64,000 nt of DNA from Synechococcus sp. PCC 7335 (lineage in GTDB: Bacteria > Cyanobacteriota > Cyanobacteriia > Phormidesmidales > Phormidesmidaceae). Positions 1 to 64,000 of this stretch are shown here, piece by piece. How positions within the stretch are numbered: the stretch's first letter is position 1; every line of letters begins with the position of its first letter. The stretch is taken from assembly GCF_000155595.1 (NCBI RefSeq), contig NZ_DS989904.1:4643987-4707986 (forward strand). Reading direction: 5' to 3'. The position numbers and the translations under genes are program-made. The notes beneath the pieces are model-generated. The model saw only the letters and a program-made list of their open reading frames with translations. It searched no databases and was not told the DNA's origin.

Positions 1-1332
1 CTCTACGATGGCGCAGGGGGCGTTGGTATGGGCTCGATGTTCAGACGACTCATCTATGCCTTTGAGATCGGTTCACTCAAACCGCTGATTTCTAACTATT
101 TCACTGCCGATTCTAAAATTCACTATCACCGTAATATCAGGGAACGAGCCCAGCAGATTGTGCCTTTTCTACAGCTAGATAGCGATCCTTATCTAGCCTT
201 AGTTGACGGTCGGTTTCAGTGGATTCTAGATGGGTATACGACCAGCGATCGCTACCCTTATTCCGAACCGCTCGCGCTATCATCGAACGCTAGCGAGTTC
301 CTAGCTAACACCGATCAATTGCAAGATGTTGCCCGCAATGGGACAAACTACATTCGCGACGCTGCTAAAGTCGTCATTGATGCCTACGATGGCACGCTTA
401 CCGTCTACGCTATCGATGAAACCGACCCCATCTTAGCCACTTACCAAAAAATCTTTCCGTCTTTGTTTACCCCACTAGGCGAAGCTTCAGAAGATCTGCG
501 CACCCACTTTCGCTATCCGCTTAATCTCTTTCAGATCCAGTCGCAGATGTACCGCGCCTATCATATGGAAGATACCGAAGTTTTCTACAACCAGGAAGAT
601 CTCTGGCAGCTACCTCAACAGATTGGGAACAACAACAATTCTGAGCAGATGCAGCCCTACTACGTGATTATGCGGCTGCCTAACATTGAAGGCGAAGAGT
701 TCCTTCAAATTCTCCCTTTTACCCCATCTCGTAAGGACAACATGGTTGCCTGGATGGCAGCTCGCTGTGACGGCAATAATTATGGACAACTAGTCCTCTA
801 CAAATTTCCTAAACAGGTTCTTGTCTATGGTCCCCAGCAAATAGAAGCTCGCATCGATCAAAATCCCGATATCTCAGAGCAGCTTACCCTTTGGAATCAG
901 CAAGGCTCTAGCGTGATTCGGGGCAATTTACTCGTCATCCCGGTTGATCAATCCTTGCTCTACTTTGAACCTGTCTATCTACAAGCTGATGCAGGTGCAC
1001 TTCCAGAGCTGAAGCGAGTTATCGTTGCATTCAAGAACACCATTATTATGCGCCAGACGCTGCCAGAGGCTCTAGAGGCTATCTTTGGCACACAGTCCGC
1101 TGCGGTAGACTCTGCTGACGATCCTGGTCTAGCCACCTCTACAACGCCAGCACCTGCAACGCTCGAAACGATCCCTGCTTCTCAACGCGAGCAAGTTCAA
1201 GCCGCTATCGAAGCGTATGAACAAGGACAAGTAGCCCTGCAAAACGGCGACTGGGCTACCTATGGTGAAACGCAAAAGCGTTTAGGTGCGCTATTGCAAG
1301 AGCTTGATAGTGAGGCAAGCAGAGAACCGTAG
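1..1332 (+). CDS. UPF0182 family membrane protein, C-terminal part
   Basis: The reading frame is open from the first base of the window, so this is the 3' end of a longer gene; the first in-frame ATG at 28 is not the true start. The visible 443 residues match the soluble C-terminal part of the UPF0182 family, large proteins (about 900 residues) with several N-terminal membrane helices, common in cyanobacteria and actinobacteria. Recognisable family segments are the stretch around DNMVAWMAARCDG, then LVLYKFPKQVLVYGPQQIEARI, which I read as a conserved block, and VIRGNLLVIPVDQSLLYFEP. The last 90 residues are a Thr/Ala/Pro-rich linker and a short helix, as in other members. Function is unknown. 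A weak stem-loop lies downstream, between this gene and the converging operon. Confidence 0.9.
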   Translation, partial: LYDGAGGVGMGSMFRRLIYAFEIGSLKPLISNYFTADSKIHYHRNIRERAQQIVPFLQLDSDPYLALVDGRFQWILDGYTTSDRYPYSEPLALSSNASEFLANTDQLQDVARNGTNYIRDAAKVVIDAYDGTLTVYAIDETDPILATYQKIFPSLFTPLGEASEDLRTHFRYPLNLFQIQSQMYRAYHMEDTEVFYNQEDLWQLPQQIGNNNNSEQMQPYYVIMRLPNIEGEEFLQILPFTPSRKDNMVAWMAARCDGNNYGQLVLYKFPKQVLVYGPQQIEARIDQNPDISEQLTLWNQQGSSVIRGNLLVIPVDQSLLYFEPVYLQADAGALPELKRVIVAFKNTIIMRQTLPEALEAIFGTQSAAVDSADDPGLATSTTPAPATLETIPASQREQVQAAIEAYEQGQVALQNGDWATYGETQKRLGALLQELDSEASREP

Positions 1333-1413
1333 ACTTCAAAGAACCCTGTTAACTTGGAGAAATGCGTCCTTGCGTAGGTTGCTATATATTTAGCGTGGTA
1401 TTGCTACTTGTGT

Positions 1414-1437
1414 ATTCCTCCTCTAGTCGAGAGGAAT
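1414..1437. terminator. Stem-loop between converging genes
   Basis: The arms ATTCCTCCTC (1414-1423) and GAGAGGAAT (1429-1437) pair over nine bases with one bulged C and a five-base loop. It lies between the UPF0182 gene and the end of the pix operon, which converge. There is no T-run, so intrinsic termination is only an inference from position. Confidence 0.35.
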
Positions 1438-1469
1438 CGTGCCCCAGCGCTCGGTTACCTTGGATAGGT

Positions 1470-1772
1470 TTAGGTGCTTAACAATGGCAAAAGTATTACT
1501 AGTCCCAACCCTAACAGAAAAAATAGAATCAACTTCTGAATTCTATTCCCAGGCTCTTTTTGGACCTGCAACAAGTCGTAGGCCAAGATAGTCATCGGAG
1601 CTGCGATCGCCGGTCCGATGACCAGAGATAGTATCCAGTGCCCAGACACGAACGCAATCAATAAGCCAGGAACCAACAGTAATAGCCAGGCAGCGATTGT
1701 TCTAACGTAGAACTCTTGGGTCTTAGAAGTTTTCTTGTTACTGTCTATCTTCTTAGGTGCATCAGAAGTCAT
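1470..1772 (-). CDS. Small membrane protein at the end of the pix operon
   Basis: This 100-residue protein has a polar, Lys-rich N-terminus of about 25 residues and then three hydrophobic segments (roughly residues 26-45, 47-67 and 80-99), the last at the very C-terminus. I do not recognise a family. It starts 10 bases after the stop of the repeat-tailed CheW-like gene, so it is probably the last cistron of the phototaxis operon. Whether it acts in signalling, for example as a membrane anchor, or is just co-transcribed cannot be told from the sequence. Confidence 0.7.
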   Translation of the reverse strand: MTSDAPKKIDSNKKTSKTQEFYVRTIAAWLLLLVPGLLIAFVSGHWILSLVIGPAIAAPMTILAYDLLQVQKEPGNRIQKLILFFLLGLGLVILLPLLST

Positions 1773-1782
1773 AAGAATACGT

Positions 1783-2739
1783 CTATAGGTTTTGAGAAGA
1801 TAAATCTTCTATGTTGCTGTCTGTCCCCTCGTCAATTTCGTCTAGATAAGTGATTTCTAGAGAAGGTTCCAGATCTGAAGGCGGCTCAATCTCTAAAGAG
1901 GGTTCCATATCCGAAGGCGGCTCAATTTCTAAAGAAGGTTCCGCATCTGAAGGTGGTTCAATCTCCAAAGAAGGTTCCATGTCTGAAGGCGGTTCAATCT
2001 CTAGAGAGGGTTTCGTATCTGAACCCGTATCTAAAGGAGACTCAATTTCTAGAAAGAATTCCACATCTGAAGACGGTTCAATCTCTAGAGAAGGTTCCGT
2101 GTCTAAAGGAGACTCAATTTCTGCTGTTGTGGGCTGATCGAGGGTGTCATCAGACTGCTGGTGGCCCCTCAGGATAGACGCATCAAGAATAAGTAGGGTA
2201 TGGCGATCGCCGCTCACTTCACAGTTACTAATATGAGAAATATTCCGTAGCGCTTTGGATAGTCTTTTTTCTGGGGGTAGCGGGTTGAGCTCATGGTTAG
2301 AAATTTCTACTAGATCGGGAGGCTCATGTACCGCGATTCCCCTAAGGGTTTCGTCCGTATCGCGCAGGACTATTAGGAACGGTGGATTCTGAGTAGCAGC
2401 GCCTGTAGGGTTGTTCAGATAGGTATCTGAATCCTGTTTGTCTATGTCATCACTAACTCTATTATCTATGTCCTCTTGATCAAGAGCTTCGAGACTAAGC
2501 AATTCTGACAAGTTCAAGATCTCGATACTGTACTGTGCTAGCTGGACTAACCCCATGCTGACTAAACCTCCCTGGCTAGGTGGCGGGGTAGCAACTACTT
2601 TTAAAACTTTTTCGCTGGGCAGGGCAAATGAATAGTCTTCTACTTTGAAAGTAATGTACTTGCAGATCTCATCAGCGTCATCGTCATCTGCCAAGAAGGC
2701 TGAAGGGTTAGGAATTGTCTGGTTTAAGACAGAGGTCAT
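1783..2739 (-). CDS. CheW-like protein with acidic 12-residue repeat tail
   Basis: The N-terminal half (about residues 25-200) looks like a divergent CheW coupling domain: it opens with YITFKVEDYSFALPSEKVLKV, the usual first strands of CheW, followed by VSMGLVQLAQYSIEILNLSEL and a later ILRGH-ending strand. The C-terminal part (about residues 210-305) is a low-complexity acidic tail built from a 12-residue unit close to EPSLEIEPPSDM, repeated imperfectly about eight times. CheW proteins link receptors to CheA and are normally about 150-180 residues, so the tail is an addition. The ATG overlaps the CheA stop (ATGA at 2736-2739), which indicates translational coupling. A second, conventional CheW (pixI) is encoded upstream in the operon, so this is probably an accessory coupler or scaffold. 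The CheW assignment is moderately sure; the tail's role is unknown. Confidence 0.8.
   Translation of the reverse strand: MTSVLNQTIPNPSAFLADDDDADEICKYITFKVEDYSFALPSEKVLKVVATPPPSQGGLVSMGLVQLAQYSIEILNLSELLSLEALDQEDIDNRVSDDIDKQDSDTYLNNPTGAATQNPPFLIVLRDTDETLRGIAVHEPPDLVEISNHELNPLPPEKRLSKALRNISHISNCEVSGDRHTLLILDASILRGHQQSDDTLDQPTTAEIESPLDTEPSLEIEPSSDVEFFLEIESPLDTGSDTKPSLEIEPPSDMEPSLEIEPPSDAEPSLEIEPPSDMEPSLEIEPPSDLEPSLEITYLDEIDEGTDSNIEDLSSQNL
1850..2120. repeat. 36-bp imperfect tandem repeats inside the CheW-like gene
   Basis: The region coding for the acidic tail consists of roughly seven to eight imperfect 36-bp units, each carrying a variant of AAGGTTCCATATCTGAAGG on the plus strand. The unit is a multiple of three, so copy-number changes keep the frame. 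Interior units are most alike, while those at 2030-2110 are shorter or diverged. Confidence 0.85.
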
Positions 2740-5700
2740 AAGGATTCTCCTACGGCAGTGGTCGAGGAATTTCTGTGTGATATCAGATCTTTAGATTTTT
2801 GGCTCCTAGAGGTTGAGTTGTCGATTACTTCAGCAACAGTCTGTAGGAGCTGAGGCGCCAAGTAGGGCTTGGTTAGATAGTCCGTTGCCCCAAGTGCCTG
2901 AGTGAGTTGCCGATGTTTAGTACCCTTACGAGATGTCAGCATGATAGTGGGAATAGCGGCAATAGCTGGGTTTTGCTGACGAGCTTTTAGGAACTCAAAT
3001 CCATTCATTCCAGGCATTTCAATATCACATAAAATTGCAGCAATATTAGGATGACGTTCGAGCTGTTTGAGTGCTTCTGCACCGTCTCTAGCCTGAATCA
3101 CTTGATAATTAGCCTTCAGTAGTGCTTCTTTTAAAGTGTTGCGAACTGTAATCGAATCGTCCACCGTCAGAATCAGCTTTCCAACCAGAATTGGCTCGTT
3201 CTGAGCAAAGTTCGTGTGAGCAGGTGCTTCGCTTTGGAATGTGCTAATACTATCTTTGTCCTTGTTATCTAACTCGAACTTAGCGCTACTTCCATAGCCC
3301 TCATTAGAGCCACCTGCGAAATAGCGGTCGACAACAGTCTTGGCCAGCATGCCTCCATCGAGTACTAGCGTCTGCTGCCCGTCGGGTAATATGCTGCTGC
3401 CATACACATAGTCCGGTGGCAGTATCGTCTTTTCTAGGGCGGTGATAACTAACTCTTGTTCACCTAAAAGTTGACCAACCTCTAGTCCAATCAACGTATC
3501 TTTGTGGCGCAGCAAAACGATTGGAGTAAAAGACATATTCTCAATAGTTTGACCCATTTCCCTGATCTCCATAAGGCGGTGTCTAGCTAGAGGCGTGGTG
3601 TAGTGCAGCACATCGATAAGAGAATGAATAGGGATTAGATGTTCCTCTTTGCCAGCCTGCCAGATTAGAGTCTTGCCTCCTTCCCAAACTCGCATCTGAT
3701 CTGAGCTAGGAGTGAGAATATGCTCAACCGCGTCAAAAATCAGCGCATACGTTAGACCTTTCTCGCGGCAGAGCAAGAGCTTTGCGATGGTCGAACTCGA
3801 TGGAATGTGAAGACTAAAACAGGTACCTGAGCCGGGTTTATTATCGACGGTGATCCAACCCTGGAGCGATCGCACCTGAGCCTGTACCGCATCTAGTCCG
3901 ACACCACGTCCTGAAAGATCATCAACCTCGCTGGCGGTAGAAAATCCCGCTTCGAACAACAAATCTATTGTTTGCTCCGGGGTGAGTGTAGCCGCTGCTG
4001 CTGTTGTAATAATCTGAGTATCTATAGCCTTTTGGCGAATCTTCTCTAGATTCAACCCCTGTCCGTCATCTCTGACGTTAATCACCAAATGGCGGCCCTC
4101 TTGCAGAGCTTCAATGGTGATCTTACCAATAGCAGGTTTGTTATTCTGTTGCCTGCGTTCAGCCGATTCAATACCATGATCGAAGGCGTTGCGAAACAGA
4201 TGCAGCAAAGGATCGTAGAGCTTATCAGAAATCACTTTATCTACCAGCACATCGCCGCCGATGATGTCTAAATCAACTTGTTTGTTGTACTGACCTTTCA
4301 AACGTTCTAACGCGGATGGAAAGCGCCGGAAGATTTTTCCTAGTGGCAGCATTCTAGTTCCTACGAGGACTTCTCGGGTACCCGCTAATAACTGCTTTTG
4401 CCTCGTTAGCTCCTGCCCCGAGCGCGAAACGAAAAGCTCGATAGCTTCAACAATTTCTGACTGTTGAAGCATTTCTTCTAAGAAAGATTGTGAAAGTAGC
4501 TGTATATCGCTGTATTGATCTAGTTCTATAGAATCAAAGTGACTAAGATAGCTTTCTGAAAACTGGCTAGTGTTTGGGCTCACAGACTGAGTCGAAGGCT
4601 GGCTTAAAGGCTGCGTTTGAAATTGATTGATAGGCTTGTTCAAATGCTCTCGCTGATCGGCAATCCGTTCTAGAAGCGTTTTAATCAAAGCCGTTAGCTG
4701 ATCGTTGTACAGCGCTTGTCGGTTATGGTGAGTGAGTAGTTCACCTACAAATTGACTAAGCTGATCGAGATCTTTGATTGTCGTACGAATAGTCGCATTT
4801 TGGCTCGAGGCAGCCATGCTAGGCGTTGCCAGGGCAGTCTCGACTGCAGTCGGCCTTTTTGATTCCTCGGGTGAGGACATCGCTGAAAGATTTTCATGCT
4901 CCTTAGAATCTGAAGGAGCAATATCTCTATCTTCTAGGTCAGCGCTATCTTCTGGTTCATCGTCAAACTCATCATCGAATTCATCAAAGAACTCACAACC
5001 ATCATCCTCATCACTATCAGGAATGCTATCAACGAGGGTGCTATCGATAGAAATATCTGGTAACGCTTCTATCTTTTCATCCTCTAACTTGAGCACAGAA
5101 CTAGAACTTTGACTAGCTGCTTGATCAGGCGCTTCAATGACTTGTGTTGTAGTCGATTCTTGTGAAAAAAGCGTTCTTCGAACGGTTTGGGTGAGCGCTG
5201 CCCAGACCGTATGGAATAAGGTTGAATTCTCCTGCTGGGTTGTGTTGTTGGATTTGCGATCTAGCTGTGTATCTGTCGGGGAGAGTGACTGCTCAAAGCT
5301 ATCACTCATCTGTCCACAGAACGCCAGCAAAGCGTCTGAAGGTTGACCACCCTGTTCGCGATCGCCTGCGATTACCGCGCTATGAGCTGCTTGATAGTTG
5401 GCCAAAGCAACCGGTGCGATCTCTAATACACGATCAGGGCTTTTCTCTAGCGCGCTTAGTGTAGCCGTAGCAATATCACCGAATCCGGGCAGATTCAAGG
5501 ACTCTGAAAGACCTAGAAAAACCTCGGCCTGGGTCCCTAAAAGTTCTAAAAGCTCATCTGCATCTGGCTCTTCTAAAGCTTCTTCTAACGTTTGTAGCCG
5601 CTGTGCTACCCCGACTTCAAATATGGACTGGGTCATGTCGAACCCCAGCTCACTTGAAGTTGGCAAATGGCCCCCCTGACCAAAGCGATCGCCTAAAATA

Positions 5701-6092
5701 TCTTGAAATTTAGTGACGACCACCGCCATCCGATCAAGAATATCGGCCTCATCAACCTGAGCACCTGATAGCCGCGCTGACATCAGCAGCTTTAAGCAAT
5801 CGTAGCCTCGAAAGATCAACCCTTCCATCTCAACACTGATCACGGTGTCCGGATAGCATAATGCTTTGAAGACATCTTCTAAAGAATGGGTTGTCTTCTT
5901 AATAGCATCGAGTCCAACACTAGCTGCAGCACCTTTGAGCGTATGAGAGGCACGCATCAGATTGTGAACTTTTTGAACGCTGAATTCTTCTCTAATATTT
6001 TGCAGCTCAGTATCTATTGTTTCTAGAAGTTCAGTGGCTTCTTGCAAAAAGTACTGATAGGTTTGATCAGAAGCCGAGATATCTGTAGTCAT
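2736..6092 (-). CDS. pixL: CheA-type hybrid histidine kinase (PixL-like)
   Basis: This 1118-residue protein is the histidine kinase of the phototaxis pathway. An HPt domain fills residues 1 to about 110, with the phosphorylatable histidine in SHTLKG (His50). A long acidic linker (about 250-430) includes a DEFDDEFDDE-like patch. A short dimerisation region is followed by the kinase ATPase domain at about 610-790: N box RNAFDHG near residue 635, G1 DDGQG, G2 GRGVGLDAV. A CheW-like domain (about 790-930) and a C-terminal receiver complete it; the receiver phospho-acceptor is Asp1023 in CDIEMPG and its conserved lysine is in YLTKPY. This hybrid CheA-REC layout is that of PixL in Synechocystis. 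It follows pixJ after 140 bases and overlaps the next coupler by four bases. Confidence 0.95.
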   Translation of the reverse strand: MTTDISASDQTYQYFLQEATELLETIDTELQNIREEFSVQKVHNLMRASHTLKGAAASVGLDAIKKTTHSLEDVFKALCYPDTVISVEMEGLIFRGYDCLKLLMSARLSGAQVDEADILDRMAVVVTKFQDILGDRFGQGGHLPTSSELGFDMTQSIFEVGVAQRLQTLEEALEEPDADELLELLGTQAEVFLGLSESLNLPGFGDIATATLSALEKSPDRVLEIAPVALANYQAAHSAVIAGDREQGGQPSDALLAFCGQMSDSFEQSLSPTDTQLDRKSNNTTQQENSTLFHTVWAALTQTVRRTLFSQESTTTQVIEAPDQAASQSSSSVLKLEDEKIEALPDISIDSTLVDSIPDSDEDDGCEFFDEFDDEFDDEPEDSADLEDRDIAPSDSKEHENLSAMSSPEESKRPTAVETALATPSMAASSQNATIRTTIKDLDQLSQFVGELLTHHNRQALYNDQLTALIKTLLERIADQREHLNKPINQFQTQPLSQPSTQSVSPNTSQFSESYLSHFDSIELDQYSDIQLLSQSFLEEMLQQSEIVEAIELFVSRSGQELTRQKQLLAGTREVLVGTRMLPLGKIFRRFPSALERLKGQYNKQVDLDIIGGDVLVDKVISDKLYDPLLHLFRNAFDHGIESAERRQQNNKPAIGKITIEALQEGRHLVINVRDDGQGLNLEKIRQKAIDTQIITTAAAATLTPEQTIDLLFEAGFSTASEVDDLSGRGVGLDAVQAQVRSLQGWITVDNKPGSGTCFSLHIPSSSTIAKLLLCREKGLTYALIFDAVEHILTPSSDQMRVWEGGKTLIWQAGKEEHLIPIHSLIDVLHYTTPLARHRLMEIREMGQTIENMSFTPIVLLRHKDTLIGLEVGQLLGEQELVITALEKTILPPDYVYGSSILPDGQQTLVLDGGMLAKTVVDRYFAGGSNEGYGSSAKFELDNKDKDSISTFQSEAPAHTNFAQNEPILVGKLILTVDDSITVRNTLKEALLKANYQVIQARDGAEALKQLERHPNIAAILCDIEMPGMNGFEFLKARQQNPAIAAIPTIMLTSRKGTKHRQLTQALGATDYLTKPYLAPQLLQTVAEVIDNSTSRSQKSKDLISHRNSSTTAVGESL

Positions 6093-6189
6093 GAGATGGC
6101 CTAAACCTAAAGAGCTGGCAGTTGAAAGGAGCGTTGAAAGAAACGCAGGTCTGAGTCAAGTGGGTTATTAGAAGCTTTAGCGTTGTCCA

Positions 6190-6220
6190 CACCATTAGGA
6201 ACCCATTATCCCTAATGGTG
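6190..6220. other. Perfect 10-bp stem-loop between pixJ and pixL
   Basis: CACCATTAGG (6190-6199) and CCTAATGGTG (6211-6220) are perfect inverted repeats with an 11-base loop, starting 13 bases after the pixJ stop. No T-run follows on the transcribed strand, so a processing or mRNA-stability element that sets the receptor-to-kinase ratio is more likely than a full terminator. This is inference. Confidence 0.6.
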
Positions 6221-6232
6221 CTAGTCAAGGTC

Positions 6233-9200
6233 TTATTCGACTTTGAATTTACCAGCGTTAGATTGCAGCGTGGCGGCTGTCTCTAATACCTGCTGGATAG
6301 ACTGAGCCAAGTCGGTAGAGCTTTCGGAAGTTTGTTCAGCAATCTTTGTAGCATCACTCATCGTTTGGGTAACGTGCTTAAATTCGTCAGCTTGCTTATG
6401 TGTTGTTTGAGTGATATCTCCAATCAGCTGACTGATTTGACTAGTCGCTTCAACAATTGCGGTAAGGTTCTGCCGGGCGTCGGTCACCATATCAGTACCT
6501 TGAGCAACCTGTTGAATGCCTGTTTCCATTGCGGTAGAAACTTCTGCGGTGCCGACCTGAATTTCTTGGACAAATTGCTCGATTTCAGTGGCCGCGGCCG
6601 CTGACTGACGAGCAAGCGATCGCACTTCATCTGCCACCACTGCAAATCCTCGGCCATACTCCCCAGCACGAGTAGCTTCGATAGAAGCATTTAGCGCTAG
6701 TAGCTGAGTTTGCGTTGTGAAGTTGCTAATCAGGCTGACAATCTTAGAAACCTTTTGGGAAGATTCACTCAATCGCTTGATTCGCTGATTAGTTTCGGCC
6801 ACCGTCGAGCGGATAGCCATAATCCCATCTACAGTGCGGTTCATAGCAGCGTCACCTTGCTGCACAATCTGGTTGGTTTGTTCAGTTGCAGCTTCTACCT
6901 GCTGAGCGTCTTTAGCCACCGCTTCGGTAGAGTTCATCATTTCTTGAACGCGATCTAGCGCCTGCCCTAGCGATTTTGCCTGCTGCTGTGCCCGCTGTTT
7001 TACAGCGTCAGCAGAAGTTTCACTGAGCTTAGAGGTTTCACTCACCTTATCTGCCGCCGCCTGTACCTGTAAAACAATTTTTTGCAGGCTTTGAAGTGTG
7101 CTGTTATAGGCACTTGCCACCGTACCTACCTGGGTTTCTGTGACCTGAGCGCGGACAGTCAGATCACCTTGAAGTGCTGGCCCAACCGCCTGCAACAGCT
7201 GAATCACCTGTTGCTGAAGCTGCTCTTTAGACGCTTTCTCCCGCTCGGCAGTTTCGGTGAGTTTCACCGTCTGTGCCTGCACCTGAGTAAGATAATCAAC
7301 CTGCTGCATCGCAACTCCTAGCTGCAGGCTAACCTGTTTAAGAGCGTTAGTCTCGCTTTCTGCCCAGGAACGAGGCTCTCCCTTTTGATAAACGCTTAAC
7401 AAGCCCCAAAGGCGGCCTTCTTTGAAAACGGGTGCTGTCATATAAGCGTTGATTTCATTAGCTTCAAGCATCTCAATCTCCAAAGGAGCATGATTTGCCG
7501 CATAGATATTGTTGACGATTAGCTGTTCTTGGTTACGATATGGCCCTCCCTCACTTTCTTTTAGATCGGTCTTTGGCCAAATGGCTGATAGCGTTTGGCC
7601 AAGGCCAGTATCTTCCAAATCCTTTGAGCGCGATGGGTAGAGTAAATCGTGACTCCAGTCATCATTGAAGCAATAAATTGCTATGCGATCGCACTTTAGT
7701 ATCTGCTTTAGCCCTCGATGTATAGTTTGAAAAATTTGCTCAGTATCTTTAGCCTGTAGAATCTGAGGTACCAGTTCAGAGACCGCACGTCCCATCTGAG
7801 CTGTTTTAGTCATCTCAGTCGACTGCGCCTGTAGCTGAGCAATGTAGTCGGCCCCCTTTAGACTAGCCTCCATTTGACGACTGATTTCTTGTAGAACCTT
7901 GACATCGCTCTCTAGCCAATGCCGAGGGCCGCTGTGCTGAAACGTACTCAACAAACCCCAGAGTTTACCGCCTTGTCTAATCGCAACAATCAAGAAGGAC
8001 CTGACTTTGAAATACTCTAGGGTTTGAATATGGCACTCGCTCAAACCCGCCGTATAGATATCGTCCGCTAGAAAAGGCTGCTCGGTATTTTGAAATCTTC
8101 CGCCTTGATGCTTTTGCACATAGGTATCTTCCCAAGCACTGCCTACCAGATTTGGCCAGCCACTCGCGTGAGACTCATAGATAAAATCGCCAAAATAGTT
8201 TGGACGAAACTTGTAGATACAAACATGTTCTACATTCAACAGCTGACGAACCTCTTCTACAGCCGTCTGATAAATCTTTTCAGTATAGGCAGTATTACTG
8301 ATCTTGTTGATAATTTCTGGGAGCGCTTCCTGATTTTCAGCAGCCCTATCCATCTCTGCTAGCAGCTCTGATTGATGCAAACTAACACCGACTAGATCGC
8401 CTACTTGAGATAGCAGGCGGATGTCGTTCTCTTCCCAATGGCGAGCACCACTATGCTGGTATGCACCTAGTAGGCCCCAAAGCTTCTGCCCTCGATAGAT
8501 TGCAACAATTGCGCATGCCTGAATACCAAAGTCCGTAAGATTCTCCATGTGGCACGGCGATAGACTCGAATTTCGCTCTACCTGATGAACCACGAAGGGC
8601 TTGCTTTGACGAAAGATACCACCCTCTTGGCTTTGTAGGTGGCTATCTTCTAGAACAACATCTAGCATCGGCTCTAATCCTCCGACCTTCGATTCAAAAA
8701 CGAATTGAAGACTGTAGTCTTGGCGAAACTGGCAAATAGCAACACGCTCCACTTTCAAGAATTTTCTAAGGTCTTTGGTGGTGCTCTTGAAAAGAGTTTC
8801 TTGATCTGATATCTGTCGAAGTTTGCGACTTAAGGTAGTCAGTAGCTGTCGCTCAGATTCGAAGCTCAAAGGCAAAAGATTGACCTGTAGCTCGCTGGCT
8901 ACTAGGTACAAAAAGCTAATCTCGTTCTCATTCCATTGTCTGGGCGCACTGCACTGTTGGACAACGAGTAGACCCCAAAGCTGATCTTCTAGAAAAATAG
9001 GTAGGCTTAGACTAGCTTTTGTCTGAAACTGATTAAACAGCTGCATCTGGTAGGGCGTGACAGTTGCCTCAGAAGTATCGGTGATTACCACTGATGGCCG
9101 CTGCTTGTAGCTTTCTAGATTGCTTTCACCAAAGGCGATCGCCGGTAGAGACCTACCTAGCATTGGACTATAGTCAGAGCTTCGAGATTCCGCAACAACG

Positions 9201-9595
9201 GTGCCTAGAGCTTCAGACTGAAACTGATAGATAAGAGCTCTTTCTACCTGAAAACGCTTACGAAGTTCAGTTACAGAAATTTGATAAAGGTTGTCAATAC
9301 TAGTTGCAAGGGCCATGCGATTGGCTATCGAAAAGGCTCGCTTCCCTTCCTTCTGTGATAGATGTTGAGTAAATTGCGACAAGGATAGATCGACAGAAGG
9401 CTGTGCTAACACGGCCTCTATAGAAGCAGTATCAATCTCTTGCGTTTCCTCTTCAGTTTCAATATCTTCCGACATCAGTACGGGCTCGACTGTTCCTTCA
9501 CTATTCAATTCTTGAAGAGAATCGTTTTCCTCATGTGAGGAATCAACATTTTCAATTTCGTGAGATCCGTTGCGAGCGGCGTTAGCTATGGTCAT
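6233..9595 (-). CDS. pixJ: Soluble multi-GAF methyl-accepting photoreceptor (PixJ-like cyanobacteriochrome)
   Basis: This 1120-residue protein has an acidic N-terminal region (1-70), four consecutive GAF domains (about 95-240, 255-415, 430-590 and 610-765), a HAMP-like linker (about 785-850) and an MCP signalling domain to the end, with the conserved hairpin tip [20 protein letters not shown]2 and GAF3 carry the Cys-His pair that attaches a bilin in cyanobacteriochromes: Cys348 in SPCHMENL and Cys521 in [11 protein letters not shown]3 also has the WEDTY and QGGRF segments typical of this class. Neither has an obvious DXCF second cysteine. GAF1 and GAF4 have YQ and LE at the Cys-His position and are unlikely to bind bilin. 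No transmembrane segment is present, unlike Synechocystis PixJ1, so the receptor should be cytoplasmic. Its place between pixI and pixL supports a phototaxis role; the colour sensed cannot be predicted safely. Confidence 0.93.
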
Positions 9596-9825
9596 TGTTA
9601 GTCTCTACTAGAATTAATTTGAAATTTGGGAGGTGATTATGCATTTAGCCGCCGGGTGCAGCTAGATTCGAAAAAAGGTCGTCGCAGTCGACAAATGAGA
9701 AGATGTCGTGAGTCATTTTGCCTACTATTGTGTAAGCTAATTATCTGGTAAGCGCCGATTGAAGCAACGCATATTGGAGCAAAGCAAGTAGCGCTGAAGC
9801 AAGCAACTGCTGCAATTCAAGCCCA

Positions 9826-10374
9826 CTAACGATAAGCATGTAATTGTGGAGCACTAAAGATAGAGGAAGTCTTTATCACAACGCTATTTCGCTGGGGTAA
9901 ATGACCTGAAATAAACGGTTCTAATCCAGGAGAGCATAGTCCAGAACTTTGAATAACCTCCTCCTCATCGAACAGATCAATATCGCTGATCTGTTCTACA
10001 ACGAGTCCTAGTGTTTGACCGTTATCTTGAACTACAACCACATTCAACGTTTCTACCAGCTGAGAGCGCTGATACAACGATTCGTAGCCAACTAGGTGAT
10101 TGAAATCCACTACCCAGAGCGTTTCTCCTTTCCAGACACACACGCCCATAATGCAACTCGCCATATCTGGAATAGGCAGAATGTCACTAGAGGGTAGCTG
10201 CATTGCCTCTACAACATAGGAAAGAGAGAGCAGGGCTTGATAGTCCTTAGAAAGCACAAATCTCAGGAACCGCTTTCGATTATCCTTTGGTAGGGGTGAT
10301 AGTCCCAGGGGATCTTGAGACAAAATTGAAGGATCTAGAGCCGGGAGACTAGCGTCGTTTTCAGTTAATAGCAT
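9826..10374 (-). CDS. pixI: CheW-like coupling protein (PixI-like)
   Basis: This 182-residue protein has a single CheW domain from about residue 35. Visible family segments are FLRFVLSKDYQALLSLSYVV-like first strands, IMGVCVWKGETLWVVDFN (the CheW core strand pair) and LGLVVEQISDI. CheW proteins bridge the receptor signalling tip and CheA. It lies 25 bases after pixH and 230 bases before pixJ, in the order seen in the pix locus of Synechocystis. The first 35 residues are a polar extension. Length is normal for the family and the start ATG is unambiguous. Confidence 0.9.
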   Translation of the reverse strand: MLLTENDASLPALDPSILSQDPLGLSPLPKDNRKRFLRFVLSKDYQALLSLSYVVEAMQLPSSDILPIPDMASCIMGVCVWKGETLWVVDFNHLVGYESLYQRSQLVETLNVVVVQDNGQTLGLVVEQISDIDLFDEEEVIQSSGLCSPGLEPFISGHLPQRNSVVIKTSSIFSAPQLHAYR

Positions 10375-10399
10375 GAAATAACCTTCCGCTGGCTACAAT

Positions 10400-10762
10400 T
10401 TAAGGTATGAGTTGTTCAACTGTCTGAGTTAGCAATTGCTGATCAACCGGCTTAGTCAGATAAGCATCTGCCCCTAACATAGAGCCCCATAGCTTATCGG
10501 CCTCAGTATCTTTAGTCGAACAGATAATAATTGGAATTGCTCGGGTATCTTCGTTTGTTTTGAGATCACGGCAAAATTCGAACCCACTTTGACCTGGTAA
10601 AACAACATCTAAAAAAACAACGTCTAGAGACATTTGCTGAATAATATTCAGTGCCTCTTCGCAGCTCTGAGCCGTTTTGACTGTCATTCCAGCTTTCTGT
10701 AGGTAGGAGGTAAGAAGATTTCTATCTGTGAGGCTATCTTCTACGATAAGAGCAGTTGTCAT
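10400..10762 (-). CDS. pixH: CheY-like response regulator (PixH-like)
   Basis: This is a stand-alone receiver domain of 120 residues. The acidic pocket is Glu8-Asp9, the phospho-acceptor is Asp52 in FLDVVLPG, and the conserved lysine is in YLTKP near the C-terminus. It has no output domain. PixH and PixG are the two phosphorylation targets of the pix kinase that act on the type IV pilus machinery in Synechocystis; that role is inferred here from synteny. It is preceded by pixG and followed after 25 bases by pixI. Confidence 0.93.
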   Translation of the reverse strand: MTTALIVEDSLTDRNLLTSYLQKAGMTVKTAQSCEEALNIIQQMSLDVVFLDVVLPGQSGFEFCRDLKTNEDTRAIPIIICSTKDTEADKLWGSMLGADAYLTKPVDQQLLTQTVEQLIP

Positions 10763-10898
10763 GGTTTTATCTAACTTGTGAATAACGTAAATTGTCTCTG
10801 GTCGAGAATGAAGCTTGTGAATAAGCTGATACTAAAAGGACTTGGGATGACGAGGAATGAAAGCACCAAAAGCATCATCCGTTTAGTCAAGTTATGTA

Positions 10899-12230
10899 TT
10901 AAGCGGTATCTAGGCGCCTTGCTTCCTTAGGTATGTACTTATTGAGCACCTTTAAAATTCTTCTTTCTTCGATAGGTTTCCCCATGAAGCCGGAAGCACC
11001 AACAAGTTTTGCACGAACTCTATCAGCAATGCCGTCATTACTAGTCACGATTATCACGGGTATGTCTTTGAAGGCAGTGATTCTTCGAATCTGAGAACAC
11101 ACTTCGTATCCATTAGCAACCGGCATGACCAAATCTAGAAAGATAAGCCGAGGTTTTAGCTCGATCAGCATAGGCAGAGCTTGAAGCGGATCTTGAATAT
11201 TGACATACTTATAACCTAGCTTCTCCACAATAGAACACATAGCCCGGCTATCAGCAGGGCTATCATCTATGTAGACGACTGTAGGCGCTTTGTCCCTACT
11301 GGCACTCCTGCTTCTTTTGGAGGTGCTAGCTTCGCTTGATAGCTTTCCATCCGTTTGTTTCTCAGCTACCGGTCCTTGAGTAGACAGGGCTGCACGAGGT
11401 GATCCTTGAGGTGGCGTTGCTGGTGCTAACTCCTTCATCGTTTCTGGGTGAAAGCCATGATGAGCTTCATCTGCAATATCAGAGACCTCAGTGAAAGCGA
11501 GCAACTGCCTAGAGACATAAGGAAAAATAGATCTAGCAATCGAGATGATTGGTTGTTTTAGCTTGATAGATAGATCTCTAAGCGTATTTTCACCGTTGGC
11601 AAAGCTATTTAGAGTCTGAAATGTCTGAGGAGACGTTTGGTCTTTGAGTTCTCTATGTAGCTTAATAGTAGGCGCCCAGTTAGGAGAAAGTTTGGCCAAA
11701 CCCGCCTGTTGCCATTCTTGCCAATCCTGCTGTGCCTTCTCCCAAGACTGAAGCTTTTGAAGCATGAGAAAAGGCATATCAGCCGCTTCTTTACTTTGCA
11801 CGTCAATCGATATCTCGCCAGCTTCTTCGTATGGCAGCATGCTGGATTGCAGAATGTCGAATAGAGCTTCTGCTACATAGTCTTCAACAATTTTAGAAAA
11901 TTGATCTCTGGGAAACTGCTTCAGCCTAACAAGTCGCGAAAGCGCAAGATAATTCCAGGATTCGTAGGGTGCTAGCTCGCCAGTCTGTTCACAAAATGTA
12001 GGACTATGAACAGTTAAATGCCTTTTCCAACTTCGAAGGGGATGCTGACTGGACTGCGCCCAAACAATTCGACCCAACATCAAATAAACATACCATAGGT
12101 TGGTTTTATGTCCGCTGATTTTAAGCAACCCTGTAAATTTCTGATCGTAACAATCACGTATTTTCTCTGTTAGCTTTCTAGCGACAGCTTTCTCTTGTAT
12201 ATCTTCTATTGGAGTCATATTTATAGGCAT
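10899..12230 (-). CDS. pixG: PatA-like response regulator (PixG-like)
   Basis: The protein has an N-terminal DUF4388/PatA-type region (about residues 10-240), a Ser-rich linker and a C-terminal receiver (about 315-435). The receiver has the acidic pair in YIDDSPAD, the phospho-acceptor in FLDLVMP and the lysine in MGKPI. I start it at the ATG at 12230; a TTG at 12248 and a second ATG at 12218 are alternatives, and none has a clear ribosome-binding site. PatA-type regulators open the pix operon of Synechocystis and act on pilus motility. The next gene, pixH, starts 136 bases downstream. Confidence 0.9.
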   Translation of the reverse strand: MPINMTPIEDIQEKAVARKLTEKIRDCYDQKFTGLLKISGHKTNLWYVYLMLGRIVWAQSSQHPLRSWKRHLTVHSPTFCEQTGELAPYESWNYLALSRLVRLKQFPRDQFSKIVEDYVAEALFDILQSSMLPYEEAGEISIDVQSKEAADMPFLMLQKLQSWEKAQQDWQEWQQAGLAKLSPNWAPTIKLHRELKDQTSPQTFQTLNSFANGENTLRDLSIKLKQPIISIARSIFPYVSRQLLAFTEVSDIADEAHHGFHPETMKELAPATPPQGSPRAALSTQGPVAEKQTDGKLSSEASTSKRSRSASRDKAPTVVYIDDSPADSRAMCSIVEKLGYKYVNIQDPLQALPMLIELKPRLIFLDLVMPVANGYEVCSQIRRITAFKDIPVIIVTSNDGIADRVRAKLVGASGFMGKPIEERRILKVLNKYIPKEARRLDTA

Positions 12231-12248
12231 GCCAGAAGCGAGAACCAA

Positions 12249-13313
12249 ATTTCTCTAATATTCTTCAAGATTATTCCCAGCTCACTACTTCTATGCATCA
12301 GGTATTTTGTGGCAATTGTATGTAAAGAAATAGAAACAAAGAATCAAGTACGGTCAGCTTTCTTCTTTTAGAGAGAATCTTTGACAATTACTCCCGGCTG
12401 ATGCTTGTACAAACTGGCCCTCTAAACATGCATTCTTAAAAGAATGACAGCAAAGAATAATGACGGCAATGAATTGGGGCATAAACAAGTTCTGTCTTAA
12501 ATGCATAAATACTGGTATTTGATAGGTTGTATACACTGAGGTTTGATGCACTAGATAAATATCACCTATCAACTATAAAATCCCCAGTTAGAAATACTGA
12601 GTCACTGTTCATAGCTACTTACAAGCAAGCTATAGGCACAATTCTTACCCTCGATATTCCTACTGCTTATATTCCTATTTTCTATAGCAATCTTTTAGGG
12701 AATGGTCATTACATCAACATATATTGTTGAAGATAGTGGCCAATCACTGCTTAAAGATTCCACGGGCGAACGGAGCGGTTAATAACCCAGTTTGGATAGT
12801 GACTTTATGCAAAATACCTTACAGGCTCAGAACGCTAGGGTAGCGACGTGATGCTTTAGAGAGAAATGCTGACAAGTTAGCGGCCAAAGAGGAACTTATC
12901 GACAGATATCTATCCGCCAGTCACTAATGGCTTTAACAAGAACTAAGCACTGAAAATCTGCTTTCTAACAAAACAAAACAGAGCGACGGCAGTCACCCCC
13001 CGCATCTAATATCTGTTGACTAGCACTTGCATAAGTTCTGTCCAAATTGCGCTGATATAGCAAAGCAAGGATGCGTGCTTACTTTAATATTGGTAAGCAT
13101 TCCCTAGAGCCATAGGACGAAGCGGCTTCCTACCGCTGCGGCTAGAGGCCCTTTGACTGTAATGCGTTTAGCCGATGGGCATCTACTAAGCAACTCCACG
13201 AAAGCTATAGATGAAAACACTTACGGCAAAATCCCGAGTAAAATTCAGGTAATATTTGCTATACCCTACCCCCCCTTACCAGTTCTCAAATATAGTGACA
13301 ACAGTCTAAATCT
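12249..13313. other. Non-coding region upstream of the pix operon
   Basis: About 1.06 kb without a convincing gene lies between the divergently transcribed pix operon and the CIA30-like gene. It is AT-richer than its surroundings near 12280-12730. The open frames inside it are short and do not look like proteins. A small hairpin AGCGG-CTTCCTA-CCGCT sits near 13122. Promoters for both flanking genes must lie here, and an unrecognised small RNA or a decayed gene is possible, but I see no tRNA or known riboswitch. Confidence 0.6.
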
Positions 13314-14300
13314 ATGACACAAACTCCCTCTGAAAATCGAGCGCAATGGGACGTAACCCGATTCGTACAAACGCTAAATAATTTCGGCGAAATTCCCTTT
13401 CTTGGTAGCTTTCGCTGGCTACAGCAGTTGCTAGGCCAAGCCAAGACCTTCGCTGGGAAATCGTATGACGCTAACGTTAGAAAGGTAGCTATACTCGGTG
13501 ATGTGCCGTCCGAAAAGATGAGTTTGCTTCTTCAACAGTTTCCTACAGATACTCAAATAGAAACATTCCCTGAAAAGACGCTCAAAGTAGCCATGTCTAG
13601 TGCTGAAGGTAGGCAGCTTATGGCACAGCTTGTGACAGCAGATACGATAGTTATCGGTGAGGAGACTGCTGAAATCTCAGCAGTGCTTATTCAATTGGAA
13701 GAAGAAAGAAAAGGTCTGGTTGTCGAACCAATATTCGACTTTTCTAAGCCAGGTTGTAATCTAGCAGCCTGGGGAGCCCTAGATGATGTCGTGATGGGTG
13801 GCGTTAGCCAAGGTCAAATAGCCTTAGTCAATAGCGGTCAGCCAGACCAGCATGTGGTCTTTGCAGGTGTCGTCTCGACAGAGAACTCAGGGGGCTTTTC
13901 ATCGGTGAGAACGCAAAACTTTGAGCCTGCTTTCGATTTCTCTGGCTGGTTAGGTCTCCAGCTAGCGGTGAAGGGAGATGGTCAACGTTACAAGTTCATC
14001 TTGCGGAATAGCGCTGGATGGGACAGTCCAGCCTATATCTATGGATTTGATACCGTAGCCGATAAGTGGATCGATGTTGATGTTCCTTTCTCAGAGCTAG
14101 TCCCAACGTTTCGAGCGCGAACAGTACCTAGCGCATCTCCTTACGATCCGGCTAAGACCGTTTCATTTCAGCTTATGCTCAGTAAGTTCGAATATGATAG
14201 ACAGCTCAACTCTAGTTTCACGGCAGGGCCATTCAAACTAGCCGTCAAGCAAATAGGGCTGTATCGGTCTCAGGAAGGAGAGACTGTTATCCGGGTATAA
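13314..14300 (+). CDS. CIA30 family protein (NADH:ubiquinone oxidoreductase intermediate-associated-like)
   Basis: Residues about 138-325 form a CIA30-type jelly-roll domain: DFSKPGCNLAAWGALDDVVMGG at its start (the DDVMGG motif is the family hallmark), GGFSSVRT, GLQLAVKGDGQRYKF and a C-terminal GPFKLAVKQIGLY strand. In mitochondria CIA30 (NDUFAF1) is a complex I assembly factor; in cyanobacteria members are usually of unknown function and some are linked to NDH-1 assembly or carbohydrate binding. The first 130 residues (WDVTRFVQTLNNFGEIPFLG and onwards) are less conserved and may be a degenerate nucleotide-binding domain. The gene stands alone after the long non-coding stretch. Confidence 0.85.
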   Translation: MTQTPSENRAQWDVTRFVQTLNNFGEIPFLGSFRWLQQLLGQAKTFAGKSYDANVRKVAILGDVPSEKMSLLLQQFPTDTQIETFPEKTLKVAMSSAEGRQLMAQLVTADTIVIGEETAEISAVLIQLEEERKGLVVEPIFDFSKPGCNLAAWGALDDVVMGGVSQGQIALVNSGQPDQHVVFAGVVSTENSGGFSSVRTQNFEPAFDFSGWLGLQLAVKGDGQRYKFILRNSAGWDSPAYIYGFDTVADKWIDVDVPFSELVPTFRARTVPSASPYDPAKTVSFQLMLSKFEYDRQLNSSFTAGPFKLAVKQIGLYRSQEGETVIRV

Positions 14301-14337
14301 CACTTGTCCTACTGAGTAGCTTCAGTAGGTAGTAGCT

Positions 14338-14991
14338 TTAGTAGGTTGGGCGGGGCTCTCTGCCACTTTGAACCTGCTGTTTGGCGCGATTAGCACTCTT
14401 CTTCAAAGCTTCGAGTCTTCGAATGAAGCGATCGCGCTGCTTTTTCTTGGGTGTCTGCTCAATCAGCGTCTTCAACGCACTGCCCAAACTTTTATAGGCA
14501 TTTGGCAGCGTGTAGCCGAACCTGGTTGCAATCGAGATCGCCTTTTCATCCGCAGCGATCGCTTCTTGCAAAGTCCGTTGACCATTATTGCGCTTATACA
14601 GCCGCCATCCAGACACGCCGCACAGACCTAAAGCCAACAGGAGTAAAAGTCCATCTTGTACCCACAGCTCACCAACTGCGCCACCTAGACCAATTGCCAA
14701 CGCAGCCATCTCCCAGCCATCGCGCGGAATAGTATCACTTTGGACACGGGCGACTTCGTGCCAAAACAGCAGATTGCGCTGGTCGATAGCAAGCTGCTCC
14801 CATTTAGTCAAATCAATCTGAATTTCTACCTGGTCACGTCCGAGTTCTTCGCAGGTGATCATCGGTGGAGCCACGTCGGTAGCGGGTTCTACCGTAACCC
14901 AGCTTTGCAGCTCAGGCGGTAGCAAACTCCTCAAACGACGCAATTCACCAATGTCTGCACGAGGCGAACTATAGCTTGCGTAGGAGGTCAT
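14338..14991 (-). CDS. DUF3318 membrane protein
   Basis: This 217-residue protein matches the cyanobacterial DUF3318 family: ELRRLRSLLPPELQSWV at the N-terminus, then LLFWHEVARVQ, two hydrophobic segments (about residues 95-112 and 114-133), and a basic helical C-terminus with KKKQRDRFIRRLEALKKSA. The HEVAR segment resembles a degenerate metallopeptidase helix, but no second zinc ligand is evident. Function is unknown. It converges with the CIA30-like gene (37-base gap). A GGAGGT-like site lies just ahead of the ATG. Confidence 0.85.
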   Translation of the reverse strand: MTSYASYSSPRADIGELRRLRSLLPPELQSWVTVEPATDVAPPMITCEELGRDQVEIQIDLTKWEQLAIDQRNLLFWHEVARVQSDTIPRDGWEMAALAIGLGGAVGELWVQDGLLLLLALGLCGVSGWRLYKRNNGQRTLQEAIAADEKAISIATRFGYTLPNAYKSLGSALKTLIEQTPKKKQRDRFIRRLEALKKSANRAKQQVQSGREPRPTY

Positions 14992-15149
14992 AGGTTTTCA
15001 GAGGTATTCAGCACTTAAATATTGGTTATAGCACGCTGACGGCCCCGGCATCCTTGGAGTAAAACCGCCCCTTCAGTATCTTTAAAGTTTTTGCCCTTTG
15101 TATAATGAGTTGCTTCATCAGCCGGCTCTAGACCATTAGCCATAGGCAA

Positions 15150-16238
15150 TTAGCTGAGCTGAAGAATGGTTTGATCGAGTAAATCACACCCGGCTTCTAC
15201 TGAGTCTATTCGGCACAGGCGATCGCGCAGCTCAGCAGCACCTGGGAAATCCTTGGCATACCAAGCCATATGCTTTCTAGCTTGGCGAATACCCCGAATA
15301 CCCTTATATTCCCACAGCATAGTCAGGTGCTCTTTAGCACAGGTCAATCGCTCTACCACACTAGGTGCAGGTCTAATGCCGCCTGTCTTGATAAAGTGAT
15401 CGATTTCACCGACCAAGAAAGGATAGCCTAGCGTCCCACGAGAACACATAATGCCGTCTGCTTTAGTCTCTACCAAACACCGCAACGCGGACTCAATCGA
15501 GAAGATATCCCCGTTGGCAATCACCGGAATTGTCAAGGCTGCTTTCACCCTAGCAATCCATTCCCAACGAGCGGTGCCCGTATAGCCCTGAGCCCGGGTA
15601 CGACCGTGCAGCGTCAGCATCTGCGCACCTGCAGATTCCATCCGCCGAGCAAAATCTACGGCGTTGATCTCTTCGTCTGACCAGCCGATCCGAGTTTTAA
15701 CGGTCACAGGAACATCTACCGCCTTACAGACAGCGTCAACGATACGAACCGCAGTGTCAGGATCACGTAGCAAAGAGGAACCACCTCCGTTCTTAGTGAT
15801 TTTATTAACCGGACAGCCCATATTTATATCGATCGTATCTGCCCCTTGATCAACCGCTTTGCAAGCGGCTGTAGCGAGAAAATCGGGGCGGCGATCGAAT
15901 AGTTGGATACTGATGGGTCGCTCATCTGGGTCAATATCCATCAATATGGGTAGGCGCTGAAGGTGGTGCAGCTCTGCGGCGCTAACCATCTCGGTATACA
16001 TCATCGACTGGGGGGCATAGCGCCGAACCAGGCGGCGAAAAACTTTGTCAGTCACACCTGATAAGGGCGACTGCAAAACGCGACTATGGACAAGGACATC
16101 ACCAATTTGAAGAGGAGATTGCAGTCTCAGTCGCAGCTCACTGGGTAGCGCAGGCAGATTAGGTTTTGAGACTAGCTCAGATGACTGGGAATGTGATGAC
16201 TGGGAATGTGAGCCGGTTGAAGGTAAGACGGTATTCAT
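15150..16238 (-). CDS. dusB: tRNA-dihydrouridine synthase, DusB type
   Basis: This is an FMN-dependent TIM-barrel enzyme that reduces specific uridines in tRNA to dihydrouridine using NADPH. Family motifs are visible in order: LQSPLSGVTDKVFRRLVRR, a flavin-binding start; DINMGCPVNKI with the catalytic cysteine; TVKTRIGW; LTLHGRTRAQGYTG; PVIANGDIF; and GIMCSRGTLGYPFL. The length of 362 residues fits, with an added Ser-rich N-terminal stretch of about 30 residues. The C-terminal helical tRNA-binding domain is intact. It is divergent from the EamA transporter, 90 bases away. Confidence 0.95.
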   Translation of the reverse strand: MNTVLPSTGSHSQSSHSQSSELVSKPNLPALPSELRLRLQSPLQIGDVLVHSRVLQSPLSGVTDKVFRRLVRRYAPQSMMYTEMVSAAELHHLQRLPILMDIDPDERPISIQLFDRRPDFLATAACKAVDQGADTIDINMGCPVNKITKNGGGSSLLRDPDTAVRIVDAVCKAVDVPVTVKTRIGWSDEEINAVDFARRMESAGAQMLTLHGRTRAQGYTGTARWEWIARVKAALTIPVIANGDIFSIESALRCLVETKADGIMCSRGTLGYPFLVGEIDHFIKTGGIRPAPSVVERLTCAKEHLTMLWEYKGIRGIRQARKHMAWYAKDFPGAAELRDRLCRIDSVEAGCDLLDQTILQLS

Positions 16239-16270
16239 ACGAATGTCAGTAGTCTAGAGTCTTATTCTAG

Positions 16271-16298
16271 AGGTTTAGTGATAAAGGTTTAGTGACAG
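16271..16298. repeat. 14-bp tandem duplication
   Basis: The unit AGGTTTAGTGATAA is followed by AGGTTTAGTGACAG; eleven bases are identical and three at the end differ. It lies in the 90-base gap between the divergent dusB and EamA genes. Confidence 0.75.
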
Positions 16299-16328
16299 CG
16301 GCATGATGACGGTGACTGGAATGAGTAG

Positions 16329-17306
16329 ATGGAGTTTGTAAGTCTGTTGGCTGGTGGCTCATTGATAGGTGAAGGCGCAGCGCTACTGGCAGCTTTTCTA
16401 TGGGCGACGGCATCGTTAATGTTTGGCCGACTAGGACGGCAGCTATCGCCTTTGGTGCTAAATCTAGTGAAAGGCGTTTTTGCGCTAGTCCTACTGCTAT
16501 TGACCTTACTGATTCAGCTTGGCGGCGCGGCGATTCCCAACTTACCCTGGGTTTCTGTGTGCTTGTTAGTGCTGAGTGGAGGACTCGGAATTGGGCTAGG
16601 CGATACGGCGTACTTTTCGGCCATCAATGCCTTAGGAGCGAGGAAAGCGTTGCTATTAGAAACGCTTGCTCCACCGATGAGCACTGTTTTAGCCTGGATT
16701 TTCCTATCGGAGCGCCTGCCTTTGAGCGCGATCGCAGGCATCATCATTACGCTTCTAGGAATCGCTTGGGTAATCAGTGAACGAGTCCCTGGTGATCCTG
16801 TTCCAGCGACCAAAGCAGGACTACAGATCTCGCTTTTAGCGACATTTTGTCAGGCAACTGGGGCAGTCCTTTCTAGAGCAGCGCTAGCCGAAACGACAGT
16901 ATCACCCCTATGGAGCAGTCTGATTCGCTTAGCGGCCGGATTGATCTTTATGGCGGGACTAGTAGCAATCAGACCACAGTATCTAGAGGCTAGATCAACC
17001 GTATTGCGCCAGCCTGCAAAGGCGACTAGGGAAAGATGGCGATCTGTCTGGGTGGCGCTGAAGTCACCTCGACTGTTGGGTGGAGTTGCGATCGCATCCT
17101 TCTTTGCTACCTACCTAGGTATCTGGCTACAGCAGATCGCACTTAAATATACAGCAGCAGGTATTGCGCAGGCGCTTTTGGCAACTAGTCCACTCTTCGT
17201 ACTACCCGTAGCAGCCCTACTAGGCGAGAAGATCAGTGGACGCGCCATTCTAGGCGTTGGCGTCGCACTTTGCGGCGTATGGCTGCTGCTATACAGTAGT
17301 ACCTAG
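16329..17306 (+). CDS. EamA/DMT family membrane transporter
   Basis: This 325-residue protein has ten predicted hydrophobic helices arranged as two EamA repeats (about residues 15-150 and 165-322), the fold of the drug/metabolite transporter superfamily. The first repeat starts GAALLAAFLWATASLMFGRL; the second ends LLATSPLFVLPVAALLGEKIS, a very typical helix 9-10 signature. A polar loop of about 25 residues separates helices 7 and 8. The substrate cannot be deduced. It is not in an obvious operon and faces mltA convergently, with a 60-base gap containing a short direct repeat. Confidence 0.92.
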   Translation: MEFVSLLAGGSLIGEGAALLAAFLWATASLMFGRLGRQLSPLVLNLVKGVFALVLLLLTLLIQLGGAAIPNLPWVSVCLLVLSGGLGIGLGDTAYFSAINALGARKALLLETLAPPMSTVLAWIFLSERLPLSAIAGIIITLLGIAWVISERVPGDPVPATKAGLQISLLATFCQATGAVLSRAALAETTVSPLWSSLIRLAAGLIFMAGLVAIRPQYLEARSTVLRQPAKATRERWRSVWVALKSPRLLGGVAIASFFATYLGIWLQQIALKYTAAGIAQALLATSPLFVLPVAALLGEKISGRAILGVGVALCGVWLLLYSST

Positions 17307-17334
17307 CCGTTGAATAGGTAATGCTTTTATTCTT

Positions 17335-17367
17335 TTGCAAAGCAATCATTCTTGTTTGCAAAGCAAT
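17335..17367. repeat. 21-bp imperfect direct repeat
   Basis: TTGCAAAGCAAT occurs at 17335 and again at 17356, with similar T-rich flanks, in the gap between the converging EamA and mltA genes. Confidence 0.65.
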
Positions 17368-18674
17368 TACTCTTGGAGTAGCAGGTAATACAGAGCACCC
17401 GGATGGTTGATCTGACCAGCCACTTCTCCGGCCTCTGTGCCAGTCCCTACAAACAAATCTACACGGCCAGCCCCTTTGATTGCCCCTCCCGTATCTTGAT
17501 CGAGTACCAATCGACTGGTCATTAGGCTGTCACTTGCCATACTTTCTAAGGGGTCTGTTCCATCTTGGCCGCTGTTAGGCCTGTCGTCAGACCTATTGTT
17601 TATCTGGGGCAAAGGCAAGGCGATCAAAGCCAAGGCCCCTGGAGGCATTAATGTCTTATCAGTGGCGATAGAGCGTCCGGCTGTGACCGGATAGCCTAGG
17701 CTACCTGTTGCAGGAGCGCCATTTGTTTCTTTGAAGAAGACAAATCGATCGTTGCGCGGGATATAGCAGTCAAGCGCCTCAGGATTCTCCTCAAAGTAGG
17801 CCATCAAAGCTGGAAGCGTCAGCTCGTCTGCTGGGATAAGACCATCGTCAACGATAGCGCGGCCAATACTGGTATAGGGATACTCCGTACGCCCAGCGTA
17901 GCCAACTGAGTATGTACTACCGTCCGTCATTTCCAGCCTAGCCGATCCTTGAACCTGGACGAGAAATGCCTCTAGGCGCGTAGGCAGCCAGGCTAGCTCT
18001 AAACCTTTGAGGGGTCCTTGCCTAGAGCGCAATCCGTCAACACCTTCTAGCTCAGCGCGGGTAGGATGAGGCTGAGGCCACTGATCTAAGGTAGGCGGAC
18101 GTTTGTAGATAGGATAGCGGTAAGTTTCATCTGGGGTGAAACTGGCCCGATAGGTCGGTTCAAAGTAGCCGGTGAAGTCGACGCTGCCAGCCGCGTCCTG
18201 GCCAATGGATTGATAGAAGTCAAACTCTGCGGCGATCGCTTGCTGCAAGTCGGCAATAGTGCTGCTGTAGGTGACTAAAGCACGAAAGCGCTGAAGACTG
18301 CGGCGAACTCGGTCGTGGGTAATCTCGGGAACAGCATATTCACGGTAGTCGTTAACAGCCTTGGGAGTCTGTAGATAGGCCAAGCTGTGATCAATAGCAC
18401 TCAAAAGCGCGGTGCGATCGGTTTCTAGTAAGGTGATGTCTTGCGCAATTAAATCAGCAGCCTGCTGTTTTTCTTGGCCGTGTAGTTTTCTTAGCGGTAA
18501 TGCCGCCTCTACAACATTTTCGTCTGAGGTCGCTTCTTCTGAGATTACTTCTTCTAGGCTTGTTGGCTCTAGGCCTTGATTATCAGCAGGGTCCGCGTGG
18601 CTGCTACGACTAGTCAGTATGAGCGCGATCGCCACAACGGCTGCTTTAAAAAGGACCTTTGCAGAAGTTCTCAA
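17367..18674 (-). CDS. mltA: Membrane-bound lytic murein transglycosylase A
   Basis: MltA cleaves the glycan strands of peptidoglycan to 1,6-anhydro ends in the periplasm. An N-terminal signal sequence (about residues 1-27, ending SSHA) is followed by the MltA domain, which opens DFTGYFEPTYRAS and includes VQGSARLEMTDG and GYAGRTEYPYTSIGR. The C-terminal 3D domain carries the three conserved aspartates in LDQDTGGAIKGAGRVDLFVG. Between the two halves of the 3D domain there is an inserted acidic, Ser-rich loop (about residues 355-380). The start is a TTG; no ATG or GTG lies between it and the upstream in-frame stop. No lipobox is seen, so the protein may be soluble or anchored by its signal peptide. 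Confidence 0.93.
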   Translation of the reverse strand: MRTSAKVLFKAAVVAIALILTSRSSHADPADNQGLEPTSLEEVISEEATSDENVVEAALPLRKLHGQEKQQAADLIAQDITLLETDRTALLSAIDHSLAYLQTPKAVNDYREYAVPEITHDRVRRSLQRFRALVTYSSTIADLQQAIAAEFDFYQSIGQDAAGSVDFTGYFEPTYRASFTPDETYRYPIYKRPPTLDQWPQPHPTRAELEGVDGLRSRQGPLKGLELAWLPTRLEAFLVQVQGSARLEMTDGSTYSVGYAGRTEYPYTSIGRAIVDDGLIPADELTLPALMAYFEENPEALDCYIPRNDRFVFFKETNGAPATGSLGYPVTAGRSIATDKTLMPPGALALIALPLPQINNRSDDRPNSGQDGTDPLESMASDSLMTSRLVLDQDTGGAIKGAGRVDLFVGTGTEAGEVAGQINHPGALYYLLLQE

Positions 18675-19022
18675 AACAGATACCCGAAACTTATCCTATG
18701 GATTTTACACACTCATATTGACGCTGACCTAATAGCCTTGAGACGCCTCTGGAATTGGCAGACAAAGACTTGGCAAAGAGACCATTGTCTTTGTCTGCCT
18801 CAAGAGCAGCGCATAGGTAAAATGGGCACAATGGATATATTGTCATTAGAAGCAGTTATGTTGCAATCAGACTGCGATCGACCAAAGCACTGATTTTGGC
18901 TCTGCAATTCCAAGAATTGTGCTTGGGTGCGTTGAGGAAAATGTGCTTCTGGTAAGATGACTATTATCAAAGATGCATCAGAGTATTAGGGTGCAAAACA
19001 TTCGAAAATCACTAGAGCTAAC
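18675..19022. other. Divergent intergenic region between mltA and the DedA gene
   Basis: These 348 bases separate two divergently transcribed genes. Apart from the strong inverted repeat at 18757-18799 described separately, I see no coding or RNA gene. Both flanking genes use TTG starts. Confidence 0.6.
18757..18799. promoter_or_regulatory. Perfect 13-bp inverted repeat
   Basis: GGCAGACAAAGAC (18757-18769) and GTCTTTGTCTGCC (18787-18799) are perfect inverted repeats separated by 17 bases. An outer CTTGA/TCAAG pair could extend the structure. There is no T-run on either side. It sits midway between divergent genes and could be a regulator-binding palindrome, a leader-RNA stem or part of a small RNA. 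Confidence 0.6.
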
Positions 19023-19631
19023 TTGGACGTTTTAGAGCAAGTCGTCGACATTATTACGCTTTTTGGCTACTGGGGCATTGCTTTCCTGATGCTGCTCGAA
19101 AACGTGATACCGCCGATCCCTTCCGAGCTGATCATGCCGCTAGCTGGCTTTGCAGTCGCAAGAGGTGACATGAACATGCCGATAGCTATCTTCGCTGGCA
19201 CCGTTGGCTCTGTGCTTGGAGGGCTCGCTTGGTACTACGTTGGCAAAATTCTAGGACTAGCCAGAATAAGGTCGCTAGCTGATAGACACGGTAAGTGGCT
19301 AGGGATCTCTAGCAAAGAGGTCGTCGCCACACAGCGTTGGTTTTCTCAGCGTGGCTATTGGGCAATTGGACTAGGACGTCTGGTTCCTGGCATCCGCACC
19401 TATATCTCTGTCCCTGCTGGTATCGCCAAGATGCCCATGTTTCAGTTTTTGACCTATTCTACGGTTGGCTCTCTAGCTTGGACTACTCTACTGACGCTAG
19501 CTGGTTTTTGGCTAGGTGCAAGCTACGAAAAAGTAGGTGAGTTTCTAGGCCCAATCAGTAAGCTAGTACTGGTTTCGCTAGCAGTAATTGTGGTTGCAAG
19601 AGTCTTGTCTCAGCTAAAAAAGAACCTTTAA
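19023..19631 (+). CDS. DedA family membrane protein
   Basis: This 202-residue membrane protein belongs to the DedA/SNARE-associated family, which is linked to lipid-carrier flipping and membrane homeostasis. The hallmark ENVIPPIPSELIMPLAGF is at residues about 28-45, followed by GSVLGGLAWYYVGKILG and the conserved arginine-rich segment GLGRLVPGIRTYISVPAGI. Four to five hydrophobic segments are present. The start is the TTG at 19023: an in-frame stop lies at 18987 and no ATG or GTG lies between, and the resulting N-terminus has the usual family length. It converges with glsA. Confidence 0.92.
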   Translation: MDVLEQVVDIITLFGYWGIAFLMLLENVIPPIPSELIMPLAGFAVARGDMNMPIAIFAGTVGSVLGGLAWYYVGKILGLARIRSLADRHGKWLGISSKEVVATQRWFSQRGYWAIGLGRLVPGIRTYISVPAGIAKMPMFQFLTYSTVGSLAWTTLLTLAGFWLGASYEKVGEFLGPISKLVLVSLAVIVVARVLSQLKKNL

Positions 19632-19666
19632 AGAACAACTGATAGAGAATATCTACAAGAGAATAC

Positions 19667-20641
19667 TCAGCTTTCATGAGTAGTCTCAACTGCTTCTGAA
19701 AATACACAGCGTCCCATAGATAGATCGAACAAATGCAGGCCATACTTATGTGAGAGTTCTTCGAACACACGAAGCCCTCTGACGCTATTGCCATTTTTAT
19801 CAATCGGTGGAGAAAAAGTAGCAATCCCCGCTTTCCCTGGGACCACAGCCAAGATACCGCCCGATACACCGCTCTTAGCTGGAATGCCAACGCGATAGGC
19901 CCATTCACCTGCACGGTTGTACATCCCGCAGGTGTACATGACGCTAAGAATATCGCGAACATAGTCAGGATTAACGGCCTGCTTTTGGGTAAGCGGTTGC
20001 TTACCTTTATTAGCGAGCGTGGCAGCCATCATTGCTAGATCCTGGCAGGTCACCATCACAGAACACTGCTGAAAATATAGATCGAGCGCGGCATCAATAT
20101 CGTGGCTGATCATATCGAAATGAAGCATCAGGTGGGCCATGGCTCTGTTCCGATGTCCTGTGGATCGCTCAGACATAAAAGTTGGCATATCGATGAATAC
20201 TTCGTGGCCTAGGTAGTTCTCGAACATGTTGAGCAAGTTGTTGAGCTTGCTAGTAGGTCCACCGCCCTTGATTAAACTCGTTGTTGCGATCGCGCCCGCA
20301 TTAATCATTGGATTAAAGGGTCGTTTAGAATCTTCGTCTAGTCGGATTAGCGAATTAAAAGGATCGCCGGTTGGTTCAACGCCTACCTTTTCTAATACCG
20401 CATCTCTTCCTTGACTTTCTAACGCTAATCCAAAAGCAAACACCTTGGAAACAGATTGAATGGTGAACTTCTGCTGCACATCTCCAGCGCCAAAAATCTG
20501 TCCATCTACGGTCACCACGCTAATTCCAAACCAGTTGGGATCAGCCTTCGTCAGCTCAGGAATATAGCTAGCGATAGTACCGTCACTGAGGGTACGGTAA
20601 CGCTCGTAAAGCTCATCAAGAAAGTGTTGAAGTAGAGTCAT
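19667..20641 (-). CDS. glsA: Glutaminase A
   Basis: GlsA hydrolyses glutamine to glutamate and ammonia. It is a serine-dependent enzyme of the beta-lactamase fold; the Ser-x-x-Lys motif is at Ser63-Lys66 (SVSK). Other conserved segments are [45 protein letters not shown] and [13 protein letters not shown]. The length of 324 residues is normal for the family (about 305-330). The ATG lies 9 bases after the upstream small gene (20651-20977), so the two are probably co-transcribed. A possible NtcA site lies ahead of that operon. Confidence 0.96.
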
Positions 20642-20650
20642 CGGGTCTAG

Positions 20651-20977
20651 TCATGGAAGTGTTAAAGAAGAGAACCAGTCTGCATAGGGCGTATTCTTTG
20701 CTAAATAGCGGTTGTAGTCTGGTGCATCATCAGTCCACCAAACGGGACCTCGTTCTCCTAACTCTACTTTCGCCTCATTGACTTGAGCGCGAGCGGTTGA
20801 CAACGCTGCTTGATCTTCACGCTGCTTGGCTTGTTTGACCAAGTTTCTAGCTTTCATAAGTTTTTTGACGTATCGCTGTCGCGTTTGTTCATCTAGAGCA
20901 GGATTGGTACAACGCCACAAGCGCCCTTTCACCACAAAATAGCGACCGTCTGGTGTTTTAGGATACTTCAAAATCAC
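20651..20977 (-). CDS. Conserved hypothetical protein upstream of glsA
   Basis: This 108-residue protein starts with a GTG. It contains PDGRYFVVKGRLWRCTNPALDE near the N-terminus, which I recognise as a conserved bacterial hypothetical family, a Lys-Arg-rich central helix (about residues 35-75) and a C-terminal motif GPVWWTDDAPDYNRY. It is soluble, with no signal sequence. Its function is not known to me. The nine-base gap to glsA suggests one transcription unit. Confidence 0.85.
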   Translation of the reverse strand: MILKYPKTPDGRYFVVKGRLWRCTNPALDEQTRQRYVKKLMKARNLVKQAKQREDQAALSTARAQVNEAKVELGERGPVWWTDDAPDYNRYLAKNTPYADWFSSLTLP

Positions 20978-21086
20978 AATCCCTGAGGAAAGAACAAGAA
21001 AGCTGCTAACAGATGAGCCTTTTTCCTCTATTCTTTCCTCACGACTTACTTTTACTTTTCTAGCTCACTTAGACTTTAACTTACGC

Positions 21087-21100
21087 GTAATTCGTTCTAC
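21087..21100. promoter_or_regulatory. Candidate NtcA-binding site ahead of the glsA operon
   Basis: The sequence GTAATTCGTTCTAC fits the GTA-N8-TAC consensus of NtcA, the cyanobacterial nitrogen regulator. It lies about 110 bases upstream of the first gene of the glsA transcription unit and overlaps the last codons of the CDGSH gene. A perfect TAN3T box at the usual spacing is not evident, and the motif is expected by chance every few kilobases, so this is tentative. Confidence 0.3.
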
Positions 21101-21312
21101 TCTGCTGCTGGTGCGCGAACAACAGATTCAAATTCTATTTTCCGGTGGGTGCCATTACAAAAAGGTTGCGTAGTCGAAGCGCCGCATCGACAGAGCGCTA
21201 CCATCTCTTTGTCGATAGTAAAGTCGTTACCTTCTGCATCGGTGAGCGTAAATGGTCCTTTAACTAGAAAAGGTCCGCTGTCTTTGATTGTAATTTGGGT
21301 GCTATCAGCCAT
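21097..21312 (-). CDS. CDGSH-type iron-sulfur protein
   Basis: This 71-residue protein has a single CDGSH domain that should bind a [2Fe-2S] cluster with three cysteines and one histidine: Cys41, Cys43, Cys52 and His56 in CRCGASTTQPFCNGTH. The usual Asp after the third cysteine is Asn here, a common variant in bacterial members. It has no membrane anchor, unlike mitoNEET. Such proteins are thought to act in redox sensing or cluster transfer. The gene has a good AAGGA site ahead of its ATG and appears to be monocistronic. Confidence 0.92.
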   Translation of the reverse strand: MADSTQITIKDSGPFLVKGPFTLTDAEGNDFTIDKEMVALCRCGASTTQPFCNGTHRKIEFESVVRAPAAE

Positions 21313-21769
21313 AAGGAATCCTTTATCACGGTATCAATCGGATAGGACAGTCCAGGACAGTCAAGTCAACTATGTTGATGTCAGCTTAAGAGTTCTAGAG
21401 TATCACTATACATACAGTTATCACACCTGTGGCGCTTTGATCTGTATAGTTGGTTTACATCAATTCTGAACTGCTAGGCAACCTAAGTCGGTGCTGTTGG
21501 GAGGAAATTCAAAGAAAGTGAGCGTAGTCGAAAGGGATATATTGGCTAAGAATCGATAGTAATCGTCGGCATATCTAGGCTGGATGTATTCGTATGCTAG
21601 CTAGCTACTTAGCTCTATATGTACCAACGTTTTTATCTAGTAGAAATGTATAAGGCTAAGTGTTCGAAGCTATTGAAATCTCACTATTGATTGCACTAAT
21701 TGTTTCTCCTGGTGGAAGTCAGGACAAGCTCGTAGCCACTAGCGTAAAGATGAAGAAATAACCTAACGT
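21313..21769. other. Intergenic region between CDGSH and cupin genes
   Basis: These 457 bases separate divergent genes. I see no coding frame with protein-like composition, no tRNA and no clear hairpin. Promoters for both flanking genes are presumed here. Confidence 0.5.
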
Positions 21770-22114
21770 ATGACTACTCAAGATTCAATAGCTACAGACT
21801 TAACTGTTGACGTAGATAAGGCGCAAACAGGAAGCATGGGACAAAAGCTTCTAGTCAGCGGTAATGCGATCGCCATGAGGCTATGGGATGAACAACCTGG
21901 TGATGGCGAACAAAAGCAAGCAGCCGCTCGTAACTATGAGACAGTTGGCTATGTGCTTAGTGGACGAGCTGAACTGACTATAGAAGGTAAAACCATCATG
22001 CTTGAGCCGGGGATATCTTGGACAGTACCAGAAGGAACCGAACACTCATACAAAATACTAGAGCCTTTTCGAGCAGTAGAAGCGACTCATCCCTCAGCCA
22101 GGGGAGATGGATAA
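21770..22114 (+). CDS. Small cupin-domain protein
   Basis: This 114-residue protein is a single cupin barrel. The second conserved cupin motif is GKTIMLEPGISWTVPEGTEHSY, ending in the metal-ligand histidine; the first is degenerate (YETVGYVLSGRAELTI), with no HxH. The conserved glycine-rich turn VLSGRAEL supports the call. The substrate and reaction are unknown; proteins like this often bind a small molecule or act as stress-related dioxygenase-like folds. A structured hairpin follows the gene. Confidence 0.85.
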   Translation: MTTQDSIATDLTVDVDKAQTGSMGQKLLVSGNAIAMRLWDEQPGDGEQKQAAARNYETVGYVLSGRAELTIEGKTIMLEPGISWTVPEGTEHSYKILEPFRAVEATHPSARGDG

Positions 22115-22136
22115 GAGCAGCCAAAAAGCTGTTGTC

Positions 22137-22188
22137 GTTTGAGATAACCTAGATCCGAACGCCTCAAGTCTAGGTATCCTCCTCAAAC
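22137..22188 (+). terminator. Imperfect stem-loop after the cupin gene
   Basis: GTTTGAG (22137-22143) pairs with CTCAAAC (22182-22188), and ACCTAGA pairs with TCTAGGT inside it, with an asymmetric internal loop. CTTTTAA follows. It starts 22 bases after the cupin stop codon, consistent with an intrinsic terminator. Confidence 0.5.
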
Positions 22189-22194
22189 GCTTTT

Positions 22195-22216
22195 AACTTC
22201 TACTCAACTTCTACTC
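22195..22216. repeat. 11-bp perfect tandem duplication
   Basis: AACTTCTACTC is present twice in direct succession, just after the cupin-gene hairpin. Confidence 0.8.
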
Positions 22217-22325
22217 AAGCAGTTTAGTCAGGCGTCTTACGAAGACAAGAGACTAGAAGTGTTTGAAAAAATAAGAGGCAACTATTCAGGACGTGACGAC
22301 TTAAGCCAAGCAGATTAGAGCATAT

Positions 22326-23510
22326 ATGACCATAGACACGTTTTCAAGATCACAGCTTCAGACCCTAAATAGTACGCAGACCTCCCCTTGCGTTTCTATC
22401 TATCTACCTACTCATGAAGTCGGAAGAGAGACCAGACAAGATCCTATCAGATTGAAGAATCAGCTATCAGAAGCTAAAAAACAGTTGAGTCAACTCGATA
22501 GCAACACAAATATAGATATAGATAAGCTACTAAAACCGGCCGTGGATTTGCTAGAAGATCAAAATTTCTGGCAGCACCAGCAAGCTGGACTTGTATTATT
22601 TCTATCATCTGACTCGTTTTATTACTATCGTCTGCCCCTCGAATTTGAAGCCTTTACTTTGGTTGGAGATAAGTTCTATACCCAGCCATTAGTGCCCCTG
22701 CTAAGTGAAGACGGGCAGTTCTATATCATAGCCGCCAGTCAAAACAAGGTGGCGCTATATCAGGCTACCCGCCATCATGTCCGTATCGTGGATCTAGGCG
22801 ATACACCTCATAGTTTAGAAGTCGCTCTACAATACGATGATCCGGAGGAGTCTTTCCAAGGTCATGGAACCGGTCGAGGGGGTAACCGTCAAATATTCCA
22901 TGGGCAAGGTAGTGGAAAAGATAGTGAGAATACAGATATCTTGAGATTCTTTCAACTGGTATCTGACGGCGTAGAAAAGGTGTTAGCCGGGCAGAGCGTA
23001 CCGCTAGTCTTTGTCGGACTAGACTTCTTATTTCCGATCTATCAGCAAGCTAATAAGTATTCGCATCTGATGGAGAAGGCAGTAGACTTTCAGCCAGATC
23101 GGCTAAGCCCTGAAGAAGTTCGCGATCGCGCTCTAGAGGTTGTAGAGCCGCACTTTACTACAAGCCGCAAAGAGGCACTAGAGAAGTACGGTAGCTTACT
23201 AGATAAGAACCAGGCGACTCAAGATATAGAGCAGATTCTAAACGCGGCGGCTAACGGACAGATAGAGACACTAATAGTAGCTAGAGGCGCGAAGCTTTGG
23301 GGAACGTTCGATCCGAAAAGTCGCAAAGCGACTTACCACAGTGAACAACAGGCCGATAGCCAAGAACTTATGGATTGGGCCGTAACCCACGCTCTACAGA
23401 CTAATGCTGAAGTCTACATAGTCGCACGTGACGAAGTTCCAGCAGACGCAGACGCGGTAGTAACGTTGCGTTACCCTATCATGAGAGAGACCGAAGCGGT
23501 TAACGCATGA
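22326..23510 (+). CDS. Bacterial archaeo-eukaryotic release factor-like protein (baeRF family 3)
   Basis: This 394-residue protein resembles the bacterial relatives of archaeal/eukaryotic release factor 1, family 3. The N-terminus has CVSIYLPTHEVGRETRQDPIR, the conserved start of these proteins; the middle holds the KVALYQATRHHVRIVDL strand region; the C-terminus has a Rossmann-like part with LIVARGAKLWGTFDP and a NAEVYIVARDEVP strand that ends the fold. A Gly-rich loop (GHGTGRGGNRQIFHGQG, about residues 179-195) lies where eRF1 has its catalytic GGQ loop, but no GGQ is present. These proteins are predicted to act on stalled ribosomes or in stress, without much experimental support. It is monocistronic, with a strong terminator. 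Confidence 0.85.
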   Translation: MTIDTFSRSQLQTLNSTQTSPCVSIYLPTHEVGRETRQDPIRLKNQLSEAKKQLSQLDSNTNIDIDKLLKPAVDLLEDQNFWQHQQAGLVLFLSSDSFYYYRLPLEFEAFTLVGDKFYTQPLVPLLSEDGQFYIIAASQNKVALYQATRHHVRIVDLGDTPHSLEVALQYDDPEESFQGHGTGRGGNRQIFHGQGSGKDSENTDILRFFQLVSDGVEKVLAGQSVPLVFVGLDFLFPIYQQANKYSHLMEKAVDFQPDRLSPEEVRDRALEVVEPHFTTSRKEALEKYGSLLDKNQATQDIEQILNAAANGQIETLIVARGAKLWGTFDPKSRKATYHSEQQADSQELMDWAVTHALQTNAEVYIVARDEVPADADAVVTLRYPIMRETEAVNA

Positions 23511-23517
23511 TTTGATG

Positions 23518-23545
23518 TCAGTTTTGTGCTATCAGTTTTGTGCTT
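23518..23545. repeat. 14-bp tandem duplication
   Basis: TCAGTTTTGTGCTA is followed directly by TCAGTTTTGTGCTT, starting 8 bases after the baeRF stop codon. Confidence 0.8.
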
Positions 23546-23585
23546 GATTAGCTAGTCTTATTTGCTTTGACAACTTATCTAGCCA

Positions 23586-23619
23586 AAGAGGTATTGTCTA
23601 ATTGGGGACGATACCTCTT
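23586..23619 (+). terminator. Strong stem-loop terminator after the baeRF gene
   Basis: AAGAGGTATTGTC and GACGATACCTCTT form a 13-bp stem with one G-T pair and an eight-base loop. It is followed by the T-rich CGTATTTCCTGTTTGTTTTT, as expected of an intrinsic terminator about 75 bases after the stop codon. Confidence 0.8.
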
Positions 23620-23782
23620 CGTATTTCCTGTTTGTTTTTCCTATATAGGAATGACAGCGGTAACGCCAGCGGTTGCAGGAAGGTAGGCTACTATTAAGTC
23701 CTTTGTAGGTCGCGATTCCAAGCATATGTCCTACTTCAAGTTAAGTACTATGCAATTCGGCTTTATAGAGAACTCTGGCCTT

Positions 23783-24436
23783 ATGAAAATGACTTCTTCA
23801 GCGGTAGTTTTCCTACTTTCAGGTTTTCTATCATCGTTTTGCTGGGCCATACCGACTTCAGCAGTAGTTAGCCCAGATACCTATCGGCAGCAAATAGACA
23901 AACTCGACTATCCGGCAGAGGACTATCTTAGATCTACCGGGCCTCTTGATGCCTCCAAACCTACTACTAGACCTAAGGACGAGTTAGTACAAGGTGAGTT
24001 AGTACAGCCTGCACCTATTCAAGAGGTCTTGAAGCCGGATGTAGTAACGCAAAGAAGCAGACGCATACCCATAACACCTAAGAAAGCTCCTCGGCTAGAT
24101 CCCTACAGTTTGATAGCAGCCAAGCGCAGACATAGTCATTCCATAGGCCATAGCATAGCTTCTAGAGAGCGTGCGACATCATCTATCACAACGCAATTGT
24201 CAGAAAGAAACCAGGTTGACGCATGGCTCTTACTTACTATCAGGCGACAGCCTAAACGTTTTCTAACGATGCTAGGAAACGAAAAAGATGAGTTGCAGCG
24301 GCTGTCTTCTCAGCAATTCGAGCGCAGACAAAACGACTTTCAGGTTGTTATTGAAGATATTGTCAAGGAGCCACTTAGACACATGTTCAAGAAGATAGAG
24401 TCGCTTTCTCATAAGGCGGCAAAACAACTTAATTGA
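23783..24436 (+). CDS. Secreted protein of unknown function
   Basis: I start this gene at the ATG at 23783, because it gives a proper signal sequence (KMTSSAVVFLLSGFLSSFCW, cleavage near IPTSA); an in-frame ATG at 23726 would add 19 residues ahead of it. The mature part is about 190 residues, basic and polar, with a Pro/Thr-rich first half and a helical C-terminus (FERRQNDFQVVIEDIVKEP). I do not recognise a family. No neighbour suggests a function. Confidence 0.7.
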   Translation: MKMTSSAVVFLLSGFLSSFCWAIPTSAVVSPDTYRQQIDKLDYPAEDYLRSTGPLDASKPTTRPKDELVQGELVQPAPIQEVLKPDVVTQRSRRIPITPKKAPRLDPYSLIAAKRRHSHSIGHSIASRERATSSITTQLSERNQVDAWLLLTIRRQPKRFLTMLGNEKDELQRLSSQQFERRQNDFQVVIEDIVKEPLRHMFKKIESLSHKAAKQLN

Positions 24437-24560
24437 AATTGATCACTTGTGTAGTTTAGCCGAGCATTTTAATAGTTTGATACATCTCTTTCACAGAGCA
24501 GATACCTGTTTATGAGCAGCCAATATAAAATGACCTACGGTTTTTCTTTTGCGATCGCTT

Positions 24561-25115
24561 ATGGACTATTCACTCACATCTGACCTCTTCGGCAATTGGG
24601 CAATCATATTACACACGCTGGTTGTGGGTACTCTCACTTACTTTGGAGTGATTGTCTGGCTGCGAGTCTCTGGAAAACGTACGCTATCTAAGTGGAACTC
24701 TTTTGATTTCGTGGTCACCGTTGCCCTTGGTTCCGTGCTAGCAAGCGCCCTTCTCTCTACTAGCACACCTTGGACTCAGGCAATGTTAGGGGTCGGGATG
24801 TTGGTTGGTTTTCAATACATTTTGACCTGGCTATCGGTACGCACCACCGTAGTTCAAAGTCTACTAAAGTCAGAACCAACGCTGCTGCTGTTTAAAGGTA
24901 AATTCCTACACAAAGCGTTGAAAAAGCAGCGAATTGCAGAAGGCGAAGTCCTAGCTGCTATCCGAACTCAGGGCGGTAGTAGTGTAGAGGATACCGATGC
25001 GGTCATCCTAGAAACTAACGGTAATTTCAGCGTCATTCAAAACCTAGATGTCAGTAATGCCTCTGCGCTTCGAGATGTGCGTGGATTTAGAGAGCAGGCT
25101 ACTAAAAGGGTATAG
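24561..25115 (+). CDS. DUF421/YetF-like membrane protein
   Basis: From the ATG at 24561 the protein has 184 residues: three membrane helices (about 15-35, 45-65 and 70-90) and a soluble C-terminal domain. The family hallmark is visible as VRVSGKRTLSKWNSFDFVVTVALGS in modified form (LRVSGKRTLSK, then FVVTVALGSVLASALL), followed by PTLLLFKGKFL and the C-terminal AIRTQGGSSVEDTDAVILETNG. DUF421 proteins are widespread; their role is unknown in most bacteria and linked to spores or stress in some bacilli. A TTG at 24549 is an alternative start. Confidence 0.9.
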   Translation: MDYSLTSDLFGNWAIILHTLVVGTLTYFGVIVWLRVSGKRTLSKWNSFDFVVTVALGSVLASALLSTSTPWTQAMLGVGMLVGFQYILTWLSVRTTVVQSLLKSEPTLLLFKGKFLHKALKKQRIAEGEVLAAIRTQGGSSVEDTDAVILETNGNFSVIQNLDVSNASALRDVRGFREQATKRV

Positions 25116-25245
25116 AAGAAAAGTATCGACCGGACCAGAACTCTTTCTTTAGAATCTTACGAAAGCCTTCTTTCGAGAGACTCTTCCTCTACCCTACGCG
25201 CCATATGCTTTATTTGTGACGCATTACATAAGAGAGTTACACAGT

Positions 25246-25656
25246 ATGATTATTTTCTCAAAGACATTTACTCGCTTTGCGAAATCTATCAAGCAAGCTA
25301 TCAATCAGCACTTTATGACTGGTAGGTTATTTGTTGCTGCTGGGCTAGTTGGCCTTTGCTTGATGAGTATTAGCGCACCTGCTTTTGCTGCAGACGTTGA
25401 CTACTCTAAAAATTCTGAGGGTGGTATTCAGTCGACAGAGCGCTACGACAATATTCAGTCTGAAAAAGGTGGAATGAACAACTACGAGGCAGTAGACCCA
25501 CGTCGAAATACTAATGACGCAAAGGCGCAAGCGCTAAAAGACAGCGCTAAGCGTAGAACAGCGGAATTGAGATCAGAAGACACACTAGAATCTGTTCGAG
25601 AAGCCGTTGACGATGTAAAGAGTAAAGTTGGTGATGCCGTAGACAGTTTGAAGTAG
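25246..25656 (+). CDS. Small exported protein, unknown function
   Basis: The preferred start is the ATG at 25246, which has GAGAG upstream; a GTG at 25216 would add ten residues. A hydrophobic export signal covers about residues 26-47 and ends in APAFA-AD, a good signal peptidase I site. The mature protein, about 90 residues, is very polar and helical: NSEGGIQSTERYDNIQSEKGG, a repetitive acidic stretch, then a C-terminal amphipathic helix LESVREAVDDVKSKVGDAVD. It looks like a periplasmic or lumenal helical protein, but I do not recognise the family. Confidence 0.75.
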   Translation: MIIFSKTFTRFAKSIKQAINQHFMTGRLFVAAGLVGLCLMSISAPAFAADVDYSKNSEGGIQSTERYDNIQSEKGGMNNYEAVDPRRNTNDAKAQALKDSAKRRTAELRSEDTLESVREAVDDVKSKVGDAVDSLK

Positions 25657-25702
25657 ATTCCCTTGTCTGCTAAGACATAAGGGCTATTCAGGTTAATAAG
25701 AA

Positions 25703-27745
25703 CTATTCATTTGGAGACTGGATCACCTCTAGCTCTGCCGGGAAACCGTTTTCATCTAGAGGGGGGCTAGTCTCCGTTGTTGTATCTAATCGTGTGTTAG
25801 AGGTCGGACGACTAAGATTCTCGGATGGACGATTGTCTCGCCAAGCCCTAATTCTAAGCTGCGCAGGATCGTAGGCATCCGCTTGTGAAGGAATCCGACT
25901 TGCTAACGTGATTGCCCTTTGAAAATTTAGCGAGCTAGCTGATCGTTCTGCCTCGCGTAATAAATCCCAGCTCCATCTATTGATTTGCCTATCAGCAGTG
26001 AACTTGCTGTCGCTTTGTGCTGGGACTTGCTGAGCTAGGTTAATTGCCTCCGAGAGTGCTTCACCAGTCCTCCGAGAAGAAGCCACAGAAGCAGCAGAGA
26101 GACGCTGACGACCGGTTTCTTGAGCTTGCCAACGATCAATATCCGAGCGCGCGGTGCTATATAGCGCGCGCTCTTCTCCTATTCGAGATGCGATCGCAAT
26201 CGCGCCTGAGATGTCTCCAGCACTGGCCCTCTGTCGAGCTTGATCTAGCAACGGCTGGTCTTCGCTTCTTTGAATGCGATCACGCCAGTTGGCAATTCGC
26301 TCTGCGGCTTCGGGCCCTAACGTTCTTTTAGAAGAGATCTTACGTGCTTCTTGGATGGCAGCTCGGAGGTTATCTGGCGTACCGCCTGCAGCTAGCTGAG
26401 TGGCTCTCTCTAATATAGGTCTGTCTTGGACAGTTTCTACGCGCGATCGCCACTTCCTGATTTGTTCTGAAGCTTCTTCCCATTGGGTCGAACTACGCGG
26501 TATCTGGTTGGCAATTGCGATCGCGGCCGACAGATCTGCCGTACTGCCCCGCAAAGCGCGTTCTCTAGCTTGAGTAAGTAAGCCGATCTCTCGAATTTCT
26601 TGCTGCCACTGAGCAATCAACCGCTGGCCTTTGGCATATAGGGGCCGATTTCTACCTAATCGTTCCATCTGAGTGATAGCTGCTTCTAGGCTACCAATCG
26701 TACTCATCCAGGCTTGCTGATAAGCCGCTGCAAAAATCTGAAGGTCGGCCACCTCTTCTCCTAGCCCAGCATCTTTAGGAATGGCGTTTAGCATAGCCCG
26801 AGCTGATACTACCTGACGATCTGCCAGTAGCTGTTCTCCTACTAACAGCATACGGTTAGCGATATTTTTTCTCTCTTTTCTCGCTTCTCTGTAGAAAACG
26901 CTCTCTTCAGTAATTTCTTCTAACTGACTCAAAGCGCTTGAAAACCCTTTCAGCGTCTCCGTCTTTGCAGAAGCTAGGGCTTTAGAGAGCGTACGCTCAT
27001 CCTCCCTCGCAAGACTGATCAACTTCGTCAAATCACCGTACTTTTCAGTCGACCAGTACTGATTATCGACGTCCAGCAAAGCAACAGATAGCGTAAAAGC
27101 AGCTTGAAAGTTTTTCTCTTTTAGCCGCTTCCTGGCCTTACTAAAGATATCTGCACCTTCTTTCCAAATCTCTTTCCAACGGATAATCCTATCTTCTACA
27201 GTCTTCGAAGCGGCTGCTCGGGTTGGAATTTCTCTCGCATTACTGATCGCGCCCTCAATGTCACCTTCCTCAAAAGAACGCTCAGCTAGATCTAGTAGTG
27301 AATTGGCCCAGTCGTCAATCCGCCTATTGATGATATCTTGACGCAACGGGTGATCTTCGGGAAGCTGATCAACTAGATCAATCGCTGCTAATAAGCTCTT
27401 AGCATCTCCTTTCTCTGCATAGGTCTCAGCGCACTGCAATCTCAACGAGGCAGACGCAGTTGGCCAAAAGATAGTCCGACAATTGGGGCTGCTGGGCATG
27501 CGAAACAAGCTAAAGACAGCCGTTGTACCCACCGTACCTAGAAAGCCAAAAATTACGAGCACTACCACTGGCCAGCTTCGCAGCCAACCCATAACTAGCA
27601 AGCTACTGCCTGAAGAACGGTTCTTCGGCGCTACCTCAACGCCACCTGGTGGAATCGCTGCCTGGTCTTCAGAAGACGCCGACAGATACCCTGGTTGGAG
27701 CTCACTATCGTCGTACTTAGAAGTCATAGATGTCCTAGCGATCAC
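25703..27745 (-). CDS. Membrane-anchored alpha-helical repeat protein
   Basis: This 680-residue protein has a cytoplasmic N-terminus of about 48 residues, one membrane helix (about 50-75) and a large domain of roughly eight to nine degenerate helical repeats of 45-60 residues. Each unit pairs a helix with the pattern A-I-x-x-A-x-x-I-P and a second helix ending in I-x-x-W, for example AIAIANQIPRSS followed by EQIRKWRSR, and AIQEARKISSK followed by ERIANWRDR. It looks like a TPR- or SEL1-related solenoid, probably on the outer side of the membrane. The last 45 residues are a Thr/Ser/Pro-rich tail. It converges with the small exported protein and is divergent from nothing nearby. Function unknown. 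Confidence 0.85.
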   Translation of the reverse strand: MIARTSMTSKYDDSELQPGYLSASSEDQAAIPPGGVEVAPKNRSSGSSLLVMGWLRSWPVVVLVIFGFLGTVGTTAVFSLFRMPSSPNCRTIFWPTASASLRLQCAETYAEKGDAKSLLAAIDLVDQLPEDHPLRQDIINRRIDDWANSLLDLAERSFEEGDIEGAISNAREIPTRAAASKTVEDRIIRWKEIWKEGADIFSKARKRLKEKNFQAAFTLSVALLDVDNQYWSTEKYGDLTKLISLAREDERTLSKALASAKTETLKGFSSALSQLEEITEESVFYREARKERKNIANRMLLVGEQLLADRQVVSARAMLNAIPKDAGLGEEVADLQIFAAAYQQAWMSTIGSLEAAITQMERLGRNRPLYAKGQRLIAQWQQEIREIGLLTQARERALRGSTADLSAAIAIANQIPRSSTQWEEASEQIRKWRSRVETVQDRPILERATQLAAGGTPDNLRAAIQEARKISSKRTLGPEAAERIANWRDRIQRSEDQPLLDQARQRASAGDISGAIAIASRIGEERALYSTARSDIDRWQAQETGRQRLSAASVASSRRTGEALSEAINLAQQVPAQSDSKFTADRQINRWSWDLLREAERSASSLNFQRAITLASRIPSQADAYDPAQLRIRAWRDNRPSENLSRPTSNTRLDTTTETSPPLDENGFPAELEVIQSPNE

Positions 27746-27846
27746 ACGCCTTCAAAAACTATTGAAGAGTCAACTTGTGCCTAACCGGCTTGATCAGATT
27801 AATAACATCAATTGATTGTAACAATTGATCGCATATCCACCACTTA

Positions 27847-29070
27847 TCATCGAATTTTCAGCACTCTTACGGGTGCGCCAGCTGCTATCTTTGTCTGTCC
27901 TTGCGGTACTATACCTAGCCCACTCGTATTCACCAAATTCACCAAATTTCCTGAATTATGCCCGCCTTCTGCTCGTCCAAAGCAATAGCCATGTTCGTCT
28001 GTACTGAGCTGTCCCCATAGATACGTCTCACGTCCGCCGCCCGCTGTTAGTTCAACGGTTGCTTTTGCCATCGCAAACTCAGGTACCCAAGGGGCTTGTC
28101 TACCCGAGAGCTTAGCGATCGCAGGCTCTACAAACCGCCAAAAGCTCACCATTGCTGAAGCTGGGTTGCCAGGTAATCCGAAGTAAAGCTGACTGCCTAT
28201 AGTCGCGACCGTCAGCGGCTTGCCGGGTTTCACTGCTACTGAGCGAATATGAAGCTTTGCGCCTAGCTCTTCTAGAACCTGATCGACATAATCATAGTCA
28301 CCGACCGACACACCGCCAGTTGAAAGCACCATATCAGCCTGGGACAAAGCAGAGGCGATCGCTGCCTTCACGCTGGCTCGATCATCTTGCACAATCCCTA
28401 TCGGCACGGGTAGTGCGCCTGTCTTCGCTACTAGTGCTGTCAGCGCATACTGATTAGAATCTACAATCTGACCCGGCTGCAAAGGTTGATCGATCTGGGC
28501 TAACTCACTCCCAGTAGAAAGGATAGCTATTCGAGGGCGACGGTACACCGCTAGCTCAGTCTGTTGCGTGGCCGCAAGTAGTGCAACTTCTGGCGGTGCA
28601 ACCACGGTCCCCTTCTTTAGGATCTGCGCGCCTGCCTGGGTAAAGCTTCCTTTTCTACGAACAAATTTCCCTAGCTGCGCAGCCGCTAAAATCGTCACCC
28701 GATCGCCAACGCGTTCGGTTTCTTCTTGCATAATGATGGTATCAGCACCCTCAGGCAGCATTGCACCGGTCAAAATTCTAGCAGCCTGTCCGGTGTCGAT
28801 ACGCTTTTGTGGCGATCGCCCGGCTGGAATTTCTTCGATGAGGCTCAGTTGTGTGGGCACAGAGCGCACATCGTCTGCTCGTACGGCGTAACCATCCATC
28901 GCTGAATTATCCCAGTGAGGAAAGTCTACTCTGCTAGTCACCGGCTCAGCCAACACCCGTCCTAAAGCGTCTGCAGCGACGGCTGGCGTAGTCAGCCTCA
29001 GGGTCTCTACTGCCTCAATAGGTGAGACCAACGTAAAGATTAACCGTTCTGCTTCAGCCGCTGGCAACAT
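27847..29070 (-). CDS. moeA: Molybdopterin molybdotransferase MoeA
   Basis: MoeA inserts molybdate into adenylylated molybdopterin, the last step of molybdenum cofactor synthesis, and works with MogA or MoaB. The N-terminal domain shows DNSAMDGYAVRADDV and the motif LTGAMLPEGADTIIMQEE; the central MoCF-binding domain contains STGSEL and STGGVSVGDYDYV; then PGKPLTVA and GLPGNPASAMVSF; the C-terminal barrel domain finishes the protein. The length of 407 residues is normal. In cyanobacteria the cofactor is used mainly for nitrate reductase, but no other cofactor gene is nearby. It is divergent from the aminopeptidase gene with a 42-base gap. Confidence 0.95.
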   Translation of the reverse strand: MLPAAEAERLIFTLVSPIEAVETLRLTTPAVAADALGRVLAEPVTSRVDFPHWDNSAMDGYAVRADDVRSVPTQLSLIEEIPAGRSPQKRIDTGQAARILTGAMLPEGADTIIMQEETERVGDRVTILAAAQLGKFVRRKGSFTQAGAQILKKGTVVAPPEVALLAATQQTELAVYRRPRIAILSTGSELAQIDQPLQPGQIVDSNQYALTALVAKTGALPVPIGIVQDDRASVKAAIASALSQADMVLSTGGVSVGDYDYVDQVLEELGAKLHIRSVAVKPGKPLTVATIGSQLYFGLPGNPASAMVSFWRFVEPAIAKLSGRQAPWVPEFAMAKATVELTAGGGRETYLWGQLSTDEHGYCFGRAEGGHNSGNLVNLVNTSGLGIVPQGQTKIAAGAPVRVLKIR

Positions 29071-29112
29071 GTATAGAAGAGAATATCAATAACAAGCAAA
29101 GTACCATATCCC

Positions 29113-30540
29113 ATGCAAACCGCGCCGAATTGCCTTTCTCCAGCTCACGCTCAATCGGATGGTGATCTTGATACACCTTCGCTAGTAGAGACATTGCGAT
29201 CGCGCCGTCATCGTCTCGCTCAGCTGATCGATTTTCCGGTCCTGCTGTGGTCTGGCACGGCTAAACCACGCAATTTCACAGCGAATATCTACCCTTTTCG
29301 TGCGAGCAGCCACTTTCTCTACTTCGCTGGCCTTCCTTTGCAAAACGCCGCTATCTTGCTAGATGGCGATCGGCTGATCTTGTTTGTCGATGACAGCACC
29401 CCAGACGACGCTCTTTGGCACGGTCCGGCGCCTAAGCGCAGCGACATCGCTGAGCAAATCGGTGCGACGCAGGCATATCCACTTAGTCAGCTGGCGAACT
29501 TTGCTCAAGGCGCAGCTACCCTGGGCGAACGTGATGAAACCGTCCAGGCAATGGACCAAGTACTTCTAAAGCAAGGTATCGTCTTACAGCGGCATCAGCC
29601 TTTAGGCGATCACAGGCTAGAAAGAGCTATCGTCAGACTGCGAATGATTCAAGATAGCGGCGCGATTGCATCTATCCGAAAGGCGCTTTCGGTCACAACC
29701 CGTGCTCATAAGGCAGGCATGGCCGCTACCCGTACCGCAAAGACAGAAGCTGAAGTTCGCGCAGCAATGGAATCAGTCATTATTGCTGCGAATATGACTT
29801 GTGCCTATTGCAGTATCGTCACCGTCGCCGGAGAAGTCCTACACAATAATCACTATCACAATGCACTGGCGCAGCATGACTTGCTGCTCGCAGATGTAGG
29901 CGCAGAAACGGTCGACGGCTGGGCCTCTGATATTACTCGTACTTGGCCAGTTAGCGGCAAATTTTCTTCTTCGCAAAGAGATCTCTACGCAGTTGTGCTA
30001 GCTGCACACGACCTTTGTATAGCAAAAGCAATAGCGGGCACAGAGTATAAACAAATCCACCTAACCGCTTGCCACGTGATCGCGGAGGGTCTAGTCGAAC
30101 TGGGTATTCTTAAGGGCAGCCCGGCTGATCTAGTTGATCAGGATGCGCATGCTTTGTTCTTTCCTCACGGAGTTGGTCATCTGATGGGGTTAGATGTCCA
30201 CGACATGGAAGATCTAGGAGATTTATCAGGCTATGCGGACGGAAGAGAAAGAAGCGATCGCTTTGGCTTAGCCTTCCTTCGACTCGATCGACCGTTAGCA
30301 GCAGGGATGGTTGTAACGATTGAACCAGGATTCTATCAGGTACCTGCAATCTTGAACGATAAGAAGAATCGCGATCGCTACGCTAATACGGTCGACTGGG
30401 AGAAACTAGAACAGTTCAAGGACGTTCGAGGCATTCGTATAGAAGACGATATCTTGATAACCTCTACAGGCAACGAAATTTTGAGCCAGGCGCTTCCAAC
30501 GTCGGTTCAAGCTATTGAAAGTCTAGTTCAGCCCGACTGA
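29113..30540 (+). CDS. Aminopeptidase P family (Xaa-Pro aminopeptidase, M24)
   Basis: This 475-residue protein has an N-terminal creatinase/AMP-N domain (about 25-160) and an M24 metallopeptidase domain (about 195-455). The five metal ligands are present: Asp in LLADVGAET, Asp in WASDITRTWP, His in HGVGHLMGLDVHD, Glu in VTIEPGFY and Glu in IRIEDDILI. The enzyme is expected to remove N-terminal residues next to proline with two Mn(II) or similar ions. The C-terminal domain contains an insert around YANTVDWEKLEQF, which is common in group II aminopeptidase P. It appears to be monocistronic. Confidence 0.93.
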   Translation: MQTAPNCLSPAHAQSDGDLDTPSLVETLRSRRHRLAQLIDFPVLLWSGTAKPRNFTANIYPFRASSHFLYFAGLPLQNAAILLDGDRLILFVDDSTPDDALWHGPAPKRSDIAEQIGATQAYPLSQLANFAQGAATLGERDETVQAMDQVLLKQGIVLQRHQPLGDHRLERAIVRLRMIQDSGAIASIRKALSVTTRAHKAGMAATRTAKTEAEVRAAMESVIIAANMTCAYCSIVTVAGEVLHNNHYHNALAQHDLLLADVGAETVDGWASDITRTWPVSGKFSSSQRDLYAVVLAAHDLCIAKAIAGTEYKQIHLTACHVIAEGLVELGILKGSPADLVDQDAHALFFPHGVGHLMGLDVHDMEDLGDLSGYADGRERSDRFGLAFLRLDRPLAAGMVVTIEPGFYQVPAILNDKKNRDRYANTVDWEKLEQFKDVRGIRIEDDILITSTGNEILSQALPTSVQAIESLVQPD

Positions 30541-30607
30541 ATTCTTTATGCCAGTTAAGACCCCTTTGGTTGCTAGTTCTTGGAGTTAATTAGTCAATAC
30601 GATAATT

Positions 30608-30649
30608 TCCTAGAAAAGTAGCCCTAGAAAAGCAACCCTAGAAAAGCAA
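30608..30649. repeat. Three copies of a 14-bp tandem repeat
   Basis: The unit CCCTAGAAAAGCAA occurs three times in a row (first copy TCCTAGAAAAGTAG), starting 68 bases after the aminopeptidase stop codon. Copies two and three are identical. Confidence 0.85.
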
Positions 30650-30747
30650 CCTTAGATCCGATAGAGAATTCACTACCTGTTTCAAAACATCAACAACATT
30701 TCTGAGCGCACGGCTTGGATACAGCTTTGAGGAGGGCGTCCTATCTT

Positions 30748-32352
30748 CTACGCAGCTGTCGCGACAGCAACCTCATCTTTAGCCTCTCTAGTTGCGATGA
30801 CATCCTCAATTTGAGCTTCGATTTGGTCTTTCACAATCTGACGATATTCTAGAAAATGCTCAATCTGAGCACAGACAGTAAGATAGCTAGCGACACCACC
30901 TCGGTTGTGCTTAAACATTTCCCATAGATAAATCCAGAAAGTAGAACGCGTTTTTCTCTCTATACCTTGTTTCCAACAAACAATTGCTAACGCTTTTACC
31001 AAGTGCCAGTTGAACGGCTCTTTGGCTGAATCTGGCTTTGGTGGACGTTTGTTTTCATTGTGGCAGGGTGCTTCGCCTAATATACGGTAGTGGCGATAGC
31101 AGCGGTCTAGGTACTTTTGTGGATCGTATAGGTTCCAGAAAGCGTCTACATATTCTTGCGCAACCTCTTCTACCGGACGGGTTGGGACGAAGTTCATCAG
31201 CGTCGTTTGGTGAATATTTGCACTCTCTTTTCCGGCGAGCAGTCTATCTTCTTTTTCTAGCCGCTTCCACAGTGCGGTATCCGGTAGCGCCTGGAGCATA
31301 CTAAAGAGCGCAGTAGGAACAGAACATTTCTCAACAAACTGGACAATGCGATCACCCGCCCCTTTCTTCTCACCATCAAAACCAATGATAAAGCCCGCCA
31401 TCACCCGGATACCGCTGCTAGCGATCTTATGGATCGACTCGCTAAGCGGGTCGCGGTTATTCTGAAACTTCTGGGTTAGCGCCAAGCTAGCTTCATCTGG
31501 GGTCTCTACTCCTAGGAACACCGCGCCAAAATTACAGGCCGTCATCAGATCCATCAGCTCTTGATCTTGAGCTAGATCGACCGACGCCTCCGTGGAAAAA
31601 GTAAACGGATAGCCCTTTTCTTTCATCCAAGGCACTAGCGCTTTTAGCATCAGCTTCACGTTGCGCTTATTGCCAATGAAGTTGTCGTCTACCATGAAGA
31701 TACTGCGCCGCCAACCCAAGTCGTACAGCAGCTCTAGTTCAGAAATCAGCTGCTCGGGGCTTTTCGTCCGAGGCTTGCGACCATACAGCACAATAATGTC
31801 GCAAAACTCACACTGAAACGGACAGCCACGAGAAAACTGGATTGCCATCTCTGAGTAAGCATCTAGCTTGAGTAGATCAAAACGAGGCACCGGGCTCGTA
31901 CTGACATCAGGCCGCTCTAACGCTCTAAAAGTCCCTTCTGTCTCGCCTCTCTCAAGCGCTTCTACTAGCATGGGCAAAGTGATTTCGCCCTCGTCTAGCA
32001 CACGAAAATCAGCACCCGCTTCTGTTACTTCATGAGCAAGGGCAGTCGCATACGGACCACCTACCGCCACAGGCTTACCTCGACGCTTGGCTTCCTTGAT
32101 CTGAGCGAGCATATCTGGCTTTTGCACAATCATGCCTGAAAATATCACCAGCTCGGCCCAGTCCCAGTCGCTTTCGGCTAGCGCTTCGACGTTGCGATCA
32201 ACTAGCCGCAGTTCCCAATCATCTGGCAAAATGCCAGCTACAGTCACCAGTCCTAGCGGCGGCAGGATTGCCTTACGACCTGCTAGGGCGATCGCCTTAT
32301 CAAATGACCAGAAGCTCTTAGGAAATAAAGGATAAATCAGCAAAGCTCTCAT
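30748..32352 (-). CDS. B12-binding domain radical SAM protein (DUF4070 type)
   Basis: This 534-residue enzyme has an N-terminal cobalamin-binding-like domain (about 1-140) and a radical SAM domain with the cluster motif C177-x3-C181-x2-C184 in GCPFQCEFCD. The (beta/alpha) barrel continues with FMVDDNFIGNKRNVKLML and FLGVETPDEASL, and the C-terminal part (about 380-500) matches DUF4070, typical of the methyltransferase-like members related to the hopanoid methylase HpnP and the BchE type. The exact substrate is not deducible. The gene is alone, and the downstream region towards the aminopeptidase contains a tandem repeat. Confidence 0.9.
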   Translation of the reverse strand: MRALLIYPLFPKSFWSFDKAIALAGRKAILPPLGLVTVAGILPDDWELRLVDRNVEALAESDWDWAELVIFSGMIVQKPDMLAQIKEAKRRGKPVAVGGPYATALAHEVTEAGADFRVLDEGEITLPMLVEALERGETEGTFRALERPDVSTSPVPRFDLLKLDAYSEMAIQFSRGCPFQCEFCDIIVLYGRKPRTKSPEQLISELELLYDLGWRRSIFMVDDNFIGNKRNVKLMLKALVPWMKEKGYPFTFSTEASVDLAQDQELMDLMTACNFGAVFLGVETPDEASLALTQKFQNNRDPLSESIHKIASSGIRVMAGFIIGFDGEKKGAGDRIVQFVEKCSVPTALFSMLQALPDTALWKRLEKEDRLLAGKESANIHQTTLMNFVPTRPVEEVAQEYVDAFWNLYDPQKYLDRCYRHYRILGEAPCHNENKRPPKPDSAKEPFNWHLVKALAIVCWKQGIERKTRSTFWIYLWEMFKHNRGGVASYLTVCAQIEHFLEYRQIVKDQIEAQIEDVIATREAKDEVAVATAA

Positions 32353-32695
32353 AGGAAATACCCATATATAAGGACTGTGAAGGACGCTGACTGCCTATGG
32401 CTAAAGCCTGATTTGGTCTAGTGAAGCTAAGTTGCATAAGTTACACATCCGCGCTGTCACTCTAACTTATTGTCGGTAGCACCACCAAAGCACTAGACAT
32501 CGGCCAATAAAAAATCTGCCCTCTAAAGTAGCTTCGTTGGGTATCTAACTAGTCACTCCTATTCTGAATTCTCACTGATTAATATCTTTCGTAATCAAAG
32601 TGGCTATCTACAACTACAACGCTCAGAAACGCTGGCAGCTATAAAGGTGTAACCTATCTATGTTCTACTGTTCTAAATGTTGATGGAGAATCTTC
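32353..32695. other. Intergenic region downstream of the formaldehyde operon
   Basis: These 343 bases lie between the radical SAM gene and the DUF3288 gene. I see no gene, and no cobalamin riboswitch signature ahead of the radical SAM gene. Confidence 0.5.
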
Positions 32696-33028
32696 TTAAC
32701 TCCAATCTTCTCCTTTCTTGAGCCATGTAGGCTTAAACACAGACTCTGTTTGATGGATCACTCGCGTCTTCGCAAATAGTTCGTCTTCGCTCAAACCTAA
32801 CTTCGACAACATTTTATCCAAATCAGCTTGAATATCACGGGCCCCCTGAAATCCGTCGTAGCGCACCCGCAGCCGAGCTAGCTCGGCTAGGCTTAGGCTA
32901 TCCGTTGGACCCGCCATGATGGTATTGAGAGTTTCACGATCTTTCTTGTATTGGGGGTGAAGATAGTCTTTGTTGGTCATCGGTTGTTCGTCGTAGACAA
33001 GCACTAGAGGTTTATTCAGAAGGTTCAT
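32696..33028 (-). CDS. DUF3288 family protein
   Basis: This is a small soluble protein of the cyanobacterial DUF3288 family, recognised by HPQYKKDRETLNTI, LAELARLRVRYDGFQGARDIQ and a C-terminal LGLSEDELFAKTR. Family members are usually about 95 residues, so the internal ATG at 32980 (residue 17) may be the real start; from the first ATG it has 110 residues. The stop of the formylglutathione hydrolase gene (TGA) directly abuts the first ATG, which supports the longer start and indicates translational coupling. Function unknown; the context suggests a link to the formaldehyde pathway. Confidence 0.88.
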   Translation of the reverse strand: MNLLNKPLVLVYDEQPMTNKDYLHPQYKKDRETLNTIMAGPTDSLSLAELARLRVRYDGFQGARDIQADLDKMLSKLGLSEDELFAKTRVIHQTESVFKPTWLKKGEDWS

Positions 33029-33895
33029 TCAGTTGGAATTTAGAATGTTGGCGTGATGTCGGATATGGTCGCCCATAAAGGTTGAAATAAAGTAGTAGCT
33101 GTGATCGTATCCAGGCTGTCGCCGCAGGGTTATCGGCTGGCCAGCTTGCTCACAAGCGCTCTTAAACACCTCTGGCATCAGCTGACCCGCAGCTAGAAAC
33201 GGGTCGGCTTCGCCCTGATCGATCAATATAGGAGCGCGACTATCTCTCCCTACTTTTACAAGTTCTGTGGCGTCATACGCTGCCCACTTGTCGGACTTTT
33301 CACCGAAGTATCCAGTGAAGGCTTTCTTTCCCCATGGGCACTGAGATGGCGCTGCGATAGGTGCAAACGCAGAAATTGAAGCATACTGCTCTGGGTTCTT
33401 CAAGCCGCAGATTAAAGCGCCGTGCCCTCCCATCGAATGGCCAAAGATGCCTGCCGGGCCTGAGCGTACTGGCAGTTCAGCGGAAATTAGCTCAGGCAGT
33501 TCTTTAGTCACATAGTCATACATCTGATAGTGTTGCGCCCAGGGATCTACAGTTGCATTCACATAGAAGCCTGCACCCGAACCAAAGTCCCAGTCATCAT
33601 CTTCACCGGGGATGTCAGTGCCGCGAGGACTAGTATCTGGAGCAACTAGAATCAGTCCGTGCTCAGCGGCATACCGTTGTGCGCCCGCCTTTTCGATGAA
33701 GTTTTTCTCTGTACAGGTCAATCCAGATAGGTAATACAATACGGGTACAGAATCGGCTTCTGCTTGGGGCGGTACATACACTACTAAATTCATCTCGCAG
33801 TCGCAGGCTATCGAGCGATGAGCATAAAACCGGGTAGTTCCGCCAAAGCTTTGGGCGCGCGACTTTTCTTTTAAGCTCAACTTTTCTAGGCTCAT
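33029..33895 (-). CDS. fghA: S-formylglutathione hydrolase
   Basis: This serine hydrolase converts S-formylglutathione to formate and glutathione. The nucleophile is Ser154 in GHSMGGHGAL; the catalytic Asp lies in DQGEADPFL and the His in GYDHSYYF near the C-terminus. Other esterase D-family segments are LYYLSGLTCTEKNF and APDTSPRG. The length of 288 residues is typical. It lies 67 bases downstream of frmA and directly abuts DUF3288, forming the classic formaldehyde detoxification pair with one extra gene. Confidence 0.96.
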   Translation of the reverse strand: MSLEKLSLKEKSRAQSFGGTTRFYAHRSIACDCEMNLVVYVPPQAEADSVPVLYYLSGLTCTEKNFIEKAGAQRYAAEHGLILVAPDTSPRGTDIPGEDDDWDFGSGAGFYVNATVDPWAQHYQMYDYVTKELPELISAELPVRSGPAGIFGHSMGGHGALICGLKNPEQYASISAFAPIAAPSQCPWGKKAFTGYFGEKSDKWAAYDATELVKVGRDSRAPILIDQGEADPFLAAGQLMPEVFKSACEQAGQPITLRRQPGYDHSYYFISTFMGDHIRHHANILNSN

Positions 33896-33962
33896 AGATA
33901 CGTCTTCTCAAGTTGATTCAGCTGGCTGTCGTTATCTCGATACCTAGCCGTTATTCCAGTCT

Positions 33963-35417
<1,455 letters not shown>

Positions 35418-36932
35418 ATGACACTAGCGAAAGTATCTGCGTCGCCTCAACAAGTGCCAACTCAACAGGTTGTGAGGAAAGCACCTACCCGGAAATTCAA
35501 ATTCGGCGAACTTGTCCTCGGGTTAGCTACGAGTCTCGCCATCTTGGCACAGGCTGAGATCGCTTTTGCGGGAGTTTGTCGAGCGGACCTGCCTGGGAAA
35601 ATCGATGCGATCGCCGACAAATACACCCTAGACGGCACAGATATTGGCATCCTCATCGAAGATCTCACTCCTGATACTCGCGCCCTCTACGCTCGCAACG
35701 CTCAAGAAAAACTTGTCCCTGCCTCTAATGTTAAACTCCTTACCACGGCTGCAGCCTTGCAAGCTCTTGGTCCTGACTTCAGCATACGGACATCGGTCTA
35801 TGGTCAGCCGGATGCAGCTATTCAAGATCTTTACGTAGTCGGACGCGGCGATCCGACTTTCACTAGCTATCAAATCAACCTACTCTCTAGCCAGCTAAAG
35901 CAAAAAGGCGTTCGCCGAGTCAACAGCCTGACCGCCGTCGATAACCACTTTACTGGCCCTGTGGCTAATCCCTACTGGGACGAAGAAGATTACCGCGCGG
36001 GCTACGGCGCGGTTGCGAATAGTCTCATCCTAAACCGCAACGAGCTAGGCTTCACCGCTATTCCAAACGGTATTGGTCAGCTATTGAGCATCGTTTGGGA
36101 CCGCCCTGAATTTGTTCAAGGCTGGCGTATTGAGAACAACACGCGTACTGTCGGTGATGGCAACGAATTTATCGATGCCGGGCAAAAACCTGGACTAAAA
36201 GTGATGGACGTGCGCGGACAGCTGATCGCAGGTACTGCTTCTGAAAATACTTCTATCGCCCTACTCGATCCAGGTAGCTACTTTGCCGAACAGTTTCAAC
36301 AGAGTCTCAGTGCCTACGGACTAGGGAATGCCTCCGTTCAAGTCACGACGACTAGCCCGCCTGAGGGGACAGTCGAACTTGCCGCTATTGAGTCCCCGCC
36401 GCTACGGGCCTTTATCGATCCGACAAATCTCTACAGCGTGAATATCTATGCTGAGGCCATGATCAAAACTTTGGGCCGTAGCCTAGTGCCTGAAACAGGT
36501 AATGCCTATACCGCTGGCGCGATCGCCGTAGGCAGCGTTCTCACCGAACTAGGTGTCTCTCCAGACGGCATCTCTATTGTGGATGGATCTGGCCTTTCTA
36601 AACAAAACAAAGTCACACCCGAGGCCTTTGTCGAGACCCTTCAGGTGATGGCTAGGACTGAAAATGCAACGACTTATCGCAACTCTCTAGCGGTTGCTGG
36701 AAGCAGCGGTACCTTACGCAATCGCATGCAAGGAACCTTGGCGGAAGGTCGATTTCAAGGGAAAACTGGCACCCTTAGCAACACCTACACTTTGAGCGGC
36801 TATCTAAACCCACCGAATCATCCGCCGTTAGTACTCAGCATTTTGATCAACAACACAGATGCTTCCGGGCGAGATGTTCGTGGTTCAATCGACCAGATCG
36901 TTACTTATGCAGCCAGTTTAGACGACTGCTAG
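35418..36932 (+). CDS. dacB: D-alanyl-D-alanine carboxypeptidase/endopeptidase (PBP4 type)
   Basis: This is a class C low-molecular-weight penicillin-binding protein that trims or cleaves peptidoglycan cross-links in the periplasm. A membrane/export segment covers about residues 32-52. The catalytic Ser-x-x-Lys is Ser103-Lys106 (PASNVKLLTT), the second motif lies in DGSGLSKQNKVTP, and the third is KTG in GKTGTLSNTYTLSG. The extra domain typical of PBP4 lies between the first and second motifs. At 504 residues the length is normal. It stands alone and is preceded by a divergent frmA operon. Confidence 0.94.
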   Translation: MTLAKVSASPQQVPTQQVVRKAPTRKFKFGELVLGLATSLAILAQAEIAFAGVCRADLPGKIDAIADKYTLDGTDIGILIEDLTPDTRALYARNAQEKLVPASNVKLLTTAAALQALGPDFSIRTSVYGQPDAAIQDLYVVGRGDPTFTSYQINLLSSQLKQKGVRRVNSLTAVDNHFTGPVANPYWDEEDYRAGYGAVANSLILNRNELGFTAIPNGIGQLLSIVWDRPEFVQGWRIENNTRTVGDGNEFIDAGQKPGLKVMDVRGQLIAGTASENTSIALLDPGSYFAEQFQQSLSAYGLGNASVQVTTTSPPEGTVELAAIESPPLRAFIDPTNLYSVNIYAEAMIKTLGRSLVPETGNAYTAGAIAVGSVLTELGVSPDGISIVDGSGLSKQNKVTPEAFVETLQVMARTENATTYRNSLAVAGSSGTLRNRMQGTLAEGRFQGKTGTLSNTYTLSGYLNPPNHPPLVLSILINNTDASGRDVRGSIDQIVTYAASLDDC

Positions 36933-37177
36933 CGCGTCTCTGCCATACAGGAGTCGGAATAGCAGTGCATACAAGCCAGTGATAAAGTCGCTGATGGGCC
37001 TGCTAGTATATGATGCTATTGGCTGCGTATCTAGTCTGCGCTCTTGCCAGAGGCATGATTATTGTGTTTCAAACAGCTGACGATATGCTCTTAGACTAGG
37101 TTCGTAGGTTGTAAGTGCTACCTGTGAGAAAAGGGCACCCACCCTACCAATTGCCTCTAGGCATTTGCATTTGCTTG

Positions 37178-38587
37178 ATGATGTCCTTTGAATCTCTCGG
37201 TCTGCGGACTGAAATTTTGCGTGCGATCGCAGACCAAGGCTATACCGATCCTACTCCGATACAAGTCCAATCGATTCCTCTTGTCATTGCCGGTCATGAT
37301 GTGATGGCTAGCGCCCAAACCGGCACTGGCAAGACAGCTGGCTTCACGCTCCCTCTGCTGCAGCGGCTATGCGAAGGGTTACCTCTCCAAACATCGCCTA
37401 CTCGCAATCAAACCTCGATCAGATCTGATGCATCCCGAAACGGAACTTCTAGACCTATCCTACGGAAGCGTAAAGGGTCCGTTTCGCGCGGCGACCACAG
37501 GCCCATTCGCGCCTTAATCGTCACACCCACAAGAGAGCTGGCCGCCCAGATCGGCGAAAACGTCAACGCCTACAGCAAGTATCTACCCGTCCGTTCTACC
37601 GTGATTTTCGGCGGCGTCAAGATTAACCCTCAGATCTCCAAGCTGCGCCAGGGTGTTGATATTTTAATCGCGACGCCAGGTCGACTGCTTGATCATGTCG
37701 GTCAGCGAACTGTGGATCTTTCGCAAGTCGAAGTATTGGTACTAGATGAAGCCGATCGGATGTTGGATATGGGTTTTATCCACGATATTCGGAAGATCTT
37801 GGCACTCGTGTCAGAAGAGCGGCAAACACTGCTATTTTCTGCGACTTTCTCTAAACCGATCAAAAAGCTAGCCGATAGTTTTTTGCGATCGCCCAAGACT
37901 ATTGAAGTCGCTCGCCAGAACGCCACTGCCGATACTGTTGATCAGGTCGTCTATCCGGTTGATCGCGTTCGCAAGAGTGAACTGCTCTCTTTTATCATTG
38001 GCTCGCGCAACTGGCAGCAAGTACTTGTTTTCACTCGGACCAAACACGGTGCTAACAGACTCACCAAACACCTTCAAAAAGATGGGCTCACCGCCGCCGC
38101 CATCCATGGCAACAAAAGCCAGGGAGCCCGTACCCGTGCTCTTGCTGCCTTCAAGGCTAGGGATGTGCGAGTACTAGTTGCAACAGATATTGCCGCTCGC
38201 GGACTAGACATTGATCTTCTGCCTCATGTTGTGAATTTTGAGCTGCCGAACGTAGCTGAAGACTATGTACACCGAATAGGCAGAACCGGACGGGCTGGCA
38301 ATGAAGGGCAGGCAGTTTCGCTAGTTTGCGTCGATGAAAAAGACCTATTGCGTGGCATCGAACGACTGCTAAGGCGAGATATTCCAAGAGAAGTGATCCC
38401 AGGATATGAGCCCGATCCGTCTATTCCGCCAGAGCCTATCCCTAATGGACGTAACAACCCAAGGGGGGGTAGTCGTAGTAGCAATGGCGGAAAAGGAAGA
38501 CAGGGTCGCTCTCGCAGCTCTCGTCCTAAAGCTTCACGGCCCTCAACATCTAAGCCTGTGCTTAAGGGCCGCCGCGCCTCTAGTTAG
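37178..38587 (+). CDS. rhlE: DEAD-box RNA helicase, RhlE type
   Basis: An ATP-dependent RNA helicase. I start at the ATG pair at 37178/37181 (MSFESLGL, the usual RhlE start); an upstream frame adds 21 residues of unlikely sequence. Visible motifs are the Q motif TPIQVQSIP, motif I AQTGTGKT, motif Ia PTRELAAQ, motif II DEAD in [13 protein letters not shown], motif III SAT, and [10 protein letters not shown]. Between motif I and Ia there is an insert of about 45 polar residues (after LCEGLPLQ, ending about [10 protein letters not shown]), with no equivalent in standard RhlE. The C-terminus is a Gly/Arg/Ser-rich basic tail ([16 protein letters not shown]) for RNA contact. It likely acts in ribosome assembly or RNA decay, for example in cold stress, by family analogy. 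Confidence 0.94.
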
Positions 38588-38640
38588 CCAATTTACGCTA
38601 ATGCAGCAACTAGTTAGCCAATTTGCGCTGATGCAGCAAC
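38581..38640. repeat. 30-bp tandem duplication across the helicase stop codon
   Basis: Two direct copies of a 30-bp unit starting TAGTTAGCCAATTT and ending GATGCAGCAAC-like differ at two positions. The first copy contains the last codons and the stop codon of the helicase, so the duplication lies exactly at the gene end. Confidence 0.9.
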
Positions 38641-38686
38641 GGCCAATCTCTATCAAAAATTGAAGGGGTCATCATGCTTGAAGCGG

Positions 38687-40657
38687 TTACGAGCCTTGAC
38701 GTAGTTTCTCTAGAACGCTCTGATCTTCCATGGTGGTAGCATCACCTACGACGTCTTCGCCGCTGGCGAGGTTACGTAAGAAGCGGCGGATAATCTTGCC
38801 AGAGCGGGTTTTAGGCAGAGCATCGGTGAATTGAATTTCTCCAGGCCGAGCGATCGCGCCGATCTCTTTTACCACATGCTGCTTCAGCTCACCTTTTAGC
38901 TCATCACTCACCGAATACGTCCCTTCTAGCGTCACGAACGCATACACGTCCTCGCCTTTGATCTCATCCTTACGACCGACGACCGCTGCTTCAGCCACTG
39001 CCGGATGCGACACTAGCGCCGATTCAATTTCCATCGTGCCAAGCCGATGACCCGACACATTGAGGACATCATCCGTACGGCCCATCACCCAAAAGTAGCC
39101 ATCGGCATCCTTACGCGCGCCGTCCCCAGCAAAATACAGGTACTTTCCATCTTTGGGTGGAATATGCTCCCAATAGGTTCGCCGAAATCTAGCGTCGTCT
39201 CCATACACCGTGCGCATCATGCTAGGCCAAGGGTGCTTCACCACCAGATAGCCGCCTTCATTGACGCCAACTGGATTACCCTCAACGTCCACTACATCTG
39301 CCAAAATACCGGGGAAAGGTTTCGTCGCAGAGCCTGGTTTAGTCGGCGTTGCTCCCGGCAGCGGCGTCAGCATAAAGCCGCCCGTTTCGGTCTGCCACCA
39401 GGTATCTACAATCGGACAGCGATCGCCCCCGATCACCTTGCGATACCACATCCAGGCTTCCGGGTTAATGGGCTCACCAACAGTGCCTAGAATCCGCAAC
39501 GAAGACAAATCGCGTGCCTTCGGTTCCGCATCGCCCATTTTCATAAAGGCGCGAATCGCAGTCGGCGCCGTATAGAAGATAGTGACGCCATACTTTTCTA
39601 CAACATCCCAAAAAGCGCCAGGATTAGAAGGTCTTGGGGCCCCTTCATACATCAAAGTAGTGGCTCCGTTAGAAAGCGGGCCATACACAATGTAGCTGTG
39701 GCCCGTAATCCATCCCACATCTGCTGTACACCAATACACATCGTCATCTTTGATATCAAAGGTCCATTTGAACGTCATATGGGTGTAGAGGTTGTAGCCG
39801 GCGGTGGTGTGAACGACGCCCTTGGGTTTACCAGTGGTGCCGCTGGTATAGAGAATGAAAAGGAGATCTTCGCTATCCATAGGTTCGGCTGGGCAGTCAG
39901 TAGAAGCAGATGGCTTCACATCGTGCCACCACACATCACGCCCTTCTGTCCAGTCAACCGCTTGGCTCGTGCGCTGTACAACTAGGACGTTAGCAACCGA
40001 AGGGACCGCATTGTTTTCTAGAGCTGCATCGACCGCGGGCTTAAGTCCCATTGGCTTATCTTTACGGAAGCCGCCGTCGGCAGTGATCACCACCTTGGCT
40101 TCGGCGTCATTGAGGCGATCGCGCAGCGCCTCCGCGCTAAACCCACCAAATACCACCGTATGCGCCGCACCGATGCGTGCGCAGGCTAACATTGCCATCG
40201 CCGCTTCTGGAATCATCGGCATATATAGACCAACGCGATCGCCTTTCTGCACGCCTAAATCTTTGAGCACATTGGCCATCTGACACACTTCTGCATGCAG
40301 CTCAGCGTACGTTAGCTGACGAGAATCACCCGGTTCTCCCTCCCAGATCAGCGCCGTCTTATCCCGCTTGTCTGTAGTCAGATGCCGATCTAGACAGTTA
40401 TGCGAAATATTGATCTTGCCACCGACAAACCACTTAGCAAACGGTGGCTGCCAATCTAACACCGATTCCCATTTCTCAAACCAATCTAGCTCCTCTTCAG
40501 CCAGCTTTGCCCAAAATCTAGCTGGATCAGCCGCCGCCTGATCACAGAGCTGCTGATAAGTCTCCATATTTGGGATACGAGCTTTCGCTGAAAACGCTGC
40601 GGGCGGTTCAAATACCCGCTGCTCCTGCAAAATTGATTCGATGGTGGAGTCTGCCAT
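38687..40657 (-). CDS. acsA: Acetyl-CoA synthetase
   Basis: AcsA activates acetate to acetyl-CoA with ATP in two steps through acetyl-AMP. The usual start is the ATG at 40657 ([10 protein letters not shown]), giving 656 residues; an upstream ATG at 40696 would add 13 hydrophobic residues. Motifs: the P-loop [24 protein letters not shown], the adenylation segment [14 protein letters not shown], and the C-terminal [11 protein letters not shown] with the catalytic lysine, which is the site of regulatory acetylation in many bacteria. The gene is divergent from a PadR-family regulator. Confidence 0.96.
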
Positions 40658-40750
40658 GGGAAATAAGCCTTGATGCAGTAGAAAGAAGATCTTCAAAAAC
40701 CATACTGCGTTTATTCATAGCTTGGGTACTAGATCGCCGTTCCGTAATAT

Positions 40751-40784
40751 CTTTGGAACAAAGTTAACTTTGGAACAAAATTTA
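40751..40784. repeat. 17-bp tandem duplication
   Basis: CTTTGGAACAAAGTTAA is followed directly by CTTTGGAACAAAATTTA, with three differences. It lies upstream of acsA. Confidence 0.8.
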
Positions 40785-40964
40785 GTTCTGTTCTGCCTCA
40801 CAAGACTGCCTAACCTTATGGACTGTCTCTCTAAAGGACTCTATAGGGCCCACCAGAACCCCACCCTTTGCGATCAGCGGCGTCATAGCGGTGTAAGGGA
40901 ATCTTTCCTTTAGCAGCGTCCCTTTTATTCGCTAGCGCTGGGCAGTTTCGCCCTATACGTTTTG

Positions 40965-40990
40965 CATAGACTTCGCGTACTATGTCTATG
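40965..40990. promoter_or_regulatory. Candidate operator upstream of padR
   Basis: CATAGAC (40965-40971) and GTCTATG (40984-40990) form a perfect 7-bp inverted repeat 24 bases ahead of the PadR start codon. PadR-type repressors often bind such palindromes at their own promoter, so this is a plausible autoregulatory site; no direct evidence exists. Confidence 0.4.
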
Positions 40991-41013
40991 GGTGAATATT
41001 CATGGCCTAGAAC

Positions 41014-41616
41014 ATGTCTCTTCCTTATGCAATTTTGGCGGCGCTGTTCAACGAAACTTGCAGCGGCTATGACCTGGTTAAGCGCTTCAACAAATCAGTA
41101 GAATGCTTTTGGAGTGCTAGCCATCAGCAGATATACAAAGCACTGGCAAGGTTGGAAGAAGATGAACAGATCTCTTCTGAAAAAATTGAACAGGAAAATC
41201 GACCGAATAAAAAGCTTTACACAGTGACTGAGCGCGGACGACAGCTTTTGCAGGCGTGGATCGGCCAGGCAGAAGAAGAGAGCACGCCGTTAAAGTCGGA
41301 GCTGTTAGTGAAGCTATCGGTAGGTCATGCAGTGCCCACAGAGACTTTATTGTCGATGCTAGAGGTCTATTATCAACAGCACCGGGAACGCCTGAAGAGC
41401 TATCAAGGCGTTGCTAGGCAGTATGAACAAGTGCCACAAATGTCTCGTGAAAGCCAGTTTCAGTATTTGGCACTGCGGGCAGGCATCCGGCAGCAACTAG
41501 CCTGGGTAGCCTGGTGTGAGGAGGTCATGGGATTTCTAGGGCAGTCCATAGAGCAGCCAATTACTCAGCCAGCGGCCGTTCGTGGTGAGTCTAGTCGAGA
41601 AACCTCCTTAGGCTGA
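41014..41616 (+). CDS. PadR family transcriptional regulator
   Basis: The N-terminal winged-helix domain (about residues 1-80) shows the family pattern LPYAILAALFNETCSGYDLVKRF, SHQQIYKALARLEE, and KKLYTVTERGRQLL. A helical C-terminal domain (about 90-180) mediates dimerisation. The length of 200 residues places it in the larger PadR subfamily (Vir domain). PadR proteins often repress a neighbouring stress, efflux or aromatic-acid gene; here acsA lies upstream on the other strand. The last 52 bases overlap the end of the converging Fur gene. Confidence 0.92.
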   Translation: MSLPYAILAALFNETCSGYDLVKRFNKSVECFWSASHQQIYKALARLEEDEQISSEKIEQENRPNKKLYTVTERGRQLLQAWIGQAEEESTPLKSELLVKLSVGHAVPTETLLSMLEVYYQQHRERLKSYQGVARQYEQVPQMSRESQFQYLALRAGIRQQLAWVAWCEEVMGFLGQSIEQPITQPAAVRGESSRETSLG

Positions 41617-41996
41617 AGTCTCTGACACTGTTCACACAGCCCGAAGAATTCTAGGGTGTGATAGAAAATTTGAAAGTGATGAGACTCAGTTAGATGGGTT
41701 TCTAGACCATGCACCGGACATTCGTCCATTTCAGCAGAGTGCCCACAGCGAACACAGGTCAGATGGTGGGTATCGGCCTGGACAAGACTGTAGAGAGACT
41801 CACCACTAGGCAGCGTGCGGACTTGAATTGCGCCTTCTTGTTTCAATGACTCAAGGGCGCGGTAGACAGTTGCTAAGCCGATGCTACTTTTTTCTTGCCT
41901 CAGCTGAATGTGTAGATCTTGAGCTGAGATAGCTTCTTTTAGCCGCTTGATCAGCTCAAGAATTTGGGTCTGGCTTCGGGTACGGTGGCTTTTCAT
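41565..41996 (-). CDS. zur: Fur family repressor, FurB/Zur type
   Basis: This 143-residue metalloregulator resembles the cyanobacterial FurB/Zur group. A winged-helix DNA-binding domain (about 8-70: ISAQDLHIQLRQ, IGLATVYRALESLKQEG) is followed by the dimerisation domain, with the structural zinc site C81-x2-C84 and C121-x2-C124 and metal-ligand histidines in HHLT and ESHHFQIFYHTLEFFG. The segments GLATVYRALE, ALYSL-like ESLYSL and YHTLEFFGLCEQCQ agree with the zinc-sensing group, not PerR, but metal specificity needs testing. Its 3' end overlaps that of padR. Confidence 0.85.
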   Translation of the reverse strand: MKSHRTRSQTQILELIKRLKEAISAQDLHIQLRQEKSSIGLATVYRALESLKQEGAIQVRTLPSGESLYSLVQADTHHLTCVRCGHSAEMDECPVHGLETHLTESHHFQIFYHTLEFFGLCEQCQRLQPKEVSRLDSPRTAAG

Positions 41997-42110
41997 TCGC
42001 CTTTGCGGAGATCTTTTAGAGTGAGTTGATAGGTAGGGCCTGATTACGCCTTCGATTACACCTTAGTCTATAGAAGAATATTGAGGGGAGATTAAATAAG
42101 GTAGGATCAC

Positions 42111-42410
42111 TTGTGTTCTTTTGGATCTATCGCCGTGACGCAATCTGCTGATGTTCAATTCTACCAAGCGAAGGTTTATGTGACTTTGCGGCCTTCCGTA
42201 CTAGATCCAGCAGGGACGGCTGTACGCTCTGGATTGAGTCATATGGGCTACGACAATGTGTCCAAAGTTCGGATTGGCAAATACATTGAGGTGGATTTGA
42301 CTGCTAGAAGTAAGGCACTAGCGCAAGAGCAGTTAGATAGAATCTGCAATCAGCTGCTAGCCAATCCGGTGATCGAAAATTACTGCGTGGAAGTTTTTGA
42401 AGCAGCATAG
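42111..42410 (+). CDS. purS: Phosphoribosylformylglycinamidine synthase subunit PurS
   Basis: PurS bridges PurL and PurQ in the fourth step of purine synthesis. The family sequence is clear from residue 16: YQAKVYVTLRPSVLDPAGTAVRSGL, IGKYIEVDL and a C-terminal NPVIENYCVEVFE. The start is uncertain: a TTG at 42111 has an AAGG-AGGA-like site ahead of it, whereas a GTG at 42135 gives the more usual family N-terminus (91 residues). The adjacent purQ follows after 12 bases, as in other bacteria with the three-subunit enzyme. Confidence 0.92.
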   Translation: MCSFGSIAVTQSADVQFYQAKVYVTLRPSVLDPAGTAVRSGLSHMGYDNVSKVRIGKYIEVDLTARSKALAQEQLDRICNQLLANPVIENYCVEVFEAA

Positions 42411-42422
42411 GAAGGCAACGGT

Positions 42423-43121
42423 ATGAATTTCGGTGTGATCGTTTTTCCAGGGGCAAATTGCGATCGCGATATTGCCTACATCATCCGCGATATTCTCGGT
42501 CAGCCCACTCGTATGGTCTGGCACGAAGAGAGCGATCTTACTGACCTAGATGTGGTGGTAGTACCAGGTGGATTTAGCTACGGTGACTATCTACGCTGTG
42601 GAGCGATCGCGCAGTTTTCTCCGGCCATGCGCGCCACCGTAGAGCACGCCCAGCAAGGCAAGCTGGTGATGGGTATCTGCAACGGTTTTCAGGTTCTAAC
42701 CGAGATGGGCCTATTACCGGGGGCACTAGTGAGGAATCGGGACTTGCACTTCGTATGCGATCGCGTTCCCATTCGAGTAGAACGAGCCGATCTTCCCTGG
42801 ACTCAGGGCTACCATAAGGACCAAGTGATTACGCTACCCATTGCACATGGCGAAGGCTGCTACTTTGCAGAATCTGACACTATCAAATCTTTAGAAGACC
42901 ATAACCAGATTCTCTTCCGCTATTGCAATCACCTAGGAGAAGTCAACGAAGCAGCCAACCCTAACGGCTCACTTAGTAACATTGCTGGTATTTGTAATCA
43001 AGCAGGTAACGTCCTTGGAATGATGCCTCATCCAGAGCGAGCAGCCGATAAAGCACTCAACCACACCGACGGACTTGCTTTATTCGAAGGGCTGTTACAG
43101 ACAGCGATGGCTGTAGCTTAA
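42423..43121 (+). CDS. purQ: Phosphoribosylformylglycinamidine synthase subunit PurQ
   Basis: PurQ is the glutaminase subunit (class I amidotransferase) that supplies ammonia for the synthesis of FGAM. The nucleophile is Cys86 in GICNGFQVL; the His and Glu of the triad are in MMPHPERA near the C-terminus. Other segments are VVVPGGFSYGDYLRCGAIA and the PIAHGEG. The length of 232 residues is typical. It forms an operon with purS; the synthase subunit purL is not in the window. Confidence 0.97.
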   Translation: MNFGVIVFPGANCDRDIAYIIRDILGQPTRMVWHEESDLTDLDVVVVPGGFSYGDYLRCGAIAQFSPAMRATVEHAQQGKLVMGICNGFQVLTEMGLLPGALVRNRDLHFVCDRVPIRVERADLPWTQGYHKDQVITLPIAHGEGCYFAESDTIKSLEDHNQILFRYCNHLGEVNEAANPNGSLSNIAGICNQAGNVLGMMPHPERAADKALNHTDGLALFEGLLQTAMAVA

Positions 43122-43273
43122 GCTGAGAATACCTTAAGCTAGTTAGCACCAAAGCAAAAAGTCACTTTGCCTACGTCTATACAAGGGTTGCAGCCAGTAT
43201 GTTGTGCTTTGGCCAAGACCTTAGCCAGGTAGTCAAAGCTATAGAGAAGAACTCAATCTACAGCTAACTACAG

Positions 43274-44086
43274 CTAATTGACCTGCAGCCTTCTGGTAAC
43301 GACAGTGACACCATCTTCACGGACTAGCAGCGCAGAAACCCAACGACTATCTGGTGAGTTAGGCGCTTCTCCAATCTTAAACAAACCGCCGGCTGAAAGC
43401 AGCTCCAACTCAACCGGACGACCCGCGAAGAAGTCAGTCGAAGTTACACCTTCATCAATCACCCCGCCAAGTAGGTAGCGATTGCCAAGCGGTTCTAGCA
43501 CAATGGCGTCAAAGTCGTAGTTTTCGCCACTTTCTACCTGCTCGGCTAGAATTACTGAGACAGAGGGCGGGCTTTCACCTGATGTGGTCTGGTTGCGCTC
43601 TGAGAGAGTCTCCTGAGAAATAATCTTGCCGTCCTGGTAAGTCTGCCGCGAACGAATGACAGATTCTAGCGCTTTACTCTGACCACTCTCAATTTGAGTG
43701 CCGCTGACGTAAGTGACCGTCTCGGCAAGGAACCCATCTGAGGTAGGCTCCCATGATTGCAGCTCTACTCGGTATGACAGGGTTGTGTATCTCTCCCAGA
43801 AGGTCTGTAATGCGGCTTCTAGGGTGTCGTAGGTAAAGCCATCTTCGTTAGTAAAGGAAGGACTATAGCCATCCATCACTGCGCTTAGATCCCTATTGGA
43901 GGCAGCGGTCTCCATACTTTCGATAGCGGTAGTCAGTTCTGAAGGGGCACTATCGGCAGGAATGGCTTTGGCGGCAGAGACAGCGCCGAGGCTAATAGCG
44001 AATCCACTGGCTATGCCGATCATGATAGGAGATGCTATCTGTTGGCATTTAGATCGAAATTGAAGCCAAGAGCGGCATAGAGCCAT
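43274..44086 (-). CDS. Exported NTF2-like protein, unknown function
   Basis: A 270-residue protein with an N-terminal hydrophobic segment (about residues 18-42: IMIGIASGFAISLGAVSAAKA) that looks like a signal peptide with cleavage near AKA-IPA. An NTF2/SnoaL-like domain follows (about 48-155): SELTTAIESMETAASNRDL, VMDGYSPSFTNEDG and a final TYQDGKIISQETL. The C-terminal part is an extra beta-rich domain. It probably acts in the periplasm. Convergent with purQ; no functional clue from the neighbours. Confidence 0.78.
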   Translation of the reverse strand: MALCRSWLQFRSKCQQIASPIMIGIASGFAISLGAVSAAKAIPADSAPSELTTAIESMETAASNRDLSAVMDGYSPSFTNEDGFTYDTLEAALQTFWERYTTLSYRVELQSWEPTSDGFLAETVTYVSGTQIESGQSKALESVIRSRQTYQDGKIISQETLSERNQTTSGESPPSVSVILAEQVESGENYDFDAIVLEPLGNRYLLGGVIDEGVTSTDFFAGRPVELELLSAGGLFKIGEAPNSPDSRWVSALLVREDGVTVVTRRLQVN

Positions 44087-44263
44087 GAATTTAAGTATCC
44101 TTCTTTTTAGAGTTCTTCTAGCAGCTGATTCTAGCCACTAATTTTGAGGGGTTAAGGAGTCAGGGGCGAATGGGTTGGCAGATGGTACCTTAAACCAAGG
44201 TAACTTGAAAATTATATCAATACGGTATTTGACTAGAGTATGCCGTTGCAAGGGGTCAGTTTT

Positions 44264-45394
44264 ATGGGTGAGGGGTTACTGGTACAAAAGGTTGATGATA
44301 CCTCCGGCAAGCCCAAGCGAATGCCGAAGCTTTTGATCGCAGCGAGTGGGACGGGCGGCCATTTGTTTCCGGCGATCGCGACGGCTCAGCAGCTCTCTGA
44401 CTATACAATCGAGTGGCTAGGTGTGCCTGATCGTTTGGAAACAGAGCTCGTACCTGGTGCTTACAAACTCCACACGGTGAAGATGGGCGGCGTCCAGGGC
44501 AAATTAGGCCTTAGTACCGTTAAGCAGCTAGCTCGGTTTACAACGGCAACAATGCAGGTGCGCCGGTTGTTAAAGCGTGGCCAGTTTCAAGGCGTCTTTA
44601 CAACAGGTGGGTATATTGCTGCGCCGGCAATTCTAGCGGCGCGATCTTTAGGGCTGCCGGCAGTGCTGCACGAGTCGAATGCGCTGCCGGGTAAAGTCAC
44701 TCGTTTTTTGAGCGGTTGGTGTACCACGGTGGCGGTGGGGTTTGCTGAGGCGATTGAGCATCTACCCAAGGCGCAGACGGTCGTGGTAGGAACGCCTGTG
44801 CGATCACAGTTTCTAGATGCGCTGAAGAACGAACAAAGCAGCTTATCCGATCTGGGTATTTGCGATCAAAAGCCTCTAATTGTGGTCTTAGGCGGCAGTC
44901 AGGGGGCAGTGGCCATCAATCGGCTCGTGCGAACCGCCGCCCCTGCCTGGTTAGAAACAGGCGCTCGGATTGTGCATATCACAGGATCGAATGATCCAGA
45001 CGCGGATAGTTTTGAACATGCCCGCTATGTCCATCGCCCTTTCTATAGCGATATGGCGGCGCTGTTTGGCAGAGCAAGCCTAGTCGTCAGCCGAGCAGGC
45101 GCAGGGACTTTGATTGAGCTAGCGGTGACAGGAACGCCGTCGGTTTTGATTCCGTATCCATTTGCGGCAGAAGATCACCAGACATTTAATGCGATCGCCT
45201 TCCAAAAAGCGGGCGCAGCGCAGCTTTATCAACAGTCCGAGCTCTCAGCAGATAAGCTGCAATCGATTGTGATAGATCTGTTGAACTCGCCTGGGCAGCT
45301 TGAGCGGATGGCGATGGCGGCACGTGGACTAGCGACAGTTGATAGCGCAGCTCAAATGGCCAAGATTATCTCGGCTCAGCTATCAGCCACCTAA
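44264..45394 (+). CDS. murG: UDP-GlcNAc:lipid I N-acetylglucosaminyltransferase MurG
   Basis: MurG adds GlcNAc to lipid I to make lipid II at the inner face of the membrane. Motifs: SGTGGHLFPAIATA near the N-terminus, VLHESNALPGKVTR, LGGSQGAVAIN, and the UDP-sugar site SRAGAGTLIELAVTGTPSVLIP with AAEDHQTFNA. I prefer the ATG at 44264, which has a good AAGGGG site eight bases ahead; an ATG at 44240 and another at 44321 (nearer the family's usual start) are alternatives. The length of 376 residues is normal. It is alone, not in a dcw cluster. Confidence 0.94.
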   Translation: MGEGLLVQKVDDTSGKPKRMPKLLIAASGTGGHLFPAIATAQQLSDYTIEWLGVPDRLETELVPGAYKLHTVKMGGVQGKLGLSTVKQLARFTTATMQVRRLLKRGQFQGVFTTGGYIAAPAILAARSLGLPAVLHESNALPGKVTRFLSGWCTTVAVGFAEAIEHLPKAQTVVVGTPVRSQFLDALKNEQSSLSDLGICDQKPLIVVLGGSQGAVAINRLVRTAAPAWLETGARIVHITGSNDPDADSFEHARYVHRPFYSDMAALFGRASLVVSRAGAGTLIELAVTGTPSVLIPYPFAAEDHQTFNAIAFQKAGAAQLYQQSELSADKLQSIVIDLLNSPGQLERMAMAARGLATVDSAAQMAKIISAQLSAT

Positions 45395-45459
45395 TCATCA
45401 GCTCTCTAGTTTGAAAGCTTAAACCAGAAGAGTGAGCTATCTTCTGTTCAAAGCAGAGG

Positions 45460-46782
45460 TTAAAGCATGGGACATTTCTGTTTGCTTTCTTCTATTTTTC
45501 TTTGCAACAGCGGGGTGTTTCCTAAGTAGGGCTGTCTGTAGAGTCGCTCGAATTCTCGGTTGAAGTGGGCAGCGACTGTAGGGTTGCGAATGACTAGCAG
45601 GGTTTCGTCATTTTTAGCGTTAGCGGCATGGCTCCAATTTTGAGAGCCCACGATGACAGTGGTGTCGTCAATAATAGCGAATTTGTGATGAAGTTTGTCG
45701 CCTTCTAGGAGGCGGGGGGAGCCCACCGCTGTGATCGGCGTTTGCCAGGGACGATTCTGTGCCTCAATTTTGCAGCGGTGATCGGGTAGTGAGATGCCTA
45801 GCATGTCCAAGGCCTCGCTGTAGTTGCGATAGACAAAGCCAGGATCGATTAGAAGGCGAAGAGCGGTACCGGTTTTGACTTTGTATTCTAGCTGGTTGGC
45901 AATGCGCTGCTCTGAAAAGACGAAAAGCGCTAGATCAATACTGCTGTTCGATTGGGCCAAAGTACGAGAGATTAATCCATTGACGCTTTTTTCCCAAGGT
46001 ACTTTTGAGGTCGTCGGAGAGAACTGAACAGTGATAGTGCCAGTAGATAGCTCAGTGACTTGTTCCGAGCGAGGCGGCTTTTGCAAACCAAACTGACTGT
46101 CTAGGTTGCCACTGGGACCATCGCCCCACATAAGATTGAATTCATCAGTGAATTGTAGCGCGATCGCCCTACTGTCGATCTTCAAAAAGACATTAGCATT
46201 GCCCCGACTGTCCGGTTCGTTAGCATCTCCATGAACGCCTGAGAAAGTCAGGTTTGCCGATCCCGTTAGGACCCATCGCCCATCGATCACCAGAAACTTA
46301 TGATGCATCAAGCCACTGCCTTTTGAACCATCAGCAGTGTCGTCAATCCGTAAAATTTGAGCGTCCTTTATCAGCGTCAGTGCTTCTAGCTGTTCGGCCT
46401 CAAGCTTCGCGTACTGGTTTTCTAGAATCAGACGCACTGTCACGCCACGACGACTGCTATCGACTAGCGCCTGGGCGATCTGTGGAAGGTTTAGGGCCTG
46501 CACGGCAATGTCAACTGTCTGAGTCGACTGCTCTATCGCAGTAATGATAAGCGCTTCGATATTGTCGCCGTGACGCTCTATCTGACGGTAGGGCTCGGTG
46601 TAGACATTGGCTTCGGATTGATTGAAGAAGACTTGAATATAGGGATCTTGCGGTAAGGGTTCGACAAGCGGTTGAAGGCCGCGGTTAGAGGCCCAGAGAC
46701 GCCATAAGCTGCTACTCGCTAGCAGTAGAATCAGTAAACTCAACAGCTGGTGGCGGCGATCGCGAAGAAAACCCTGATTCAC
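45460..46782 (-). CDS. Phospholipase D-like protein, exported
   Basis: This 440-residue protein has a GTG start and an N-terminal membrane segment (about residues 10-30) that is either a signal sequence or an anchor. Two HKD motifs are present: HHKFLVIDGRWVLTGSANLT (about residue 165) and HHKFAIIDDTTVIVGSQNW (about 375), each carrying His, Lys and an Asn-rich segment. Two HKD domains form one active site, hydrolysing phosphodiester bonds in lipid or nucleic acid. The layout fits the bacterial endonuclease/phosphodiesterase group of the PLD superfamily. Substrate unknown. It starts opposite to ycf51 with a 99-base gap. Confidence 0.88.
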   Translation of the reverse strand: MNQGFLRDRRHQLLSLLILLLASSSLWRLWASNRGLQPLVEPLPQDPYIQVFFNQSEANVYTEPYRQIERHGDNIEALIITAIEQSTQTVDIAVQALNLPQIAQALVDSSRRGVTVRLILENQYAKLEAEQLEALTLIKDAQILRIDDTADGSKGSGLMHHKFLVIDGRWVLTGSANLTFSGVHGDANEPDSRGNANVFLKIDSRAIALQFTDEFNLMWGDGPSGNLDSQFGLQKPPRSEQVTELSTGTITVQFSPTTSKVPWEKSVNGLISRTLAQSNSSIDLALFVFSEQRIANQLEYKVKTGTALRLLIDPGFVYRNYSEALDMLGISLPDHRCKIEAQNRPWQTPITAVGSPRLLEGDKLHHKFAIIDDTTVIVGSQNWSHAANAKNDETLLVIRNPTVAAHFNREFERLYRQPYLGNTPLLQRKIEESKQKCPML

Positions 46783-46881
46783 AAAACGGACACAAATGGC
46801 GGCTCCTGTTTAGTTATTCCCCCTAGGCTGGGGAAGCAACCCCCTATAATCACTAGAGATCCTTACTTGCTGAGTTTGCCG

Positions 46882-47400
46882 ATGCTGACGCCCGACCAGT
46901 TTCTAGTTGCGACCGGATATTTTGCGATTGGTACAATCGCCTTTGGCCTGCTCACAGCCCTTTCGTTCCTGTTGAAGTGGGGCATTCGATTTCGATTGGT
47001 AGGCGCAACAGGCTTTATGGGCGTACTAACAGCAGGACTGTTCGGCCTTAGCTTTCAGCCACTAACGCGGGCGCAGATCCCAGGGGCAGTTCCCTACACT
47101 ACGGTGTTTGATTCTGGATCGTCACAAATCGTGATTGCAGTGCCAAACACTATTACCCGCACTCAGCTAGAAGCGACCCTAGAACAAGCAGCGAGTAACT
47201 TGCTTAAACCTAGTCGACTAAGCGCGGCAGGTCAGCGGCCCTTAATTCGAGCCCGCGCGATCGCTCATCGCGACGGCATCTCGGATCTGCTCTACTTGGG
47301 CTCTGTCAGACCCGGCAAAGGTAACACACCAGAAGATCGCGCTCCCATTATTGAGATTTACCCAGACAAATTGGCAAAGGCAAATAACGCTGCGGCATAA
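46882..47400 (+). CDS. ycf51: Ycf51 family protein
   Basis: From the ATG at 46882 this is a 172-residue protein of the cyanobacterial and plastid Ycf51 family (DUF2518): LTPDQFLVATGYFAIGTIAFG with two membrane helices (about 5-30 and 42-62), then FGLSFQPL, YTTVFDSGSSQIVIAVPNT and a soluble C-terminal domain. The upstream in-frame ATG at 46750 overlaps the divergent phospholipase gene and adds an unlikely stretch. Function unknown. Confidence 0.92.
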   Translation: MLTPDQFLVATGYFAIGTIAFGLLTALSFLLKWGIRFRLVGATGFMGVLTAGLFGLSFQPLTRAQIPGAVPYTTVFDSGSSQIVIAVPNTITRTQLEATLEQAASNLLKPSRLSAAGQRPLIRARAIAHRDGISDLLYLGSVRPGKGNTPEDRAPIIEIYPDKLAKANNAAA

Positions 47401-47441
47401 TTTGGTTGCATAATTGTAGAGGGCTATACGGTAATTTTTCT

Positions 47442-48641
47442 ATGGCACTATCCCCTGCTTTTCCAATTCTCAACATCGCCCCTGCTCAGGTCATTCGCGG
47501 TAGCGGTGTGTTGGCTAAAAGCGGTGAGCTATTGGCACGGATGGGCACGCGGCCACTGCTCGTTGGCGGTAGTCAAAGTTTGCCAAAGGCACAGCCTTTC
47601 CTCGCTCCCGCCCTATCAGGACTAGAGAGCGCCACCGCCACCTATACAAAAGACTGTAGCGAAGTTGCCCTGAGCGCTTTGCACCAGGCGGCTGAGAACC
47701 ATGGCGCTGATTTTATTGTTGGTATCGGCGGCGGCAAAGCACTAGATGCAGCCAAACTCCTGGCCTATCAGCGGCAGCTAGCGGTTGTGACGGTGCCGAC
47801 TTCCGCAGCGACCTGTGCAGGTTGGACAGCGCTTTCTAACGTCTATTCAGAAGCGGGGGCGTTTTTGTACGATGTGGGGTTGCCAAAGTGCCCAGATGCG
47901 ATTGTGCTCGACTACGACCTGGTAGCGACTGCACCACAGCAGACGCTAGTCGCTGGAATTGGAGATGCGATCGCCAAATGGTACGAAGCCTCTGTTAGCA
48001 GCGGCCATTCTCCTCACACGATGGTTATCGGCGCAGTTCAGCAGGCGCGCGTCTTACGAGATATTCTTTTTCAAAAATCTGCAGCTGCGATCGCTAACCT
48101 AGGTAGCGATGACTGGGCAGAAGTGGTCGATGCTAGCGTGCTCATGGCAGGCGTCATTGGGGGTATGGGAGGCGCTCAGTGTCGTACGGTCGCTGCTCAT
48201 GCGGTTCACAACGGCCTGACGCATGTAGCCCCGCATGGCACCCTCCATGGAGAGAAAGTTGCCTATGGCATCTTGGTGCAGCTCCGACTAGAGGAAATGG
48301 CAGCTAATAATTCGCTAGCAGCAACGGCTCGACAACAGCTAATTCGATTTTATGATTCGCTTGGTTTGCCAACTTCACTAGCTGATATGGGTATGGATCA
48401 GTTGACGCTCGCCCAGCTAAAGCAGGCTGCTACGGTCGCTTGCAAAGAAGGATCAGACATTCACCATCTGCCTTTTCCTGTACAACCCGATCAGCTCATG
48501 GCGGCAATGGTCTCTACAACAGTCCCCACCGGAGCGGTAGGGCAAAGTGCGCTTAGCCTAGAGACTACTCATTCAAATACCGCTCGCTCAAATATCACTC
48601 ACTCAAATGCTGTCAGCTCTAACGCTCCCACCTCAAAGTAG
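47442..48641 (+). CDS. Iron-containing (glycerol dehydrogenase-like) alcohol dehydrogenase
   Basis: The ATG at 47442 gives 399 residues; a TTG at 47406 lies upstream. The N-terminal Rossmann-like domain has the NAD-binding GIGGGKALDAAKLLA, then VTVPTSAATCAGWTALSNV. The metal-binding helical domain has the metal-site pair VAGIGDAIAKWYE (Asp) and AHAVHNGLTHVAPHGTLHGEKVAYG with several histidines. It belongs to the glycerol dehydrogenase branch of the family; the substrate is not certain. The last 30 residues are a Ser/Asn/Thr-rich repeat-like tail (SNTARSNITHSNAVSSN) not found in typical members. Located 40 bases after ycf51. Confidence 0.88.
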   Translation: MALSPAFPILNIAPAQVIRGSGVLAKSGELLARMGTRPLLVGGSQSLPKAQPFLAPALSGLESATATYTKDCSEVALSALHQAAENHGADFIVGIGGGKALDAAKLLAYQRQLAVVTVPTSAATCAGWTALSNVYSEAGAFLYDVGLPKCPDAIVLDYDLVATAPQQTLVAGIGDAIAKWYEASVSSGHSPHTMVIGAVQQARVLRDILFQKSAAAIANLGSDDWAEVVDASVLMAGVIGGMGGAQCRTVAAHAVHNGLTHVAPHGTLHGEKVAYGILVQLRLEEMAANNSLAATARQQLIRFYDSLGLPTSLADMGMDQLTLAQLKQAATVACKEGSDIHHLPFPVQPDQLMAAMVSTTVPTGAVGQSALSLETTHSNTARSNITHSNAVSSNAPTSK

Positions 48642-48760
48642 CCTAAAGCAACTGCCTATACCTGGTCTACAGAAGACACCCTTGAGCGTTGTCTTCTATA
48701 CTTCTTGGACGATGATGTCCAAATCATCTCCCTTTGCCGATGCCTAGAGGTAGCTTGAAC

Positions 48761-49963
48761 ATGACGTTAGACTGGTTGAAACCTGCTAGAAGGCTTGGTT
48801 CACTACCCCCTTATGTATTTGCCCGCCTAGACGAACTGAAGGCAAACGCCAGAGCAGAAGGCGTCGATCTGATCGATCTAGGGATGGGAAATCCGGGTGG
48901 GCCAACCCCTGCGCCCGTGGTTGAAGCAGCAATCTCAGCGATTGGCGATGAGAGCAACCATGGCTATCCTCCTTTTGAAGGGACAGCTAGTTTTCGGACA
49001 ACAATTACCAATTGGTATCACCGTCGCTATGGCGTGACTCTAGATCCTGAGAGTGAAGCCTTACCACTAATGGGATCGAAAGAAGGACTAGGCCATATTG
49101 CCATGGCCTATATTGACCCTGGTGATGTCGTTTTGGTACCCACGCCATCTTATCCTGCTCACTTTCGCGGACCGGCGATCGCTGGAGCCGATATCCGCAC
49201 TATTCCACTCAAGGCCAAAAACAATTGGATAATCGACTTTAACGATATTTCAGCAGCAGATGCCAATGCCGCCAAAGTTCTCTACTTCAACTATCCCAAC
49301 AATCCCACCGGTGCAGTTGCACCAAGATCTTTCTTCGAAGAGATGGTAGCGTTTGCCCACCGCCATCAAATCTTGTTGATTCACGATCTTTGCTATGCAG
49401 AGCTGGCTTTTGAAGGCTATCAGCCCACCAGCCTATTAGAAATTCCTGGGGCCAAAGATATCAGTGTAGAATTTCACACCCTCTCGAAAACCTACAATAT
49501 GGCCGGCTGGCGTGTAGGCTTCGTCGTTGGCAACCGTCATGTCATCCAAGGCTTACGTACGCTCAAAACTAACCTCGACTACGGCATTTTTTCCGCCCTG
49601 CAAACTGCCGCTGAGACAGCTCTAAACTTACCTGATCACTATCTAGAAGAAGTCCAACAGCGCTACTTAGAACGGCGCGATTTCCTGGCGAAGGAACTGG
49701 GTACGGTGGGTTGGAATGTAGTGAAACCCAAAGCCACCATGTACTTATGGATTCCTTGTCCACCGGGGATGGGAGCTTCTGACTTCGCACTGTTGTTGTT
49801 ACAGAAAACGGGTGTCGTGGTAACGCCGGGAACTGCGTTTGGCGAAGGCGGTGAGGGCTATGTGCGAATTAGTTTGATTGCGAAGTGCGATCGCCTTAAA
49901 GAAGCTGTTGACAGACTCAGACAAGCGAACATCCGCTATAGCCGAGTCCCCACTAGTGTTTAG
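48761..49963 (+). CDS. Class I/II aminotransferase (LL-DAP/alanine aminotransferase-like)
   Basis: The ATG at 48761 has GAGGTAG nine bases ahead; an ATG at 48740 and a TTG at 48734 lie upstream. The 400-residue protein is a PLP-dependent enzyme of fold type I: LGMGNPGGPTP near the N-terminus, HGYPPFEG, PSYPAHFRGP, YFNYPNNPTGAV, and the lysine motif HTLSKTYNMAGWRVGFVVGN that holds the cofactor. The sequence is close to the DapL/AlaC group, in which some enzymes make LL-diaminopimelate and others alanine or methionine, so the substrate is not fixed by sequence alone. Monocistronic. Confidence 0.9.
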   Translation: MTLDWLKPARRLGSLPPYVFARLDELKANARAEGVDLIDLGMGNPGGPTPAPVVEAAISAIGDESNHGYPPFEGTASFRTTITNWYHRRYGVTLDPESEALPLMGSKEGLGHIAMAYIDPGDVVLVPTPSYPAHFRGPAIAGADIRTIPLKAKNNWIIDFNDISAADANAAKVLYFNYPNNPTGAVAPRSFFEEMVAFAHRHQILLIHDLCYAELAFEGYQPTSLLEIPGAKDISVEFHTLSKTYNMAGWRVGFVVGNRHVIQGLRTLKTNLDYGIFSALQTAAETALNLPDHYLEEVQQRYLERRDFLAKELGTVGWNVVKPKATMYLWIPCPPGMGASDFALLLLQKTGVVVTPGTAFGEGGEGYVRISLIAKCDRLKEAVDRLRQANIRYSRVPTSV

Positions 49964-50008
49964 CAAATAAGATGCTACGCGACTTTATCCTTGATAGCTC
50001 GATACAAG

Positions 50009-50055
50009 CTCAATACACTTGATAGCGCAATACACTTGTTAGCTCAATACGCTGT
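50009..50055. repeat. Imperfect repeats after the aminotransferase gene
   Basis: The motif CTCAATACACTTGATAG occurs in three imperfect copies (GCTCAATACACTTGATAG, CGCAATACACTTGTTAG, CTCAATACGCTGTG), starting about 45 bases after the stop codon. Confidence 0.6.
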
Positions 50056-50140
50056 GCCTTCATAGTGATACCGAATTGTCGTAGTCTATCGCTTTTGGTT
50101 CGATGGCTAAGCGTGGTTCACCCTAGAGACAAACTTACGC

Positions 50141-53100
50141 TCAGCTCTCATCAATAACGGCGTCGCGGTCTAACAGAAGCAAATTACGCAGTTGGTCCGT
50201 GTCGAGTTCTGTCAGCCACTGCTCGCCTGCACCAACGACCTGTTCAGCTAGCGCTTTCTTACTGTTGATCATCTCGTTAATGCGCTCTTCTAAGGTGCCA
50301 GTACAGACAAATTTGTGGACCTGGACATTTTTGGTTTGGCCAATACGGAAAGCGCGGTCGGTAGCTTGATTTTCCACGGCGGGATTCCACCAGCGATCAA
50401 AGTGAAAGACGTGATTAGCCCGGGTAAGGTTAAGGCCGACACCGCCAGCTTTAAGCGAAAGAATAAAAATTTTGGGACCATTAGGATCGAGCTGGAAGCG
50501 ATCAACCATTTCTTCTCTCTTATTTTTGGACGTGCTGCCGTAGAGAAAGAGAGATTCGGTGCCAAGGCGATGTTCTAGGTGGCTGCTTAGGAGCTTTCCC
50601 CATTCTGCAAACTGGGTGAAGATGAGGGCGCGATCGCCTTCTGCCACTACTTCTTCTAACATCTCATCTAAGCGCTGCAATTTACCCGAGCGTCGAGACT
50701 TACCTAAGCTGTCTTGCTGCAAGAATTGCGCTGGGTGATTACAGATCTGCTTTAGCTTGACGAGAAGCCCCAAAATCATGCCGCGCCGCTGTAGGCCCGT
50801 AGCTTCATCAATCTCACCGAGAGTACTATCTACCAGCTTCTGATAGAGTCTAGCTTGCTCCGAAGACAGTCCGCAAAAGACGGTCATCTCCTGCTTTTCG
50901 GGCAAGTCTTGAATAATGCTGCGATCGGTTTTTAGACGGCGCAAGATGAAAGGTTGGACGAGCGAACGTAGTGTTTTCAGCGAATCTGTGTCCCCATACT
51001 TCTCAATCGGTGTCGCAAAGCGCCGCTTAAAGAAATTCAACGGACCTAAATAGCCAGGATTAAGAAAGTCCATGATTGCCCATAGCTCAGAGAGCCGATT
51101 CTCGACAGGCGTACCTGTGAGCGCAATCCGAAACACACTGTCAATTTCTCGCACAGCCACAGACTGCTTCGCCGTTGGGTTCTTAATATTTTGCGCTTCA
51201 TCGAGCACCATTCCACGCCACTCAACCCGCTTTAGCTCCTTCAAATCTCGCTGTACTAATGTATAGCTAGTAATGACCAGATCGAGCTTCTCGGCTGCTT
51301 TCACCAAAGCTGAACCCTTCGGGCGCTTATCGCCGTGATACACCAGTGTCTTCACCTGGTTAGGCGCAAACTTACTGACCTCTCGCTGCCAGTTCGTCAG
51401 TACAGAAGTCGGACATACGAGCAGAACCGGACCTCCCAAAGCATTCTCTTGCTTCAAATACAGTAGAAAAGCAATGAGCTGGACTGTCTTACCTAGCCCC
51501 ATATCATCCGCTAGACACGCGCCAAGTCCCCACTGTTCTAAGAATGAAAGCCACGACACCCCCTTCGCCTGATAGGGACGCAACTGCCCTGCAAAGCCAT
51601 CCGGTTCTGTTACCGGCTCTAAGCTTTGATTACCTGTGGTCATGGTTGTAATCAGCTCGTCTAGCTTGCCGGAAGCGTCAAATTTCACAACTGGCAGCTT
51701 ATCGATCAGCTGATTATCGCCGGTACTAATTCGCAGCGCTTCTTCGACCGAAAGCTTAGTTTGACCTTTGCGCTTCTCAAAAAAGTCCTTGGCCGCTCGC
51801 ACATCTTGTGGACGTAACTCTACCCACTGACCGTTGATTTCGACGAGTGGCGTGCCCTGGGTGATTAATTCGTCAAATTCTGCCTTTGTGAGGATTTGAC
51901 CGCCGACAGACAAATCCCACTTGAAGTTGAGTAAGCTCTGTAGGCCCAGTCGCTGAGTCTTAGGCGGAGCTGTAGCGCTAATCTGTAGCCCTAAACGGCT
52001 AGCGCCTACCTTGCTTGGATCGACCAGGTTATCTGGCAATATCACACCAAAACCGCTGTCTTGCAGACGCCAGACAGTGGTTTTGAGAAACTGAAACGCT
52101 TCAATCGGCCCTAAAACACATTTAGTCGGACTAGGATCAACTAATGTTTGCTTGATCGGTTCGTAGAGCCTAGTCGCACGACCTAGCCCACCTAGCAACG
52201 TTTCTTGAGGGGACTCTATGACCCGACCTTGGTAAGATAGCTCGTTGGTAGGATGCTGCCAGATCAAGGAGGCATCTACTCTGTAGTCGGTATCGTCAAT
52301 GGCCTGTAATCCATAGCGCAGCGTCCAATCTTGCTCACTAGAGGTTGCCTTAGAAGCAGGCGGAACGAGCTGGAAGCAAGTACGAAAGCCTTCTACGGTA
52401 TCAGTGAGGTTTTGTAGAGGGGCACTCCAAGTGTTGATCACATCGTTGAGACGAACGACGCCCGCGGGTGTACCTTCAAAGTGAGGATCTTCTGCGCCAA
52501 GAGCATCGATCCAGGCTTGCAAAGGCAGATCTTTGCTGAGCGGCGCGTTGCTAGGCAGGGTGTTCGCTTTGGCAATGCTGCGGACTTGAGCATCGACGAT
52601 AGTTTCTAGGAAGCTCCGGATCAGCGGTTCGCTAGCGCTAGGCAGATCTACTTTTAGAGCAGACGTCTTCTTTGTAGTTGGAACAGGATAGCTATGACAG
52701 ATCAGGGGAAGGCGATCGCAAAAATCCTTGAGCCGAGTTTGGTCAGTGGCGCTATCGAGCAAGAGCTGCCAGGTCGCGATCGCCCCTTTCTTATCACCGC
52801 CCACCACTGGCACGAACTTTCCTCTAGCTAGTAGATCCAAACACCACCGGGTCAGATGCGACCAGTAGCGCAAGTCATCACCTACAAAATCACTCGCTTC
52901 AGAACGGCCCAAAGGCAGCGTACTTAGAAGCTTCACCGTTGTTGTAGCTCCTAGCAATGCACCCGAAATTTCCCAAGGATGTATGGCTGATGCGACCTGG
53001 TGATCGGCTGATAGCACCGGCAAAAGTCCAACACCAGTTGCTTTCGCCTGCTTGAAATCATTAAAGAGCGTCGGCAATACGACGGTTCGAGATAGCCACT

Positions 53101-53386
53101 TTCTTTGCCCGGCCCGGCCAGCAGACTTTCCGTTTCTTTTAGCGCCTTTTTTCGCCTTAGCCACTTCTAGTTCTGAGCGCATCCACAGAAGATCTAGCTC
53201 GTCGCTTTTCTGAAAAACGTTCTGTAGCTCAGCTTGCGATAGCTGATAGGGATGCGTAGCTGGCGTGACTGTCGGCTCTTCTGCGCTGAGCATCGATAGC
53301 TCTATGGGGTTCGCTTTTCGCCAAGTTTCACCCCACAGAAAAAACCGCTGAAGATCGGGTAACCAGTTGCCGTGTAAAGTTGCCAT
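50141..53386 (-). CDS. SNF2-family helicase
   Basis: This 1081-residue DNA-dependent ATPase starts at the ATG at 53386 (a TTG lies six bases upstream). The N-terminal half (about 1-560) has a Leu-rich region and the SNF2_assoc-type segments common in bacterial members. The ATPase core has motif I DDMGLGKTVQ, motif II DEAQNIKN, motif III LTGTPVENRLSELW, a second RecA domain with FILRRLKTDR, and motif VI DRAFRIGQT. It translocates on DNA, probably displacing bound proteins or acting in repair; the specific job is unknown. Large bacterial SNF2 proteins of this type are common in cyanobacteria. Confidence 0.93.
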   Translation of the reverse strand: MATLHGNWLPDLQRFFLWGETWRKANPIELSMLSAEEPTVTPATHPYQLSQAELQNVFQKSDELDLLWMRSELEVAKAKKGAKRNGKSAGRAGQRKWLSRTVVLPTLFNDFKQAKATGVGLLPVLSADHQVASAIHPWEISGALLGATTTVKLLSTLPLGRSEASDFVGDDLRYWSHLTRWCLDLLARGKFVPVVGGDKKGAIATWQLLLDSATDQTRLKDFCDRLPLICHSYPVPTTKKTSALKVDLPSASEPLIRSFLETIVDAQVRSIAKANTLPSNAPLSKDLPLQAWIDALGAEDPHFEGTPAGVVRLNDVINTWSAPLQNLTDTVEGFRTCFQLVPPASKATSSEQDWTLRYGLQAIDDTDYRVDASLIWQHPTNELSYQGRVIESPQETLLGGLGRATRLYEPIKQTLVDPSPTKCVLGPIEAFQFLKTTVWRLQDSGFGVILPDNLVDPSKVGASRLGLQISATAPPKTQRLGLQSLLNFKWDLSVGGQILTKAEFDELITQGTPLVEINGQWVELRPQDVRAAKDFFEKRKGQTKLSVEEALRISTGDNQLIDKLPVVKFDASGKLDELITTMTTGNQSLEPVTEPDGFAGQLRPYQAKGVSWLSFLEQWGLGACLADDMGLGKTVQLIAFLLYLKQENALGGPVLLVCPTSVLTNWQREVSKFAPNQVKTLVYHGDKRPKGSALVKAAEKLDLVITSYTLVQRDLKELKRVEWRGMVLDEAQNIKNPTAKQSVAVREIDSVFRIALTGTPVENRLSELWAIMDFLNPGYLGPLNFFKRRFATPIEKYGDTDSLKTLRSLVQPFILRRLKTDRSIIQDLPEKQEMTVFCGLSSEQARLYQKLVDSTLGEIDEATGLQRRGMILGLLVKLKQICNHPAQFLQQDSLGKSRRSGKLQRLDEMLEEVVAEGDRALIFTQFAEWGKLLSSHLEHRLGTESLFLYGSTSKNKREEMVDRFQLDPNGPKIFILSLKAGGVGLNLTRANHVFHFDRWWNPAVENQATDRAFRIGQTKNVQVHKFVCTGTLEERINEMINSKKALAEQVVGAGEQWLTELDTDQLRNLLLLDRDAVIDES

Positions 53387-53599
53387 GGGCAAAAACGCTC
53401 AAATGTATCTAGGAGTTGTATCTGGGAGTTTAGAGAAATTCTACTGATAGCTAGCTGCTTTGCTGTTATCCAAGATTGAACTAGTCACGAATGTTTGGTT
53501 GGGGCTGTAGTCTTTTGAAGCTAGTCCTTTGAGGCGATAGATGGGGGCCATAAAATAGCTAAAGCGATGTGCTTAGGCCCTTTGCTTGGGTACTTAGTC

Positions 53600-54556
53600 T
53601 TATACTTTTGTCTCAAACTGCTCGTAAGCCGCCACAATTCGCTGAACCAAAGCATGACGAACGACGTCTGCTTTGGTCAACTCACAAAAATCAATCCCTT
53701 CGACGTTCTTCAAAATCTTAGTGGCCATTGACAGACCCGACTGCTGATACTGAGGAAGATCTGTTTGGGTCACATCGCCAGTAACTACCATCCGGGAATG
53801 AAATCCTAAACGAGTGAGCACCATTTTCATTTGAGCGGGTGTTGTATTTTGGGCCTCGTCTAGGATCACGAACGCGTTACTTAAAGTTCGTCCTCGCATA
53901 TAGGCAAGCGGGGCCACCTCGATCACGCCTTTCTCCATTAGATGCGGAATACGCTCAGGGTCTAATAGCTCGTGTAAAGCATCGTACAGCGGACGCAGAT
54001 AAGGGTTCACCTTCTCTTGCAGATCGCCTGGCAAAAATCCTAGTCGTTCTCCGGCTTCTACCGCAGGCCGAGTTAAGATTAGCCGTTCGTATTCTTCATT
54101 CATCAGCGCCTTGACAGCAACCATTGCCGCCAAGAAGGTTTTACCTGTACCCGCAGGCCCTGTACAGAAGGTGAGATCGCTAGTACGCAGCGCCTTGATG
54201 TATTGCTGCTGGCGGAAGGTTTTAGCGCGGATAACCTGGCCACGGCGAGTGGTGGCGACAACGTCTTTCTGAATTGATTGTAGCTCTTCGGCTCTATGGG
54301 TATCTAGCGCGTGAATAGCAGTCAGCACATCAGTCACCGCGATCGCCTGTCCCTGGCTCCAGGTAGGCTCCAAGGTCTCTACAATTCGTTTGACACGGTT
54401 TACCTGGTTTTCGGTGCCGGCGATAGTCAGCTCACTGCCTCGCAGCACCACGACGGCTCCTGTCTGTTGGGCAATCCGTTTGATATTTTCTTCTCGAGGC
54501 CCTGCTAGTGCGATCGCATTTTCAGGACTCATCAAGCCCAGCTTATAATTTCCCAT
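53600..54556 (-). CDS. phoH: PhoH-like ATPase
   Basis: PhoH proteins are ATPases linked to RNA. This 318-residue member has an N-terminal KH-like segment (about 10-65: RIAQQTGAVVVLRGSELTIAG) and a P-loop ATPase domain with GPAGTGKT (Lys139). Further segments are RPAVEAGERLGFLPGD, ILDEAQNTTPAQMKMVLTRLG (Walker B, DEAQ), and VVTGDVTQTDLP. It is the third gene of rpsP-khpA-phoH, an arrangement seen in other cyanobacteria. With the KH protein it points to rRNA or mRNA processing. A 258-base gap follows khpA. Confidence 0.94.
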   Translation of the reverse strand: MGNYKLGLMSPENAIALAGPREENIKRIAQQTGAVVVLRGSELTIAGTENQVNRVKRIVETLEPTWSQGQAIAVTDVLTAIHALDTHRAEELQSIQKDVVATTRRGQVIRAKTFRQQQYIKALRTSDLTFCTGPAGTGKTFLAAMVAVKALMNEEYERLILTRPAVEAGERLGFLPGDLQEKVNPYLRPLYDALHELLDPERIPHLMEKGVIEVAPLAYMRGRTLSNAFVILDEAQNTTPAQMKMVLTRLGFHSRMVVTGDVTQTDLPQYQQSGLSMATKILKNVEGIDFCELTKADVVRHALVQRIVAAYEQFETKV

Positions 54557-54814
54557 TCAGCTAGTAGTAAAAACCAGAAGTAATCCCAACAGTAATAGTG
54601 CTAACGTCAATCGCCTACTATCATCCGACGCAGAGTAAAAAAAGGCCAAGCGATGCAAGCACCCTCAGCCTAACGCTTTCACTTTCATATATTCAGATAA
54701 ATATATTTAGAGATTGAATCTAACAGAAATTAAAATCTTAGCCTCAGTTAGCTTCAAGTTGTAGTAGCTGTGGCCCTCAGGCAAGACCCTTCAATCGAGC
54801 CTTTGCTAGCTGAA

Positions 54815-55210
54815 TCAAAGCTTGGGTTTCTTCTTCGGTGGCGCAGGATTAGTGCTTGCTCGCTGAGGCGGCTGTCTATCACGACTGCTACCACGACCAC
54901 CACGGACACCGCGATCGCCACCACGGCCACCGCCACTGCGTTCGGACCTCTCAGGCTGAGGTTCACCAAAGACACTTAGGTTAACCGTCATCTCCTCAAG
55001 CTTGCCAGCGACCATAATAGTCTGGCGGATCGCCTTGATGTTGCGACCCCCTCGACCGAATACCCGACCCTTATCCTCATCTTCGTCGAAAGCAGCTCTT
55101 AGCCAGAGCTTCTTGCCACCAGACAAAGATTCAGTATGGAACTTGAGTTCTTCTGGCTTATCCAGAAAAGGCTCCATCAGATATCGCGCTAATGCTTCGT
55201 AGTCAGCCAT
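54815..55210 (-). CDS. khpA: KH-domain RNA-binding protein KhpA with a Gly-Arg tail
   Basis: KhpA/YlqC is a small RNA-binding protein that, with KhpB in other bacteria, influences cell division and RNA. The KH domain covers about residues 1-85: YEALARYLMEPFLDKPEELKF and the GxxG loop GRGGRNIKAIRQTI. It then has a long Gly/Arg/Ser-rich tail (about 86-120, for example GGGRGGDRGVRGGRGS) and a basic KKKPKL end, not present in standard YlqC (about 75-80 residues). The tail probably increases RNA affinity. Encoded 93 bases after rpsP and upstream of phoH. Confidence 0.92.
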   Translation of the reverse strand: MADYEALARYLMEPFLDKPEELKFHTESLSGGKKLWLRAAFDEDEDKGRVFGRGGRNIKAIRQTIMVAGKLEEMTVNLSVFGEPQPERSERSGGGRGGDRGVRGGRGSSRDRQPPQRASTNPAPPKKKPKL

Positions 55211-55303
55211 GTTCTCTACCTATATCAAGTCGAAAATGAGTCTATCCAATTGGCTCGTTTCCAATTGACTCATACTACAAGTGAGGAAAGTAAGGAATCC
55301 TAG

Positions 55304-55552
55304 CTAGCTACTAAGCTGTTCGTAGACATTCGCCTTCTTTAACAGGTGCTCGACAGTTTTAGTCGGCTGAGCACCCTCTTTGAGCCACTTGACAATCGAA
55401 GGCACTTCCAACCGAGTCTCATCGGTCCTAGGATTATAAAAACCGAGCTCTTCTAGCGGACGACCATCACGGCGGTCTTGAGCGCGCATAGCGACTATGC
55501 GATAGCTAACTTCGCGTTTTTTCCCATAGCGCTTTAGTCGAATCTTGATCAT
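55304..55552 (-). CDS. rpsP: 30S ribosomal protein S16
   Basis: This 82-residue protein matches S16 from [20 protein letters not shown] and [15 protein letters not shown]; it binds 16S rRNA in the small subunit body. The length is normal. It is the first gene of rpsP-khpA-phoH, so the ribosomal promoter probably drives all three. Confidence 0.97.
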
Positions 55553-55729
55553 TTGCAGGTTAATAACGGCCTAGCCGAACAATAGTAAGGGTGTGATGAT
55601 TAGAGCACTCGATTTTAGCACTCGCTGCTATGTTCGAGCAAAGTTTTAGGAAGGCAAGTACCTTTCTAAGACAACTAGTTAACGTAACTAACGTAAATTG
55701 TGATGCTAATGACGGCGGCAACAAGGAGC

Positions 55730-55751
55730 GGTGCGCTAACTCTAGCGCACC
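55730..55751. terminator. Perfect 9-bp stem-loop
   Basis: GGTGCGCTA and TAGCGCACC are perfect inverted repeats with a four-base loop ACTC. No T-run follows. It lies between rpsP and psbN, both minus strand, and may be a transcription or processing signal. Confidence 0.45.
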
Positions 55752-55838
55752 TACTCTAGAATCTCCAAGTTCTTTAATCGCTCTGATAATCGCTCTGGAG
55801 TTGCCCTATCAACTTAATTTCCTACTCGCCTTGACTGC

Positions 55839-55878
55839 CTCACGCTTGGGTCCTCACGCTTGGGTCCTCACGCTTAGG
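55839..55878. repeat. 14-bp tandem repeat, almost three copies
   Basis: CTCACGCTTGGGTC occurs twice perfectly and a third time as CTCACGCTTAGG. Confidence 0.85.
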
Positions 55879-55901
55879 ATAGCGCCGTAGGACTTCGCAC
55901 C

Positions 55902-55931
55902 AGTCATAGGGCCTTTTAGGGTCCTATGACT
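55902..55931 (-). terminator. 12-bp stem-loop directly after psbN
   Basis: AGTCATAGGGCC and GGTCCTATGACT pair over 12 bases with one G-T pair and a six-base loop. It starts five bases after the psbN stop on the minus strand. A T-run is not clear, but the position and stability suggest a 3' end or stability element for psbN mRNA. Confidence 0.6.
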
Positions 55932-55935
55932 AAAC

Positions 55936-56076
55936 CTAGTCTTCATGATCTTCAAACGGGTCGCTCAGCTGCTTCGCCGGCGGACCAAACGCTGTATATA
56001 CGGCAAACGCAGTGAAGGCAAAGACAATCGTCGCTACCGACACAATAAGAACTGTTGCAGAATCTAAGTTTTCCAT
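55936..56076 (-). CDS. psbN: Photosystem II protein PsbN
   Basis: This 46-residue gene is too short for most gene finders. The sequence begins [14 protein letters not shown] and ends [19 protein letters not shown], with one membrane helix (about residues 9-29). The AFGPPxxxLxDPFExHED end is diagnostic of PsbN, which is needed for photosystem II assembly rather than being part of the mature complex. It is transcribed divergently from psbH with 68 bases between the start codons, the usual cyanobacterial arrangement. Confidence 0.96.
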
Positions 56077-56144
56077 TTAGCTTTTTTCGTAATTTCCTCT
56101 ATGATATTACAGAATATAAAGTAAAGTTTACCTCCGGTCTTCCC
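56077..56144. promoter_or_regulatory. Divergent psbN/psbH promoter region
   Basis: Only 68 bases separate the two start codons. The segment is AT-rich, with TATGATATT and TATAAAGT elements that could be -10 boxes for psbH. The promoters of both genes may overlap here or within the genes. Confidence 0.45.
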
Positions 56145-56348
56145 ATGGCACAGCGCACGAAGTTGGGCAACCTCCTAAAGCCCTTGAACTCTGAATACGG
56201 TAAGGTCTCCCCAGGCTGGGGAACAACGCCGGTAATGGGCGTGTTTATGGTTCTGTTCCTCGTGTTCTTGCTGATCATTCTTCAGCTATACAATTCTTCT
56301 CTTATCATTAATAACGTCGATGTCGATTGGAGAAGCCTCGGTAACTAG
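56145..56348 (+). CDS. psbH: Photosystem II phosphoprotein-like subunit PsbH
   Basis: This 67-residue protein is the PsbH subunit near the QB site of photosystem II. It starts [20 protein letters not shown] and has a single membrane helix (about 28-48, [19 protein letters not shown]) followed by [13 protein letters not shown]. Cyanobacterial PsbH lacks the N-terminal phosphorylation segment of plants, as here. I start at the ATG at 56145; an upstream in-frame ATG at 56055 would overlap psbN and is not used. Confidence 0.97.
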
Positions 56349-56501
56349 CTCGCTGTCTACTTACGGGTATCTTACTGGTATTTCTGTCTACTGCTAGCTA
56401 GCTACAGTTCAACTAGTTAGTCATTCATCTAGGCACTCATTTGGGCATTTATCTGAGCAAGTATCTAGCTTTTGCTAATTCATAGTGCTGATGTTTAATG
56501 G

Positions 56502-56526
56502 GGGCGGGTGTGTAGTACACCGGCCC
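56502..56526 (+). terminator. Terminator-like stem-loop after psbH
   Basis: GGGCGGGTGT and ACACCGGCCC pair at 9 of 10 positions with a five-base loop, then TTCATAATTTTAGG follows. It lies 153 bases after the psbH stop and 73 bases before tatA, so it probably ends the psbH transcript. Confidence 0.6.
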
Positions 56527-56599
56527 TTCATAATTTTAGGCAGTAGCTTTTTCAGATGACAAGAGCAGGCAATAGAACACTCATTGGAAGCATGAAAAA

Positions 56600-57037
56600 A
56601 TGAACATCTTTGGAATTGGCCTGCCTGAGATGGGCCTAATTATGATTGTGGCCTTGCTAGTATTTGGGCCAAAGAAGCTACCAGAGATTGGCCGTAGCCT
56701 AGGTAAGGCAATGAAAGGATTTCAAGATGCCACAAAAGAATTCGAGACTGAGTTCAAGAAAGAAGCTGAGCGGATCGAGAAAACAGTAGAGCCGATGAAA
56801 GCAACTCTAGAGAAGCCTAGGGCTATCTCTGAGGGAAAAGGGAAAGACAACGCTGACAAGACGGCTAAAAATACAAGTAATCAGGGTTCTCAGGCGGCCT
56901 CAATGACCGAAGCAGAGATTGTTGAGACCTCCGAGACTGAGGCAACTGAGACCAAGGCAACTGAGACCAAGGCAACTGAAACCAAGCTAGACGAATCCAA
57001 AGTCGCTGAGACTGCCGATGAGTCGCAGCCAGCATAG
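56600..57037 (+). CDS. tatA: Sec-independent protein translocase TatA/B homologue
   Basis: TatA forms the pore of the twin-arginine pathway that moves folded proteins across the thylakoid and plasma membranes. The N-terminal membrane helix (about 8-22), FGPKKLPEIGRSLGKAM and an amphipathic helix follow the family pattern. The C-terminal 60 residues are an acidic low-complexity tail with three copies of a 15-bp repeat encoding ATETK (56942-56986), which is unusual. Total length 145 against about 70-100 for TatA. It precedes pth by 18 bases. Confidence 0.9.
   Translation: MNIFGIGLPEMGLIMIVALLVFGPKKLPEIGRSLGKAMKGFQDATKEFETEFKKEAERIEKTVEPMKATLEKPRAISEGKGKDNADKTAKNTSNQGSQAASMTEAEIVETSETEATETKATETKATETKLDESKVAETADESQPA
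56942..56986. repeat. 15-bp tandem repeats in tatA
   Basis: GCAACTGAGACCAAG is present twice perfectly and once as GCAACTGAAACCAAG, encoding the ATETK repeats of the TatA tail. Confidence 0.9.
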
Positions 57038-57055
57038 CTAACAGCGCAAGAAAAG

Positions 57056-57718
57056 ATGGTAGGGACACCCCCAAGTACTCAACGCAACGATAAACAAACT
57101 ATCGACGCTTTGACAGTTGTGCGGCCTAGACTTATTGTCGGTCTTGGCAATCCAGGCACGAAATACGAACGTACGCGACATAACATCGGTTTTGAAATTA
57201 TCGATGCGCTAGCAAACAGTTTTTCAAACGTTTCACTGACACCCAACAAACGCTTCCAGGGTGCGACAGGCGAGTTTTGGAGTGCAGGAGAGCGAGTTGT
57301 TCTGCTAAAGCCGACTACCTATATGAATAGGTCGGGGCAGGCGGTACGTGCTGTTTTGGATTGGTATAAGCTAGAGCCGACTGCTGTGCTGGTGATATAT
57401 GACGATATGGATTTGCCAACCGGCAGGCTACGAATGCGGCTCTCAGGTGGCGCAGGCGGTCATAATGGGATGAAGTCAATCATCTCTCATTTAGGAACAA
57501 AGGAGTTTCCACGACTAAGAGTGGGGGTAGGCAGTGCGGATAAGAGTGGCGATCGCGATGGTGCTGTAGTCTCGCACGTACTGGGTCGATTTTCTCCGAG
57601 TGATAGAAAAATTGTCGATGCGGTGATTCCAATGGCAGTTGATGCTGTGGATTTAAGTCTAAGAAAAGGCGTAGAGCGCTCGATGAATCTATACAACGGC
57701 CGTGAAGTAGAGCTGTAG
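57056..57718 (+). CDS. pth: Peptidyl-tRNA hydrolase
   Basis: Pth cleaves peptidyl-tRNA released from stalled ribosomes. The 220-residue protein has the family start LIVGLGNPGTKYERTRHNIGF with the catalytic His42, LLKPTTYMNRSGQAV, YDDMDLPTGRLRMRLSGGAGGHNGMKSI-type segments (the DDxDLP and GGHNGLKS motifs) and a C-terminal helix. An N-terminal 25-residue polar extension is present. It is in an operon with tatA; the gap is 18 bases. Confidence 0.95.
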   Translation: MVGTPPSTQRNDKQTIDALTVVRPRLIVGLGNPGTKYERTRHNIGFEIIDALANSFSNVSLTPNKRFQGATGEFWSAGERVVLLKPTTYMNRSGQAVRAVLDWYKLEPTAVLVIYDDMDLPTGRLRMRLSGGAGGHNGMKSIISHLGTKEFPRLRVGVGSADKSGDRDGAVVSHVLGRFSPSDRKIVDAVIPMAVDAVDLSLRKGVERSMNLYNGREVEL

Positions 57719-57957
57719 ATACGGACGCTTTGCTGGCTTTGTATAGCAATGTGCGGATGCATACTCTGCGAGAAGGCAAAGCCTACGTGCATTGCGACTC
57801 ACTTAGCCTGTTAAAACACAAGGGCTATAGCCAATGACTATGCCGTAAGCTAAGTGACCAAAGCTATAGAACAACCGTTTCAGCGATGAGTTGTGGCGTA
57901 AACTGAGTATCGATAAGTGGAATGCGAAGGCTATATCGCACACATGACTAGCCGTCG

Positions 57958-58527
57958 TTAAGGGATGACTGAAACAGTCGTCCCGATCGCTACTTGAGAA
58001 AACAGTTCGATGACATCGGCGTTGTGCATGCGTACGCAACCATTAGAAGCGGCATGACCAATTGATTCTACAGTAGGCGTGCCGTGAAAGCCGAATGAGC
58101 CTTCACTATTGCTGGTAAACCCAATCCACCGTAGACCTAAAGCGCTATTCGGACCAGGCGATCGCACTTCCCCAGTCCACGGACTTTGCCATACCGGATT
58201 TACGACTAGCTGCGTCACAGCAAACTCTCCAATGGGCGTAGGCGTCTCGGGTGTGCCCACTGCTACTGGATAGCTGTTGACAAGTTCATTACCGTCAAAT
58301 AGGTAAACTCTGCGATCACTGATACTAAGAACAATCCGGTTATTTGCCAGCAGCGCCTTTACCACTTCAGGCCGAGTTATAGAATAGGTTCTGAGCGTAT
58401 CTGAACCGTGACTGGTCTGATCAGCACGCCCAGGTAACGCAGCGCTACCCCAGAAAACGCTGGCACACAGCAAGACGGCTACCCTAGCGCACCAGTGACG
58501 ATTCAAAACGTTTTTTAGCTGACTCAT
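57958..58527 (-). CDS. L,D-transpeptidase (YkuD family)
   Basis: This enzyme makes 3-3 peptide cross-links or attaches proteins to peptidoglycan. The active site motif HGT-PTVESIGHAASNGCVRM (His, Ser, Gly, Cys, Arg) is at about residues 145-165, with the catalytic Cys in NGCVRM. An N-terminal signal sequence (RVAVLLCASVFWGSAA, cleavage near RADQ) marks it as periplasmic. I start at the ATG at 58527, which places the signal at the N-terminus; an ATG at 58587 would add 20 residues. Monocistronic, downstream of the converging pth. Confidence 0.92.
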   Translation of the reverse strand: MSQLKNVLNRHWCARVAVLLCASVFWGSAALPGRADQTSHGSDTLRTYSITRPEVVKALLANNRIVLSISDRRVYLFDGNELVNSYPVAVGTPETPTPIGEFAVTQLVVNPVWQSPWTGEVRSPGPNSALGLRWIGFTSNSEGSFGFHGTPTVESIGHAASNGCVRMHNADVIELFSQVAIGTTVSVIP

Positions 58528-58628
58528 ATCGATTGATCTAACGGCCGATCCGACGGCCATATTGAAAATATTCCCATAGACTAACAACGCCTATAAACGG
58601 ATTGATCTTGGCTTGTGCCAGTGAGCAA

Positions 58629-58658
58629 CTGGACTTCTAGTACCTGGACTTCTAGTAC
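58629..58658. repeat. 15-bp perfect tandem duplication
   Basis: CTGGACTTCTAGTAC occurs twice in direct succession, without mismatch, 52 bases after the manC end. Confidence 0.9.
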
Positions 58659-58709
58659 TAAGCTCGTAACGTTGTCTACAGATATTTACAAAGTATCTGC
58701 CTGCTAGGG

Positions 58710-59780
58710 CTACAGTAAATGTTGAAATCGGTCTTCTTTACCTAGCGCTTTGACAGCCTGCTTGATTTCTTGAGTCCGATCCTTTTTCACAATTAAGGTA
58801 GCATTGCCATCGCGTACCACCACGATATCTTCTAATCCAATGGTGACAACAACCTCATCCGGATTAGCGCTGTACAAGATGCTACCGACGGTATCAATAG
58901 AAACATGCTCGCACATCTCTACGTTATCAGCTTCGCCTTTTAGCAGTCTTTCAATCGCGTTCCAATCACCTAGATCATCCCAGCCAAAATCAGCAGGAAC
59001 GACATAGGCGCGATCAGTTTTTTCCATTACCGCGTAGTCGATACTCAGCTTTTCGAGCGTGGCGTAGGCGTCTACTCCTTTCTCGATCAGTGCATTAGTC
59101 ATCTCAGGCGCGTGGGTCTTGAGTTCGCTTAGCATGACTGCTGCCGGGAAAATGAACATACCACTGTTCCAGCTGTAGTTACCGCTCTCTAAGAACGAGT
59201 TGGCAGTGGCTTTGTCAGGCTTTTCAGCAAAGCGACTGACTTCGTATGCCAGTAGATCACTAACACTGCCTGAACTAAAGCTGCCCGATGGGCTGCCTTG
59301 CTCGATATAGCCATAGCCGGTAGAGGCGAAGGTAGGCGTAATGCCTAAGGTGGCGATCGCGCCTTTGCTCACTGCTAGATCGGTTGCGGCTCTTAGCGTG
59401 TCGCAATAGCGTTGCTCATCTGTGATGTAGTGATCAGCTGGGAAAAAGCCACAAACCGCATCATCGCCATATCGCCTAGCCACCTCAATCGTCGCCCACG
59501 CAACCGCAGGCGCAGTATCCCGGCCCTGCGGTTCAACCAAAATATTTTCAGTCGGCATCTCAGGCAACTGTTCTTTGACGCCCTCTGCTATATGAGCAGC
59601 GGTAATGACAAACATATCGTCCCAGCCAGACAATGGCAGCAGCCGATCAGCGGTGCACTGTAGCAGCGAGCGATCCCCTCCATCTAGGCAAAGAAACTGC
59701 TTTGGACGTTTCAGCCGACTGACTGGCCAGAAACGTTCACCTTTTCCGCCCGCCAAAATAATAGGAACAAAACGAGCCAT
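58710..59780 (-). CDS. manC: Mannose-1-phosphate guanylyltransferase
   Basis: This enzyme makes GDP-mannose from mannose-1-phosphate and GTP for polysaccharide and glycan synthesis. The nucleotide-binding start is PIILAGGKGERFWPVSR with RPKQFL, then NILVEPQGRDTAPAVAWA, FFPADHYI, GYGYIEQG and RFAEKPD, and the C-terminal WNSGMFIF and FGWDDLGDWNA. The length of 356 residues fits single-domain ManC, without the isomerase domain of larger enzymes. The ATG at 59780 is preferred over a GTG 12 bases upstream. Confidence 0.93.
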   Translation of the reverse strand: MARFVPIILAGGKGERFWPVSRLKRPKQFLCLDGGDRSLLQCTADRLLPLSGWDDMFVITAAHIAEGVKEQLPEMPTENILVEPQGRDTAPAVAWATIEVARRYGDDAVCGFFPADHYITDEQRYCDTLRAATDLAVSKGAIATLGITPTFASTGYGYIEQGSPSGSFSSGSVSDLLAYEVSRFAEKPDKATANSFLESGNYSWNSGMFIFPAAVMLSELKTHAPEMTNALIEKGVDAYATLEKLSIDYAVMEKTDRAYVVPADFGWDDLGDWNAIERLLKGEADNVEMCEHVSIDTVGSILYSANPDEVVVTIGLEDIVVVRDGNATLIVKKDRTQEIKQAVKALGKEDRFQHLL

Positions 59781-60228
59781 AACTGCTACCACGCTATCTA
59801 AGATTTCGGACTATCCTACCCTCTGGCTTTCAGTGGATGGTAGTTAATAAGCTACAATTATCTTAATAATTAATAACAAATCGTAAATTTGTGGGCATTA
59901 TCACATTTCTGTGTTTACTTATTGGCAGCTGTCTAGTCGCTTAGCGCTAATTAAGTTGCAAGCCCAAAAGAAGGGCTCTCTAGGAACAGCAACTATTAGG
60001 ATGGCATTAGATTGGATGGCCCGCTCGTACTTCCCTTATGGAGATAGCGTTTCCCTAAACAATTTCCTTATCTACTCAAAAACTGTCTCATAGACATCGA
60101 GCCATCTTACGAGCATTTGGTACCCTCGTGTGTTAATTGAGACTAACCACCTATCAATTTCGGTAGCAACTTACTTAGTCGCGAGCTAACTCTTCTGCTA
60201 ATACACCTAACCGCCGTCGCTATTGAGC
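59781..60228. other. Divergent region between manC and the LCP gene
   Basis: These 448 bases hold the promoters of two divergent genes. A small palindrome ACAAATCGTAAATTTGT-like (59876-59892, arms of six bases) lies in an AT-rich stretch. I see no convincing gene; a short frame at 59911 has no protein-like features. Confidence 0.5.
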
Positions 60229-61902
60229 ATGACTACTCAGCCCCAAGAATCGAAACCCCAAGAATCGAAACCCCAAGAATCGAAATCCAATGGGGCAAAA
60301 CAGGGTGCTGAAACGCAGTCATCTTCTGCCGATACTAGCCATACCCCTGGTGATAATCCTGGTGATACCAAACGTATTCAATTACCACCTACTCTAGACC
60401 ACGAAAATTCTAAAGACACCCCCAAAGCAGAAGCCAGAGTAGAAGCCAAAGTAGAAGCCAGCAAGCAGGTATCGAAACAAACGGTTACCCCCACTACCGA
60501 AACCAAGTCTACAACCTCAAGTATTGGTCAAAATACTGGTCAAAAACCGAACCAGACTTCTCGCTTCAGCGTTCATCGTCTCCTAAGAAATACGCTGCTC
60601 GGCGCGGCTTTTGTATCTACTGCTCTAGTAACAGCTAGCTTAGGCATGATTGCGGTCATCACCTTTCCTTTGCCTCGTCAGGTCAATGGTGAAGCGATCG
60701 CCCCACCTCTTAGCGATCTATGGCGTTCTGGATTTCGCTATCAAGTTTCTCGTCCTATCAATATTCTCGTTATGGGTCTAGATGAGGCAAGAGACATCGA
60801 AGGAGCAGACCCAGAAGATCTGGTGGGGCGTACCGATACAATGCTGCTCGTACGCGTTGATCCAGAAGCGGACATCGTCAACGTCATGTCCATTCCTCGA
60901 GATACTCGAGTTGAGATTCCGGACTACGGGTTCAGTAAAATCAATGAAGCGAATGCTGAAGGCGGTGCGGAGCTGGCAGCTCGAACGGTTAGCCACAACT
61001 TCAGTAACGTAGAAATTGATCGATACATCAGAGTGAGTACCGCTGCTTTTAAAGAAATTGTCGATCTCGTCGGAGGCATTGAAATATTAGTGCCAAAGGC
61101 TATGCAGTACGAAGACAAAACGCAAGGACTTGTCATCGACTTAGACCCTGGCCTACAAACTTTAACCGGCGATCAGGCAGAGCAGTTTGCGCGATTTCGG
61201 CAAGATGCCTATGGAGATATTGGCCGAGTGCAAAGGCAGCAAGTTTTGCTCAAAGCATTACGGCGGCGATTGACTAACCCTACTGTATTGCCCAAACTAC
61301 CGCAGATTATTCGAGTTTTACAAAAGCGTATAGATACCAACCTCACCGTAGAAGAACTGCTTGCACTAGCAGGCTTTGGTCTCGATTTAGAACCTCAAGA
61401 TATGCAGATGGTAATGCTACCGGGCCGGTTTAGCGCTCCAGAAGAGTATCTCGCCAGCTACTGGCTATCTGATCCGTTGGTGAATAGCGAAATTATGCGC
61501 ACGTATTTTGACGCGGACACCATCGAACTGGTCAACGATGTAGACACTAACTACTACGAGACGCCTTCTGACTGGGCGCTCAGCAACTTGAGTGTAGCGG
61601 TACAAAATGCGACTGATGAGCGATATGCTAGCTCTTCTATGGCCGAATATCTAAGAGAGCAAGGCTTCTTTAATGTTTACGTCGTTCCGAACTGGCCCAA
61701 GGTAGAGCGCAAGACTGCCGTCGTCGTTCAGCGCGGTGATGTTGGTAGCGCTAGGGAAATTAAGTCAATTTTGGATTTGGGTCGAGTTGTCTCTGAGTCT
61801 ACAGGCGACATCGATTCTGATATAACAATTCGCGTCGGTGAAGATTGGCTTGAGCAAATCGATCCCGACTGGCAACGCCTTCCCTACGATGGACCTAGAT
61901 AG
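60229..61902 (+). CDS. LytR-CpsA-Psr (LCP) family protein with LytR_C domain
   Basis: LCP proteins transfer polyprenyl-linked glycans to the cell wall. From the ATG at 60229 the 557-residue protein has a long cytoplasmic Gln/Lys/Thr-rich region (1 to about 125) with three PQESK repeats, one membrane helix (about 128-150), the LCP domain (about 170-400: ILVMGLDEARD, RTDTMLLVRVDPEADIVNVMSIPRDTRVEI, FARFRQDAYGDIGRVQRQQ) and a LytR_C domain at about 440-540 (NATDERYASSSMAEYLREQGF). The IPRDTRVEI and R-rich FARFRQDxxGDxGR motifs are those of active LCP ligases. Substrate glycan unknown. Confidence 0.93.
   Translation: MTTQPQESKPQESKPQESKSNGAKQGAETQSSSADTSHTPGDNPGDTKRIQLPPTLDHENSKDTPKAEARVEAKVEASKQVSKQTVTPTTETKSTTSSIGQNTGQKPNQTSRFSVHRLLRNTLLGAAFVSTALVTASLGMIAVITFPLPRQVNGEAIAPPLSDLWRSGFRYQVSRPINILVMGLDEARDIEGADPEDLVGRTDTMLLVRVDPEADIVNVMSIPRDTRVEIPDYGFSKINEANAEGGAELAARTVSHNFSNVEIDRYIRVSTAAFKEIVDLVGGIEILVPKAMQYEDKTQGLVIDLDPGLQTLTGDQAEQFARFRQDAYGDIGRVQRQQVLLKALRRRLTNPTVLPKLPQIIRVLQKRIDTNLTVEELLALAGFGLDLEPQDMQMVMLPGRFSAPEEYLASYWLSDPLVNSEIMRTYFDADTIELVNDVDTNYYETPSDWALSNLSVAVQNATDERYASSSMAEYLREQGFFNVYVVPNWPKVERKTAVVVQRGDVGSAREIKSILDLGRVVSESTGDIDSDITIRVGEDWLEQIDPDWQRLPYDGPR
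60241..60285. repeat. Three perfect 15-bp tandem repeats in the LCP gene
   Basis: CCCCAAGAATCGAAA is repeated three times with no mismatch, encoding the PQESK repeats. Confidence 0.95.
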
Positions 61903-61954
61903 TTGACAAAATATTTAGGAAACTAGCTCCCAAGAAGCTGATCTAAAAAGCGAA

Positions 61955-62038
61955 ATGAGTTTGTTATCAATTGTCATAGCCTTAGTCCTAGCCTGTGGAT
62001 GGGTAGTTCTGTTTGCAACACCTGTCAATATTGGATAG
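61955..62038 (+). CDS. Possible 27-residue membrane peptide
   Basis: A short ATG frame encodes 27 residues: MSLLSIVIALVLACGWVVLF, then ATPVNIG, almost entirely hydrophobic. Its start is 52 bases after the LCP stop. Cyanobacteria have many tiny one-helix photosynthetic subunits of this size, but it matches none I can recall (PetG, PetL, PetN, PsbM, PsbX, PsaM). Likely coding is uncertain. Confidence 0.25.
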   Translation: MSLLSIVIALVLACGWVVLFATPVNIG

Positions 62039-62041
62039 CCA

Positions 62042-62079
62042 TTGGGCACGGATAGACTCTTTGGGTACGGATAGACCCG
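62042..62079. repeat. 19-bp imperfect tandem duplication
   Basis: TTGGGCACGGATAGACTCT is followed directly by TTGGGTACGGATAGACCCG, with three differences, just after the small possible frame. Confidence 0.8.
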
Positions 62080-62145
62080 GAGTAGGGGTCAAGAATGGTT
62101 ATCAGGCAAGCCGCTGCTAGATAGTCTTTGTCAATAGGTTTAGGC

Positions 62146-62698
62146 ATGTATCGAACCTTTCAAAAGTCAGCTTGCACCTTGGCGATCGCCCTATCTATCA
62201 GCACGATTAGTAGTTGTTCAGCCACGCCAGAAACCGCTGAAGACTGGCAACAGCAGGGAATTATTCAGACCCAAAGGGGTAATCTCGACCAGGCACTTGA
62301 GAGTTTTGATCAAGCAGTACTGCTAGAAGCAGACAATGCCACCACGCTAGTTAACCGGGGGGCTAGTGCGCGACGAGCTAGGTAATCATAGAGGTGCGCT
62401 CACGGATTACACTCAGGTGATCGCGCTAGAACCAACCCTCACCGCCGCCTACTACAACCGCGCCAATTCTTATCACAACTTAGAGCAGTACGAAAAATCT
62501 ATCGCCGACTACCCTCAAGCCATAGCCCTAAAAACAGACTTTGCCTATGCCTATGTCAACCGGGCCATCAATTACGAGATGCTGGGAAACATTGAACAAG
62601 CAACCAAAGATCTCAACCAAGCCTTAGATATCTTTAGAGCAAGCAAAGACACAGAAAACGTAGGGAGAATCACCGCCAAACTCAAAGAGATCGAATGA
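62146..62698 (+). pseudogene. TPR lipoprotein gene broken by a frameshift at a run of six G
   Basis: Two overlapping frames encode a single TPR protein. The first (62146-62385) has a lipoprotein signal with ISSC (Cys24) and the first TPR unit; it ends GASARRAR. The second continues from about 62363 in another frame with RDELGNHRGALTDYTQVIALEP and three further TPR units, ending at 62698. At 62357-62362 there is a run of six G; removing one G joins the two as NRGLVRDELGNHRGAL, the expected TPR pattern. So the gene is either a recent pseudogene, a phase-variable frame, or a sequencing error. The product would be a periplasm-facing lipoprotein of about 183 residues. Confidence 0.85.
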
Positions 62699-62723
62699 TA
62701 CTGTCAGCAGCTTTATAGTTGGC

Positions 62724-63944
62724 TCAGCCGACGCTAGCTGGCACTTTCGCCTTGATAGCAAATATTTTCTCAATGACTTCTTGCACCGCTTTATCAGGCG
62801 TGGATGCACCCGAAGTCACACCGACTGAAATCTTGCCTGCGGGTAGCCAGTCTAACTCTACTGATAGCTCGTCGCTATGGAGGGGTTTGTGCTCAATTCG
62901 ATTACCTGGCCCGACTCTTTCGGCGCTGTCAATATGGAATGAGGGAAGGCTTCTCTCAACCGCGATCTCCTGCAAATGGGTCGTGTTCGATGAGTTGAAC
63001 CCGCCAATGACAACCATCAAATCGATATCAGCTTCTACCAGACTGAACATGGCGTCCTGTCGTTCTTGGGTGGCATCGCAGATGGTATTAAAGCTGTGAA
63101 AGTGATGATTAAATTCCACCGGACCATACTTCTTCAGCATTGTGCGCTCAAAAAGCTTGCCAATTTGTTCGGTTTCACCCTTGAGCATGGTGGTTTGGTT
63201 AGCAATACCAACCGCATCTAGATCCCGATCAGGATCAAAGCCTTCAGAGTGAGCGTTGGTGAACTTGGTAAGGAAATCTTCTCTATCGCCGCCCTCTAGA
63301 ATGTAATTAGCCACATATTCGGCTTCGGCGAGGTTCAAGACGACTAGATACGTTCCAGCAAATGAGGTAGTCGCTACGGTTTCTTCGTGCTTATATTTGC
63401 CATGGATGATAGAGGTGAATGCTTTTTTCTTATGCTTTTCAACCGTGTTCCAAACTTTAGAAACCCAGGGACACGTAGTATCGACAATGGTGCAGCCTTT
63501 ATCATGCAGCAGTTTCATCTCTTGTACGCTAGCGCCAAAAGCAGGCAAAATTACGACATCGCCTCTACCGACACCCGAAAAATCTTTTGTCCCCGTTTTG
63601 ACTTCAATGAAATGAACATCCATCGCCTTTAGCTGCTGATTCACTTCTGGATTGTGAATAATTTCGTTGGTGATCCATAAGCGCTGTTCGGGAAAGTGAG
63701 CTCTCGCTTCATAGGCCATAGCAACCGCTCTTTCTACGCCCCAACAAAAACCAAAAGACTCAGCCAGGTGAATAGTCACCTCACCGTCGACTAGCAAATT
63801 GCCATTCGCTCTAATTTTTTGGATAAGGTTGCTTTCGTACTCCGAGCGCATCTGCCCAGCGATCGCAGCTTTCTCTCCAAATCCCTGGTTGCGATAATAG
63901 TGCTCGGAATGGTTGAGTTCGCGCTTGAAGGCTTTGGTATCCAT
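62724..63944 (-). CDS. ispH: 4-hydroxy-3-methylbut-2-enyl diphosphate reductase
   Basis: IspH carries out the last step of the MEP isoprenoid pathway, making IPP and DMAPP from HMBPP with a [4Fe-4S] cluster. Its three cluster cysteines are Cys67 in [11 protein letters not shown], Cys158 in [11 protein letters not shown] and Cys289 in [12 protein letters not shown]. Other segments are [15 protein letters not shown] and [12 protein letters not shown]. At 406 residues it is the longer cyanobacterial and plastid form, with an N-terminal extension of about 55 residues relative to E. coli. It converges with the TPR gene with a 25-base gap. Confidence 0.96.
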
Positions 63945-64000
63945 GAGTATATGGGCTTATCTATGGGTGACTTTATATAACCTATCGTACTGAGTTCAAT

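Follow-up and report, generated by a model that had tools for sequence, protein, structure and literature searches.

The window, meaning the whole stretch of 64,000 nucleotides of Synechococcus sp. PCC 7335 that was analyzed, contains a pix-type operon. Its genes lie on the same strand in the order PixG-like, PixH-like, PixI-like CheW, receptor, PixL-like CheA, and second CheW (Table 1), which bears out the pix operon of the original prediction; the Pix names are applied by analogy. The C-terminal acidic, proline-rich repeats of the second CheW (1783-2739) correspond to a 36-base array at 1856-2023, and the relative LEGE 11477 has a similar tail.

Table 1. Genes of the pix-type operon and regions of its receptor gene, by position in the window.
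Feature	Position	Strand	Description
Second CheW	1783..2739	-	acidic, proline-rich repeat tail
PixL-like CheA	2736..6092	-	Hpt, HATPase, CheW, receiver
pixJ-like gene	6233..9595	-	soluble four-GAF MCP photoreceptor, 1120 aa from ATG
MCP signaling region	6236..7075	-	residues 841-1120; Pfam match 931-1085
GAF4	7271..7801	-	residues 599-775; placed among the red/green-type GAFs; has lost Cys and the pocket Asp
Short repeat QQVDYL	7289..7306	-	site where the relatives' fifth DXCF-type GAF is absent
GAF3	7808..8332	-	residues 422-596; JSC1_58120g3 lineage; Cys521 codon 8033-8035
GAF2	8336..8845	-	residues 251-420; JSC1_58120g3 lineage; Cys348 codon 8552-8554
GAF1	8846..9343	-	residues 85-250; YQ, without Cys at the canonical site
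PixI-like CheW	9826..10374	-	Pfam
PixH-like CheY receiver	10400..10762	-	Pfam
PixG-like response regulator	10899..12248	-	receiver 324-435; DUF4388 match below cut-off

The product of the pixJ-like gene consists of four GAF stretches and one MCP signaling domain as detected by Pfam. The motifs PCHM (residues 347-350) and ECHI (residues 520-523) contain Cys348-His349 and Cys521-His522, the two cysteines being 173 residues apart. The canonical site is occupied by YQ in GAF1 (TPYQMQ) and by LE in GAF4 (HAPLEIE), and the two Cys-bearing GAFs sit between two GAFs that carry no Cys, all of which had been read correctly beforehand. GAF2 and GAF3 both display what marks a cyanobacteriochrome (CBCR) in sequence—a canonical Cys followed by His and likeness to solved CBCR GAFs. 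No 19-residue Kyte-Doolittle window of the receptor lies above 1.6, the peak mean being 1.33. Together with the Pfam domains, this upholds the predicted soluble MCP-type receptor. The AlphaFold model of the whole receptor is poor (mean pLDDT of 57) and usable only for the order of the elements: a low-confidence stretch of 88 residues comes first, followed by four GAF-like stretches linked by long helices and by the long helices of the MCP region.

The same genome contains a second pix-type operon, approximately 50 kb from the pixJ-like gene (L107, G000:C1:4585500-4603000). Its membrane-bound receptor of 1236 residues has the build of PixJ1 and comprises two hydrophobic segments (highest 19-residue hydropathy mean of 2.65), a HAMP domain, two GAFs, one of which is of the DXCF type, and an MCP domain. 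For PixJ1 itself, a blue/green GAF and a pair of membrane segments are described (PMC5812497). The window receptor resembles PixJ1 and TePixJ in being an MCP photoreceptor with PixG, H, I, and L partners. However, it has no membrane segments, as the original prediction had stated for the contrast with PixJ1; with no HAMP match, no DXCF motif in its four GAFs, and no hydrophobic segment, it falls outside the PixJ1/TePixJ type. Several GAFs in front of an MCP domain, no hydrophobic segment, and a che/pix operon are instead the features of soluble receptors of the AnPixJ/PtxD type. PtxD of Nostoc punctiforme is likewise a multi-GAF CBCR with an MCP domain in a che-type cluster, but it has seven GAFs as opposed to four, at least six of them with bilin and together covering six colors (PMC5812497). 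The AnPixJ-type receptors of loci L120-L124, whose GAFs group with GAF2 of AnPixJ, have four GAFs and an MCP domain; all five are without a membrane segment, and their GAF1 has YQ where readable. The difference lies in the lineage: AnPixJ GAF2 (PDB 3w2z, Anabaena) is a member of the red/green group, and the tree places none of its GAFs from the receptors of the L120-L124 genomes in the far-red lineage. Five DXCF-GAF receptors and one second copy just exceed a hydropathy of 1.6 (1.62-1.70), and they do so within GAF domains. Solubility combined with several bilin GAFs is ordinary for AnPixJ/PtxD-type receptors and nothing special.

A comparison of GAF2 and GAF3 with solved structures identifies JSC1_58120g3 as the best match for both (147 bits for GAF2, 180 bits for GAF3), followed by NpR6012g4 (137 and 152 bits). 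For the trees, 205 GAF rows were taken from the loci, whereby only GAFs filling most of the domain profile were kept and partial ones left out. FastTree was run on all 205 GAFs and IQ-TREE on the 101 rows that form the red/green and far-red side of the first tree, without an engineered AnPixJ variant. GAF2, GAF3, and JSC1_58120g3 fall into one clade of 45 rows, which is supported by 0.998 in FastTree (205 rows) and 100/97 in IQ-TREE (101 rows). Herein, GAF3 and JSC1_58120g3 belong to a clade of 36 rows (0.957 and 99/96), and GAF2 belongs to its sister clade of nine rows (0.871 and 98/87). AnPixJ GAF2, NpR6012g4, and Slr1393g3 are placed outside the 45 rows.

The clade is also marked by common residues, numbered here after AnPixJ. 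Four residues are deleted ahead of the Trp-Glu-Asp motif in 45/45 lineage rows versus 2/56 others. Phe or Leu occupies position 302 in 45/45 versus 1/56, and Cys or Phe occupies position 334 in 44/45 versus 1/56; His is absent at position 318 in 45/45 versus 11/56. Twenty further GAFs, a selection from the next-best scores, were added to test the clade: 19 stay outside, and the one that joins is a second copy in an already counted genome (G221). None of the 19 has Phe or Leu at 302 or the full 4-residue deletion; two have Phe334, one has Gln334, and seven lack His318. Hence, positions 318 and 334 are weaker markers of the lineage. GAF2 and GAF3 share with JSC1_58120g3 (PDB 6xhg/6xhh) the clade, the deletion, Phe302, Leu318, and Cys-His. 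They differ in having no insertion before the Cys; in addition, GAF3 deviates at positions 292, 334, and 336 (Thr292, Phe334, Ile336), and GAF2 lacks Trp289 and Arg301. The insertion, which occurs in JSC1_58120g3 and some members, is missing from other clade members as well and is a trait of only part of the far-red clade. A descent of GAF2 and GAF3 from the far-red CBCR lineage of JSC1_58120g3 is strongly supported by these comparisons.

The lineage was reportedly defined by Moreno in 2020, and we know of no characterized member besides JSC1_58120g3. This protein takes biliverdin (BV) and 18,18-dihydrobiliverdin (DHBV) but not phycocyanobilin (PCB) or other A-ring-reduced bilins (PMC10151467). 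Going by kinship, GAF2 and GAF3 would bind verdins and sense far-red light. The original prediction had called the sensed colors unknown; the placement of both GAFs in this lineage narrows the range.

The two GAFs are not equivalent. In GAF3, the pocket residues Trp, Asp, Tyr293, Arg, Phe302, Leu318, and Cys-His are all present. GAF2 has Leu in place of Trp (289) and Ile in place of Arg (301) and retains His293, so that the two pockets differ at 289, 293, 301, and 334. Cys348 and Cys521 are kept in 7/7 orthologues and are therefore not there by chance; His522 is kept in 7/7 and His349 in 6/7 (one Tyr). The GAF2 pocket of the seven orthologues has Leu or Ser instead of Trp in 7/7, has lost Arg in 6/7, and has kept Asp in 7/7. 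The mean pairwise identity of the seven orthologues (21 pairs) amounts to 87.6% for GAF3, 68.0% for GAF1, 66.8% for GAF2, 66.2% for GAF4, and 80.0% for the MCP region; in conservation, GAF3 leads the other domains of the receptor by a wide margin. Likewise, dN is lowest in GAF3 in three of four pairs and lowest among the GAFs in the fourth (RL/BC); dN alone was used, and per-domain dN/dS ratios were rejected, because dS is near or beyond saturation. GAF4 lies on the red/green side of the tree, lacks the Cys in 12/12 orthologous rows, and looks like a long-standing non-bilin domain. The "dual bilin" receptor originally proposed thus stands as far as both cysteines are present and kept, but its GAF2 half is uncertain: bilin binding by GAF2 is less sure than by GAF3 because the pocket Trp and Arg are lost although the Cys is kept.

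In five of the seven close orthologues (LEGE 11477, RL_2_1, ULC027, G032, and G008), a fifth GAF follows GAF4 and precedes the MCP region. It has DHCF and Cys-Leu and is of the DXCF type. DXCF GAFs are usually blue-absorbing, and the fifth GAF of the relatives is probably blue-sensing. It is absent from the window gene and from Leptolyngbya sp. BC1307. Since IQ-TREE joins the window gene with the five-GAF gene of LEGE 11477 (GAF2 100/99, GAF3 100/98, GAF4 100/100), and since a DXCF GAF likewise comes last in the more distant L054, L055, L056, L059, and L060, two separate losses would be the simplest account. Exchange between strains may be an alternative. The window gene matches the end of GAF4 of LEGE 11477 up to the QQVDYL repeat and the end of its GAF5 after it—a join such as recombination between repeats would leave.

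The surroundings of far-red-lineage GAFs were surveyed at 23 loci in 20 genomes, with flanks as far as the contigs allow (the window, L013-L016, L108-L115, and L145-L154, all motif-checked; L027, L059, and L143 were left out). MCP receptors are encoded at 22 of the 23 loci, L149 being a histidine kinase, and at 21 the receptor lies on one strand with CheA and PixG/PixH relatives, i.e. in a conserved pix-type operon. The MCP of L154 is located on a 3.8-kb contig. The first 13 loci were found by whole-receptor likeness, which favors MCPs; the last ten were picked by GAF alone and yield nine MCPs and eight pix-type operons. The set includes receptors whose GAFs bear the insertion of JSC1_58120g3. 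Judged by these counts, the sampled part of the JSC1_58120g3 lineage consists mainly of pix-type receptors. Some of these receptors have further architectures: L145, L146, L148, and L154 encode MCP receptors with three tandem far-red-motif GAFs, and L152 has seven GAFs in a receptor of 1779 residues.

The genome also contains clusters that we read as the far-red photoacclimation (FaRLiP) gene set, with names taken from Pfam and NCBIfam matches and, beyond these, read from translations. At L118 (G000:C1:1638000-1657500), a ChlF-like PsbA adjoins PsaA, PsaB, a phytochrome kinase, and two response regulators; L116 and L117 (G000:C1:2738000-2777800) carry PsbA, PsbB, PsbC, PsbD, allophycocyanin-type, and short ApcE-type genes. 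At L116:6115-11095, 7 kb away from the photosystem II cluster, a phytochrome kinase, a small receiver protein, and a DXCF-motif receiver-GAF-kinase adjoin one another; this phytochrome kinase has a Cys near the N terminus and none at the GAF site.

The ChlF level was set at ≥65% identity and ≥469 bits, the next group reaching ≤428 bits, and up to six candidates were scored per genome. By this measure, at least 22 of the 291 class genomes have ChlF-like genes; in G102, which is among them, a stop interrupts the match. ChlF-like genes are found in 5/11 genomes with a GAF3-type receptor versus 17/280 others (Fisher p 0.0005) and, by genus, in 4/6 versus 13/124 (p 0.003); for the whole lineage, the numbers are 5/19 versus 17/272 genomes (p 0.009) and 4/13 versus 13/117 genera (p 0.07), all p values being uncorrected for the kinship of these related genomes and both genomes and genera being hand-sorted. 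In a second search of the 14 ChlF-less lineage genomes that scored all candidates, 0/14 reached the ChlF level; G003 and G060 yielded no intact psbA at all, so that the absence of ChlF cannot be judged for these two. Six of the 11 genomes with a GAF3-type receptor, including G003, which is not judgeable, are thus without a detected ChlF. The overlap is suggestive only. Far-red photoacclimation was rejected as the driver of the receptor because most carriers show no ChlF, and for the same reason the receptor has no fixed link with far-red photosynthesis.

As for the bilin supply, the genome has pebA, pebB, and two pcyA genes. The second pcyA (L119, G000:C1:4082000-4101500) is accompanied by a photoreceptor-like protein of 771 residues, two response regulators, and genes that look like phycocyanin and linker genes. 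A role of the second PcyA as verdin supplier finds no support, as its gene adjoins these likely phycocyanin and linker genes.

The reading to which we give somewhat better than even chances is that of an AnPixJ/PtxD-type phototaxis receptor in which GAF3 is the main far-red-lineage sensor and GAF2 a second, altered one. The operon and the homologues point to the role in phototaxis. GAF3 would most likely bind BV or DHBV through Cys521, PCB being less likely, and would switch between a far-red form and a form absorbing at shorter wavelength. GAF1 and GAF4, taken to be free of bilin, may be part of a helical stalk and serve there as spacers or for dimer formation. Light absorbed in GAF3, and perhaps in GAF2, would alter this stalk and thereby the MCP tip, which would set the activity of CheA (PixL) via CheW; CheA would then phosphorylate the PixG/PixH receivers, which would bias type IV pili. 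With the loss of the MCP-proximal, blue-type DXCF GAF, the remaining Cys-His GAFs are all of the far-red lineage.

Other assignments of the pigments have to be weighed against this. GAF3, and GAF2 with it, could bind PCB as ordinary red/green sensors in the manner of AnPixJ GAF2, the lineage then not being uniformly far-red. PCB is likely available from the two pcyA genes, the red/green set of Cys-His, Asp, and, in GAF3, Trp is kept, and GAF3 has no JSC1_58120g3 insertion and carries Phe, not Cys, at 334; yet the strong clade and the pocket changes in common with JSC1_58120g3, which does not take PCB, make this rather unlikely. A pigment on GAF3 only, with GAF2 decaying or structural, deserves more credit, albeit less than an even chance. 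GAF2 varies roughly as much as GAF1 and GAF4, which have no Cys, and its Trp and Arg are replaced throughout or nearly throughout the orthologues; moreover, its counterpart at L055 (G202), a more distant relative, carries Cys-Asp, and the arrays of L056, L059, and L060 are without a GAF2-type GAF. Against it speak Cys348 and the pocket Asp, each conserved in 7/7 orthologues. The conservation of both cysteines, and the four positions at which the pockets differ, would also suit the two-color comparator of the original prediction; differently tuned bilins of GAF2 and GAF3 would then have their outputs added by the stalk. The unequal rates of change suggest unequal roles of the two domains, and we regard the comparator as improbable.

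The behavior that is controlled may also be another one, namely the sensitivity to light patterns (photophobotaxis) instead of direction. PixJ of the filamentous Phormidium lacuna lowers photophobotactic sensitivity (PMC13383048), and a soluble receptor would have no obvious means to read a light image at the membrane. On the other hand, PtxD, likewise an MCP-type CBCR, is required for directional phototaxis according to PMC5812497. A tuning role of this kind is a serious possibility that we place a little below even.

The meaning we attach to the favored reading, that of a phototaxis receptor with GAF3 as its main far-red-lineage sensor, is tentative. The JSC1_58120g3 lineage may be, at heart, one of phototaxis receptors, and cyanobacteria of many genera may find their way by far-red-sensing MCPs that bind verdins, be they capable of far-red photosynthesis or not. 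In the organism described here, the blue-type GAF would have been dropped and only far-red-lineage sensors kept beside a separate blue/green-type PixJ, so that far-red-photoacclimating cells could navigate far-red-rich shade. The phototaxis receptors known to us sense UV, blue, green, or red light; among the literature matches listed, no title deals with far-red phototaxis, which does not imply its absence from print. The receptor offers a defined protein with two cysteines, a natural domain-loss pair (four versus five GAFs), and a testable color. If the reading is true, cells would also steer by far-red light, and the small GAFs with verdin binding that far-red optogenetics looks for would have evolved within motility receptors.
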